A stretch of 41,234 bases of DNA. It comes from a virus. The notes under the pieces are model-generated. The model did not search any database. It was not told the origin of the DNA and saw only the letters and a program-made list of their open reading frames with translations. Both the position numbers and the translations under genes were made by a program. The stretch spans positions 1 to 41,234 of the IMG/VR virus record IMGVR_UViG_3300042452_000147, one strand, 5' to 3'. Positions 1 through 41,234 of this stretch are shown here, in pieces. Every line of letters begins with the position of its first letter. Within the stretch, counting starts at the first letter, position 1.

Positions 1-1251
1 GGACGAGATGTCATCGGCGAGCGGTGCGTTTTGGTACTCCGCTTGGAAAGCCGACTCACCACGGTCGATGCGTAGATTCCATGCGTGTTGGATCGCCGTC
101 AGTTCGTCGTCATGTTTCCGCTCCGGCCACGCCACGCGAGACCCGGCGTCCATCGTCGCCTGATTCGCCCGATAGAAGGCGTCAGCTGCCGCAGTGCCTT
201 CACCGCTACGCTGCCCCTCTCGACGCATCTCGGAATACTGCCCCCACAGTTCATCCGCCGTCGGCCACTCGTAGACCAGCTTCGTACGCTCGCCCTGCCA
301 CGACGGATGACGCATCCGGTCCAGCAGCCGGTCAGCCAGGTCGTCAGGACGGATTACGGTAATCGTCGCCAAGCCGGCGATCTTCTTGCCGGGACCGGCG
401 AGACCGAGGATGGCACCGGAAAGAATCTTTTCCCTTGCAGCGACCTGCGAAGGGGATGCAGCCGACTCGTCAGTCTGACAGTCGTCGATGAGCACCAGCG
501 ACGGACGCACGGACTTCCCGTCTGGGCGAGTGTGCTTGATGCCACGGATGCGCCCCGTGATGCCAGCAACTCGAACGGCAGCACCAGCACACGGAGAGCT
601 GGGTATCCACGGCATCGTCACCGTGTCGGACGTCCACTCAATCGACGTGGGCTTGCCCTTGTACGTCTGGCCGTGCGCCCGCTGGGCGATGCGATCAAGG
701 CTCTGAATCGGGTAGATAGCCTCTGGGAAGTCAGCCGCCAGAAGCTCGTTCGTCTCAACCTGTGCCTTGAGACTATCAAGCTGCGATTGGGCAATTGCTG
801 CGTCAGAGCCAATCAGCATCACGAAAGACGAGTGGCCGTAGAGAATCGCCCACAGGCAAGCCCATTCGCACATGGTTGACTTGCCGCTTCCACGAGGCAT
901 GGCAAACGCAAACAGTTCGCCACGCAATACGGCTGCTTCGATTTTGGCGATAGCAAGCAGATGGTCTGGCGACCACGATAGAGCGAACGTCTCACGCCCG
1001 TAGGTCTCGCAGAACTTCCGAAAGTCCGTGCGGCACGCATCACGCCTGGCCTGGTCCGCAACCTGCGGAATCTCGCCTATGTCACGGCCCGCCTCCGACA
1101 TCCGAGCCGACCGCTCGGTCATCCTGTCCTTGTGGGCTTCGTAGGCGTCCCTGTCGCCGCCCATCCTGCGACGAATCGCACGAACGTCCCGCAGCTGCTC
1201 CTTCAGCTTCTTTTCAGCCTCGGCGGCTTTCTTGAGACGGTCGTCAGCCAT
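1..1251 (-). CDS. terL: Phage terminase large subunit, C-terminus beyond left edge
   Basis: This frame stays open from an ATG at 1251 to the left edge (417 codons seen). The product is the DNA-packaging motor: an ATPase that translocates phage DNA into the prohead, usually with a C-terminal nuclease, which is not in the window. Visible are a charged N-terminal coiled region (about 1-70), a Walker A motif PRGSGKST at 119-126, a hydrophobic Walker B strand ending in Asp-Asp at 252-257, a likely coupling motif around 294-300 and an FQAEYQN motif at 402-408 typical of phage terminases. It starts 3 nt after the stop of the ParB-methyltransferase gene, so the two are probably cotranscribed. The family call is firm; the exact terminase subgroup is not. 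Confidence 0.93.
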   Translation of the reverse strand, partial: MADDRLKKAAEAEKKLKEQLRDVRAIRRRMGGDRDAYEAHKDRMTERSARMSEAGRDIGEIPQVADQARRDACRTDFRKFCETYGRETFALSWSPDHLLAIAKIEAAVLRGELFAFAMPRGSGKSTMCEWACLWAILYGHSSFVMLIGSDAAIAQSQLDSLKAQVETNELLAADFPEAIYPIQSLDRIAQRAHGQTYKGKPTSIEWTSDTVTMPWIPSSPCAGAAVRVAGITGRIRGIKHTRPDGKSVRPSLVLIDDCQTDESAASPSQVAAREKILSGAILGLAGPGKKIAGLATITVIRPDDLADRLLDRMRHPSWQGERTKLVYEWPTADELWGQYSEMRREGQRSGEGTAAADAFYRANQATMDAGSRVAWPERKHDDELTAIQHAWNLRIDRGESAFQAEYQNAPLADDISS

Positions 1252-1254
1252 GCA

Positions 1255-2367
1255 CTACTTCGCCTTCGGCTTCTTCGCTGGCGTTTCAAGTTCTGCCTTC
1301 TTGCCGGTCAGCGTCTCCCACCGCTTGACGATCACGTCGCAATACTGCGGGCTGATCTCCATGCCGTAGCACTTGCGGCCAAGCTGCTCGGCGGCGATCA
1401 GCGTGGTGCCAGAGCCGAGGAAGGGGTCGAACACGTCGCCGCCTGCGTAAGAAAGACACCACGCAATGAGACCGACGGGCTTTTGTGTCGGGTGCTCCTT
1501 GTCGTAGGACGTGACAGATAGGCGAAACATTTTTGCTGGGGTGTCGACGTTAGTCCATGCCATCTCGCACATCGCCAGAGTCAAGTCTTCTGGCTGTTTC
1601 TTGTCCCACACGAAAAAACCTTTCGCGGGCGGCAGATCGAAGTAGTTGCCACCCCACACGATCGACTGTGAAACAGATTCAACGAACGCTCTCGGCTCGA
1701 CCGGCTTTGCATCCCAATCGGCTTTCGCGTGCTTTTGCCTGACCGGATTGGACGCAATACCGATGCCGTAAGGCGGATCGGTGACCATGCAGTTCGCCTT
1801 CGCCCCAGCCATCAGCCGCTCCACATCTTCCGCCTTCGTCGAGTCGCCGCAGAGAAGGCGATGCTCTCCGAGAATCCAGAGGTCGCCAGGCTTCGTGATC
1901 GGATCGACCGGCGGCTCGGGCACCTCGTCCTCGACGATCTCCTTGTCGCCGTCCTGATAGAGCCCAGCGTCTTCGGCTAGGTCTGAAAGCATCTGCTGCA
2001 ACTCAGGCGAGCCGGTATCGACTTCACGCAGGATGGCGTCCAGCTTGGCTGCGTCTGATTCCGCCATTGCAGCCAGCGGGTCAAGGGTCGCAAGCACCTT
2101 GTCGCCCTCGGCTTCGTTCACGTCGAGGACGAGCACAGGCAGGATTTGGTCGCCCATCGTCTCGACGCGAAGATGCCCGTCTAGGAGCATCAGCGTGCCG
2201 TCCTCCAGTTCGCGGGCAAGCACGGCGTCCGCAATACCTACCTCGGCCAGAACGCCCTTCAGAGCGTCAGCCTGGGCCTTTGGATGCGTCCGCCAGTTCT
2301 TCGGATTGGGTCGCAATTCGGAGGCAGGAACACGGCGAAGCTCGCTGATTCTGTCACGGATTTTCAT
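1255..2367 (-). CDS. ParB-like domain fused to a DNA N6/N4 methyltransferase
   Basis: 370 aa. Residues 10-100 resemble a ParB/sulfiredoxin-type domain (LDGHLRVE at 62-69). Residues 160-355 are an amino-methyltransferase with the catalytic DPPY at 197-200, HPTQKP at 292-297 and the SAM-binding DPFLGSGTT at 314-322; DPPY before FxGxG is the beta-class order. It should transfer a methyl group from SAM to adenine N6 or cytosine N4 in DNA. Such ParB-methyltransferase fusions are frequent in phages, where they may protect phage DNA or mark packaging sites. It sits directly upstream of terL with a 3-nt gap. No strong Shine-Dalgarno precedes the ATG. The Lys-rich tail (361-370) may aid DNA binding. 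Confidence 0.92.
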   Translation of the reverse strand: MKIRDRISELRRVPASELRPNPKNWRTHPKAQADALKGVLAEVGIADAVLARELEDGTLMLLDGHLRVETMGDQILPVLVLDVNEAEGDKVLATLDPLAAMAESDAAKLDAILREVDTGSPELQQMLSDLAEDAGLYQDGDKEIVEDEVPEPPVDPITKPGDLWILGEHRLLCGDSTKAEDVERLMAGAKANCMVTDPPYGIGIASNPVRQKHAKADWDAKPVEPRAFVESVSQSIVWGGNYFDLPPAKGFFVWDKKQPEDLTLAMCEMAWTNVDTPAKMFRLSVTSYDKEHPTQKPVGLIAWCLSYAGGDVFDPFLGSGTTLIAAEQLGRKCYGMEISPQYCDVIVKRWETLTGKKAELETPAKKPKAK

Positions 2368-2498
2368 GGCTCAGAACGGCTCCAGAAGGGGCGAGAACAA
2401 AGAAAGAAAGTGTGATAAATGGCAAGCTCGCCGTGGAGGCTAGAAGCGAAAAACGCCGGGAGAACCTAAAAAAATCGCTGGACGTGCGGGCGGGAATG

Positions 2499-2556
2499 CC
2501 TTGTTTTCTAGGCTTTTTCGCACTTCACGCACGTTTTGCCCTTGTTTTCTAGGCTT
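2499..2556. repeat. 17-bp direct repeat pair downstream of the PD-(D/E)XK gene
   Basis: CCTTGTTTTCTAGGCTT occurs at 2499-2515 and again at 2540-2556, 41 bp apart. The second copy ends 1 bp before the stop codon of the nuclease-like gene. The surrounding 190-bp gap (2368-2557) has no convincing gene and is more AT-rich than its neighbours. The role is unknown. Confidence 0.8.
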
Positions 2557-2557
2557 G

Positions 2558-3079
2558 TCAGAACAAAAGCATCTGTTCGCTAGCAAACTCGCCACGCTTG
2601 CCCTCAACGACTGACCATGCGTCGCGCCACTTTGCGTGACGATCTCTGACGAAGCATCCGCAGACCATCTCCTGAAACTGAGGGCAGCGAAATTCTTTGA
2701 CAGGAATGAAGTATCGCTCATCAAAGGACGCAAGATGGACAGCCAATACATCAAAATCTTCTAGCGAATATCGTCTGCATGTAGAGCCAACTACGGGACG
2801 CACGGGCCGGACATCAACCGTTCCCTTTGTTGACCCGCTGCTTTTCGCTTGTACTCGATAGCCATTAATGACCAAGTCATACGGAAGTTTCTTGTGTGAC
2901 ACATTTTCAAAGTCAAACCCGGCTTTGGCTGCTTGATCTGCTAGCCAATCCTCGAACAGAAAACCTCCCATTGCCGTCATGAGACGTCCTGCGGCATCTG
3001 GCCTATCAAGAAATGCAAGCATCGCTGCGACGAGCGCCTGCTTTTGATCTTCGCCAAATGTGACAAGCTCACGACTCAC
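2558..3079 (-). CDS. PD-(D/E)XK nuclease-like protein
   Basis: 173 aa. The pattern is that of small PD-(D/E)XK proteins similar to group I intron-associated or Holliday-junction-type nucleases: a helix with Glu43 (GGFLFEDW), then Asp68 (YDLVI) and the Q77-x-K79 strand (VQAKS), followed by YSLEDFDVLAVHL and a YFIPV strand at 123-127. These are the expected metal-binding and core positions, so endonuclease activity is plausible. The ATG overlaps the rusA stop as ATGA (3076-3079), implying translational coupling. It could be a free-standing homing-type nuclease, a restriction partner for one of the methyltransferases, or a repair nuclease. The fold call is moderately sure; the role is unknown. 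Confidence 0.6.
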   Translation of the reverse strand: MSRELVTFGEDQKQALVAAMLAFLDRPDAAGRLMTAMGGFLFEDWLADQAAKAGFDFENVSHKKLPYDLVINGYRVQAKSSGSTKGTVDVRPVRPVVGSTCRRYSLEDFDVLAVHLASFDERYFIPVKEFRCPQFQEMVCGCFVRDRHAKWRDAWSVVEGKRGEFASEQMLLF

Positions 3080-3474
3080 TGCACCCTCACCGTTGTTCTC
3101 GCCTCATCGCCCCACGACTTTTCCACGATCAGTCGCCGCACATTCGTGTCGTCGAACAAATCCTTCAGCGAGTCGAGGCACGCCTTCGCCACGTTGTCTA
3201 CATCCGCTCTTGGCAACGCTGGTGCTGACGCTTTCACGCCACGCTTTGTCATGTGCGATTTCGGACGTGCGAACACAGCGTCAATGATCACTTCGATTGG
3301 CTCGCTCACTGGCAGCAGCCCTGCATCAATCGCCGCACGCAATACGCCTTCGCGGTACGCATGCACTGGATGCTTCGACGGCACGTACGCTCTGGCGAAG
3401 CCGCCGCGCGTGCTGACTCGCACTCGTGGCTGTGGCACTGGGTCGCCCGGCACTGTGAACGTGATCGGCTTCAT
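3076..3474 (-). CDS. rusA: RusA-family Holliday junction resolvase
   Basis: 132 aa, a normal length for RusA (about 120). The N-terminus TFTVPGDPVPQPRVR is the family's opening strand. The acidic cluster RADVDN at 89-94 (Asp91, Asp93), Lys97 and Asp101 match the catalytic Asp/Lys set of RusA. It resolves four-way DNA junctions during phage replication and recombination, before packaging. It fits with the Sak4-like, SSB-like and helicase genes further upstream. The stop overlaps the start of the next gene as ATGA. Confidence 0.9.
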   Translation of the reverse strand: MKPITFTVPGDPVPQPRVRVSTRGGFARAYVPSKHPVHAYREGVLRAAIDAGLLPVSEPIEVIIDAVFARPKSHMTKRGVKASAPALPRADVDNVAKACLDSLKDLFDDTNVRRLIVEKSWGDEARTTVRVQ

Positions 3475-3495
3475 GCACCGATCATCGCAGGAGCG

Positions 3496-3699
3496 TCAAG
3501 CAAACCACGACGAGTGGATGATCTCGAAGTGCCGCATCACCTGTCGCACATGGTTCCCCTCGTGTATCTCGTCCAGCGCGTACGCATGAATGACCGCACC
3601 ATTGGCGAGGTAGTAAATGGCGACGCCCACTTGGACGGGCCGCAAAGCGCCGTCCAGTGGGCCGCCGAGAAACTCAACCGTGATCCAGTGCGTGCTCAT
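3496..3699 (-). CDS. Small conserved-looking phage protein, unknown function
   Basis: 67 aa with no recognisable catalytic motif. It begins with a short beta strand (WITVEFLGGPLDGA) of a kind common in small phage proteins, followed by HFEIIHSSW near the end. Its ATG overlaps the stop of the preceding secreted-protein gene (ATGA at 3696-3699) and it lies 21 nt before rusA, so it belongs to the same transcript. Function unknown. Confidence 0.7.
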   Translation of the reverse strand: MSTHWITVEFLGGPLDGALRPVQVGVAIYYLANGAVIHAYALDEIHEGNHVRQVMRHFEIIHSSWFA

Positions 3700-4001
3700 T
3701 CGTAGCGAATCACAGCGAACCAGCCACGCGGACCACGAGCGACTGCCTTTTCCACGATGCGGTATCGCCCGTAGTAGCAGCAGTTCCGCAGCGCCGCATC
3801 CGGCGACGACGACGAGAAGCCGATGCCCTCACGCCTGCCACCAGCGGTGCCGCAGTGACGCAGCACGCCTGAGCGTGCCATGATCTCGGCGTCCTGCTGG
3901 GCAGATGTGATGTTCACCCGTCGTGCGTTGATCACGACGTTGTCCGCATTCGCCACAACGCCACAGAACGCCAGAGCCACAACCATGCAAATCCTTCGCA
4001 T
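3696..4001 (-). CDS. Small exported protein with NCCYYG motif
   Basis: 101 aa. Residues 1-19 form a classical signal peptide (basic MRR, hydrophobic core, cleavage expected after VANA). The mature part has a GFSSSSPDAALRNCCYYG stretch with two adjacent Cys and ends in RGWFAVIRY. I associate this layout with small secreted planctomycete proteins, from memory only. A GAAAGGAC Shine-Dalgarno lies about 8 nt before the ATG, so this is probably the first gene of the rusA group. A secreted protein inside a replication/packaging block is odd; a role in superinfection exclusion or host-surface change is only a guess. Confidence 0.75.
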   Translation of the reverse strand: MRRICMVVALAFCGVVANADNVVINARRVNITSAQQDAEIMARSGVLRHCGTAGGRREGIGFSSSSPDAALRNCCYYGRYRIVEKAVARGPRGWFAVIRYE

Positions 4002-4067
4002 ATCGTCCGTCCTTTCGACTAGTGAAAGCCGCTCCGTGCGGCACTGCGAATCACACTAGCGAGCGTG

Positions 4068-4382
4068 TCAACTCAAAGCGGTAAAGCGAAATCCATCCCA
4101 CGAGTATTTCGGGGCGATGACTCGCTCTGTCTTTGGCACTGCTGGCGGCTCTCGCCGTGCTATGCACTCAGCCGCACGCTCTTTGATCTGCTCTGGCGTC
4201 GGATCGTCTTCCTGTGGTCCGTGGTGGCACCGAGGACGTCGCGGCAGGCCGTGACGTTTCCGTAGCTTTTCGACGTAGCCGGCTGAGCAGCCCAAGGCGG
4301 CGGCAATCTCTACATGAGTATTGCCAGCCGCCCAGAGCCGCTTCAGCACGTTCTTGTCGTAGACAAGTCGCCAAACTCCCAT
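4068..4382 (-). CDS. Helix-turn-helix DNA-binding protein
   Basis: 104 aa from the ATG at 4382, which overlaps the dnaN stop by one base (TGATG); a start upstream inside dnaN is less likely. Residues 6-45 (LKRLWAAGNTHVEIAAALGC then GYVEKLRKRHGL) fit a homeodomain-like HTH with a recognition helix and a basic end. The rest is charged with no clear fold. It may be a transcription regulator or a terminase-small-subunit-like DNA binder. The 66-bp gap downstream (4002-4067) has no gene. Confidence 0.7.
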   Translation of the reverse strand: MGVWRLVYDKNVLKRLWAAGNTHVEIAAALGCSAGYVEKLRKRHGLPRRPRCHHGPQEDDPTPEQIKERAAECIARREPPAVPKTERVIAPKYSWDGFRFTALS

Positions 4383-5503
4383 CAGGCATCCACCGCCAGT
4401 GGCATGATCACGCCCGTGTTGTCGCCGCACCGCAAGATCACCGCCGACTGTGCGTCAACGGCTTCGACTTCAACCTCTGGCTCGGCTTCGCTGTCGATGC
4501 CGCCAAGCCATTGCTGGACGAACAACGGGTCCAGCTTGACCGTCGCCTTGTCACCGGCTTCCACGACGTCGCAGGTGACGCTTGATTCGCCCTTCTCGCT
4601 GCTCTGGCCGTGCAGCCAGATGCCGTCGCCAGAGAACACGAACTGCACACCTTTGCTCTCATCGCTGGTCACGATGGCTGCGGCCCGCGTCGCTGCCAGC
4701 AGATCCGCACGGCTGACCGTGGTTGCCTTGGCGTCGCGATCCGGCAGCGTGTCACGCCAGCGAGGGTATCGACCGTCAAGTAGACGAGCCGTGACGGTAG
4801 CGTTGCCAATTGTGGCGACGATCTCGTTCTTGGTTGCCTCCAGCTGAACGCTGGCATCACCGCACCCAGCTGCGAGCCGTGCGATGATTGCCATCGCACG
4901 AGCCGGAACGAGCGTCTGCGAGTCGTCAACCGCAAGGTCGTGCTCGCAGTTCACGCACGAGAGCCGGCGACCGTCCGTGGCAACAAACGTGACAACCTCG
5001 CCTTTGACTTCCACGAGCACCGCACCGAGAGCGTAGCGGCTCGACTCGTCGTCCACGGCGAACACGACACCTTTGACGGCACGGCAGAACTGGTCAACCG
5101 GGAGCCGCGTGACAGGCTTCGCACCGTCAACGCTCCACGCGGGATACTCGCCAGCGTCCTCGGTTGGCAGCGTCCACTCGCCACGCCCAGCCTTGATGAC
5201 GCATGACGACTCGTCAGGCGTAATCGTGATTTCATCGCCCGTGAAACTGCCAAGGATGGCGGAAAAGCGATCCTTTGGCAGCAGGAAATTGATGCCGGGG
5301 GGGGCGGTTTCCAGCGTGACGTCGATTCGCACGTCACCGTCACTCCCAGACAGAACCCCGCCCGATAGGAGCACGCTCTGGTAGATGGGACGTGGCGACC
5401 TTGTCGGCACCGCCTGGCCCACGGCTGCGAGAGCCGCCTTGAGTTCCGGTGCTGACAGGCTGATGCCACCAGCCTTCGTCTTTCGTTCCTTCGTCATTGT
5501 CAT
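4382..5503 (-). CDS. dnaN: DNA polymerase III beta subunit (sliding clamp)
   Basis: 373 aa, the normal clamp length. The sequence shows the three-fold repeated clamp architecture: an N-terminal domain (ISLSAPELKAALAAV), a middle domain (VVFAVDDESSRYALGAVLVE and FVATDGRRLS) and a C-terminal domain ending in a MPL motif. It forms a ring on DNA and tethers the polymerase. I set the start at 5503 because GAAAGGATG lies just upstream with 7-nt spacing. No DNA polymerase gene is visible here, so the clamp probably recruits host Pol III. A C8 homopolymer (plus-strand G8, 5297-5304) lies in the coding sequence. Confidence 0.92.
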   Translation of the reverse strand: MTMTKERKTKAGGISLSAPELKAALAAVGQAVPTRSPRPIYQSVLLSGGVLSGSDGDVRIDVTLETAPPGINFLLPKDRFSAILGSFTGDEITITPDESSCVIKAGRGEWTLPTEDAGEYPAWSVDGAKPVTRLPVDQFCRAVKGVVFAVDDESSRYALGAVLVEVKGEVVTFVATDGRRLSCVNCEHDLAVDDSQTLVPARAMAIIARLAAGCGDASVQLEATKNEIVATIGNATVTARLLDGRYPRWRDTLPDRDAKATTVSRADLLAATRAAAIVTSDESKGVQFVFSGDGIWLHGQSSEKGESSVTCDVVEAGDKATVKLDPLFVQQWLGGIDSEAEPEVEVEAVDAQSAVILRCGDNTGVIMPLAVDA

Positions 5504-5603
5504 TCCGCACATCCTTTCGCAGAGAAGTCCCAACCAAAATGCCAGCCGTGAACGTCACGGCGTGGAGAACCGAACCGATGAAAATGAATGCGAAGTCGCT
5601 CAT
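5340..5603 (-). CDS. Possible small membrane protein overlapping the 5' end of dnaN
   Basis: 87 codons starting at an ATGA overlap with the cytosine methyltransferase stop (5600-5603). The first 28 residues form a convincing membrane segment (FAFIFIGSVLHAVTFTAGIL). The tail is hydrophilic and reads through 164 nt of dnaN in another frame. The 97-nt space before dnaN plus the coupling signal argue for translation. The long overlap argues against constraint on its C-terminus. No family recognised. Confidence 0.4.
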   Translation of the reverse strand: MSDFAFIFIGSVLHAVTFTAGILVGTSLRKDVRNDNDEGTKDEGWWHQPVSTGTQGGSRSRGPGGADKVATSHLPERAPIGRGSVWE

Positions 5604-6589
5604 GACGTCATCCTCGCTTCCGCTGCAAGGATCGCCCGCCCGATGACTTCGACAACTTGCGGGACGACGGCGTTGCCGAGGCATCTAAGGCGGTCCACCC
5701 GTGAGGGAATCCCATGAGCCACTCGACCCACGTCGGGTTCAGACTCCCACCAGCCACTGCGTTCAGCGGCAAGCTGTTCCGCTGGTGTTGGCTCGGGGCG
5801 CCGTTGTTGCTGGCGTCCTGCACGGTTGGCGTTGGGTACATCGCCACCTTGACGGCTTGGTTGAGCGTCAACCCAAAGCCGTTGCCGTTCTTGTTCTTTT
5901 CCTTGCACCGCTCTCGTCTCGCAAGCAGTGCAGGAACGTCCGCAATGTCGAAGCCGTGCGCAGTCGGAGTCGGCCACATTCGATAACCGTGCGTATGTTC
6001 TGCCGCAACCTGCGTCGCCAGTGGACACTGGCGACGCAGGTGCAGCCGCTTGGCCTCGTTCAACAGCGCTGGCAGCGATGCTGCCGCCGATGGGTTCGCA
6101 ACGGGCGTTGCCCACAATCCAGATCCGTTCGCGTCTGTGCGGAGCACCAACGGCTGAAGCCGGTATGCAATGCCATTCCGCATCAAACCCGATTTCGGCC
6201 AAGTCGCCGAGAACGGTTCCGAGCCCTCTAGCAGTGAGAGCTGGGACGTTTTCGATGACCACCCATCGAGGCCGAACTGTGCGAATGATCCGAGCAAAAT
6301 CGTTCCAAAGACCGGACCTCTCGCCTGCGAGTCCTGCCCCCTTGCCAGCGACGCTGATGTCTTGGCAGGGGAAGCCGCCGCAGATGAGATCGACGCTGAA
6401 ATCCTGTGTGTGTGTGTGTGTTGGCGGGAAGGTTCGCACGTCGTCGTGTTTGGGCACGTCGGGCCAGTGCTTGTTGAGGACTGCTCTTGCATACGGGTCA
6501 ATCTCCACTTGCCACTTGCACGTCATTCCGGCCCGCTCAAGACCGAGCGAAAAGCCACCAATCCCTGCGAACAGTTCGCCAAACGTCAC
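5600..6589 (-). CDS. DNA (cytosine-5) methyltransferase
   Basis: 329 aa with the ordered C5-methyltransferase motifs: FAGIGG (motif I, 7-12), the catalytic PCQ with Cys75 (motif IV), ENV at 113-115 (motif VI), a RRERIW motif VIII at 152-157 and GNAVVP (motif IX/X region) at 305-310. It methylates cytosine C5 using SAM. The target-recognition region (about 165-290) is low in recognisable structure. A (TG)8 repeat at 6405-6420 encodes a Thr-His run (56-61) between motifs I and IV, so slippage there would inactivate the enzyme. The ATG overlaps the upstream stop (ATGA, 6586-6589). The +1 frame over the same DNA is also protein-like (separate entry). Confidence 0.93.
   Translation of the reverse strand: MTFGELFAGIGGFSLGLERAGMTCKWQVEIDPYARAVLNKHWPDVPKHDDVRTFPPTHTHTQDFSVDLICGGFPCQDISVAGKGAGLAGERSGLWNDFARIIRTVRPRWVVIENVPALTARGLGTVLGDLAEIGFDAEWHCIPASAVGAPHRRERIWIVGNARCEPIGGSIAASAVERGQAAAPASPVSTGDAGCGRTYARLSNVADSDCARLRHCGRSCTACETRAVQGKEQERQRLWVDAQPSRQGGDVPNANRAGRQQQRRPEPTPAEQLAAERSGWWESEPDVGRVAHGIPSRVDRLRCLGNAVVPQVVEVIGRAILAAEARMTS
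5608..6501 (-). CDS. Protein-like out-of-frame ORF within the cytosine methyltransferase gene
   Basis: This +1-frame ORF (297 codons) lies wholly inside the C5 methyltransferase gene. From about 6300 to 5608 its translation contains motifs I recognise from phage proteins often annotated beside cytosine methyltransferases: FSATWPKSGLMRNG, two W/YPTPT motifs (MWPTPTA, MYPTPTV) and LNPTWVEWLMGFPHGWT. The part upstream of about 6300 looks like a shadow. It could be translated separately or by frameshifting, or only reflect a relative that uses this frame. No ribosome-binding site was found for it. Confidence 0.35.
   Translation of the reverse strand: MTRMQEQSSTSTGPTCPNTTTCEPSRQHTHTHRISASISSAAASPAKTSASLARGQDSQARGPVFGTILLGSFAQFGLDGWSSKTSQLSLLEGSEPFSATWPKSGLMRNGIAYRLQPLVLRTDANGSGLWATPVANPSAAASLPALLNEAKRLHLRRQCPLATQVAAEHTHGYRMWPTPTAHGFDIADVPALLARRERCKEKNKNGNGFGLTLNQAVKVAMYPTPTVQDASNNGAPSQHQRNSLPLNAVAGGSLNPTWVEWLMGFPHGWTALDASATPSSRKLSKSSGGRSLQRKRG
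6405..6420. repeat. (TG)8 dinucleotide tract in the methyltransferase gene
   Basis: Eight perfect TG repeats encoding alternating Thr-His in the minus-strand methyltransferase, between motifs I and IV. Gain or loss of one unit shifts the frame. This is the classic arrangement for slipped-strand phase variation. Confidence 0.85.
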
Positions 6590-6777
6590 AGCCCCACCTC
6601 CGTCTTCTCAATGACGCTTGCCAGCCGCACGCAACGCTCTAGCGTCGCCTCCAGCGAACGTGCAGCAGTCTCAATGAGAATCCGGTCGTCGTCGCTGATG
6701 TCGTCGTCCCACGCACGACTCATCAACGCCTGGACGACATCGAGCGGTGCCGGGAGGTAGTGCCACTGCTGGCTCAT
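6586..6777 (-). CDS. Small hypothetical protein
   Basis: 63 aa, acidic in the middle (DDDISDDDR) and otherwise helical with an amphipathic ARSLEATLERCVRLASVIE segment. It is bracketed by ATGA overlaps on both sides (6586-6589 and 6774-6777), which is strong evidence that it is translated in a chain between the LexA-like gene and the methyltransferase. No family recognised. Confidence 0.7.
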   Translation of the reverse strand: MSQQWHYLPAPLDVVQALMSRAWDDDISDDDRILIETAARSLEATLERCVRLASVIEKTEVGL

Positions 6778-7040
6778 GCGTCACCGCCGATCATCGCCAT
6801 GCCAAGCGGCGTCAGCTTCAGAGTGCGGGCCTGCCCAGGCTCACGAGTCACAACGCCTTTGCGCTCCAGCGACCGCAAGTGCGTGGACGTGGCGGCACTT
6901 GGGCTTCGCCATCCGTAGTGGCAACCGACTTGCCTGTACGTCGGCGGGTAGCCGTGCGTGTCAATGAAACCGGCAATCCACTGAAGGATGTCCAATTGCC
7001 TGGGAGTTAATGTTGGGGGCGCGTCAATCGTCGTACTCAT
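6774..7040 (-). CDS. LexA-type winged-helix DNA-binding protein
   Basis: 88 aa. LTPRQLDILQWIAGFIDTHG followed by YPPTYRQVG and a recognition segment ending HLRSLERKGVVTREPG is the N-terminal DNA-binding domain of LexA. The C-terminal serine peptidase/dimerisation domain is absent, so RecA-stimulated self-cleavage is not expected. It probably regulates phage or host transcription, and could compete at SOS-like boxes. It is coupled by ATGA overlaps to the genes on both sides. Whether it binds the CTAACG-N4-CGTTAG operators at 15081-16121 is open. Confidence 0.8.
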   Translation of the reverse strand: MSTTIDAPPTLTPRQLDILQWIAGFIDTHGYPPTYRQVGCHYGWRSPSAATSTHLRSLERKGVVTREPGQARTLKLTPLGMAMIGGDA

Positions 7041-7861
7041 GCGAGTGCCTCCTTGCTGGCTTCAAACTTTCTACGGGTACGTGCAAGCGCCTCGGCGGCT
7101 TCTCCGGTCCATTCCTTCGGTGGAGGCGCTGCGTCGGCAAAGTCTCTGCTCTTACGGTCGTCGTTGCGGTCGTCGTATTCGCCGCCGTTGCACAGCGTCA
7201 CGAAGTCAGGACCGCAGAACTGGCCGAGCGATACGGCGGTTTTGAAGAACCGGCACTTTCCAAGACGCTCAATCGCCTCCAAGGCGTCATCGAGCCAACC
7301 AGACTCCGCGAGCCGCTCGACTGCCTTGGGATGCGGGTTGACTGGTTTCCAACGCTTCCCCTTGCCTGCGTTCCAAGCTTTGCGAAGCGTCTGCCATGCC
7401 GTCTTGTCGAATCCCTCACGCGGTAGAGGAGGAAGTTCTTCTCTTCTCTTCTCTTCTTCTCCTCTGGTCCGGTTTCTGTCCGGTTGTGACCCGGACAAAT
7501 TTCGGACAGAATCCGGACACGACCGAGAAGCAGACTTCCGCTTGGCGTCTAATGCCCTAGTTTTTGCGGTGTCGCTGCAATGCCGGTCGAAACGCGGGAA
7601 GCTCAGTCCCTCGCCTGTTTCGGCCAGCCAGCCCACCCTGACAAGGGCGGCACCGAAGCCCTGGCACTTCGCCAAACGGTCAACCCACGAAATCCCGATG
7701 CCGTCAGCGTGTCCGTCGTGCGTGTGCCTGTCGGCCCACGACCACAGACGGAACAACTTGCCGATGACGGCGTCGTCGTCCAGCTGCACTATGTCGGCCA
7801 GGCGGATGACGGCAGGGTCGTCCGCAAGGTCGTGACGCATTTTCAGCCACTCACCGGCCAT
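7037..7861 (-). CDS. Putative phage replisome organiser / replication initiation protein
   Basis: 274 aa. The N-terminal 100 residues (GEWLKMRHDLADDPAVIRLA, then SWADRHTHDGHADG) resemble the winged-helix start of phage replication proteins of the DnaD/replisome-organiser type. A basic, low-complexity linker (about 105-150) leads to a C-terminal half ending in a charged helix. Proteins of this layout load the replicative helicase or primosome at the phage origin. It lies immediately downstream of the repeat array 7862-9210, which makes that array a candidate origin or control element. The Shine-Dalgarno is AGGAAGGG. The call rests on N-terminal resemblance only. Confidence 0.5.
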   Translation of the reverse strand: MAGEWLKMRHDLADDPAVIRLADIVQLDDDAVIGKLFRLWSWADRHTHDGHADGIGISWVDRLAKCQGFGAALVRVGWLAETGEGLSFPRFDRHCSDTAKTRALDAKRKSASRSCPDSVRNLSGSQPDRNRTRGEEEKRREELPPLPREGFDKTAWQTLRKAWNAGKGKRWKPVNPHPKAVERLAESGWLDDALEAIERLGKCRFFKTAVSLGQFCGPDFVTLCNGGEYDDRNDDRKSRDFADAAPPPKEWTGEAAEALARTRRKFEASKEALA

Positions 7862-7985
7862 CCGTAGCCACCCTTCCTATGCCGCAAAGCGGCCCATGCC
7901 AAACCACAACTAGCCCCGCATTGCATTGCCCGACCATGCCGGAACTCAACAAAACTGAACCAACCATTCCGTGCCGCAATCCATC

Positions 7986-8030
7986 CCACACCTCCAGCGT
8001 TGATCTGGACCCGTGCCTGCACGGGTGTGG
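7986..8030 (-). repeat. Array unit 1
   Basis: Plus-strand positions: outer stem CCACAC 7986-7991 with GTGTGG 8025-8030; hairpin CCAG 7994-7997 with CTGG 8005-8008 (loop CGTTGAT); hairpin CCGTG 8011-8015 with CACGG 8020-8024 (loop CCTG). Confidence 0.75.
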
Positions 8031-8095
8031 TTTTAAAAACAGGACGCAACACAACTGGCCCCGACTTGCCTCGCATCACCGGACCTCATCACATC

Positions 8096-8140
8096 CCACC
8101 ACGTCCGCGTTGATCGGACTCCGTTCCTTAACGATGGTGG
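8096..8140 (-). repeat. Array unit 2
   Basis: Outer stem CCACCA 8096-8101 with TGGTGG 8135-8140; hairpin GTCCG 8103-8107 with CGGAC 8115-8119 (loop CGTTGAT, as in unit 1); hairpin CGTT 8122-8125 with AACG 8130-8133 (loop CCTT). Confidence 0.75.
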
Positions 8141-8209
8141 TTCCTTGGCTGGCCGTGACGGGCCAAGCCACGGCTAGACACGACATAACGTGCCGTGCCG
8201 GACCCTGAT

Positions 8210-8512
8210 TCATGTGATCAACTTGCAACGCATCTTGCGCAGCATTCGCTTCGCCTTTTCTAGTGGTACATGCCGAGCACCTTGAAGGCTCGGCCACTCG
8301 CTTTTCATATACGCATGCCCTTCGCTTGTAAGCCTGACGCCGCCTCCGTATGAAACAAAAAAAGCCCTCGGAACTCTTGCGTCCAGATACGGAACTAAGA
8401 AAAACGAGACAGTTCCATCCTTGTGGGCCTGCACGTGGAACGGATATTCGTCCATGTGAGCAAAACAGAAATTCGCCAACTGCCTCGCCGAAGTGATCTT
8501 GCTGATAGTCAA
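8210..8512 (-). CDS. Small hypothetical protein embedded in the repeat array
   Basis: 100 aa from a TTG at 8512, chosen because AAAGGAGG (8519-8526) lies 6 nt upstream; no ATG is better placed. The sequence has beta-rich segments (VSFFLVPYL, AFFVSYGGGVRL) and a basic C-terminus (KAKRMLRKMRCKL) that could bind nucleic acid. It lies between array units 3 and 2, where the unit spacing widens from 110-147 to 443 nt, so it looks inserted into the array. Unit 3 ends 27 nt upstream of the start codon and could influence translation. No family recognised. Confidence 0.65.
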   Translation of the reverse strand: MTISKITSARQLANFCFAHMDEYPFHVQAHKDGTVSFFLVPYLDARVPRAFFVSYGGGVRLTSEGHAYMKSEWPSLQGARHVPLEKAKRMLRKMRCKLIT

Positions 8513-8538
8513 CTTACGCCTCCTTTCAAAGGACAATC

Positions 8539-8584
8539 CCACCTAGCAGCATCAAAGCTGCAACCACGCCGACCGTGTAGGTGG
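8539..8584 (-). repeat. Array unit 3
   Basis: Outer stem CCACCT 8539-8544 with AGGTGG 8579-8584; hairpin GCAGC 8546-8550 with GCTGC 8557-8561 (loop ATCAAA); hairpin CACG 8565-8568 with CGTG 8574-8577 (loop CCGAC). Confidence 0.75.
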
Positions 8585-8674
8585 TTTCCATGAGTTGGCA
8601 AAACTTGCCTCAACCGACCTGAACACAACAAAACGCAACGCAACGGAACCCGACTTACCTCGCCTTGATTCATC

Positions 8675-8721
8675 CCACTCCGCGACGCTCGCCGCCGCAC
8701 GCTTGCTGACCAAGAGAGTGG
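8675..8721 (-). repeat. Array unit 4
   Basis: Outer stem CCACTC 8675-8680 with GAGTGG 8716-8721; an imperfect first hairpin GCGACG 8682-8687 with CGCCGC 8693-8698; hairpin CTTG 8702-8705 with CAAG 8711-8714 (loop CTGAC). Confidence 0.7.
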
Positions 8722-8821
8722 TTTGCATGACATGCCCGAACTTACCGCGACTGAACTAGCCGAACTCGAACCCAACGCACCTTGCCATTCCATGCCTCTC
8801 CGCAACGGACCGAACTCCATC

Positions 8822-8867
8822 CCGCTCCGCGTCATCGAAGACGCAGTTGTGCCGACCACAAGAGCGG
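8822..8867 (-). repeat. Array unit 5
   Basis: Outer stem CCGCTC 8822-8827 with GAGCGG 8862-8867; hairpin GCGTC 8829-8833 with GACGC 8840-8844 (loop ATCGAA); hairpin TTGTG 8847-8851 with CACAA 8857-8861 (loop CCGAC). The outer-stem change A to G is matched by T to C on the other side. Confidence 0.8.
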
Positions 8868-8937
8868 TTCGCAAAACCAACCTGACCGGAGCCTGTACAG
8901 ATAGGCCCAACCCAGACGTGACAAACCAAAACCGATC

Positions 8938-8982
8938 CCTCTCCGCGCCACCGAAGACGCACCATGCCGACCATGAGAGAGG
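8938..8982 (-). repeat. Array unit 6
   Basis: Outer stem CCTCTC 8938-8943 with GAGAGG 8977-8982; hairpin GCGCC 8945-8949 with GACGC 8956-8960 (one mismatch, loop ACCGAA); hairpin CATG 8963-8966 with CATG 8972-8975 (loop CCGAC). Confidence 0.75.
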
Positions 8983-9063
8983 TTTAATTGCCATACACCA
9001 ACACGACAGGGCCGACCCGGACTCAACCAACCTGGAACCGACTCACCAGACCATGATTCAATC

Positions 9064-9109
9064 CCACTCCGCACCGTCGAAGGTGCTTCCGTGCCTATCA
9101 CGAGAGTGG
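9064..9109 (-). repeat. Array unit 7
   Basis: Outer stem CCACTC 9064-9069 with GAGTGG 9104-9109; hairpin GCACC 9071-9075 with GGTGC 9082-9086 (loop GTCGAA); hairpin CGTG 9090-9093 with CACG 9099-9102 (loop CCTAT). It is the first unit in the direction of transcription. Confidence 0.8.
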
Positions 9110-9210
9110 TTCCTTGCCCAGGCATGACAAGCCGGGACATACCCTGCCGAGCCGCATCCTGACCGACCGGAACCGGCCATTCCGCAACCCAGGCAAGATT
9201 CGTTTGCTTG

Positions 9211-9834
9211 TTACGCACCGACAGTCTCTCGCTCACGGCGAGCCTTCTTGATGGTGACGTTCTCCACCTTTTCAGCAGTGAACCGACCGCAGCGAGGACG
9301 CCAATCGCACAGGCCAACCTGCGTGCCAGCAGAGTTGACCCAGCGGTCCACCTGCTCCTCGTTGACGACGGAGTCCTCGTACTCCACCTCGATCACGGCA
9401 GACCAGTCCTTAAAGATCGGGCGAGTCCGCATGATGCGACTCATGCCGACCTTTACGCCGACACAGTTGCGGAACTCTTCTTCCTGCCACAGGCCGTCAG
9501 CGTCGCGCGGCCCGTCGTACAAGAGCACGGCGTGCTTTGGCACGAAACACGCCGACTTGGCGATCTTGCCTTCCTTGGTGATCTTGGCCGCCGAGTACAG
9601 CGTGGCCTCGATGTTCTCGCCTGGGATAACAGGCCCGCTGTCCTCGTCCATGTAGAGACCGGCCTTGAACTCAATCTCGGCCATGCGCTCAAAATCGGCG
9701 TCGGTCTTCTTCTTCTTGGACGTCACCTGCTTCAGCTGCTTAGAGGCAGCGGACAGCGGGTTTGCGAGAGCTCCATTGTGCATGATCAGAGGCGCGTCGC
9801 CTGTGATCCGATACGTCAACGTCTTCCAAGCCAT
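9211..9834 (-). CDS. Conserved phage protein of unknown function
   Basis: 207 aa from the ATG at 9834, which follows GAAAGGATGTGTTCT. Distinctive parts are YRITGDAPLIMHNGALANPL at the N-terminus, a Lys-rich segment at about 40-45, VIPGENIEATLY near 70, SRIMRTRPIF and a C-terminal GLCDWRPRCGRF. I recognise this layout from phage genomes, usually near recombination genes, but know no established function. It directly precedes the repeat array in the transcript and ends 101 nt before unit 7. The overlapping HNH gene runs 95 nt into its start. Confidence 0.8.
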   Translation of the reverse strand: MAWKTLTYRITGDAPLIMHNGALANPLSAASKQLKQVTSKKKKTDADFERMAEIEFKAGLYMDEDSGPVIPGENIEATLYSAAKITKEGKIAKSACFVPKHAVLLYDGPRDADGLWQEEEFRNCVGVKVGMSRIMRTRPIFKDWSAVIEVEYEDSVVNEEQVDRWVNSAGTQVGLCDWRPRCGRFTAEKVENVTIKKARRERETVGA

Positions 9835-10147
9835 AGAACACATCCTTTCGTGATGTAAACCCTTCAGAAACACAACCAACAGTTACCGGCTGACCGTCGT
9901 AACGACGGGACCGGATTACGCTTGTGACCGCTTCGTGGCACTGACAGCAAAGCGTTATCAAGTCGCGTTGCACGTCCTCGTTTATGAAGCGTTCGTATGT
10001 TTTGTGATGCACTTCAAGCCTCCACGTTGATCCGTCGTGAAGGCACGTCTGACACTGGTGTCCGTCAATCTCCAGCCGCTCTTGCCGCTTGCACGACCAG
10101 GCGTGGCTTCCGATGTATCTCTCGTAGTTTTGTTCGTGCGGCCTCAT
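9740..10147 (-). CDS. HNH endonuclease-like protein
   Basis: 135 aa from an ATGA overlap (10144-10147), preceded by GGAGGG. It shows a zinc-supported HNH core: Cys32-x2-Cys35, the paired His47-His48 (LEVHHKTYERF) and Cys67-x2-Cys70-His71. Such proteins cut DNA, and in phages they often aid packaging next to terminases or act as homing nucleases. Recognisable sequence ends near residue 90. The last 45 residues include 95 nt that overlap the next gene and look unconstrained, so a late loss of the original stop is possible. Confidence 0.8.
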   Translation of the reverse strand: MRPHEQNYERYIGSHAWSCKRQERLEIDGHQCQTCLHDGSTWRLEVHHKTYERFINEDVQRDLITLCCQCHEAVTSVIRSRRYDGQPVTVGCVSEGFTSRKDVFYGLEDVDVSDHRRRASDHAQWSSRKPAVRCL

Positions 10148-10455
10148 GCCACCCTCCATTCCCTCTCACCCCGCCCGCTCGCACTCCGTACTGTCCTGCC
10201 CGTCTCCACGATCTTCCCAGCCCGTGCAAGCTCGTTGATCCGCTTTCCGATCTGGTGCGGCATCAGTCCGCACCGTGCCGCGATGCCTGACGCACCCGCC
10301 GGCCCATGCGACAGCGCCTCGAGGATCGCCGCGTGGTGCTCGCCGGCGAACGTCTTGACGCTGGCGGCTGCGGCCTTGCTCGTCACCGGATCAGTGCGGC
10401 GGAATAGCGGCAGTGTGTCCTCAATGTCTGGCGTGATGTAGTGCGGGCGGATCAT
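10144..10455 (-). CDS. Winged-helix DNA-binding protein
   Basis: 103 aa. DPVTSKAAAASVKTFAGEHH followed by AILEALSHGPAGASGIAARC and RINELARAGKIVETG forms a winged-helix fold of the type seen in small phage regulators; the end (GEREWRVA) is the wing strand. It is joined by ATGA overlaps to the methyltransferase upstream (10452-10455) and the HNH gene downstream (10144-10147). A transcription factor or replication accessory role is plausible; no target is visible. Confidence 0.7.
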   Translation of the reverse strand: MIRPHYITPDIEDTLPLFRRTDPVTSKAAAASVKTFAGEHHAAILEALSHGPAGASGIAARCGLMPHQIGKRINELARAGKIVETGRTVRSASGRGEREWRVA

Positions 10456-11348
10456 GCCACAGCCTCCGGTGCATCAAACAGCGTCCTGCTGTTCGCCTGG
10501 TGCGTCCGCTCTGCCTTCGCCAGATTCTTCAATGCCTGAGCGTGGTACTCGGGCTTCAGTTCGCAGCCGTAGAAGCGGCGTCCCTGCTGCAGCGACACGT
10601 ACCCCTCGCTGCCGATGCCGGTGAACGGGCTGAAAACCACCTCGCCGGGATTGCTGTACAGCCTGACGAGCCTGTCAATCACATCCAGCTGCAGCGGGCA
10701 GATGTGCTTCGTGTCTTCCTCGCTACGTGCCTCTTTGACGTTGAGCGTGTTCGTCTCGCGGATGTCGCTCCAGCAGCACTCGGCCCAGTCAATCCACTCG
10801 TTGCGTGAGACGTCGCCATCCGAGTCGATGGCTACTTCGTTCTCGCCGGGGGCACGGAACTTGATGAGGTAGTCGGGTAGGCATCCACGCTGCTTCGCTC
10901 TGTCGCTCTCAAGGCCGGCGAACTGCAACTCACGGCTGCGAGTGCGGATTGCCTGTGCCTGCGGATTCTTCCGCACCACCCAGTCGTATTCGTAGACAAG
11001 CCCGGCACGCTCGCCGAGGCGGATGTTGAGTCCACGGTAGTCGTGCAGGCCGACTTCGCCGGAACGCTTCAGCCTCGGGATCTGCATGACGTGCACCACG
11101 ACAGCCCGGCCCGGCTTCAGCACGCGGGCCAGCCCGCGAAAGAAGTAGGACAGGTGTATCTTGGCTTCGCCTTTCATGTTCTCGCTGTTGCCGATGTCCT
11201 CGGCCTTCGAGGTGTACGAGAACAGGCTGGGGAACGGCGGCGAAAAGACTGAGAAGTCCACCGACTGCGGCGGCATTTCTTCCAGCATGTGCGGGATGCA
11301 GTCGCCTTGGTGAACGGCATATTTCTGGTCAGTTGGTAGAAGAGTCAT
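10452..11348 (-). CDS. DNA N6/N4 methyltransferase (SPPF type)
   Basis: 298 aa from the ATG at 11348, with AGGAGG 8 nt upstream; it overlaps the helicase stop by 20 nt. The catalytic motif is SPPF at 36-39 (a DPPY variant, more usual for N4-cytosine enzymes) and the SAM-binding motif is FSPFTGIGS at 239-247, giving a beta-type order. HICPLQ at 215-220 is typical of the group. Large phage methyltransferases of this kind are common beside recombination genes and may block host restriction. It is the second of three DNA methyltransferases in the window. Confidence 0.9.
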   Translation of the reverse strand: MTLLPTDQKYAVHQGDCIPHMLEEMPPQSVDFSVFSPPFPSLFSYTSKAEDIGNSENMKGEAKIHLSYFFRGLARVLKPGRAVVVHVMQIPRLKRSGEVGLHDYRGLNIRLGERAGLVYEYDWVVRKNPQAQAIRTRSRELQFAGLESDRAKQRGCLPDYLIKFRAPGENEVAIDSDGDVSRNEWIDWAECCWSDIRETNTLNVKEARSEEDTKHICPLQLDVIDRLVRLYSNPGEVVFSPFTGIGSEGYVSLQQGRRFYGCELKPEYHAQALKNLAKAERTHQANSRTLFDAPEAVA

Positions 11349-12786
11349 GAAACATTTCCTCCTGCTCTCGGGTGTCGGCCTCGACGCGACGTGCCTTACG
11401 CAGCACGTTCTCAACCATCGGGCGCTCGATGTCGGTCACTGGGATATGGACGTTCAGTGGGCGAGTTGAGCCAACTCGGTTGGAACGCTTCACGGCCTGG
11501 TAATACTCCTCGTAAGAGTCCTGCAAGCCGCTGAATACTTGCCGCGTGCAGATCTGCAGATTGAGTCCGAAGCCAAGGATCTTGGGCTTCGTGATGAGCA
11601 CCTTGATGCGTCCAGCCTTGAACTCGTCAACGAGTCGCTGGCGTTCTTCTTGCGGCGTCTTGCCGTCGATGCTCGCAGCATCCGGCATCATGGCGGCGAG
11701 CATGTCCTGCTCGTCGTTGTAGCGGCACCAGATGATGGTGCTTTCTGTCGGCCACTCTCGCACCATGTCAACGATGTACTGTGGCTTGATGCTGCTTTCG
11801 CACTTCGCCATACGCGAGAGCTTCGCCCTGGTGGTGATGCCGCCGAGTTGCGTGACGAACAGCTGCCCGGTAATGGCTTGAACTGCTTTGTCCTGCTCTG
11901 CAGAAAGCCGCACGTCGTCAATGTGGACGTGAATGGGCGGGATGTTGTGGACGTTGTCGGCCCAACCGTAGGTGCTCGGGTCAGTCAGGAAGATGCACCA
12001 GTGAGACAGTGCCTTGTAAAACGGCCTCAATGCGTGCGGCTTGAGTTCCCATCGCTCCATCGTCTGCCCGCGATTGATGAAGAACTTCGCGAGGAACGAA
12101 TTGACGTTGGGAAAAGCATCGAGAAATACAGCGTGATTCGCGTACTCGATGCGGTCATTCGGTGCCGGCGTGCCAGTCAGCGCCAGCTTCCACTCCACGC
12201 CAGCCCCGATGCGTAGGCACACCTGGCCCCATTTGCCGTAGTGGCTCTTGAGCATCGACGACTCGTCGAGGATAAGCCCGCCGAGGTTGCCGTCTGGCGT
12301 GTCGTCACGCAGTGCGTCGTAGTTGGTGATGCCGAGCCGCCCGCCGGGCTTCTTCATCCACTTGGCGAGATCCTTGGCGGCTACCTGCTCGATGGGCAGC
12401 GTGTCACCGTAGAACTTCTGAGCCTCGGCAATCGTCTGTGCCACTACCATCAGAGGCGAGACAATCAGCACCGGCTTTTTCGGGCACGCCTCGCGGACGT
12501 GGCGAGCGAACTCCAACAGCATCAGCGTCTTGCCAAGCCCGCAGTCGGCGAAGATGGCGTAACGCTTCTTCTCTACTGCCGTGCGGACGATGTCGCGTTG
12601 ATAGTCAAACAGGCCAGGTCGTGGCTCGTAGGCTGAAGCCTTTGCCTTCTTCGCCTTTACGCCGATGTCGCCTGCGTACTCGTCAGGAAACCACGCCATC
12701 CTGCCGTGAATCTCGTATCGCGGAAGCGACTTGATGCGAAGGAACTTGCGGTATGAGTCGATCGTGTCGTCAAGATAAATCTGCAC
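11329..12786 (-). CDS. SNF2/SF2-family DNA helicase
   Basis: 485 aa from a GTG at 12786 with GAAAGGA 6 nt upstream; the ATG further upstream lacks a ribosome-binding site. Motifs in order: Walker A ADCGLGKT at 80-87, DESS (motif II, DEAH-like) at 174-177, LTGTPAPND (motif III) near 203-211, and a C-terminal helicase lobe with ILGFGLNLQ and a Q..KRSNRVGSTRPLNVH motif VI. It is an ATP-driven DNA translocase, likely used in phage recombination or replication with the Sak4-like and SSB-like proteins encoded upstream. Confidence 0.92.
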   Translation of the reverse strand: MQIYLDDTIDSYRKFLRIKSLPRYEIHGRMAWFPDEYAGDIGVKAKKAKASAYEPRPGLFDYQRDIVRTAVEKKRYAIFADCGLGKTLMLLEFARHVREACPKKPVLIVSPLMVVAQTIAEAQKFYGDTLPIEQVAAKDLAKWMKKPGGRLGITNYDALRDDTPDGNLGGLILDESSMLKSHYGKWGQVCLRIGAGVEWKLALTGTPAPNDRIEYANHAVFLDAFPNVNSFLAKFFINRGQTMERWELKPHALRPFYKALSHWCIFLTDPSTYGWADNVHNIPPIHVHIDDVRLSAEQDKAVQAITGQLFVTQLGGITTRAKLSRMAKCESSIKPQYIVDMVREWPTESTIIWCRYNDEQDMLAAMMPDAASIDGKTPQEERQRLVDEFKAGRIKVLITKPKILGFGLNLQICTRQVFSGLQDSYEEYYQAVKRSNRVGSTRPLNVHIPVTDIERPMVENVLRKARRVEADTREQEEMFHDSSTN

Positions 12787-12840
12787 TGTGAATCCTTTCG
12801 TGGTGTGTATTGGCCGCGTGTCGTGCGGCATACGGTCGCT

Positions 12841-13192
12841 TTACCCGTGGAGTCGGGCGGCGGCTGCACTGATACACGCCTCTTGAGTGCTCAACTGGCG
12901 ACCAATGGTGCCTTGGATCGCAGCACCTACGGCAATGGCGTGCCGGTCGCTAAGTCCCTTCTCGATCTGCGTGGAAAATCTGCTCGTCTGTCATCCTGTG
13001 CGTGCGAGTCCCGAGCGGTGCCCGCAACGGCGGCAGGTTTTGCCACCGTTCCGATGCCGCTCGTCGTTCTGCCTCTTCCGCCTGGTACTGCGGGCTGTTG
13101 ACTTCCTCGATGTCACGGTCAAGCCGGTCAATCAGTTGCCTGTGCCTGCGGTTCGCCGTCAGCCGGTCCTCGTCAGGTTCGTAGTCGTCCAT
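12841..13192 (-). CDS. Small protein gene, probable +1 frameshift near its 3' end
   Basis: From the ATG at 13192 (GGAAAGG 8 nt upstream) the zero frame gives 80 residues and stops at 12950. It is charged, with NRRHRQLIDRLDRDIEE near the start and a DEQIF segment near the end. The +1 frame continues without a stop to 12841 and adds 37 residues of natural composition (LSDRHAIAVGAAIQGTIGRQ, then an Ala-rich end). Skipping one A after GAA GGG joins the two smoothly as REG-LSDRH. This may be programmed frameshifting (GGG to GGA re-pairing), a real mutation or a sequencing error. No family recognised. Confidence 0.55.
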
Positions 13193-13206
13193 GACTGTGC
13201 CTTTCC

Positions 13207-13704
13207 TCAGAACGGGATGTCATCGGCACCAGCCGCAGCCTTGAACGTCGCCGCAGCCTTCTGCGGGAGCGTCTGACGCTTGGGTGCTGCCGGCTTGGCG
13301 ACCAGCGGCACGTACTTCTTCACCACCGCCGACACGTTGCCAGACTTGGACGTGTAGTGAACGACCTCGACCGTCACTTCCCGTCCTTCGATGTCGCTGG
13401 GCACGACACGCAGCGTGTTGCCATCCGGCACGATGCCGAGAGCGTCGGCCAACTGCTTCGCCATCCACGGCAGATGCTTCGGCAAGTCGTGGAAGACGAA
13501 CTTGTGGTTGCCGACAGCCAGCCGCAGCTTCAGGCAGATGCCGTCAGGGTTGCTGGTCTCGTCCACCTTCCACTGATTCGGGCCTTCCTCGGCCTTCTTG
13601 ATTACCGCCGTGTGCGTGCCGACCGGCACGATGGTTCGCTCCTCGGGCAGCGTCTTGTGAACGTCAGCCGGGAAGTCCTCGTCGATGTTCATGTCCCAAT
13701 CCAT
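13207..13704 (-). CDS. SSB-like / DUF669-like single-stranded DNA-binding protein
   Basis: 165 aa. An acidic N-terminus (MNIDEDFPADVH) leads to a beta-rich body (GTHTAVIKKAEEGPNQWKV, GICLKLRLAVGNHKFVFHDL) and a flexible, Ala/Lys-rich tail ending DDIPF, the protein-interaction tail of single-stranded DNA-binding proteins. It probably coats single-stranded DNA and recruits the Sak4-like ATPase encoded just upstream. The start at 13704 follows GAAAGGACGC; an internal ATG at 13692 is possible. Confidence 0.75.
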   Translation of the reverse strand: MDWDMNIDEDFPADVHKTLPEERTIVPVGTHTAVIKKAEEGPNQWKVDETSNPDGICLKLRLAVGNHKFVFHDLPKHLPWMAKQLADALGIVPDGNTLRVVPSDIEGREVTVEVVHYTSKSGNVSAVVKKYVPLVAKPAAPKRQTLPQKAAATFKAAAGADDIPF

Positions 13705-13722
13705 GAGCCTGCGTCCTTTCGC

Positions 13723-14598
13723 TTAGAGAGTGAGTCCGTTCCGCTTGTCCGTGATCGCTGCCGCCAGTTCCGTCGCTGTCGCCTGCGAGATCCGCCCCTC
13801 GGTCAACCGCTGGGCAATCCGCTGGTTCAGTCTGTCGAGCACGTCAACGCTGGTGGCGTCGCTGATCGCCTTCCTCGCACCGTCGATGACCGTCTGATCC
13901 TCGAGCGGCTTGCCGCCAGAGAGCCACTCGGCGATCCGCTCGCCGGTCTGGACGTTGATGGGCTTGGGATCGCCAGCGAACAGGCCCGTGCGGTCCTTGC
14001 TGACCGTCGCGTAGTGCCCGTCATGGATCAGGTCCAGGACGGTGGTGAACTCAAACTCCAGCCCGTCGCGGGCTTCCAGCTTCATCCCGAGTTTCGCCAC
14101 CTTCTTCTTGCCGTGGTCGTCCACTTGGGCAGTCTCGGTCTTGCTGCGACCAGAGCAGATGACGTGGGCAGGCGACCGCAACAACTTGTCCACGAACGCC
14201 CGCCAGCGTGGCGTGATGACGCTGAACGCCGACCACGTATTGCCACGAAACTGAGCCTTCGCAACGTCTTCGAGAAGCTCCAGGCATCCGCCCGAGCCGC
14301 TCCAGCAGTGCGTGACGCTGTCCACGATGATGACTTCGTAGCCAGCTTCTTCGGCTGCGGTGATCGCCTCGATGTACCGCTCTGGCGTGAACGGCGGGCG
14401 AAGGTCGATCACGTCGAAGTCGTGCAGGTGCTCGTAGAGATCGCTGCTGCCTTCCTCCGTGTCGATCACCATCGTCCTGCCGCCAAGCCCCTTGGCGATT
14501 TGCAGAGCGCCCCAAGTCTTTCCCGAGCCGCTCGGGCCTGTGAGAAGCAGCCGCAGCTTGGTTGCCGACCGCTTCGCCTTTCTGATCTGTACCGTCAT
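13723..14598 (-). CDS. Sak4-like RecA-fold ATPase (phage recombinase)
   Basis: 291 aa from the ATG at 14598, which follows CACGAAAGGACACGGAC. Walker A is GPSGSGKT at 21-28 and Walker B is VIIVDS at 89-94. The layout fits the phage RecA-fold ATPases of the Sak4 type, which work with an SSB-like protein in single-strand annealing. The next gene encodes just such a protein. The open frame extends upstream beyond 14598; a GTG near 14690 preceded by AAAGGAG would add about 31 residues and is a weaker alternative. The stretch 14599-14741 otherwise holds no clear gene. Confidence 0.85.
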   Translation of the reverse strand: MTVQIRKAKRSATKLRLLLTGPSGSGKTWGALQIAKGLGGRTMVIDTEEGSSDLYEHLHDFDVIDLRPPFTPERYIEAITAAEEAGYEVIIVDSVTHCWSGSGGCLELLEDVAKAQFRGNTWSAFSVITPRWRAFVDKLLRSPAHVICSGRSKTETAQVDDHGKKKVAKLGMKLEARDGLEFEFTTVLDLIHDGHYATVSKDRTGLFAGDPKPINVQTGERIAEWLSGGKPLEDQTVIDGARKAISDATSVDVLDRLNQRIAQRLTEGRISQATATELAAAITDKRNGLTL

Positions 14599-14741
14599 GT
14601 CCGTGTCCTTTCGTGTCTGTCCGTCCTGAAAAAGCCGCTTTCGCATCCTGCTAGGCGGCACGTATTTGCGTCCTTGCTGCTCCGGTTCCACCGGCTCCTT
14701 TCCGCCCGCCTGCGTCCTGCTGGCGAGCGTTCCTTGTGCGT

Positions 14742-14954
14742 TCAGTGCGTGATGTCCTTGGCCGGCACGGCGAGCCATGCGCCGCCGACGTCGATGGTCA
14801 GGCGGTCGCCGTCGATCCACTCGACGTGTCCAGACCACCTTCGCCCAGCCGACAAGCCAGAGACGAAGTCGCCTACGGCGGGCGTCTGCTGCGTGCCGTA
14901 GGTCTCGGTCATGCCGGCGACGGCGGCGGCGTATTCGTTTGAGTGAGCGTCCAT
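14742..14954 (-). CDS. Small hypothetical protein, first gene of the recombination operon
   Basis: 70 aa from the ATG at 14954, 9 nt after AAGGAG; an ATG three codons upstream lies too close to that site. It has a short SH3-like stretch (TPAVGDFVSGLSAGRRWSGH followed by VEWIDGDRLTIDVGG). It is the first gene after the double-operator promoter region at 15081-15135, so it probably leads the early transcript. Function unknown. Confidence 0.65.
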   Translation of the reverse strand: MDAHSNEYAAAVAGMTETYGTQQTPAVGDFVSGLSAGRRWSGHVEWIDGDRLTIDVGGAWLAVPAKDITH

Positions 14955-15080
14955 GTGGGTCATCTCCTTTGGTTGTGGGGTGGAAGTGTACGGCTGAACA
15001 GTCGTCGGTCAAGCGTCCGAAAGTGCTGCAAAACAAGCTGTGGAGCGGTTTGTGTTTGTTGGAAATCTGTATAGTATTTG

Positions 15081-15096
15081 CTAACGACTGCGTTAG
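15081..15096. promoter_or_regulatory. Operator copy 1, CTAACG-N4-CGTTAG palindrome
   Basis: CTAACGACTGCGTTAG is a perfect 6+6 palindrome with a 4-bp centre. It lies 30 bp from copy 2, downstream of that promoter in the minus direction, so a repressor bound at both could act cooperatively. Confidence 0.8.
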
Positions 15097-15107
15097 TTGC
15101 GACGAGC

Positions 15108-15135
15108 AAGATAACGCCTGCGTTAGTTCTGTCAA
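15108..15135 (-). promoter_or_regulatory. Promoter with operator copy 2 in its spacer
   Basis: On the minus strand, TTGACA (15130-15135), a 16-nt spacer and TATCTT (15108-15113). The operator ATAACGCCTGCGTTAG (15111-15126) fills the spacer and touches the -10. It reads toward the recombination/replication operon that starts at 14954. Confidence 0.7.
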
Positions 15136-15368
15136 CGGAGAATGCTTAGGGCTGCGTCAGCAAGGTTGATTGCCGAACGTCCGAACTGGCGAAGCCGACC
15201 GGGCGGCTCCATCTGCGGCGGCATCTGCTGGGCAACGACCTGCGGCGCGAGAGCCTGGCGGTGTGCGATGTCGATGGCGGCGATCTCGAATCGCGTCTCG
15301 ACCAGCAACTCGGCACCGATGGTCATGCAGGCGATGACGAGAGCGGCTTTGAGTGTGTCGCGGAGCAT
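15132..15368 (-). CDS. Small protein with N-terminal hydrophobic segment
   Basis: 78 aa. The first 22 residues (LKAALVIACMTIGAELLV) look like a signal or anchor segment. The rest is a Pro/Gln-rich stretch (QQMPPQMEPPGRLRQF) with a helical end. GGAAAGGATTCCGCC precedes the ATG. Its stop lies inside the -35 of the next promoter. It is the kind of small early/lysogeny gene found between phage control sites; function unknown. Confidence 0.6.
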   Translation of the reverse strand: MLRDTLKAALVIACMTIGAELLVETRFEIAAIDIAHRQALAPQVVAQQMPPQMEPPGRLRQFGRSAINLADAALSILR

Positions 15369-15390
15369 GGCGGAATCCTTTCCGTGTGTT

Positions 15391-15416
15391 GCCCGCCGGC
15401 CCAGTTGCCGGCGGGC
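15391..15416. terminator. Strong hairpin between small genes
   Basis: GCCCGCCGGC (15391-15400), a 6-nt loop and GCCGGCGGGC (15407-15416) form a perfect 10-bp stem between the genes ending at 15426 and starting at 15368. No T-tract follows on either strand, so it may be an attenuator, an mRNA stabiliser or a poor terminator. Confidence 0.5.
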
Positions 15417-15425
15417 GTGGTGGTG

Positions 15426-15725
15426 TCAGAGAGCGGCGATGAACGCTTGACTGACTCCGCTGATGTTCATCGTGAAGCAGCCGTGCAGCATGGCCGAGTA
15501 GCCACCGACGCCCGAGCCGTCCGTGCCCCAGATGCTGCCGCCTCGGGCCGCGACCAGCGACAGGATGCCGTAATACTCGCCGTCCAGCTTGACGAACTCG
15601 TCGCGGCTGTTGGGCGTGAAGTGCTTGGTGATCGTGACGACGTTTTCACGGCTGCTGATCTTCCAACCAGCCTCGCGGGCTGCGGCGGCGAACTTGGCGG
15701 CGGCGGTCTTGGTCGAGGTCTTCAT
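15426..15725 (-). CDS. Small hypothetical protein under operator control
   Basis: 99 aa from the ATG at 15725 (GGAG 8 nt upstream). A basic Ala-rich helix (KTAAAKFAAAAREAGW) is followed by beta strands and a Gly-rich segment (RGGSIWGTDGSGVGGY). An in-frame ATG at 15770 lies exactly 6 nt after a TAGTAT -10 box and would give a leaderless 114-aa form. Its promoter contains operator copy 3. Function unknown; its control suggests a lysogeny or early role. Confidence 0.65.
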   Translation of the reverse strand: MKTSTKTAAAKFAAAAREAGWKISSRENVVTITKHFTPNSRDEFVKLDGEYYGILSLVAARGGSIWGTDGSGVGGYSAMLHGCFTMNISGVSQAFIAAL

Positions 15726-15776
15726 CGTTTCGTCTCCGGTTCGTCGTCCGCGAGTCTCAATCGCTCGCATGGCACC

Positions 15777-15805
15777 ATACTAGCGTTATCGTTAGTTGCT
15801 TGCAA
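15777..15805 (-). promoter_or_regulatory. Promoter with operator copy 3 in its spacer
   Basis: On the minus strand, TTGCAA (15800-15805), a 17-nt spacer and TAGTAT (15777-15782). Operator copy 3 (CTAGCGTTATCGTTAG, one mismatch, 15780-15795) lies over the spacer and -10. The ATG at 15770 follows the -10 by 6 nt. Confidence 0.7.
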
Positions 15806-15844
15806 GGGGGGTGAGGAATTTTTTTCGGAATTCCTGAAAAGCCC

Positions 15845-16096
15845 CTATTTCTTGCGGGTTTTCCGCTTTTTCGGGGTCGCTGGCTTGGCGTCCCGCCTGC
15901 CGACAGACCGGGTCGTCAGGGAGCTTTTGAGCGTCTCGACGTCGGTCTTGTGGATCAGCCAGGCTCGCTCGCCAGCCTTCCAGCCTTTTAGCCGACCGTC
16001 ACCAAGCAGCAGGCGCACCCATCCATCGGTGCAGCCAGCTTGCTTTGCTGCCTCCGAGACGGTGAGCCACGATTCGTCGGGTGATGCCACAACCAT
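15845..16096 (-). CDS. Excisionase/MerR-like HTH regulator
   Basis: 83 aa. WLTVSEAAKQAGCTDGWVRL, then an Arg/Lys-rich wing and AWLIHKTDVETLK, form the winged HTH found in excisionases and small MerR-like regulators. The tail is very basic (KKRKTRKK). It faces away from the integrase gene across a 202-bp control region, the usual place for an excisionase or immunity regulator. Its ATG lies 6 nt after a TAGTAT -10 and has no Shine-Dalgarno, so the mRNA is probably leaderless. Its own promoter contains operator copy 4, suggesting autoregulation. Confidence 0.75.
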   Translation of the reverse strand: MVVASPDESWLTVSEAAKQAGCTDGWVRLLLGDGRLKGWKAGERAWLIHKTDVETLKSSLTTRSVGRRDAKPATPKKRKTRKK

Positions 16097-16102
16097 GCCC
16101 CG

Positions 16103-16130
16103 ATACTAACGGCTGCGTTAGCCGAGTCAA
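16103..16130 (-). promoter_or_regulatory. Promoter with operator copy 4 in its spacer
   Basis: On the minus strand, TTGACT (16125-16130), a 16-nt spacer and TAGTAT (16103-16108). The perfect palindrome CTAACGGCTGCGTTAG (16106-16121) sits at exactly the same offsets as in the 15108-15135 promoter. The next ATG (16096) is 6 nt past the -10. Confidence 0.8.
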
Positions 16131-16188
16131 GCGTTTCCCGCCTAAAAACCGCCCAATTTGCCCGAGGCACCGTCACGGCTCTACCTTT

Positions 16189-16246
16189 GTTTGGGTGTAC
16201 AAAACTCAAATAACCCAAACTCAAGTGGAGGATAGCTCGTTTGGGT
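16189..16246. repeat. Three GTTTGGGT sites in the int-xis intergenic region
   Basis: GTTTGGGT occurs at 16189-16196 and 16239-16246 on the plus strand and 16213-16220 on the minus strand. The two plus copies are each followed by GTAC within a few bases. They lie just before the integrase gene and could be integrase arm sites, part of attP, or an operator. No attP core could be identified without the host junction. A TAGTAT box at 16256-16261 may be the integrase -10. Confidence 0.5.
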
Positions 16247-16298
16247 TCTGTACATTAGTATACGTCAACTCAGTAACCTCACGCGATGGAGAATCGAA

Positions 16299-17270
16299 AT
16301 GACCAGAATACTACGGGACATCTACGAAAACGAGTACGCAGTGCTGCGGGCACATTCCGACCAGTGCAGGCGGCAATACCGTCTGACGTTTGCCCGCTGG
16401 GCAGACCAACTGAAAACGGAGCCGACAACCGAGCACCTCGACCCGCTGGTGGTTCAGACCTACGTTGCCAGCCGGCGAGCCGTGCGGTCAGCCGCCACGG
16501 CCAGAAAGGACCGAAACCAGATTTCTGCCCTGTGGTCCTACTGTGCCAAGCGAAGATACGTGGACCAGTTCCCGACGCTGGCCCAGATACGGGCACCAGG
16601 ACGCATACCGCGAGGCTACACGGTCGATGAGGTCTCAGCCCTCTTGCGGCAGGCTTTGCAGCGACGGCCCCGTATAAAGCCTACCACGCTGCCGCCGCAC
16701 CTTTTCTTTCCGCCGCTGATCCGGTCATGCTGGGAGACCGCCGAGCGGATCGGCTCGCATCTGGCACTCCGCTGGCGTGACGTGGACACGACGCAGCGAA
16801 TCGTCATCTTCCCAGCCGAGGGTCGGAAAGGTGCGACCCGCGACATCCTGCGGACGATCTCAGAGGAGCAGTGCAAGTGGCTGGAGCAGATCCGAGGCAA
16901 GCCTGACGATCTCGTCTGGCCGTGGACGGCTGACAAAAGCACCTTGTGGCACCACTTCGGGCTGCTTTGCAAGCGGGCAAGCGTCACGAACCGTGGCTTC
17001 CACGGGCTGCGTAAGTCAGCGGCCAGCTACATGGCACTTGCCGGCGGTGACGCGGCAGCAACCCAGCTGCTTGATCATTCCAATCCTGCCATCACAAAAG
17101 CCCACTACATCGACGTAACCATTGCCAAGCCGAAACAGACGGCGATTGACCTGCTGCCACCGCTTGACCTGACGACGCCAAAGCCGCCGGCCAGCGAGCA
17201 GCCGCCAGAGAAGCCCGCCGACGCCCCGCCTGCGAGCGACGAAAAGCCACCAGAAAACAACGCTACTTGA
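16299..17270 (+). CDS. int: Tyrosine recombinase (phage integrase)
   Basis: 323 aa. A SAM-like core-binding domain (about 10-95) is followed by the catalytic domain with Arg150 (ETAERIGSHLALRW), His235 and Arg238 (HGLRKSAASY), His260 (LLDHSNPAIT) and the nucleophile Tyr270 (AHYID). It recombines attP with a host attB, so the phage is temperate. The last 35 residues are a Pro-rich tail. GGAG lies 7 nt before the ATG. It is the first of three plus-strand genes, divergent from the excisionase-like gene. Confidence 0.95.
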   Translation: MTRILRDIYENEYAVLRAHSDQCRRQYRLTFARWADQLKTEPTTEHLDPLVVQTYVASRRAVRSAATARKDRNQISALWSYCAKRRYVDQFPTLAQIRAPGRIPRGYTVDEVSALLRQALQRRPRIKPTTLPPHLFFPPLIRSCWETAERIGSHLALRWRDVDTTQRIVIFPAEGRKGATRDILRTISEEQCKWLEQIRGKPDDLVWPWTADKSTLWHHFGLLCKRASVTNRGFHGLRKSAASYMALAGGDAAATQLLDHSNPAITKAHYIDVTIAKPKQTAIDLLPPLDLTTPKPPASEQPPEKPADAPPASDEKPPENNAT

Positions 17271-17298
17271 CGCCCGTGGCACACTACCCATGACGTCG

Positions 17299-17348
17299 CC
17301 CGGCTGGCCGGCAGCGGACTGATAAACCGTGTCGCCCACCCAGCCGGG
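17299..17348. terminator. Inverted repeat after the integrase gene
   Basis: CCCGGCTGG (17299-17307) and CCAGCCGGG (17340-17348) are a perfect 9-bp inverted repeat separated by 32 nt. A further stem TTCCA-CTTTC-TGGAA follows near 17354-17368, just before the next start. It could limit read-through or regulate the small genes downstream; no T-tract is present. Confidence 0.35.
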
Positions 17349-17374
17349 TGGCGTTCCACTTTCTGGAATCTGGA

Positions 17375-17587
17375 ATGCCACACGTCATCCTTCGCTTCCG
17401 TTTGCCCGAAGAGCAGGCCGAGTTCACCGCTGCCATGCAGGGCGCTGACGCCAAATCTGCGATCTGGCAGGTTGACCAGTATTGCCGTGGCGTGCTCAAG
17501 CACGGCGAGCCGTCAGCGGAAACGCGGCGGCACCTAGAGGAGATCCGCGAAACGCTCAGAGAAAGGCCGGGGCTGCTTGATGACTGA
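17375..17587 (+). CDS. Small phage protein of unknown function
   Basis: 70 aa starting at the ATG 17375, preferred over an upstream ATG at 17348 because the protein-like sequence begins there (VILRFRLPEEQAEFTAAMQG). The rest is helical and charged (ETRRHLEEIRETLRERPG). I recognise this as a small, widespread phage protein type without a known function. Its stop overlaps the next start by 8 nt. Confidence 0.7.
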   Translation: MPHVILRFRLPEEQAEFTAAMQGADAKSAIWQVDQYCRGVLKHGEPSAETRRHLEEIRETLRERPGLLDD

Positions 17588-17867
17588 CATCGTTGAACGA
17601 CTTCGGACGTGGTGCCACGCCGCAGATGCGGAGTCTGCACAAGACCTGATGGACGAAGCCGCGAACGAGATCGAGCGACTGCGGAACGGTGCAGCATGCC
17701 CGCACGTTCGCGGCACGGTAACGCAGCATTGCTCGCTGAACTTCACGCTGACCGACGAGGAGCGGGAGGCGATTAGGTGGTTTTCGCAGTTGTCATACGG
17801 CGAGGGCGGCAGAGTGCCAACTTACGCCGCAACGCTTCGCTCTCTGCGGACTCGACTGCACACCTAA
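17580..17867 (+). CDS. Small phage protein with DIVERLR N-terminus
   Basis: 95 aa from the ATG at 17580. The N-terminal helix DIVERLRTWCHAADAESAQD and DEAANEIERLR are typical of small coiled phage proteins found in many siphoviruses. A C-terminal segment (LTDEEREAIRWFS, then AATLRSLRTRL) completes it. The function of the family is unknown. It is translationally linked to the gene before it and is the last plus-strand gene. Confidence 0.75.
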   Translation: MTDIVERLRTWCHAADAESAQDLMDEAANEIERLRNGAACPHVRGTVTQHCSLNFTLTDEEREAIRWFSQLSYGEGGRVPTYAATLRSLRTRLHT

Positions 17868-17916
17868 TCGCACAAATCGTCATGTTATGTGCAGCGACAC
17901 ATCCCCCAAACGTGTT

Positions 17917-17944
17917 GCAAACGCGACGAAAAAGCGACGTTTGC
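17917..17944. terminator. Inverted repeat between convergent transcripts
   Basis: GCAAACG (17917-17923) pairs with CGTTTGC (17938-17944) around an A-rich 14-nt centre, midway between the plus-strand genes (ending 17867) and the minus-strand late operon (ending 17953). The position suits a bidirectional terminator; the stem is modest. Confidence 0.4.
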
Positions 17945-17952
17945 CGATACGA

Positions 17953-18342
17953 TCAGTCGAAGATGTGCAGCTTCGCCGCCTGCCTTCTCGCCATCGCTTC
18001 CACCCTGGCTGGCTTGCCGGGCTCAGACGGCAGCCTATCCGGTGGCGTCATGAACGCTTCAATGTCCTCGGCCAGTGCTGCCGCTCGGTACTCCACCTCG
18101 CGGACAGTGTCGAGCACTAGCGTGTGATCGCCTGCCTTGGCTCTGTCGCACAACTCGCCCTGCCCGCCCTTGCGTGGGTCGTAGAGCAGTTCGATCGTCC
18201 AAGTGATTCGGGCACCGACGCGAGCGAGTTGCGTCAGCCACTTCCGCAGCTGCGGCGAGAGCCTTTCGGGCATGCGGCGTTTCTTGCCCTTCGGTGGTGG
18301 CAATTCGTCGTCGCTCAGTAGTGACCGCTGGACCTCGCCCAT
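17953..18342 (-). CDS. Hypothetical protein at the end of the late operon
   Basis: 129 aa from the ATG at 18342; a TTG at 18360, 3 nt after the upstream stop, would add six residues. A Pro/Lys-rich segment (ELPPPKGKKRRMPERLSPQL) precedes a predominantly helical body (KWLTQLARVGARITWTIELL) and a basic end (RQAAKLHIFD). No family recognised. It is the last minus-strand gene before the convergent integrase block. Confidence 0.6.
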   Translation of the reverse strand: MGEVQRSLLSDDELPPPKGKKRRMPERLSPQLRKWLTQLARVGARITWTIELLYDPRKGGQGELCDRAKAGDHTLVLDTVREVEYRAAALAEDIEAFMTPPDRLPSEPGKPARVEAMARRQAAKLHIFD

Positions 18343-18364
18343 GCGTGCGAGTGTCGTCAACGTG

Positions 18365-18748
18365 TCAAGTTTTCCGTGCTTCCCGGCAAGCCTGCCGCAT
18401 CCACGTACGGTTCGCCATGCTCTCGAACCACAGCCGGGCGAACGACTCGACGGCGTCAGTGCCGACATCGCTGTAGAGTTTCTGGAGTTCCGGCGAATCG
18501 CCCCACATGGCTTCGACGTCTTCTCGCACCTTGGCGATCAAGACCTTGGCGTCACGCACTGCTGCCATCTCGCTTTCTGGCTGCGCCCTAGCGAGCTTCG
18601 TCCAGTGCTCGCAGTTCCAGCAGCGACAGACGGCGTCCACGAACTCATCGAACGCACGCCCAGCCTTGACGGCTCGCGGGCCGACCTCTTCTCTGAGCCG
18701 GCCACGCAGGTGCGCCAGCATCCCAGCCGGCGCGTCACTCACCGTCAC
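18365..18748 (-). CDS. Hypothetical protein with CxxC motif
   Basis: 127 aa if started at the GTG at 18748, which overlaps the previous stop (GTGA); a second GTG at 18742 has better spacing to AGAGG. It is mostly helical, with AFDEFVDAVCRCWNCEHWTKL carrying three closely spaced Cys and a C-terminal RTWMRQACREARK. No known family. It lies in a chain of small late genes. Confidence 0.6.
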   Translation of the reverse strand: MTVSDAPAGMLAHLRGRLREEVGPRAVKAGRAFDEFVDAVCRCWNCEHWTKLARAQPESEMAAVRDAKVLIAKVREDVEAMWGDSPELQKLYSDVGTDAVESFARLWFESMANRTWMRQACREARKT

Positions 18749-19050
18749 CTCTTGCCCGCAGGCGTAGTAGGTGCAGCAGGCGTGAGCGACGCGCCGGGGG
18801 AGGCTTTGCACTTGCACGACGCCGGGCACGGGCACGGCGTCCGGTGCCCGTCTCCATGGACGATGTAGCCACGCCCGCCGCAGTCCGTGCAGCAGCCCGG
18901 TTTAGGCTCTGGCTTCGGTTCTGGAGCCTTGTCCGGTGCCGTGGCGGCATAGGCCACTGAGACCGCCGCCGAGGCTCTAGGAGCCTCTTGGTCGATCTGT
19001 GCGGGATCAGCCGACAGAGCGGCGAGCACCGAGAGGATGTATTGCCACAT
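18745..19050 (-). CDS. Cys-rich anchored protein with DnaJ-zinc-finger-like cluster
   Basis: 101 aa from the ATG at 19050. A short hydrophobic N-terminus (MWQYILSVLAALSAD) is followed by a Pro/Lys/Glu repeat (PEPKPEPKPG) and a cluster CCTDCGGRGYIVHGDGHRTP then CPCPASCKC. The CxxCGGxG part resembles DnaJ-type zinc fingers. The tail is Pro/Ala-rich. It may be an exported or membrane-attached metal-binding protein; function unknown. It is linked by GTGA to the following gene. Confidence 0.65.
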   Translation of the reverse strand: MWQYILSVLAALSADPAQIDQEAPRASAAVSVAYAATAPDKAPEPKPEPKPGCCTDCGGRGYIVHGDGHRTPCPCPASCKCKASPGASLTPAAPTTPAGKR

Positions 19051-19055
19051 GCGTC

Positions 19056-19319
19056 TCACCATCCTTGCCCGTGATTGATCACTCTGTGCCCGTGCTCGTC
19101 TACCCGTGCGTGTACGACGTAGTGCTGCGGCTCTGCCGGTGGCGGCTCGACAAACATCATCGTCCACAGTCCAAGGCGGGCGAGCCGCTGAATCAGTCGC
19201 AACACCGGGCGGCTCGGCTCGGGCTTCACTGGGCTGTAGTCCGATGTCGCTGCCCACCACGTCAGCATCACTGCGACCAGGCCCACGACGACGGCGGATT
19301 GAATCTCTCGTTTGGTCAT
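19056..19319 (-). CDS. Small single-pass membrane protein
   Basis: 87 aa beginning at an ATGA overlap with the GlsB-like gene (19316-19319). Residues 6-24 (IQSAVVVGLVAVMLTWWAA) form a membrane segment; the remainder is soluble, with a His-rich C-terminus (HYVVHARVDEHGHRVINHG). It sits in a cluster of membrane proteins next to a papain-like peptidase. A spanin- or holin-like part in lysis is possible but unsupported by motif. Confidence 0.65.
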   Translation of the reverse strand: MTKREIQSAVVVGLVAVMLTWWAATSDYSPVKPEPSRPVLRLIQRLARLGLWTMMFVEPPPAEPQHYVVHARVDEHGHRVINHGQGW

Positions 19320-19543
19320 CGGTCCACGCTCCACAACGAGTACAGGAACATCACGACGCAGGCACCGATCACGCTTCCGATAAGACCAGCAGGAGCGTCG
19401 CCAAACGGCAGGCCGCCCGCGAGCGAACCGATGATGCCGAGTCCGATGGTGGGCACCCAGCCCTCGGGACAGCGTCCCGGCATCAGCCACTTGGCGATGC
19501 CGCCGGCGATCGCGCCGAATACGAGCCACATGACGAGCGACAT
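19316..19543 (-). CDS. GlsB/YeaQ/YmgE-family membrane protein
   Basis: 75 aa, all hydrophobic, with the Gly-rich repeats of this family: MWLVFGAIAGGIAKWLMPG, then GLGIIGSLAGGLPFG and IGSVIGACVVMFLY. These small three-helix inner-membrane proteins are called transglycosylase-associated, but their function is unclear. In a phage it could act in lysis or stress at the membrane, next to the papain-like peptidase. AGGAG lies 9 nt upstream of the ATG. Confidence 0.85.
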   Translation of the reverse strand: MSLVMWLVFGAIAGGIAKWLMPGRCPEGWVPTIGLGIIGSLAGGLPFGDAPAGLIGSVIGACVVMFLYSLWSVDR

Positions 19544-19552
19544 AGGCGTCTC

Positions 19553-20689
19553 CTACTGTGCGAGATGGAATGTGTCAGCGATCAGGCGAGCGGGCGACGG
19601 CTTGCGAGCCTGCTTCTCAGGCGGCGCAGGGGCGAGCCAGTTGCCGTGGTGAATGTCCCGGTACTTGAAGCCGTCCGTGTCGCCGATGGCCCATGCGTCT
19701 TCGAGCATCCGAGTCTCAACGACAGAACGACGAGCCCAGTACGAGCCGTCTGGCATGTCTGCCGGAACCTTCGGGCCTGCGATCCAGTTTGGCCCCCACG
19801 AGTTCAAGATCAGCACCAAGTCGTCAGGCGAGCCATTCTTCTTGTGGCGGATCGCTATTGCTACTTGTTGGTGCATCCATGTGCCGGATGCTTCGGCGAT
19901 TCCGTCCTTGTTGCGGACAGACTGAAAGCCTTGGCTAGACGCGAGAGTTACGGGATAGCCAGACTCGATAGCCGCAGCCAGTTCTGCCCAAGTGCGGACG
20001 GCGACCACATGCCGCAGCGGGTGCTTTTTCGCCTCGGCATCCAAGCGGCCCGCGTCGCCCTGGCCGCCGCAGCCGTAGGCACCGTACTGCTTCGCACGCT
20101 CGCCGGAATACTCTGTCAAATCAACGGTCGGATACTTCTGCCGATAGACCACGCCGTACTCGCGGAGGAACTTGGCGACGCCGAAGCCAGTGGCACCATC
20201 GGAGAATCCGCCGTACGGCTGGGCGCCATCACCCGGCTTTCCTCGGGCTTCGACGCGAGCGCCACCGTACAGTGGCTCGGTAGCCGGCAGCAGCGGTGGC
20301 TCTGGGAGTTTGCCAAGCGACCATGAGACGGCATCCGCAACAGCCACGGCGTGCATCCCGCCCCAGCTGGTGCAATCACCGATGAGTTGCCTGCCGACGA
20401 CAAACGGCTTGCCGTAGCGTGCTCGATGTGCGGCATCTAGTTGGCGATACAGAAAGACGTCAATGCCTTTGGCTTCCTTCATCGCCTCGGCACCCGCCTG
20501 GCTGAAGAACTTCTCGTCGCCGAGCGTGTCAAGAAACTGTCGCGTACCGACAGGATCAGGCGTGTAGCCAAACCGTGCGTCAATGGCGTCAGCCGTGCGG
20601 CGAGTGGCACGCTCGACCAGCACGCCGAGAATCGCCATGACGACGACGAACGATACGGCAGACAGTGACCAGCGATCAGCGCGTGACAT
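19553..20689 (-). CDS. Membrane-anchored C1 papain-like cysteine peptidase
   Basis: 378 aa from the ATG at 20689, overlapping the upstream stop by 14 nt. After a membrane anchor (SAVSFVVVMAILGVLV, about 10-25) comes a papain-type domain: nucleophile Cys106 in GDCTSWG, His273 in WMHQQVA and Asn296 in LILNSWGPNW, with the expected order and spacing. A Gly-rich, Cys-containing stretch (YGAYGCGGQGDAG) lies between. It probably cleaves peptides or peptide cross-links at the envelope. Its neighbours are membrane proteins, so a lysis or host-takeover role is a reasonable guess; no muramidase or amidase is seen in the window. Confidence 0.85.
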   Translation of the reverse strand: MSRADRWSLSAVSFVVVMAILGVLVERATRRTADAIDARFGYTPDPVGTRQFLDTLGDEKFFSQAGAEAMKEAKGIDVFLYRQLDAAHRARYGKPFVVGRQLIGDCTSWGGMHAVAVADAVSWSLGKLPEPPLLPATEPLYGGARVEARGKPGDGAQPYGGFSDGATGFGVAKFLREYGVVYRQKYPTVDLTEYSGERAKQYGAYGCGGQGDAGRLDAEAKKHPLRHVVAVRTWAELAAAIESGYPVTLASSQGFQSVRNKDGIAEASGTWMHQQVAIAIRHKKNGSPDDLVLILNSWGPNWIAGPKVPADMPDGSYWARRSVVETRMLEDAWAIGDTDGFKYRDIHHGNWLAPAPPEKQARKPSPARLIADTFHLAQ

Positions 20690-21230
20690 CGGCAGCAGCC
20701 CTCGACAGGTCACGGAGTGCCGACACCCACGCCGCACGGCTCTCAGGAGTCACCGGACCGCCAGATGAGCCCACAGCGTCGTCTAAGAACTTATGGATGG
20801 CTTCTTTGGCGTGCGGCTGCCGGGCACCAATCGACTCGCCACGGCATCGCATCTCACGGGCTGCGATCCTCAACTCGTCAAACGCCACGCCCGTCTTAAG
20901 CCGCTGGTCGTGTTGCCCGTCGTACTCGATGCAATCTGCGAGTTCTGAGCACAAGGCGGACAGGACACTGGCGTCCGAGGCGGCGCGCTCACCGATAAAT
21001 TTTCCCTTGAGCGTGAACGCATCCGGCGGCACCGGGGCAGGGGATGGCTGCGGTGCTTGCCGCTGCGGCGCGAACGCAATCGCCGCAGCCACGAGCAACG
21101 CCACCGCTGCAACGTGCTTGCCGTCAAACGTCGGCCACTTCGCCGTGGCGATGAACGCCTTGAACTTCTCTGCGATCTGCTGCCCAGCGAGAGCATAGAC
21201 CGCGACGGCAACAAGCAGTGCTGTAATCAC
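20676..21230 (-). CDS. Membrane protein with two transmembrane segments
   Basis: 184 aa from a GTG at 21230 that overlaps the upstream stop (GTGA) and follows GAGG. Two hydrophobic segments (ITALLVAVAVYALAG and HVAAVALLVAAAIAFAP) flank a short loop, then a Pro-rich linker and a soluble helical domain (about 75-184). It lies between a putative holin and the papain-like peptidase. No family recognised. Confidence 0.7.
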   Translation of the reverse strand: MITALLVAVAVYALAGQQIAEKFKAFIATAKWPTFDGKHVAAVALLVAAAIAFAPQRQAPQPSPAPVPPDAFTLKGKFIGERAASDASVLSALCSELADCIEYDGQHDQRLKTGVAFDELRIAAREMRCRGESIGARQPHAKEAIHKFLDDAVGSSGGPVTPESRAAWVSALRDLSRAAADVTR

Positions 21231-21598
21231 GGCTTCCTCAGTAGGGGCAGGAGAATCTCGATAGTCCCGGCAGCGATAGCGATGACGAGTGCGCGAGCGG
21301 CTGGCCTGACGAAGTACCAAAACGGGTACATGGCGACCGGCACGCACAGCACGGCGACCGAGTCGAAAAGCACGCCGACAGCCTCAAGCACGATGGCTCG
21401 CTTCTCCTCGCCCGTCAGCGTTTTCGTTGTGTCGAGCGTCTCGACAGCCAGCCGCACGAGAGCGGCGACGAGACAGCCGAACTCCGTGAGCGTCAGCCCG
21501 TCTTTCGCAGCAACCTTGGCGGTGACGAGAAACGCCGACACCTTCTGCGAGATGTCATTGAACGGCGCAGCGGCAGCAAGTGGAGCGTCGGCAACCAT
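21227..21598 (-). CDS. Putative holin-like membrane protein
   Basis: 123 aa. An amphipathic N-terminal part (DISQKVSAFLVTAKVAAKDG) precedes two or three hydrophobic stretches (EFGCLVAALVRLAVE, AVGVLFDSVAVLCVPVAMYP, ALVIAIAAGTIEILLPLL). Size, topology and position before the peptidase gene fit a holin or its regulator, but there is no diagnostic motif. It is linked by GTGA to the next gene. The upstream gap 21599-21628 is short and empty. Confidence 0.55.
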   Translation of the reverse strand: MVADAPLAAAAPFNDISQKVSAFLVTAKVAAKDGLTLTEFGCLVAALVRLAVETLDTTKTLTGEEKRAIVLEAVGVLFDSVAVLCVPVAMYPFWYFVRPAARALVIAIAAGTIEILLPLLRKP

Positions 21599-21628
21599 GC
21601 CGCCAGACTAGGGCGGCTGGGCGGCTTT

Positions 21629-22372
21629 CTAGACCGGCTCTGCCGACTCGCACTCCGCGAGGCATGCAGCGTATCCAGCAAGGTCAATCGGCCCGTCTGC
21701 GGTCTTGTTTGGACCGAGAAACCGTGCCACCTTGTCGAACGTCATGAAGATCGCCCAATCGCTTTCGGTCAGCGGTCGCTTCAGCACGTCCGCAAACGCA
21801 GCGTTGATCATGCCGACAGTCCTGCGGAAGTGATGCCGTGGCCCGCCGTACTTCGGGCGACGGTCACGAATCACAGCAAGTGCTTCCAGCAGCAGACGCT
21901 CGGCTGGATTCCCGGCATCCGGTTCAGGTCGCAAACCATCCGGCGGCGTCGCCAAAAGGCTATCCCCCGTCCAGCGGATGTCATCCGGTGCCGCTTCCAT
22001 CTCACGCTGCCCTTGAAGAATCCAATCAACCGGCACAGTCTCCTCGGGCTCTGCACGCTCAGTACGCTCGGCGTGATACTTCGCTGAACTCGCCTGCGTG
22101 ATTTCACGCCACCCTTCCTCCAGCTCTTCCGGCGTGGGCTGGCACTTGCCGCCGTCGCAGCAGCCGCCAGCAAGGCGAGTCTCTACAGCCGCTCGGAGTT
22201 GTGCGTTGGTGTCTTCGAGGCTGGTGATGATTCCTTGCATGCGTTTCCTTTCGATGAGAAGTCGTGCCACGTCTGCGGCGAGTGATCCTGCGGTGCCTGT
22301 CCACTGTCCCTGATAGCGATACGCTCGCTGGCGTGCGTCGGCTAGATACTCGTCAGTCAATTCGTAGTCCAT
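21629..22372 (-). CDS. DUF6378-like phage protein with N-terminal coiled region
   Basis: 247 aa. The N-terminal half is charged and partly coiled (IERKRMQGIITSLEDTNAQL) with a Cys pair (GGCCDGGKC). The C-terminal 85 residues (LLLEALAVIRDRRPKYGGPR, FRRTVGMINAAFADVLKRPL, FMTFDKVARFLGP) match the pattern I associate with DUF6378, a phage domain thought to be related to MazG-like helical proteins. A nucleotide-pool role is possible. It starts one base within the stop of the metallophosphoesterase gene (TGATG). Confidence 0.7.
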   Translation of the reverse strand: MDYELTDEYLADARQRAYRYQGQWTGTAGSLAADVARLLIERKRMQGIITSLEDTNAQLRAAVETRLAGGCCDGGKCQPTPEELEEGWREITQASSAKYHAERTERAEPEETVPVDWILQGQREMEAAPDDIRWTGDSLLATPPDGLRPEPDAGNPAERLLLEALAVIRDRRPKYGGPRHHFRRTVGMINAAFADVLKRPLTESDWAIFMTFDKVARFLGPNKTADGPIDLAGYAACLAECESAEPV

Positions 22373-23538
22373 CAGTCAAGCCTCGGGCCTGCGACGTGCA
22401 TGGATGCCAGACCGCCGCCGTGGCGATACAGAAACGTCTCCATTGCCTGACGGCTCCCGATCCAACCGTTGATGGCGTGGTAATCGTCTGGCGGATTCAG
22501 CGCCGGTGCGGTTCGCACGATGACGCCGTCAAGCGTGTCTATCGGCTTGTTGTTTGCAGCCGCCTGGTGGTGCAGGTGCCCAGTGTGCCACTCGCGGTAG
22601 ACGCTCTGACTCCACGCCTTTGGTTGCTCAAGCGCCATGATCTGTGGCAGCTTAGGCTTTGCCTTATGCCCGTGCGTGAAGCCGAGAAGGTTGCCGCCGT
22701 GTGAGAGATACTGCCTGCCGGTGAAATCTGGCTTCACTTTCGTGATTCGCGAATTGCGAAAACGCTCCTGCAAGATTCGCTGGAATGTCCACGTCAGCAC
22801 TTCGTCGTGGTTTCCATTGACGATCACAACGTCTGTCGGCACAGTCTCGGCGGATTGCTGAACGAGAGACAAGAGCGTGTCGCAGCCGACTTCGATCATT
22901 TTCTGAAGCCGCCCGTCACGCTCTAGCGGCGTGCCGCCGGTAGTCGTGCCGGCGGGCGTGTCGTAGTGAAACAGGTCTCCCAAGAAGGCGACCGTGCGTC
23001 TGGCTGGCTTGCTGTCGTCGCCAACCGCCAGCAGTTCACTCGCAGCGTCACCAACAAGCCGGGCGGCAATATCCAAGTCGTAATCGCCGCCACCGGCTGT
23101 CTTGTCCCAGCAGTATTTTCCGAAGTGCGTGTCTGCCACCACGAGCACCTGCCAGAGTCCTTCCCGCTTTGGTGCCTTGGCAGTCTTGGTCAAAGGCTTG
23201 CGGATGTCTTTCCTTGCAGCGCCGATCATCGCCTCGACAACCTCGCGGGTCGTCGGCCCGCCCTTCGGCTTGAGCCTTACGAACACGCGATGCAGTTCAA
23301 TGCTTCCGCCTTCGCCGTCGCCACATTCCCACTTGGTCGCTTCGCTGGATGCGATTTCAAAACGGCTCATGTCCGCTTCGATGTGCTTCAGCAGATCCTC
23401 GACGGTCTTGATGCGTCGGCTTGTGGATCGCGCCTCAAGCGTGTCGCCCGACTGCGACTGCGTCACTTGCTCGGCGTCTGCTGCTGGCTTCGGCGGCGGC
23501 AACTTTGCCTTGATCTTGTCCGCTATTTTCGCAGCCAT
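22372..23538 (-). CDS. Calcineurin-like metallophosphoesterase
   Basis: 388 aa from the ATG at 23538, 8 nt after AAGGAG. The N-terminal 125 residues are a separate basic/helical region. The metal-binding motifs follow in order: DTH at 136-138, GD at 187-188, GNHDE at 242-246, then GFTHGH and HTGHLH further on. This is the full set for a two-metal phosphoesterase, perhaps a DNA phosphatase/nuclease like SbcD or a regulatory phosphodiesterase. It lies between virion genes, so it could act on DNA during injection or late replication. Substrate unknown. Confidence 0.88.
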   Translation of the reverse strand: MAAKIADKIKAKLPPPKPAADAEQVTQSQSGDTLEARSTSRRIKTVEDLLKHIEADMSRFEIASSEATKWECGDGEGGSIELHRVFVRLKPKGGPTTREVVEAMIGAARKDIRKPLTKTAKAPKREGLWQVLVVADTHFGKYCWDKTAGGGDYDLDIAARLVGDAASELLAVGDDSKPARRTVAFLGDLFHYDTPAGTTTGGTPLERDGRLQKMIEVGCDTLLSLVQQSAETVPTDVVIVNGNHDEVLTWTFQRILQERFRNSRITKVKPDFTGRQYLSHGGNLLGFTHGHKAKPKLPQIMALEQPKAWSQSVYREWHTGHLHHQAAANNKPIDTLDGVIVRTAPALNPPDDYHAINGWIGSRQAMETFLYRHGGGLASMHVAGPRLD

Positions 23539-23780
23539 TCGGAAAGCTCCTTCTCGGAGATGATGTGCCACCCAGCCGCAGCCGCCTCTTCCCGCAGTGC
23601 CCGTGCCACTGATGCCGCAGATGCGGCACCGTAGCCGCCTGCCTGGAACCGCGTGCGGATCTCCTGCACGCCCGCCTGGTCGTCATCGCTAAGGCGATCA
23701 ATCCACGTCGCCGGCTTGGCTGGCTTCACTCTCTCAGCTACGGCGTCGGCTAGTGCGACGCTTCGGCTTTTCGTCTTCAC
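23523..23780 (-). CDS. Small hypothetical protein, possibly DNA-binding
   Basis: 85 aa from a GTG at 23780, 7 nt after a perfect AAGGAG. A basic N-terminus (VKTKSRSVALADAVAERVKP) precedes a helical domain (WIDRLSDDDQAGVQEIRTRF, ASVARALREEAAAAGWHI, SEKELSEWL). This resembles short phage proteins that bind DNA or pair with nucleases, but no family name can be given. It overlaps its neighbours on both sides (47 and 16 nt). Confidence 0.65.
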   Translation of the reverse strand: MKTKSRSVALADAVAERVKPAKPATWIDRLSDDDQAGVQEIRTRFQAGGYGAASAASVARALREEAAAAGWHIISEKELSEWLRK

Positions 23781-23916
23781 TCTGGGGCTCCTTCCCTTTA
23801 AGGTGAATCCAGCCGTCCTCGTCAGGGATGCCGCCGCCAACGTGCTCTTCGTCGTCGTCAAGCTCGGGCGGCAGAATCACCGCCTCGGTCACTGGCTTGG
23901 ATTTGGCGCGTCCCAT
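23734..23916 (-). CDS. Small acidic/basic hypothetical protein
   Basis: 60 aa from the ATG at 23916 (AGGTGG close upstream). An acidic centre (ELDDDEEHVGG) and a very basic end (KPKRRTSRRRS) suggest an unstructured adaptor. The 133-bp gap upstream (23917-24049) has no convincing gene; it contains GCAGGCGTGTCAAGC twice (23930-23944 and 24041-24055). Confidence 0.55.
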   Translation of the reverse strand: MGRAKSKPVTEAVILPPELDDDEEHVGGGIPDEDGWIHLKGKEPQSEDEKPKRRTSRRRS

Positions 23917-24049
23917 GCCACCTAGCGTGGCAGGCGTGTCAAGCGTTCCGCCGAGCGTTGCTGATCGCCCGTCGCACCAGCAGCCGCCCAACGGCGTCGA
24001 GGAACGGCAGGCCGCGAGCCGTGGACTGCTCGCGGAGCCAGCAGGCGTG

Positions 24050-24487
24050 TCAAGCAGATGGCGGGCCGTCTTTCAGACCTTCATTTACGTCTGGCGAGGC
24101 AAGCAACTGCCCGCGAATCGCATCGGCAGCGCCATCCTGCTCACGGTCGCCAATCACCGCCGCCACGGCTCGGTCAATGGCAAACTCGACTGTTTTGGCA
24201 ACAACGCCACCAACGCGATTTAGCCCGGTCTGCCGTTTGTTGCACCCACAGTCGCCGCCGACAGCTGCCGAAACTCGCTCTTTCGTAATGCCAAAATAGG
24301 CGAGAGCGTTGGCAACCCTGTCGCCGAGCATAGGGTTGGGCACTGGCACCCAGGGCGGTGCCGTGGCGGCAGCAATATCTTCGGCCATTTCATCAATGGT
24401 GCGGCACTGCCTAAATGTTTTTCTCTGCCGAGCCTTGTACCCGCATCTCTTGCACGACAAAGATTCGGAAAAGTCGCACATCAACAT
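24050..24487 (-). CDS. Hypothetical protein with zinc-ribbon-like N-terminus
   Basis: 145 aa from the ATG at 24487 (AGAGGAAG upstream). The first 30 residues hold SCKRCGYKARQRKTFRQC, a likely zinc ribbon. A second motif, AAVGGDCGCNKRQTGLNRVG, adds Cys-x-Cys and is followed by a helical segment (AIDRAVAAVIGDREQ). It sits 13 nt after the large Cys-rich tail protein gene and may function with it. Function unknown. Confidence 0.65.
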   Translation of the reverse strand: MLMCDFSESLSCKRCGYKARQRKTFRQCRTIDEMAEDIAAATAPPWVPVPNPMLGDRVANALAYFGITKERVSAAVGGDCGCNKRQTGLNRVGGVVAKTVEFAIDRAVAAVIGDREQDGAADAIRGQLLASPDVNEGLKDGPPSA

Positions 24488-24500
24488 TGCGGTGCTTCCT

Positions 24501-27407
24501 CTACTGATTGACTTGAAACGTGAATGATTTTGCTGGGTTGGACACAAGACTTAGGCGAACACCAGCGCCTCGCGGTACGCCGTCCGACGGTGCCACAGTC
24601 ACCTTGACCGCACCAGGCCCAGAACCAGACGAAACGTCCAACGTCAACCAAGTGGCAGTTTCCGGCACGACCGCAGCAGACCAGCGGCACGAAGCATCTC
24701 CAACGATTACTGGCATGGTTGCGCAGCCGCCGGAAACCGGTGCGTTTGTAAGGTTGTATCGCACGTCAGGAAAATAGGTGTAGTACATGCCGAACTCGTT
24801 CCAGTTAGGCGATGCGCTAGATAAATCCACCGCCGTAGATATTCCAGAGCATCCGCCAGCGGACACGTTTAGCGTGATCTGCTGCGGAGTGGACCCGTCG
24901 CTTACCACAACGAACTTTTGCGTTCGATCTGTTTCAGAAGCGTTTTGGCTTGCAAATATTGAGTTGTGTGGCCATCCTGCTATGTAATAGCCGCATCGCT
25001 CGTGCGGGCCGCTTGGCCTGACTTCGCCTGTTGGCGATACAGTCACCGTCGCATTGGGCTGCACCGTGAGTTCTGTTGGCGAGAACGTGACCGACCTGCA
25101 TTGCGGCATCAGGTCGCTGCTTAGCGAGACGGCGGTTGTGATTGCGTACGTCCGCGACGGAATACTTGAGCGACCGGACGCAAACACACGAGAGCCTATT
25201 GTGATGATCGAAGCGGCTCCCTCTGCGACATCAGTGCAGAACAGTGTCGACGGCCTCGTCATTGTGTAGAGTCCCCCGCCGCCAAGAAACGGCGGAAAGC
25301 TGTAGTTGACGCACAGCCGGTACGCTGTGCTGCATACTCCCTGCGTGTTGGTGTCTGTGCGCACATAGTCAACGCCGCCAGATGCACCGTTCGGAAAGTT
25401 AAACAGCAGCGAATACACTGTCATGTCGCAGCCGTTGCTATTTTGGTATCCGCCGTACAACGACCTCGCTTGCGACATCGCGGCAACTGGCAGCACCCAA
25501 TCGCCCTCAAGCAGGGGCAGATACCCATCCCAGCGTGCAGCCTCTATTCGAACGCGCCCGTCAGGGTCTTGTTGAAAAATGCTGGACCGAACGCCGTCGT
25601 CAACGCCATCTCGGTCAAGCGGTCCCGGCGGCGAAGGCGCGATGCTACTTAGCGTGACCGTCGTCTCACTTGGGTGACATGCGCCGCCGCGTCCAGCCGA
25701 GAGCCAACTCGACGGCATAGAGGCAGGTAAGCAACGGCCGTAGCGGTGCGCGGCTGGATCGTATGTGCCAGCAATACTGTAAGTGCCGCTAGAAGTCACA
25801 ACATCCGCAGGCGTCAACTCAAGCCACGACAAGGCATCAAAAGCACTGCTCCACCTATAGAACGGGTAGGCCGCAAGATAAGGAAGCGACTGCTGCACAA
25901 AGTCAAACAGCGATATAGAGGCTGACCCCTCTGCGTAGCACTCGTTCGAGGAATGCGAATAGGCGCAACCGCCGTTGGGGTTGCCCAGCACGAGCGGGTA
26001 GGCGTTTTTGCACCCCCACTTTGTGCCAGCAGTCGGAGTGAACGTGACGCCGGGGGGGAGCAGGTCTTTTGGCATGTCACACAAGTTCATGCCGCACAGC
26101 GGCGACGGCTCGACAATCTGCATCTCATAGCGGTCTGTGACATACCCGCTTCCCGTCTGTCTGCCGTAGCTTACAGGTAGTGAAATGTCACCTCTGCGGT
26201 ACTGGCCCACCTTTTCAAAGTCGTATTCTTCCCCGGCGTATTGCCCGACGTAATGCTCGACGCGAAAAACGTGCTTGTCAAACGGCCGCGAGGCATTGGC
26301 AGAGCCGTTTGCATACAGACGCTGGCCGAGTTGCGTTGGTGCGGTGTTTCCCGTCGCCGTGAACTCACCAAGGTAGAATGAGCGAATGTCAACGGTGCAC
26401 CGACCAGACAAACTCAACGTGACCGGGACGTTTGCCAAATGCCCCCTGAAGCTGTGACCTTTTGCAAGCACGGACGCGCCTGTCACAACTGGAGCTACGT
26501 CGTCTGGTATCTGCGTGTCTGCAACGTCTGGAAGTGGTTGTATCGTCGCCGGCGTCATTCCAGCCGGGACGCTCGGCGGCAACGTGGCTGGGTTCACCTC
26601 GGTTGCGACTCTGAAATGAGTCGTTGTTGTGCCTCGTCGCACTCGCACAAGCCACGTCACGATGCACGGCGATTGAATGTAACGGAATAGCGAACCGTTG
26701 CCTGCAAGTGACACGTTGATTTTCGGCACTCTGACAACATCGCTCCACGCTTCAAAAACTGGCTGCGATACAGTCAGCAGCCCGCGTAATGCAGCGTCAG
26801 TGACTTCACTGCCGTCAAGGAACTGCTTCACATTGATGCCAGACTGGGACGCAACGGTAACTCCCACAATCTCAGATGACACGGAAGCAGATAGGTTGTC
26901 GGAGTAGTCGGTGTCAATGACGCCAGCTACGCGACTCACAGAGAATGTGGTGCCAGCCCACACGTAGCCAAGCCACACGTCCCTAAACCTGAGCGGAAAG
27001 TCACGCCCCTCAACTCGCACAGTGATACTGCCACTGACGTCGGGGCACTCAACGCCCAGGCCAAATGACTCGCCATACCCTTTTACCGGCACGGTGTATA
27101 CAACGCTCTCGCCATCGCTCAAGTATCCGTGCGGCTGGATGTTGACGCTCATCGTGGCTGACGCCGTGCTGGACGCTCTGATAATGCCAGCATCCTTCAG
27201 CAAATAGATTGTCTTTGATGGTGTATCTGACAAGCTGCCATTGACGCTCTTCTGGCGAAGGCAACGGTAGAACATTGTCCCGCAATCATCACCGCCGCAG
27301 CACGGGCTGCACGGCGCGCCGAGCATGAATCCGAGCGGGTACATCCCGGCGGCGAGGAAAAACACGCCCCACAACACCAGAGACAGCTGCTCGGCGGCGT
27401 CAATCAT
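24501..27407 (-). CDS. Large Cys-rich tail-associated protein with C-terminal BACON-like domain
   Basis: 968 aa. A hydrophobic N-terminus (LVLWGVFFLAAGMYPLGFML) is followed at once by Cys clusters (APCSPCCGGDDCG). Most of the protein is beta-rich with many scattered Cys (for example CRLCVN- and NGGCAY-type stretches), suggesting disulfide-stabilised domains. The last 65 residues (SCRWSAAVVPETATWLTLDV, then GVRLSLVSN) resemble a BACON/Ig-like carbohydrate-binding domain. Downstream of the tape measure gene and two structural genes, it takes the usual place of a tail-tip or host-recognition protein. The membrane-like N-terminus is odd for a virion protein. Confidence 0.7.
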   Translation of the reverse strand: MIDAAEQLSLVLWGVFFLAAGMYPLGFMLGAPCSPCCGGDDCGTMFYRCLRQKSVNGSLSDTPSKTIYLLKDAGIIRASSTASATMSVNIQPHGYLSDGESVVYTVPVKGYGESFGLGVECPDVSGSITVRVEGRDFPLRFRDVWLGYVWAGTTFSVSRVAGVIDTDYSDNLSASVSSEIVGVTVASQSGINVKQFLDGSEVTDAALRGLLTVSQPVFEAWSDVVRVPKINVSLAGNGSLFRYIQSPCIVTWLVRVRRGTTTTHFRVATEVNPATLPPSVPAGMTPATIQPLPDVADTQIPDDVAPVVTGASVLAKGHSFRGHLANVPVTLSLSGRCTVDIRSFYLGEFTATGNTAPTQLGQRLYANGSANASRPFDKHVFRVEHYVGQYAGEEYDFEKVGQYRRGDISLPVSYGRQTGSGYVTDRYEMQIVEPSPLCGMNLCDMPKDLLPPGVTFTPTAGTKWGCKNAYPLVLGNPNGGCAYSHSSNECYAEGSASISLFDFVQQSLPYLAAYPFYRWSSAFDALSWLELTPADVVTSSGTYSIAGTYDPAAHRYGRCLPASMPSSWLSAGRGGACHPSETTVTLSSIAPSPPGPLDRDGVDDGVRSSIFQQDPDGRVRIEAARWDGYLPLLEGDWVLPVAAMSQARSLYGGYQNSNGCDMTVYSLLFNFPNGASGGVDYVRTDTNTQGVCSTAYRLCVNYSFPPFLGGGGLYTMTRPSTLFCTDVAEGAASIITIGSRVFASGRSSIPSRTYAITTAVSLSSDLMPQCRSVTFSPTELTVQPNATVTVSPTGEVRPSGPHERCGYYIAGWPHNSIFASQNASETDRTQKFVVVSDGSTPQQITLNVSAGGCSGISTAVDLSSASPNWNEFGMYYTYFPDVRYNLTNAPVSGGCATMPVIVGDASCRWSAAVVPETATWLTLDVSSGSGPGAVKVTVAPSDGVPRGAGVRLSLVSNPAKSFTFQVNQ

Positions 27408-28151
27408 CTAGCACTCCGCTGCGATGAGAATCCACTCAGTGCCAACGTAGGCGATCGCGCACGCCTTGGTTCCCGTGCCCGCGACACTGGCGAAGTAGTT
27501 CTGTACGTTCGCGTATGTCACGCCGCTCGTTGTGGCATCCGTGACGGTCTTAGTGCTGCTCTTGTTCCACGGGGCTGAGAACGTGCCGCGCTTGATGCCT
27601 TGAGCGCCACCAGCAGCCAGCCGCACGAGCGCCCACTTTCCGGTGCCCGTACCGCTTTCCTTCCAGAGAATCAAACCCTCGCCCGTCGTTCCGGTCTTGA
27701 GCTCTGTCGTCGACGCCTTGCAGGCCACGAACTTATCGTCGGCACTAGTCACCTCGGCCTTGCACTGCACGACGCCACCAACCGCCACCCTGCCAACAGC
27801 GTTCGCCGCAATCGGCTCAACGGCCACGCACCAAGCCGTCGTGGTCGCAGAAGGCGACGCACCCGTCAGCACCGGCATTTCCTCGAACGACGCTGTCGCG
27901 CCGCCTGACGACGACGTAGGCGTGATCTCCATGCCAGTGATCGCCAGTACGCCCCAGCGAGCGACGGTGACGCTAGGCTTGCAGTACACCCATGTGTACG
28001 GCTTCAGCACAGGCGAGCCGGGGACGCCTGCCGTGCCGGGATTGGCACCAAGCACAAGGTCCGCAGCGTCCTGCGCTCGATTCCACGCACGGGCACTGAT
28101 CGCCCCGCGTAGCGGCTGGCCCGGTTCTAGGCGTCCGTCTGGGCGTGCCAT
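27408..28151 (-). CDS. Probable tail structural protein
   Basis: 247 aa. It starts with a basic PGQPLRGAISARAWNRAQDA segment and continues as Gly/Thr/Ala-rich beta structure (YTWVYCKPSVTVARWGVLAI, VTDATTSGVTYANVQNYFAS). Composition and position between the large Cys-rich protein and another structural gene suggest a distal tail or fibre-attachment protein. The stop is directly followed by the next ATG; its own ATG overlaps the previous stop by one base (TAATG). Confidence 0.65.
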   Translation of the reverse strand: MARPDGRLEPGQPLRGAISARAWNRAQDAADLVLGANPGTAGVPGSPVLKPYTWVYCKPSVTVARWGVLAITGMEITPTSSSGGATASFEEMPVLTGASPSATTTAWCVAVEPIAANAVGRVAVGGVVQCKAEVTSADDKFVACKASTTELKTGTTGEGLILWKESGTGTGKWALVRLAAGGAQGIKRGTFSAPWNKSSTKTVTDATTSGVTYANVQNYFASVAGTGTKACAIAYVGTEWILIAAEC

Positions 28152-28990
28152 TAGCCGATACCTAACGCAGAGAAGTTGCCGTCTTTGTAGACCTTGTTGA
28201 CGTAGGCGTATTTGGGCTTCTTGATTCGATCAGTCGTTGTGGTTGCTTCCTCGTACCGCACCCACAAATACTCGTGGCCTTTTTTGTTGACGCTCAACGT
28301 GCCAACCGGCTGATTCGTCACGTTTGGCGACGCGACGAAGCGATAAGAAAGCGACCACGGCCCACGCCCCTTTTCGTCGTCCCACTCTTGCGAGCCAGAG
28401 CAGCCGAGAAACAGCACTTCGCCAGCATCAAACCCACGGAACGACGAGGCGTTCGTTCGCCCTGTCTGCGTTGCCACGCCCTTGATGTAGGCATCTGTGA
28501 CGTATGCGTTAGGCACGTCGTATGTCTCTGTCCAAGACAGCTGCGGCACGACAACGTCAACGCCGTTCACGCCGTTATCATCCACGGCGATAGCGTTGCC
28601 AAACGACGGGCCGCCGCCAAATATCGTTTCGCTCTCAGCCTGCGTAATGTGCTGTGTGCCGCCGGTCGTATCGAAACTGCGAGCCCGCTTCAGCGGGTTT
28701 GTTCCGTCCTCTGCGCCGTCCTTCGAGTAGTTGATCGTCAACTGCCAAGCGTTGTCGCCTAGGAACGAGACAGAGTAGGACTCTGCCATCAATTGCATTC
28801 CAGATACGCCTGGATACTGCCAGTAGCGGCCGTTGGCGCTGATCCCTGCGTTGATCTCAGCATGCAGCACAGTATCGTCGGCAGTGCCGAAGATCTTGTA
28901 GCTCTTCGTGTAGCTAGAAGCCGCCTTGCGTCCCTTGCGGACGATGGTCGCCTGCCGTGAGTCGCCGTCTTCCACCCATACGAGTGCCAT
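28151..28990 (-). CDS. Probable distal tail protein
   Basis: 279 aa directly after the tape measure gene, the standard place of a distal tail protein. It is beta-rich (MALVWVEDGDSRQATIVRKG, YSVSFLGDNAWQLTINYSKD, VVVPQLSWTETYDVPNAYVT) with a C-terminal basic segment (KPKYAYVNKVYKDGNFSAL). Start and stop each overlap a neighbour by one base. The family is not recognised from motifs; the call is by position and composition. Confidence 0.65.
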   Translation of the reverse strand: MALVWVEDGDSRQATIVRKGRKAASSYTKSYKIFGTADDTVLHAEINAGISANGRYWQYPGVSGMQLMAESYSVSFLGDNAWQLTINYSKDGAEDGTNPLKRARSFDTTGGTQHITQAESETIFGGGPSFGNAIAVDDNGVNGVDVVVPQLSWTETYDVPNAYVTDAYIKGVATQTGRTNASSFRGFDAGEVLFLGCSGSQEWDDEKGRGPWSLSYRFVASPNVTNQPVGTLSVNKKGHEYLWVRYEEATTTTDRIKKPKYAYVNKVYKDGNFSALGIG

Positions 28991-31518
28991 TACGCTGCCA
29001 CCTTTCCGCCGTCGTCAATCTTGCGGGTATTCTTCGCCGTCTCTTCAGCCGCCTTCGCAGTGCGTTCCGCGAGCGAACTGCCGCCGAACACGCTGCCGAG
29101 GTTGAGCGATGAGAAGGTGCCGGCGACTTGCCCCATGCTCTGTGCCGACTGGGCACCGGCCGCATCAGCGCCAGCCGTCGCAGCCTTCTCGCTCGGCGAT
29201 GCACCCATTGAGCTAGTCGCCTTGCTGATCCGCTCCTGTGCATCGTCAATGGCATTCTCAAGGATGCCTGCCTGATTGCTCGTCAGGCGACCGCTTGAGT
29301 TCAGAGCGTCAAACTGCCCGTAGAGATCAGCCAGCTGATCCAGCGACGTTGCGTTCTCAACTTCCTTGAGCAGATCAGCGAACTGCTCGCCCATGACTCT
29401 CCGTTCCTTGCCACGCCGTGACGTAGCACCGACGTTCTCTTCTGCCGCCTGCGTGTCGCTGCGCCGCCTGTCGGAACGCCTAGCGTTCTCGGCTTGCCGC
29501 TCGTCCTTGGTTGCCTGTGCATCCTCCCTGATTCCCTTTTCGCGATCCTTGCGGTCCTTCTCTGCCTGCCTGTTCTGCTCGTCAGCCTTGGCAGTCCTGC
29601 CCTCGATGCCCGGTCGCTCCTGCCGTCGCTGTTCAGCACGGGCAGCATTCTTGTCCTTGATCTTTTGAATCCGCTCCTTTGTGTCCTTCGCACCCGTAAT
29701 GAATCCCTGCACCCTCGTCCATGCGATTTGGATGCCTGCCACGAGGTTGTCAAACGTCGCCATCACGCCGTTAGCGATGTTGTCAAAGAAGCCCATAATG
29801 AAGGCACCCATCGTGTTCAGCAGGGCAGCGGAGTCTGTGTAAATCTTGTCCCATGCGATGTAGATGCCCGAGCCGATGTCGGTGAACACGTCTTGAAACG
29901 CTGCCACCCACGGATCAACGTAGGACATCAACGCTTCAGTGCCACGCAGCCAGCCGGCGACAAGCCCAGCCCAGAGGACGTCCATAGCACCGGACAGGTC
30001 GCCGGCAGCGACAGCTTCGTAGACGCCGTTGAAGGTGGTCGTGGCTGTGGCGGCGAGGTCGCCTAGGACGACGATGCCGTCAGCCACTGCTGCACCAAAA
30101 CCCTCGCCGATGGCTCCTGCCGCCTGTTGGACGAGAGAAGCCACCGGGCCGAGGGCCGCACCTATCTGGTCTTTAAACTTGTAGAGAGCAAAGACCGCCG
30201 CACCGATGCCAGCCGCAACCAGCAGCACCGGGCTAGCAAGGGCAGAAAAGAGACCGAAGCCCTTCAAGACAAGACCGATGGAGCCGCTCAACGCCTGCAA
30301 CGAATACCCTACAGTCACCATTGCAGCACCGATGCCAATGGCTGCGGCGGCAACTTGAGCAAACAAGACGACGGCTTCCTTATTGTCAGTCGCCAGCTTC
30401 GTCAGCCCGTCGATGAATCCCGTGATGAACGGCAACGCACCCGCAAGAGCCGGTGCCACTGCATCCGTGATGGCAATAGCCATCCGCTGCATTGCCGCCA
30501 GCACGCTACCGAACGAGCCAGCCAGGCCCGACATCACTAACTTGTACTTCTCGCCCACTGGCAGGGCGGATGCCATCGCTTCACGCATCTTGGTGAATCC
30601 ATCCACGCCTTCAGAAGCGAGAATCGACGCGGCACGAATGGCGTCCGCACCGAAGATGCGGCGGAAGATGTCATCCTTCGCTGTCTGGTCTAGGCCTCCC
30701 ATCGCTTGATTGAGCGTGCCGATGATTTCCACCATCGGCTTCATTTGCCCGTCAGCGCCACGAAACGAGGCGACCGAAAGCCCGAGTTGGTTAAGGGCAC
30801 CCACGGCATCGTCAGCCGGTGCCATCAGCCGCATCAGCATCGTCTTGACGCTGGTGCCGGCGTCGCTGCCCTTCACGCCGTTGTTGGCGAGGATTGCCAG
30901 CGTCGCCGACAAGTCCTCAATGCTCTGCCCAGCTAGGCCGGCGACGGCAGACGACATTGAGAACGCTTCCGACATCTGAGCGATAGACGTGCTTGACGCA
31001 TCCGCAGCCGAGGACAACGCATTGGCGGCGACATCTGACGACACCTTGAACACGTTCATGGCGTCCGACATCACCACAGACGCCTGGGCAACGTCCATCT
31101 CGCCGACCTTGGCAAACTCCATCGCAGTCTTGCCGGCACCGCCAAGGACAGCATCAAGCGACATGCCTGCCTTCAGCAGTTCAAGCATGCCCTGTGCGGC
31201 TTCTGTCGGCCCGACGCCGAGAGCCTGCGACATCGCCATGGACGACGCCTTGATCTGGTCGATCTGCGCCGATGTCGCACCAGTGCTCGCCCGTATGTTG
31301 AGCAGCGTGGACTCAAACGCTGCACCCTGACGCACGGCAGCGGCAATCGGTGCCGCCATGCCGATGCCAGCAGCAGCAAGCTTGCCGCCACCAGAGACAA
31401 GTGACCCGCCCATGCTGGCGAGCGACTTGTTGACCTTGTTCAGCGCCGAGAAGAATTTGCGAGGATCGGCGCCGATCTCAACAAACACGCCGCCCGCTCT
31501 AACTGCTCCAGCGCTCAT
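28990..31518 (-). CDS. Tape measure protein (TP901-like)
   Basis: 842 aa. The N-terminal region has the TP901-type core (FESTLLNIRASTGATSAQID, then ALGVGPTEAAQGMLELLKAG and LAILANNGVKGSDAGTSVKT). Hydrophobic stretches (about 360-470) and a long charged coiled coil rich in Lys/Arg/Glu/Asp (about 620-730) follow. It sets tail length and is delivered at infection. By the usual ratio of about 1.5 angstrom per residue the tail would be roughly 120 nm, an estimate only. The ATG overlaps the stop of the chaperone's frameshift extension (ATGA, 31515-31518). Confidence 0.95.
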   Translation of the reverse strand: MSAGAVRAGGVFVEIGADPRKFFSALNKVNKSLASMGGSLVSGGGKLAAAGIGMAAPIAAAVRQGAAFESTLLNIRASTGATSAQIDQIKASSMAMSQALGVGPTEAAQGMLELLKAGMSLDAVLGGAGKTAMEFAKVGEMDVAQASVVMSDAMNVFKVSSDVAANALSSAADASSTSIAQMSEAFSMSSAVAGLAGQSIEDLSATLAILANNGVKGSDAGTSVKTMLMRLMAPADDAVGALNQLGLSVASFRGADGQMKPMVEIIGTLNQAMGGLDQTAKDDIFRRIFGADAIRAASILASEGVDGFTKMREAMASALPVGEKYKLVMSGLAGSFGSVLAAMQRMAIAITDAVAPALAGALPFITGFIDGLTKLATDNKEAVVLFAQVAAAAIGIGAAMVTVGYSLQALSGSIGLVLKGFGLFSALASPVLLVAAGIGAAVFALYKFKDQIGAALGPVASLVQQAAGAIGEGFGAAVADGIVVLGDLAATATTTFNGVYEAVAAGDLSGAMDVLWAGLVAGWLRGTEALMSYVDPWVAAFQDVFTDIGSGIYIAWDKIYTDSAALLNTMGAFIMGFFDNIANGVMATFDNLVAGIQIAWTRVQGFITGAKDTKERIQKIKDKNAARAEQRRQERPGIEGRTAKADEQNRQAEKDRKDREKGIREDAQATKDERQAENARRSDRRRSDTQAAEENVGATSRRGKERRVMGEQFADLLKEVENATSLDQLADLYGQFDALNSSGRLTSNQAGILENAIDDAQERISKATSSMGASPSEKAATAGADAAGAQSAQSMGQVAGTFSSLNLGSVFGGSSLAERTAKAAEETAKNTRKIDDGGKVAA

Positions 31519-32254
31519 ACGTGTTTCTGCCAGTCCTTGCCGAACAGCCTAGCCAGGTCTTCCGGCGTGGCCTGCCGTGGCTTGGGCTGCTTGGCGTATG
31601 GGTTGAGTTTTCGCGGGTCTACTCTCGGGCTGTGCTTGTCTCGGTTTATATTCGCGTTTTGCGCCAACAGGTTGGCGGTGTGCCACCATTGATGCTCTAG
31701 GCGGCTGTCACGAGCGGCGAAGAGTTGCCTGACGGTCCACTTGCCGGGATGGATTCCGAGGATTCCAGCGGCTTCCCAGATGGCGTCCCAGATTGACCTG
31801 CGAGCTTCTCCACCGTCGCCGCCTTCAGCCCCGCCTCCGCTCTGTCGAGCATCTCGCTTTGCACTTCGTCCATCTTTGTTGCGAGAAGCCCGATCATCGA
31901 CCGGAGGCGCGGCGGGAAAAAATCGACAAGCTCGGCCTCCAACGCTTTCGTCGCCGCATCAAGAGCGTCGCCGCGAAGACCCTCAAAGAAGTCCTCACGA
32001 CTCAGCCCCTTGGCTTCAATCTGCTTGGTCAGCATGGCGTAAAGCACTTCGCCGATCTTTGCGTACTGGCTCCGCAGCACCTGAAACGTCTGCGTGACGC
32101 CAGCAGCATCGACCATGTCGAAAGGCTGCGGCCTACGCTCGCCGGTCGCCTCGTCAACGACGTCAATGGTGACGTTGTCCCGTACGCGAAGCGCTGACCC
32201 TACGGTCAACGCCAGACGCCACGGCCTGCCCTCGTCGTCTTTGAACTCACGCAC
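31515..32254 (-). CDS. Tail assembly chaperone GT, -1 frameshift product
   Basis: Reading zero frame from 32254, slipping -1 at TTTTTTC (31916-31922) and continuing in the new frame gives a 246-residue fusion with no stop until TGA at 31515-31517. The extension begins with a Pro/Asp/Gly-rich linker, then RSIWDAIWEAAGILGIHPGK and WTVRQLFAARDSRLEHQWW, ending KDWQKHV. Gene position (between tail tube and tape measure), the slippery heptamer and the ATGA overlap with the tape measure start match the G/GT system of lambda-like phages. The T part has no start codon of its own. Confidence 0.8.
31697..32254 (-). CDS. Tail assembly chaperone G
   Basis: 185 aa from a GTG at 32254, which follows AGGGGGTG; an ATG eight codons upstream is less well placed. 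It begins REFKDDEGRPWRLALTVGSA and is largely helical and acidic, with ALEAELVDFFPPRLRSMIGL covering the frameshift site. It binds the tape measure protein and recruits tail-tube subunits during assembly. The zero-frame tail after the slip site is Ser/Pro-rich and looks less constrained. Confidence 0.82.
   Translation of the reverse strand: MREFKDDEGRPWRLALTVGSALRVRDNVTIDVVDEATGERRPQPFDMVDAAGVTQTFQVLRSQYAKIGEVLYAMLTKQIEAKGLSREDFFEGLRGDALDAATKALEAELVDFFPPRLRSMIGLLATKMDEVQSEMLDRAEAGLKAATVEKLAGQSGTPSGKPLESSESIPASGPSGNSSPLVTAA
31916..31922 (-). other. Slippery heptamer T TTT TTC for -1 frameshifting
   Basis: In the zero frame the codons are GAT TTT TTC; T TTT TTC fits X XXY YYZ exactly. The -1 frame is open from here to the chaperone extension stop. 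No downstream pseudoknot was worked out. Confidence 0.8.
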
Positions 32255-32267
32255 GCTGCACCCCCTG

Positions 32268-32630
32268 CTATCGCACAAGTCTCGGATCGGTCATACGCCC
32301 CTCTAGCTGAAACGTCGCCACGCCATCAATCGGGTCTGTCTCACTTATGCCTGTCATTACGGCGAGAAACCCAAACCCAGCGGCACCGCCAGCTACTTGA
32401 AACGTCCCGCCCGTGTGCATCTTCTGAAACGCCGTGCCGAGGTCGGCGTCGTCGTTCAGTTCAACGCTCACGGTGCATTCGTACCCCGTGCTGTAGGTCG
32501 CTGCGTACCTGCTGCCGTACGGGTTGACGTCAATGGTGCGAGCAGACTCTGTCAGCGTCACGTTGCGAGCGCTGAAGATGCGGCCTCCATCCAGCGTGAT
32601 GGTGCAGTCCTTCCCCAGCGTGATCGCCAT
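32268..32630 (-). CDS. Tail-tube-like protein, paralogue 3
   Basis: 120 aa opening with MAITLGKDCTITLDGG. Beta-rich, with CTVSVELNDDADLGTAFQKM and DPIDGVATFQLEGRM near the end. The shared MAITLGKD start and similar strand order tie it to the next two genes. It is next to the chaperone gene, the usual place of the main tube protein. Start overlaps the previous stop by one base (TAATG). Confidence 0.75.
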   Translation of the reverse strand: MAITLGKDCTITLDGGRIFSARNVTLTESARTIDVNPYGSRYAATYSTGYECTVSVELNDDADLGTAFQKMHTGGTFQVAGGAAGFGFLAVMTGISETDPIDGVATFQLEGRMTDPRLVR

Positions 32631-32968
32631 TAGAATTCCTTTAGCGTCACGGAATAGACCACGGCCCCATCAATTGACACCGCCTCCGACACGCTCATCA
32701 CCGAATACGAGCCGGAAGTGCCGGCAGCGTTGAGAGACGCGAGCAGCCCGTCAGGATCGTGGCACTCGATTTCCCACGTCTTCGTGGTGAAGCCAGCCTT
32801 GGAAGCCTTGCGGCCAGGAGTGCCGCTAGTGCCGCCGACGTTGCTGCGATTGCTGATGTCAATCGTCTCGCACTCCTCGGTGTACGTCGCCGAGATAACG
32901 CCTTCAATCGCATTCCCCCCTGTGGGTGTCGGAATGCCAGTACCGTCCTTGCCAAGCGTGATAGCCAT
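32630..32968 (-). CDS. Tail-tube-like protein, paralogue 2
   Basis: 112 aa, MAITLGKDGTGIPTPTGGNA at the start, then KTWEIECHDPDGLLASLNAA and SIDGAVVYSVTLKEF at the end. The end strand parallels DPIDGVATFQLEG and LDGIITFTVSG in its neighbours, indicating one fold. It is clearly diverged, so the three copies probably have distinct roles (tube, tube initiation or decoration). Confidence 0.75.
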   Translation of the reverse strand: MAITLGKDGTGIPTPTGGNAIEGVISATYTEECETIDISNRSNVGGTSGTPGRKASKAGFTTKTWEIECHDPDGLLASLNAAGTSGSYSVMSVSEAVSIDGAVVYSVTLKEF

Positions 32969-33004
32969 GCGTGATTGTTCCTGTGCGTGTGTGGTGAATT
33001 AGTC

Positions 33005-33331
33005 CTATGCCGTGCGTGAGCCGCTGACGGTGAAGGTGATGATTCCGTCGAGTGGCTGAGACTTGGCAATGTTTGTGCAGATGTAGGTGGCGTCGCCGGT
33101 CTTCGTTCCGCTGATGGTGAACGTGCCGCCGATGGTGACGCTCGGTTCGTCAACGCACTCAAGCTCAATCGTCTGCTCGATAAGAGCCTTGCGGAACTTG
33201 CGGGACGTGTCGCCGAACTTCGTGACGTCCACGTCGCTGGCTGAGTTTGTGACTGTGCAAGAACGGGCATTGGCAACGCCCGAAATAGCCACGTCTTTAC
33301 CGAGCGTGACTTCAACTGTGCCTACGGCCAT
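33005..33331 (-). CDS. Tail-tube-like protein, paralogue 1
   Basis: 108 aa. The VEVTLGKDVAISG start is related to MAITLGKD of the following two genes, displaced by six residues. The rest is a compact beta fold (IELECVDEPSVTIGGTFTIS, QPLDGIITFTVSGS). It is the first of the tandem trio and follows the neck genes. The gap 33332-33420 has no gene. Confidence 0.75.
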   Translation of the reverse strand: MAVGTVEVTLGKDVAISGVANARSCTVTNSASDVDVTKFGDTSRKFRKALIEQTIELECVDEPSVTIGGTFTISGTKTGDATYICTNIAKSQPLDGIITFTVSGSRTA

Positions 33332-33420
33332 GTGGTGTCCTCGTGTGCGAGTGCCAGCGGTGCGGCTGGTTCGCTCACGGTATGGGCAGCAGGGCGGAAT
33401 CTAGACCGGGTATGCCGTGG

Positions 33421-34245
33421 CTAGTTCTTCGCCAGCTGGTCTTTCCACTTCTTGTTGGCTTTTTGGATGGCGAGATCCACACGCCTAGACCCTGCCATGT
33501 ACGGGCGAGCCGGATAGCGTGCCATCCGAGTGATTGTGGTGCGTTCCCAGTTGCGGCTGTGCTTAAATCGCCCGGCCTTGTCGATCTGCCAGATGAGTGC
33601 GCCGTACTCGTGCTGGTTGCGTTGCGGCAACGCACTTGTGAATCTCCCCCGCTCGTCTCGACCCTGCCTGCCGTTTCCACGCTGGCGCAGGTACGCATTG
33701 CGCGCAGCCCCGACGCCGATCCTCCAAGCGGTTTGCTTGACCGTGCCGCCGAACTGGTGCAGCTGCGCCAGCCAGGGTCGCGTCTTGTACGTTCCGATCA
33801 CGGCTGTCATTCGGGCAGGATCAAAGAAGTTTACAATGTCGTTGTAGATAAACTTCCTTGGCGCCCACGACTTAATCGGTTGGCCCGCCGGCCGAGGCTC
33901 GCCGGCAGAGTAGCCGGTGATGTCTAGGTACAGCCCGCCCACGAACTCAGTCGGTTTGCCACGCCCGAGCCTCTTGCGTGAGGCTGCGCTGACCTTGCCC
34001 TTGCCACGCCCGATGCCAGCCTTGGCTTCCTGCTTGATGTCCTTGCCGAGCATCGACAGAACGCGAGCGTTCATTTTGCCGATCATCCGGCTGACTTTCG
34101 GCTTGTCGAAGAAGCTCCCGCGAATGCTCGCCCGCAGCCTCAGCCGCCCGAGCGTATCGCCTGACATCTCACGGCGATTGCCGCCGACCATGCCGGGACG
34201 GATAAATGCACGGCTCATGCCAGAAAGCATTGACGGCATAGCCAC
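33421..34245 (-). CDS. HK97 gp10-like neck / minor tail protein
   Basis: 274 aa, basic. The C-terminal part has the pattern of the gp10-like head-tail joining proteins: LHQFGGTVKQTAWRIG, then RMARYPARPYMAGS followed by AIQKANKKWKDQL. The basic N-terminal half (RKRLGRGKPTEFVGG and others) is longer than usual. It probably forms part of the head-tail interface. It lies between the terminator-like gene and the tail-tube genes. Confidence 0.75.
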   Translation of the reverse strand: MAMPSMLSGMSRAFIRPGMVGGNRREMSGDTLGRLRLRASIRGSFFDKPKVSRMIGKMNARVLSMLGKDIKQEAKAGIGRGKGKVSAASRKRLGRGKPTEFVGGLYLDITGYSAGEPRPAGQPIKSWAPRKFIYNDIVNFFDPARMTAVIGTYKTRPWLAQLHQFGGTVKQTAWRIGVGAARNAYLRQRGNGRQGRDERGRFTSALPQRNQHEYGALIWQIDKAGRFKHSRNWERTTITRMARYPARPYMAGSRRVDLAIQKANKKWKDQLAKN

Positions 34246-34248
34246 CTC

Positions 34249-34716
34249 CTACGGTGCAGGCGTCGGCAGCGTGTTGCTTTCAAACACCCGGTACGTCGCC
34301 GTGATCACAGCCCGCCAGACGTTCCGCTCAGTCAGTGCGTCGTCGGGATTCAGGTCAATGCTGACCGTCTGCGGGCTCGTGACGCCAGCCGGCCACGTGA
34401 CGCCAGCGCCAAACGAATGAGCACGCACCTGGAGCATGACGCTGTCTGCTAGGTCGAGCATGCCATCAACCTCTGCATCAGTGCTCACATGCCGCCCGAC
34501 GAACACAGACACCGTGTAGTCCACCTGCATCACCTGCCGGCTGATGCGAGTGACGTCAGCATTGCCGGGAACGACGAACACGCGAGGCGATGCCATTGCA
34601 TCGACGTCCACGTTCGCCCAGTTCTTACGCTCCACGACCGTGGACGTGATGCCCCACGTCACGGACTGCAAGCCAGTGGCGAGGCTGTCGGCGAGTGCTC
34701 GAAGTGTGCTGCTCAT
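34249..34716 (-). CDS. Putative tail terminator / head-tail completion protein
   Basis: 155 aa. An N-terminal helix (LRALADSLATGLQSVTWG) is followed by paired strands (PRVFVVPGNADVTRISRQ, MQVDYTVSVFVGR) and a helix DAEVDGMLDLADSVMLQVRA, then NVWRAVITATYRVFE. The helix-strand pattern and position just before the gp10-like gene fit tail terminators. The call relies on layout, not on a diagnostic motif. Confidence 0.65.
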   Translation of the reverse strand: MSSTLRALADSLATGLQSVTWGITSTVVERKNWANVDVDAMASPRVFVVPGNADVTRISRQVMQVDYTVSVFVGRHVSTDAEVDGMLDLADSVMLQVRAHSFGAGVTWPAGVTSPQTVSIDLNPDDALTERNVWRAVITATYRVFESNTLPTPAP

Positions 34717-34719
34717 GTA

Positions 34720-34905
34720 TCACCCAAAAGCGTTGACAATCGCCCGACCAATCACCCACCGCATCGCTGCCTGCCCAGCCCGTGCCGCTACCACGCCAGC
34801 GGCGACGAGTTCCCAGACGTTGTTGCCTGCGTAAGCGTACTGCCTGCCGTTTTGCGTGGAGGTCTGGCCGACAGTGAGGTTACTTGTGGGAAAGCTGAAT
34901 GGCAT
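34720..34905 (-). CDS. Short paralogue of a fibre N-terminal adapter
   Basis: 61 aa. Its first 36 residues (MPFSFPTSNLTVGQTSTQNG, then a Tyr/Asn segment and VWELVAA) are a diverged copy of the N-terminus of the next gene upstream in the transcript (34911-36098). The rest is a small helical tail (QAAMRWVIGRAIVNAFG). It may be a remnant of a duplicated fibre gene or a short virion adapter. Confidence 0.65.
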   Translation of the reverse strand: MPFSFPTSNLTVGQTSTQNGRQYAYAGNNVWELVAAGVVAARAGQAAMRWVIGRAIVNAFG

Positions 34906-34910
34906 GCGTG

Positions 34911-36098
34911 TTACTCCGTGGGTGGCGTGAACGTGGTGCCGTCTGGGTAGCGGCAGGCGTTGGTGACGCGGAAGTCATCGATGTAGCCGTCAAACCACCT
35001 GAAGCCGCCAAAGCCGCCGACATACATTACGTTATCAACGGACGCAGCTATCTGTGACCTCGGCCCATACGGCAAGCTGTTGTGCGCCTCAACGCCGTCT
35101 ACATAGATGCGGTGCGTTGTGCCCTGCTTCACAAAAGCGATGTGATGCCACTCAGACCGCGACGGCAGCGGAAAACTCAGGTTTGTACCATCGCTCACGG
35201 ACATCGTAGGTGGATTCGAGCCTCCTTCATTAATCATAAACTGACCTCCACCGGCTGTTTCTATCCTCCACAGGCACGAATCTGGCTTAATCAGAAATCC
35301 ATAACAGCCAGACGTGCATGGGTTGAAATACGCCCAGCATTCGACGGTAAAGTCGCTGGAAAAGTTCGGCACGCCGTTGGCGATTGCGATGCCGCCGTAA
35401 GAAAAGTTTGTCGCACTGCCGGTGCCGTACTTTTTCACGCTTGTTGTGACGGCAGTTGCATTGAGCGTCGTGATGGTCTTGGGGCTTTGCGACGAGTCAG
35501 TGAACGTCTGCGAGCCGTTTGAGCCGTTCATTCGCAGATAGGCTACGACGCTGCTCGCAAAAGCGTCAGACACAGGCGTCGAGGTTGCGGTGCTGCTCCA
35601 CGCGCCTTGGCCTGCCCCGTTTACCGCTGCCACGCGAAACACATACGCCGTGCCGTTGTTCAAGGAAGTGACAGTCGCGCTTGTGGTCGCAGAAGTCTCA
35701 TCACTGAATGTCGTCCACGTCGACCCTGAGTCCGACGAATACTGGACGATGTAATCTGTGACCGGGGCTTGTGCAATCACGCCGGTCGGCGCTGTCCACG
35801 ACACGGCAGCCTGCGCGTTGCCAGCCGTCGCTGTTACGCCGGTTGGTGCGGATGGCACAAACAAGGCCCGCAGCACAGCGTCGGCCCCGCCAGTCGCGGA
35901 CAAGACGCCGTCAGCGATTGACAGGCCCGAGCCGACCTTCACTCCGCCTAGCGTTGACTCCGAAGCAGTCGGCAGCTGGAACGAGCCGCCGCCACTCGCG
36001 GCGACGAGTTCCCACGCCGCGCCGCTCCACGAATAGGTGCGTCCGTTTTGCGTGGAGGTCTGGCCCACGGTGGGGGATGATGGAAAGCTGAATGGCAT
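34911..36098 (-). CDS. Tail fibre/adhesin with FN3 and LamG-like domains
   Basis: 395 aa. An adapter start (MPFSFPSSPTVGQTSTQNGR) leads to a fibronectin type III domain (APTGVTATAGNAQAAVSWTA to AAVNGAGQGAWSSTA, about 90-180) and a concanavalin/LamG-like domain (about 185-395: FTVECWAYFNPCTSGCYGF, WHHIAFVKQGTTHRIYVDG, FDGYIDDFRVTNACRYPDGT). LamG-like domains often bind sugars or proteins, so this is a host-recognition candidate. ATG overlaps are absent; spacing to neighbours is short. Confidence 0.85.
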   Translation of the reverse strand: MPFSFPSSPTVGQTSTQNGRTYSWSGAAWELVAASGGGSFQLPTASESTLGGVKVGSGLSIADGVLSATGGADAVLRALFVPSAPTGVTATAGNAQAAVSWTAPTGVIAQAPVTDYIVQYSSDSGSTWTTFSDETSATTSATVTSLNNGTAYVFRVAAVNGAGQGAWSSTATSTPVSDAFASSVVAYLRMNGSNGSQTFTDSSQSPKTITTLNATAVTTSVKKYGTGSATNFSYGGIAIANGVPNFSSDFTVECWAYFNPCTSGCYGFLIKPDSCLWRIETAGGGQFMINEGGSNPPTMSVSDGTNLSFPLPSRSEWHHIAFVKQGTTHRIYVDGVEAHNSLPYGPRSQIAASVDNVMYVGGFGGFRWFDGYIDDFRVTNACRYPDGTTFTPPTE

Positions 36099-36099
36099 G

Positions 36100-36414
36100 T
36101 TAGTTTCCTAGTTCGATGTACACTGCGCCCGACGAATCCCATCTGTACACGCGGCTGTAGTCACGCGAGACGTACAACACGCCCGCCGACCCCGTGGCGG
36201 GAAATCCTGCGGTTGTGGTTGCCTCGAAAATCTCTGTGACGCTTGAGCCGCCGCCGCCGAGCGTCACGCTGACGATGTTGCCAGAGGCGTCCTTGGTAAA
36301 CATCGCCGGGTTTTCGGCAGTCCACCGGATCGCAAGCTCGTGCGTGTCAAGGTCGCTCGTGAGCGGCACGCTGTTCGCGGTATATGAACGCTTGGGTTTG
36401 ATGCGATTTGGCAT
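36100..36414 (-). CDS. Small tail-fibre-associated protein
   Basis: 104 aa. RIKPKRSYTANSVPLTSDLD, HELAIRWTAENPAMFTKDAS and GNIVSVTLGG follow a pattern common at the N-terminus of phage tail fibres (a peptide linking to the virion). SRVYRWDSSGAVYIELG closes a small beta domain. It is one of a series of short fibre modules in this cassette. Confidence 0.75.
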   Translation of the reverse strand: MPNRIKPKRSYTANSVPLTSDLDTHELAIRWTAENPAMFTKDASGNIVSVTLGGGGSSVTEIFEATTTAGFPATGSAGVLYVSRDYSRVYRWDSSGAVYIELGN

Positions 36415-36422
36415 GGTTCACC

Positions 36423-39101
36423 TCAAGAGACTGTAAGTGTGGCGGCGGCGCTGGTGACGCTGGCGGCGTTGGCGGCGCTGACAACGGCTCTGTATTGGTC
36501 GCCGCTGTCGGCCGCACCAAGTGCCGTGAGGGCCAGCGACGAGGATGTGGCACCGCTGACATTGGCGAACGCGCCAACGCCGGGCGATGCGCTGGCGGCG
36601 CGGTCCGAGCCGGTCGAGCTGCCTGCCAGGGCGACAAACCGACCACCGCCAAACCCGATAGCTCGCCATGCCGACGATGTGCTGTATGGCAGCGTGCGCT
36701 GTGTCCACGTCAGCCCGTCCGTGCTGGTGAGCGTCGTGGACGGCGAGCCGCTGGAAACCGCAACGAACGCGCCGTCGCCGTAGGTGACTGCTCGCCAGTC
36801 GGCGGTCACGGGCAACGTGCGCTTGGTCCACGTAGTGCCGTTGGTGCTTGTGTAGTAGGCGCTGCTGCCTGCGCCATTTCCGCGATCCACGACCACCCAC
36901 AGACCTCCACCGTACACAATCCCGGCGCGAGTGTTTTCAGCGGGCAAATACCCGCCCGCCGGCCACGTCACGCCGTCAGTGCTTGTGACGTAACCGTATC
37001 CGCCGCCGGGCGAGTCGTTCACAACGACGAACTGTGCGCCTCCAAACGCAATTTTGTGGCCGTATGTGCCGGTCACTGCCCCCCGCCGCTGCGTCCACGC
37101 GAATCCAGTGTCAGAGGTCGCAATCGTGCCGTCAGCCCGCACTGCGACGAATAGCGAATTGCCGAACGCGACGGCCCACGCGCCAGGATTTCCCGTGCTA
37201 GGCAGGGAGCCGCCTCCCGTCCATGTAGCACCGTCGCCGCTGGATGCCGTCGAGCCAGTGTTGCTGACTGCCAGAAACTGCCCGCCACCGTAGGCGATGT
37301 CGCCCCACGTCGTGCTATTCGGCAGCGTGCGCTGTGTCCACGTCAGCCCGTCCGTGCTACTGGCTGCGACGTTGCTGTTGATCGCGACAGCCGCAAACAC
37401 ACCACCGCCGTAAGCGACAGCACTCCACGCCTGCGACGACGGCAATGTCCGCTGCACCCACGCCGCAGAGCGAGCAGGCACAAATTCGGCCTTCTGCCAC
37501 TGATACGCTGGCGTGCCCGCCGGTGCCGAGCTTGCCGCCACCGAGAACGTGGCAGCCCCGCCCGATGCCGTCTGGCTCGACGGCTGGCTTGTGATCGTGA
37601 TCGTGTTATTCGCTTCGACCGTGAGCGTAGCCGCGCTGCTCGTCACGCTGGCTGCGTTGGTCGCAGACACCACCACGCGGAACTGAGCCCCACCATCCGC
37701 CTCGACCGTGAGGCCCGACAAGGCCAGCGAGGCGGACGTGGCTCCGCTGACGTTTGCCCACGCTGAACCGTCCGCCGAACGCTGCCACTGGTAGCTCGCG
37801 GTGCCGCTGGGAGCAACCGATGCCGATGCCGTGAACGTCGCCGCCCCACTGGCGGCGGTCTGATTCGACGGCTGCGAGGTGATCGTGATGACGTTCGCTG
37901 GCACTGTCAGCAGCGCCGAGGTGCTTGTCACGCTGGCAGCGTTCGTCGCACTCACGACCACCCGGTAGAGGTCGGCATCGTCCACCGTGTTGAGCAAACC
38001 CGTCAGCGAGAGCGAGGCCGACGTGGCTCCATCGACATCCACATAGCTGCCGTAGCCGCCGTCCTGTTTTTGCCACTGATATGAAATCGTGCCGCCGGGA
38101 GACGAGGTCGCAGAAACCGAGAACGTCGCAGCGCCACCGCTCGCAGTCTGCGCGGTCGGCTGCGTGCCGATCGTGATCGTGTTCGCCGGGACGTAGCCCT
38201 CGTAGAAACCGCCGTCCGCATCGTCCGTAGCCGTCGCGGCAATAGTGAGCGTCGAGCCGCTGGTGGACAGTGTCACGCCGCTGCCAGCCGCCAGCGTGAC
38301 GCCACCCGTGAGGCTGTTGAGCGCTGTAACGTAGTTGTGTGCGTGGCTGGTCGCGCTCTTGGAGTCGAGCGCGGTCTGCAAGCCTGTCACGTCGCCAACC
38401 GCGTGTTGATGGGCCGACGGAGCAAACGTGCTTGGCACGTTGGTCAGGTTCGCATAGCTGATGACGGGCACGGCGTGAACGTGATCGCTCCTGCTGGCGA
38501 GCGAACTGGTGCCCGCCGACGCTGTGCCAAGAGCCGATGGCGTGGCGTCGGAGAGCGAGACGCTAGAGCCGCCGCCCGCGCCGTCCGCGCCTCGCGGGAT
38601 GCCAAAGTCGAGCGTGACGTTCGCCCCGCCGTTGCTTGGCGTTGCCGTCACGGTAGCAGAGCCACCAGCAGCCACCGACGAGACGTTGCCGATGGTGAAG
38701 CTCGGCGTAGTCCCGTTGGTGCCGCGAGGGATCGCAAACGACAGCGTCAGGTTGCCGTCGCTCGTTGTGCCGGTGACGCTGGCGTTGCTGCCAGCCGCCA
38801 GCGTGGTCGTGCTGCCGACGCTCACGGACGTAGACGGGCCAGCCGGTATGCCGAAATCAAGCACGGCTGCGTAGCTTGTGCCGTTGGTGTTCGTCACTGT
38901 GGCGTTGCTTCCAGCCGCCAGCGTCGTGACCTTGCCAACCTGGACGGTCCCAGACACGACCGTGGCGTTGCCCGGCGAGATCGTGCCGAGCGACACATTG
39001 ACCGCACCGCCATTACCGACAGTCGCATTGACCGTCGAGCCGTTGGAGACGGCGACGTTAGCCGCCCCGGCGTTCGTGACGTTGACGGTGATGTTGCTCA
39101 T
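36423..39101 (-). CDS. Large tail fibre with Ig-like repeats and inserted Asp-box propeller
   Basis: 892 aa from the ATG at 39101 (CAAAGG upstream). In order: Asn/Val-rich repeats and GIPRG collagen-like strands (1-190), His boxes (HVHAV, AHQHAV, SHAHNYV), then Ig-like domains each containing YQWQ...VSGATSASL...VVSATNAASVTS. In the last Ig domain the chain departs after YQWQKAEF, runs through repeated W-x-QRTLP / YGGG-F-AV and TSTDGLTW Asp-box-like blades (about 550-850), and returns at FANVSGATSSSLALT. A 38-bp sequence (36688-36725, 37321-37358) is repeated exactly within the propeller. It is the main host-recognition fibre candidate. Confidence 0.85.
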   Translation of the reverse strand: MSNITVNVTNAGAANVAVSNGSTVNATVGNGGAVNVSLGTISPGNATVVSGTVQVGKVTTLAAGSNATVTNTNGTSYAAVLDFGIPAGPSTSVSVGSTTTLAAGSNASVTGTTSDGNLTLSFAIPRGTNGTTPSFTIGNVSSVAAGGSATVTATPSNGGANVTLDFGIPRGADGAGGGSSVSLSDATPSALGTASAGTSSLASRSDHVHAVPVISYANLTNVPSTFAPSAHQHAVGDVTGLQTALDSKSATSHAHNYVTALNSLTGGVTLAAGSGVTLSTSGSTLTIAATATDDADGGFYEGYVPANTITIGTQPTAQTASGGAATFSVSATSSPGGTISYQWQKQDGGYGSYVDVDGATSASLSLTGLLNTVDDADLYRVVVSATNAASVTSTSALLTVPANVITITSQPSNQTAASGAATFTASASVAPSGTASYQWQRSADGSAWANVSGATSASLALSGLTVEADGGAQFRVVVSATNAASVTSSAATLTVEANNTITITSQPSSQTASGGAATFSVAASSAPAGTPAYQWQKAEFVPARSAAWVQRTLPSSQAWSAVAYGGGVFAAVAINSNVAASSTDGLTWTQRTLPNSTTWGDIAYGGGQFLAVSNTGSTASSGDGATWTGGGSLPSTGNPGAWAVAFGNSLFVAVRADGTIATSDTGFAWTQRRGAVTGTYGHKIAFGGAQFVVVNDSPGGGYGYVTSTDGVTWPAGGYLPAENTRAGIVYGGGLWVVVDRGNGAGSSAYYTSTNGTTWTKRTLPVTADWRAVTYGDGAFVAVSSGSPSTTLTSTDGLTWTQRTLPYSTSSAWRAIGFGGGRFVALAGSSTGSDRAASASPGVGAFANVSGATSSSLALTALGAADSGDQYRAVVSAANAASVTSAAATLTVS
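36688..37358. repeat. 38-bp direct repeat inside the large fibre gene
   Basis: Identical 38-bp copies at 36688-36725 and 37321-37358, 633 bp apart, encode the same blade segment (TDGLTWTQRTLP). Recombination between them would remove 211 codons in frame. Confidence 0.85.
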
Positions 39102-39466
39102 GGTGCCTTTGCGATGAGGTCGCCAGAGACAACCGTGCGAGTCACGCCGGCAGGAGTCACCCACCGCACAAAATGCCGGTACTTGATCGCAGGCGACAGC
39201 GTCACCGTCTGGGCTTCACTCACGCCCCACGACAGAGTGCCAGCCGCAGCGTTCACGACCGTGATCGTCGGCGTGATCGCCGTGGCACCGACAGCGTTGA
39301 TCGTTCCGCCACCACCACCGAAGAAGCCGTTAGTGGAGACGACGTAGACGCCTGCCGTAAACGTGTAGCCCGTCACGTCAACGTCTAGGTCAAGCGTGAA
39401 GTTGACTTCGTCAGCGACCACGAACTCAACCGTTAGGTCGCCAGGAAGCTGAGAAAACGTCGGCAT
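39098..39466 (-). CDS. Beta-sandwich tail/baseplate protein
   Basis: 122 aa. QLPGDLTVEFVVADEVNFTL, then a Gly-rich loop (FFGGGGGTI) and KYRHFVRWVTPAGVTRTVVS, suggest a small beta-sandwich like the N-terminal domain of BppU-type fibre proteins. The stop overlaps the start of the large fibre gene as ATGA (39098-39101). It probably attaches a fibre to the virion. Confidence 0.7.
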   Translation of the reverse strand: MPTFSQLPGDLTVEFVVADEVNFTLDLDVDVTGYTFTAGVYVVSTNGFFGGGGGTINAVGATAITPTITVVNAAAGTLSWGVSEAQTVTLSPAIKYRHFVRWVTPAGVTRTVVSGDLIAKAP

Positions 39467-39525
39467 GCGTCACGTCCTTCGTTGCGGCATTGTTGCCGGA
39501 TGTTCTTGTTTTCAGACCGGCTCGG

Positions 39526-40119
39526 TCAGTACGTGCCGCCGTCAAGCGTCACGTTGTCAATTGAGCCGCCAGTGATCGCCACATTGCCTGCCGACTGCGT
39601 TGCCATGCTGCCAAGCCCAAGGTTGGTACGAGCCGCAGACACATCGGCCACGTCCGACAGATTGCTCGCCTTTGCGAGCTTGCCGGAAATGGACGTTGTC
39701 ACTGTCGTAGAAAACGCAGCATCCGACCCGAGAGCGTCGGCCAGCTCCTTGAGCGTGTCGAGAGCCGCCGGGGCGGCATTGATCACGTTGGAGATCGCCG
39801 TGCTTACGCTGCTCTGGGTTGCATATGTGCTGGCCGCCGTTGCTTGTGAAAGGTAGGTCGATGCAGCGGCAGACGTGGTCAGGTAGTTCGACAGGTTGGC
39901 ATTGCTAATCGCAGAGTCCACGTAGCTTTTGGACGCATACACTGACGGCCCACCGATTGCGATGACGCTGGTGGCAGACCCACCAGCACCGCCCGTGCCA
40001 ACGCCAATGAACAGCGTGCCGCCGCCGGCCACGCCTTCGCTATAGGAAAGCTCTGCGTTTTGCAGCGTCGTCGGTGCCGCCGATCCTGTGGACCGCTTGA
40101 TGCGAATGGTGTTCGCCAT
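39526..40119 (-). CDS. Short tail fibre protein with trimeric repeats
   Basis: 197 aa. IRIKRSTGSAAPTTLQNAEL and SYSEGVAGGGTLFIGVGTGG form a virion-attachment start common in phage fibres. Ala/Ser/Thr-rich repeats (STYLSQATAASTYATQSSVS) and the classic NLSDVADVSAARTNLGLG segment follow. It ends TLDGGTY, close to the end of the next protein (LLDGGNY). Probably a trimeric fibre. Confidence 0.85.
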   Translation of the reverse strand: MANTIRIKRSTGSAAPTTLQNAELSYSEGVAGGGTLFIGVGTGGAGGSATSVIAIGGPSVYASKSYVDSAISNANLSNYLTTSAAASTYLSQATAASTYATQSSVSTAISNVINAAPAALDTLKELADALGSDAAFSTTVTTSISGKLAKASNLSDVADVSAARTNLGLGSMATQSAGNVAITGGSIDNVTLDGGTY

Positions 40120-40120
40120 G

Positions 40121-40399
40121 TCAGTAGTTGCCCCCGTCTAAGAGTTGTGGTTCGTTAATTGCGGTGACTTCAGTCCATGTGGTCAGGTTTGCGTTGAGCC
40201 GCCACGCCTTCTGTGTGTCGATCACCCAGACCAGCATGCCCGCCTCTCGCCTCAGAGCCGGGATTGCGTCTCTCTCGGCTACGTCTGCCACGCTGCGGTA
40301 GCCGCCCTTGCCGTACAGAGCCTCGTGCGATGCGTGCGTATCTGTCGTGTCGAATGGCACGACCGGCGCGAGTACGTTGGTGCCCTTGATGCTTGACAT
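40121..40399 (-). CDS. Small tail protein with GGYRSVADVAERDAI motif
   Basis: 92 aa. GGYRSVADVAERDAIPALRR followed by EAGMLVWVIDTQKAWRLN is a pattern seen in many fibre and fibre-associated phage proteins. It ends LLDGGNY, matching the end of the following gene. Probably a virion-attached module. Confidence 0.75.
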   Translation of the reverse strand: MSSIKGTNVLAPVVPFDTTDTHASHEALYGKGGYRSVADVAERDAIPALRREAGMLVWVIDTQKAWRLNANLTTWTEVTAINEPQLLDGGNY

Positions 40400-40402
40400 A
40401 CG

Positions 40403-41092
40403 TCATGTCACCACGAGATTGACGGTGCCAGTGATCGGATACGTTGTGCGGTGAATGCCGTAGCTTGCCGCAGCCTGCCCAGCAAACGTGATCGTCCGTG
40501 TCGTCGTCTCCCAGGCAGACGACGTCAAGCCGCTGACGGCAAACGTCGGTACGCCGAAACTCGTCGGCAAGACGACGTAGATATACGCAGTGTGTGCGGT
40601 GATCGTCCTCGACTGTGCCCGAGAGCCTCCCAGGTCATTAGCGAGGCTGGCGACGATCTGAGCGTCAGTGATGGTCGTCGCAGCAAACGAACCCCAGAAG
40701 CGACGCCTGAGCGTCGGAGCGACCTGTGCCGCCTCGGCAGTGGCAATCGTGTGAACACGCACCGTCTGCCGGAATGCGTCGCCCCAATGAAACACCGGCA
40801 CGCCTCGCGGGCTGGTCACTTCGTAGGTGACATCAACGCCGTTGAGCGTCTCCACAATCTTGTCGTGTCGCAGTGGTTCGCCAAACGGCAGCGAGCCAGC
40901 CTTGATAACGAAGTCCCGAGATTCCCACATCTCCACAACGCCGCTCGTGCCTTGCGACTCAAAGCGACTGGTGCCGATGGTTGCGAGAACACTGCCAAAG
41001 TCTGCGCCGCGAGAGTAGCGGACAGACCGCGACGCACCCGCCGACAACTGGCCGGCGAGCCATGCTGCACCGGTGGCGAGTAGATCGGACAT
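40403..41092 (-). CDS. Head-tail joining-like protein with fibre-like C-terminal module
   Basis: 229 aa from the ATG at 41092 (GAGGTGCC upstream). The N-terminal 120 residues (LLATGAAWLAGQLSAGASRS, VRYSRGADFGSVLATIG, ESRDFVIKAGSLPFGEPLRH, FHWGDAFRQTVRVHT) resemble a small neck/joining protein. The C-terminal 105 residues (RRRFWGSFAATTITDAQIVA, YIYVVLPTSFGVPTFAVSG, PITGTVNLVV) are a module I know from phage tail fibres. The two halves look fused. It is upstream of the fibre cassette and downstream of the head genes. Confidence 0.65.
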   Translation of the reverse strand: MSDLLATGAAWLAGQLSAGASRSVRYSRGADFGSVLATIGTSRFESQGTSGVVEMWESRDFVIKAGSLPFGEPLRHDKIVETLNGVDVTYEVTSPRGVPVFHWGDAFRQTVRVHTIATAEAAQVAPTLRRRFWGSFAATTITDAQIVASLANDLGGSRAQSRTITAHTAYIYVVLPTSFGVPTFAVSGLTSSAWETTTRTITFAGQAAASYGIHRTTYPITGTVNLVVT

Positions 41093-41112
41093 AGGCACCT
41101 CTAACCACAAGA

Positions 41113-41152
41113 CCGCCGGCGGCGCGGAAAGGATGAACGCTGCCGCCGGCGG
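41113..41152. terminator. GC-rich hairpin between head and neck/fibre genes
   Basis: CCGCCGGCGG occurs at 41113-41122 and 41143-41152. The copies pair with each other over a 20-nt loop (GCCGCCGGCGG on the minus strand). No clear T-tract follows, so a partial terminator or mRNA-processing site is as likely. Confidence 0.45.
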
Positions 41153-41170
41153 CTTGCAGTGGGACGGGAA

Positions 41171-41234
41171 TCAACCGACGTTGAGGATGACCATCACCGA
41201 CGCATCGCCCGACGCAGCCGCAGCAGCGGCCTTG
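41171..41234 (-). CDS. C-terminus of an upstream gene, start beyond right edge
   Basis: The last 20 codons of an open frame entering from the right edge, ending in an Ala-rich stretch and GDASVMVILNVG before TGA at 41171-41173. By position upstream of the neck protein it should be a head gene (capsid or decoration protein), but too little is present to identify it. Confidence 0.5.
   Translation of the reverse strand, partial: KAAAAAASGDASVMVILNVG

Follow-up and report, generated by a model that had tools for sequence, protein, structure and literature searches.

What kind of element lies between the replication initiator gene and the gene at 9211–9879 of this phage, where small folded units alternate with evenly phased linkers, and what do the linkers encode? 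The stretch of DNA analysed, referred to here as the window, corresponds to a single IMG/VR virus record of 41 kb and carries the genes of a tailed phage. Most of the identified genes, including those on both flanks of the array, are carried by the minus strand. The phage also has three DNA methyltransferase genes (1255–2367, 5600–6589 and 10452–11414) and its own DNA clamp gene (4382–5533).

The original prediction described seven three-way junctions. All seven were found, with lengths of 45–47 nt and at coordinates that were essentially right (Table 1, where each junction is delimited by its outer stem), and the fold was the one proposed, a 6-bp outer stem enclosing a 4-bp and a 5-bp hairpin. 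With a fixed descriptor, the units matched on the minus strand while the plus strand gave only one match, and the wobble pairs of the units are G.U in the minus sense. Thus, the units are in RNA sense on the minus strand, in agreement with the strand that had been suggested for the fold.

Two size classes of units were recognised, one with a 5-nt loop 1 and a 6-nt loop 2, and the other with a 4- or 5-nt loop 1 and a 7-nt loop 2. Covariation was examined for the two classes separately, in 16 and 16 distinct units taken from the window and from homologous phages. Paired cells reached 99.6% and 100% in the two classes versus 82–85% in shuffles, changes on both sides of a pair were seen in 9 and 8 of the 15 pairs, and the covariation score was 0.577 and 0.384, against <=0.15 and <=0.06 for slid structures. 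The claim that the structure is under selection is borne out across homologous phages. Loop 1 ends with GG in 47 of 49 distinct units (AG in the other two), while loop 2 reads [U/A]UC[G/A]A in nearly all of them. No Rfam model reached its gathering score on the units, and relaxing the threshold to E <= 5 added no credible match, which places them in no Rfam family. ARAGORN detected no tRNA.

The linkers had been described as pentanucleotide-phased, and this part stood: their autocorrelation at lags of 5, 10, 15 and 20 gave z values of 17, 17, 16 and 14. The pentamer frame runs from the first base past each outer stem. Position 1 is G in 68%, position 2 is G or T in 81% and position 3 is C or T in 78% of the pentamers, with positions 4–5 near random, so that the consensus is GKYNN, i.e. 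G-[G/T]-[C/T]-N-N. The linkers appear to be GKYNN pentamer guides of a VIPR system rather than mere spacers; this role, the central one in the array, had escaped the original prediction. A five-state phase model served to decode the guides, which were then slid over phage DNA. The array holds 8–9 guides, some of them reaching about 24 pentamers and showing frame slips, and a covarying three-way junction closes every guide except the last. Linkers join most of the units as predicted, but the gap between the second and third units, in plus-strand order, also holds a small ORF; it is restricted to close relatives, and its translation probably begins further in, behind AAAGGAGG.

Table 1 Predicted features of the array and its flanking genes in the window
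Feature	Coordinates	Strand	Evidence
Predicted vipr gene (phrog_4652), RAMP/Cas7-like protein	9211..9879	-	PHROG match 2.4e-57; PDB 36pp profile; AF2/Foldseek
Putative guide W_0, pentamer tract ahead of unit A	9110..9198	-	phase decoding
Three-way junction type A	9064..9109	-	CM 71.3 bits
Putative guide W_1, 81 nt	8983..9063	-	phase decoding
Three-way junction type B	8938..8982	-	CM 71.3 bits
Putative guide W_2, 70 nt	8868..8937	-	phase decoding; matches relatives' wHTH gene
Three-way junction, variant of type B	8822..8867	-	CM 74.2 bits
Putative guide W_3, 100 nt	8722..8821	-	phase decoding
Three-way junction, variant of type A, unusual loop 2 GGCGAGC	8675..8721	-	CM 45.5 bits
Putative guide W_4, 90 nt	8585..8674	-	phase decoding
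Three-way junction type C	8539..8584	-	CM 71.1 bits
Small ORF, 110 aa, within array	8210..8542	-	ORF list; PHROG scan without family
Putative guide tract W_6, between small ORF and unit D	8141..8209	-	phase decoding
Three-way junction type D, 7-nt loop 2 ATCAACG	8096..8140	-	CM 27.3 bits (CM built solely from the other size class)
Putative guide W_7, 65 nt	8031..8095	-	phase decoding
Three-way junction type E	7986..8030	-	CM 23.9 bits (CM built solely from the other size class)
Putative terminal guide W_8 and small hairpin, ahead of rep gene	7862..7985	-	phase decoding
Replication initiation gene	7037..7861	-	PHROG 2509 E 4.9e-52

The original prediction also missed the role of the flanking gene at 9211–9879, whose family profile matched PDB 36pp, "SUSP1 Vipr protein", with an E-value of 1.8e-52. 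Its AlphaFold2 model (pLDDT 89.7, pTM 0.83) was used for a Foldseek search, in which the predicted fold matched Csm3/Cas7 (E 1.7e-5 for Csm3) as well as type VII RAMPs. Judged by this homology and by the modelled structure, the gene encodes Vipr, a Cas7-like single-RRM RAMP protein of the VIPR system, with M16 (9834) as its likely start codon. An HNH gene adjoins vipr in the window.

VIPR, for Viral Interference Programmable Repeat, was described from phage SUSP1 and a P. fulva prophage in a preprint of April 2026 (PMC13142463). According to its main text, the guide RNAs (vrRNAs) consist of GGY/NN pentamers, 9–16 repeats in number, followed by a 3′ tail, which in SUSP1 is a pseudoknot, a fold and not a ribozyme. 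The NN letters are read on DNA targets and one base, usually the wobble base, is skipped. The system silences genes, is assigned a role in phage-phage conflict and comes in seven types, with several array layouts that include hammerhead-interspersed arrays (fig S19, as cited in that main text).

We consider it very probable that the region is a VIPR array, made of a Vipr gene, a minus-strand guide array and junction tails and directed at the silencing of rival phage genes. Features in common with the SUSP1 and P. fulva systems are a phage-borne Vipr RAMP protein, pentamer guides with hypervariable NN, a structured 3′ tail, the skipping of one base at the wobble position and targets in rival phages. 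On the other hand, the tail of the window units is a tRNA-elbow-like three-way junction instead of the SUSP1 pseudoknot, the consensus GKYNN is looser at the second G than the published GGYNN, some guides are longer than the published 9–16 repeats, and the vap partner (phrog_5926) was not seen among the window genes scanned; this partner is present in wV8, LittleE, LESphi2 and L072. The description of the array as undescribed therefore holds for one of its parts only: the kind of array is known, while the tail fold is new with respect to Rfam and the main text of PMC13142463, and the window adds a VIPR array beyond the systems characterised there.

A search with the 9211–9879 protein identified near-copies of the window and, in eight further contigs, distinct sister arrays. 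Across them, the types of unit and their order (A to H, some being lost) were retained along with the covariation of the stems. The linkers diverge across the sister arrays and keep the 5-nt phase, the units being far more conserved than the guides. The array is often directly upstream of a replication initiator. Among contigs with more distant homologues of the protein, two, L064 and L065, have related three-way junctions (40–48 bits) in their arrays. Furthermore, in the unrelated phages L066, L068, L072, L073, wV8, LittleE and LESphi2, a Vipr homologue is flanked by pentamer arrays. In L076 (3696–3961) and in mycobacteriophage LittleE (L081:4158–4372), the elements between the guides are apparent acceptor-plus-T-arm minihelices with UUCGA loops, a reading backed by single-sequence folds for some of these elements only. 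In Felixounavirus wV8 (L078), the "DR_4" repeat regions at 2449–3003 and 4034–4422, flanking gene 95, lie within VIPR guide arrays.

Target matches of these wild arrays support the one-base-skip code independently, at the sequence level. The last guide of sister array L007, read with a one-base skip, had as its best matches the first codons of the replication initiator in the window and in L035/L038, its target being ATG GCx GGx GAx TGG CTG AAx ATG, with the start codon setting the frame. When the search was restricted to replication-initiator starts, the 11 best matches among all guides belonged to the terminal guides of L007, L009 and L013, and all 11 were in codon register. At offset 0 of the rival rep start, these terminal guides matched 18, 18 and 17 of 20 letters, as compared with 0 of 600 shuffled guides above 15 and with scores never above 16 for skips of 0, 2 or 3. 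The array owner's allele has diverged from the rival one, with 15/24 vs 21/24, 16/20 vs 18/20 and 10/20 vs 17/20 (own vs rival) for L007, L009 and L013, respectively. On sequence comparison, the published rule thus holds for these three sister arrays, and the start codon region of the rival replication initiator can be named as a recurring target. Similarly, the gene that comes first after the array of L065 is matched at its start by the last guide of L064 at 15/16, against 12/16 in L064 itself.

As for the window's own guides, W_2 matched a winged-helix-like regulator gene (phrog_1123) at 19–20/22 in four relatives and at 15/22 in the copy of the window phage; the skipped base corresponds to a wobble position on the opposite strand. 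Since its raw score of 16.6 barely exceeds that of the best shuffled guide (16.3), the match is only suggestive, and so is the conclusion that the window's guides obey the one-base-skip code. Exact 20-letter target patterns of W_8 and W_2 had no match in IMG/VR.

We infer transcription, processing, binding and silencing by analogy with the main text of PMC13142463. The Vipr (RAMP) gene would be followed by a minus-strand array of vrRNAs in which each linker is one guide, a GKYNN run whose NN letters would pair with DNA while one target base is skipped between dinucleotides, and in which each three-way junction would be a structured 3′ tail that caps its guide and separates it from the next. 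The order of guide and then tail is the simplest reading because in L011 the last unit is directly followed by a ribosome-binding site and in L064/L065 a terminator-like hairpin ends the last guide; it also agrees with the main text of PMC13142463. Vipr would coat the pentamers, and the ribonucleoprotein would bind and silence rival phage genes, favouring rival alleles over its own. The tail itself might serve as a tRNA-elbow-like handle and/or a processing element.

In tRNA, the GG of the D loop contacts positions 55–56 of the UUCRA T loop. Because the loop letters of the units match this elbow, the unit reads as an acceptor-like stem with D and T arms, namely a 4-bp D-like hairpin (loop ...GG) and a 5-bp T-like hairpin (loop [U/A]UCRA), and the two loops would be expected to form the same tertiary contact. 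It differs from tRNA in its 6-bp acceptor-like stem and in having neither anticodon arm nor CCA, and the tRNA models of Rfam and ARAGORN are blind to it. Perhaps the tail is a tRNA mimic at which RNase P and/or RNase Z of the host releases each guide by cleavage, a possibility that we put forward tentatively. The tertiary-contact letters of the two loops, the minihelices with UUCGA loops in the unrelated arrays of L076 and LittleE and the fact that a lone unit may directly precede a gene without guides are all in its favour, whereas the short outer stem, the absent CCA end and the silence of the tRNA models speak against it. That the tails are elbow mimics handing the array to host RNase P or Z, and that this recurs in unrelated VIPR arrays, is accordingly a proposal to be held with reserve; if true, it would be a natural, phage-made counterpart to the guide arrays spaced by tRNAs in genome engineering. 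It is also conceivable, if far from assured, that the tail is only a protein-binding handle for Vipr or a partner, like the repeat handle of a crRNA, with no role in cutting. Its position at the 3′ end of the guide is that of the SUSP1 tail, a fold and not a ribozyme in the main text of PMC13142463, and the conservation of units over guides would fit such a handle, but Vipr homologues elsewhere pair with quite different tails and the unit is found outside guide arrays too.

A self-cleaving ribozyme of an undescribed class, cutting the array as hammerheads do elsewhere in VIPR, seems unlikely. The hammerhead-interspersed arrays of PMC13142463 (main text) offer a precedent in having a structured three-way-junction RNA between guides, small ribozymes are typically three-way junctions with loop-loop contacts, and a new class would be expected to have no Rfam match. 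However, conservation in the single-stranded parts is highest at the letters of a tRNA elbow, and no Rfam ribozyme was matched even at E <= 5; a hammerhead in particular was rejected, as the CUGANGA core is absent on both strands and no Rfam hammerhead match was obtained. It is very improbable that the array is a replication origin or another DNA element, as its frequent location directly upstream of the replication initiator might suggest, for the wobble pairs fit a minus-strand RNA only, the linkers diverge yet keep their phase, the guides, when read by the published code, match genes of rivals, and the pentamer arrays of other phages adjoin vipr and not rep. With the region read as a VIPR array, how guide arrays are cut and how VIPR spares its own genome become directly testable.

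The exclusion of CRISPR, tRNA, GOLLD/ROOL and attenuator layouts in the original prediction was upheld. Class 1 CRISPR-Cas arrays resemble the window array in having a RAMP protein on a guide array and structured caps between guides, but a CRISPR array was rejected since its units vary in sequence instead of forming near-identical direct repeats, the genes scanned included no cas gene and the pentamer code is noncontiguous. A tRNA was rejected on the zero results of ARAGORN and Rfam and on the lack of an anticodon arm. Integron-like cassette sites were discarded because the unit order is fixed across phages, without shuffling, and sites for a TRAP-type ring protein, suggested by the 5-nt period, were dropped after the Vipr homology emerged.

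The host of the phage is probably a planctomycete, because one occurrence of the unit comes from a metagenome bin of a planctomycete (L044) and the related contigs have replication genes in common; the assignment rests on that one bin. Among 392 planctomycete genomes, with few candidates scored in each, a convincing E-value was obtained only for the contig of this known MAG, which led us to reject a host-chromosome element, and six other matches were near chance level. Chance-like CM scores were also obtained for the contig scan matches L043, L045 and L046 and for L003 and L004, the first viral pattern search for the units returned only chance-scoring loci, and a distant blastn search of the array against phage records gave no match.

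Apart from the arrays, fourteen loci (L020 and L030–L042) and L044 carry one unit each, at the 3′ end of a conserved RNA of ~200 nt that is not made of pentamers. This RNA (e.g. L037:11890–12062, plus strand) lies mostly behind an SSB-like gene, with variable genes downstream; it shows the motif GGCCCGYCCTGGCC..AGCGGATTGGGC..CACCGGC.. and has no match in Rfam. A divergent Vipr-like ORF with a pentamer array of its own behind it also occurs in at least 2 of the single-unit phages and in the L044 bin. Another VIPR type is apparently present in L083, L084 (1084–1941) and L085 (1220–1909): behind a divergent Vipr-like ORF (E 5e-9 to 1.5e-7), RGCNNGG-like pentamers extend over roughly 0.6 to 1 kb, and the motif GGCACGGCAGGA recurs among them.

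Intergenic regions of L020 (about 2430–2530, minus strand), L037 (12070–12160), L040, L044 (550–640) and L031 (1795–1900, minus strand) share another conserved hairpin element, ACCCGGCGGCGGGCGG..GGCCACGGAAAAAACCGCCCGCCG. In L031, a second three-way junction (CCACCT..GGGTGG; 1525–1575, minus strand) lies after an inserted ParB-like gene and directly 5′ of the ribosome-binding site of a small gene.
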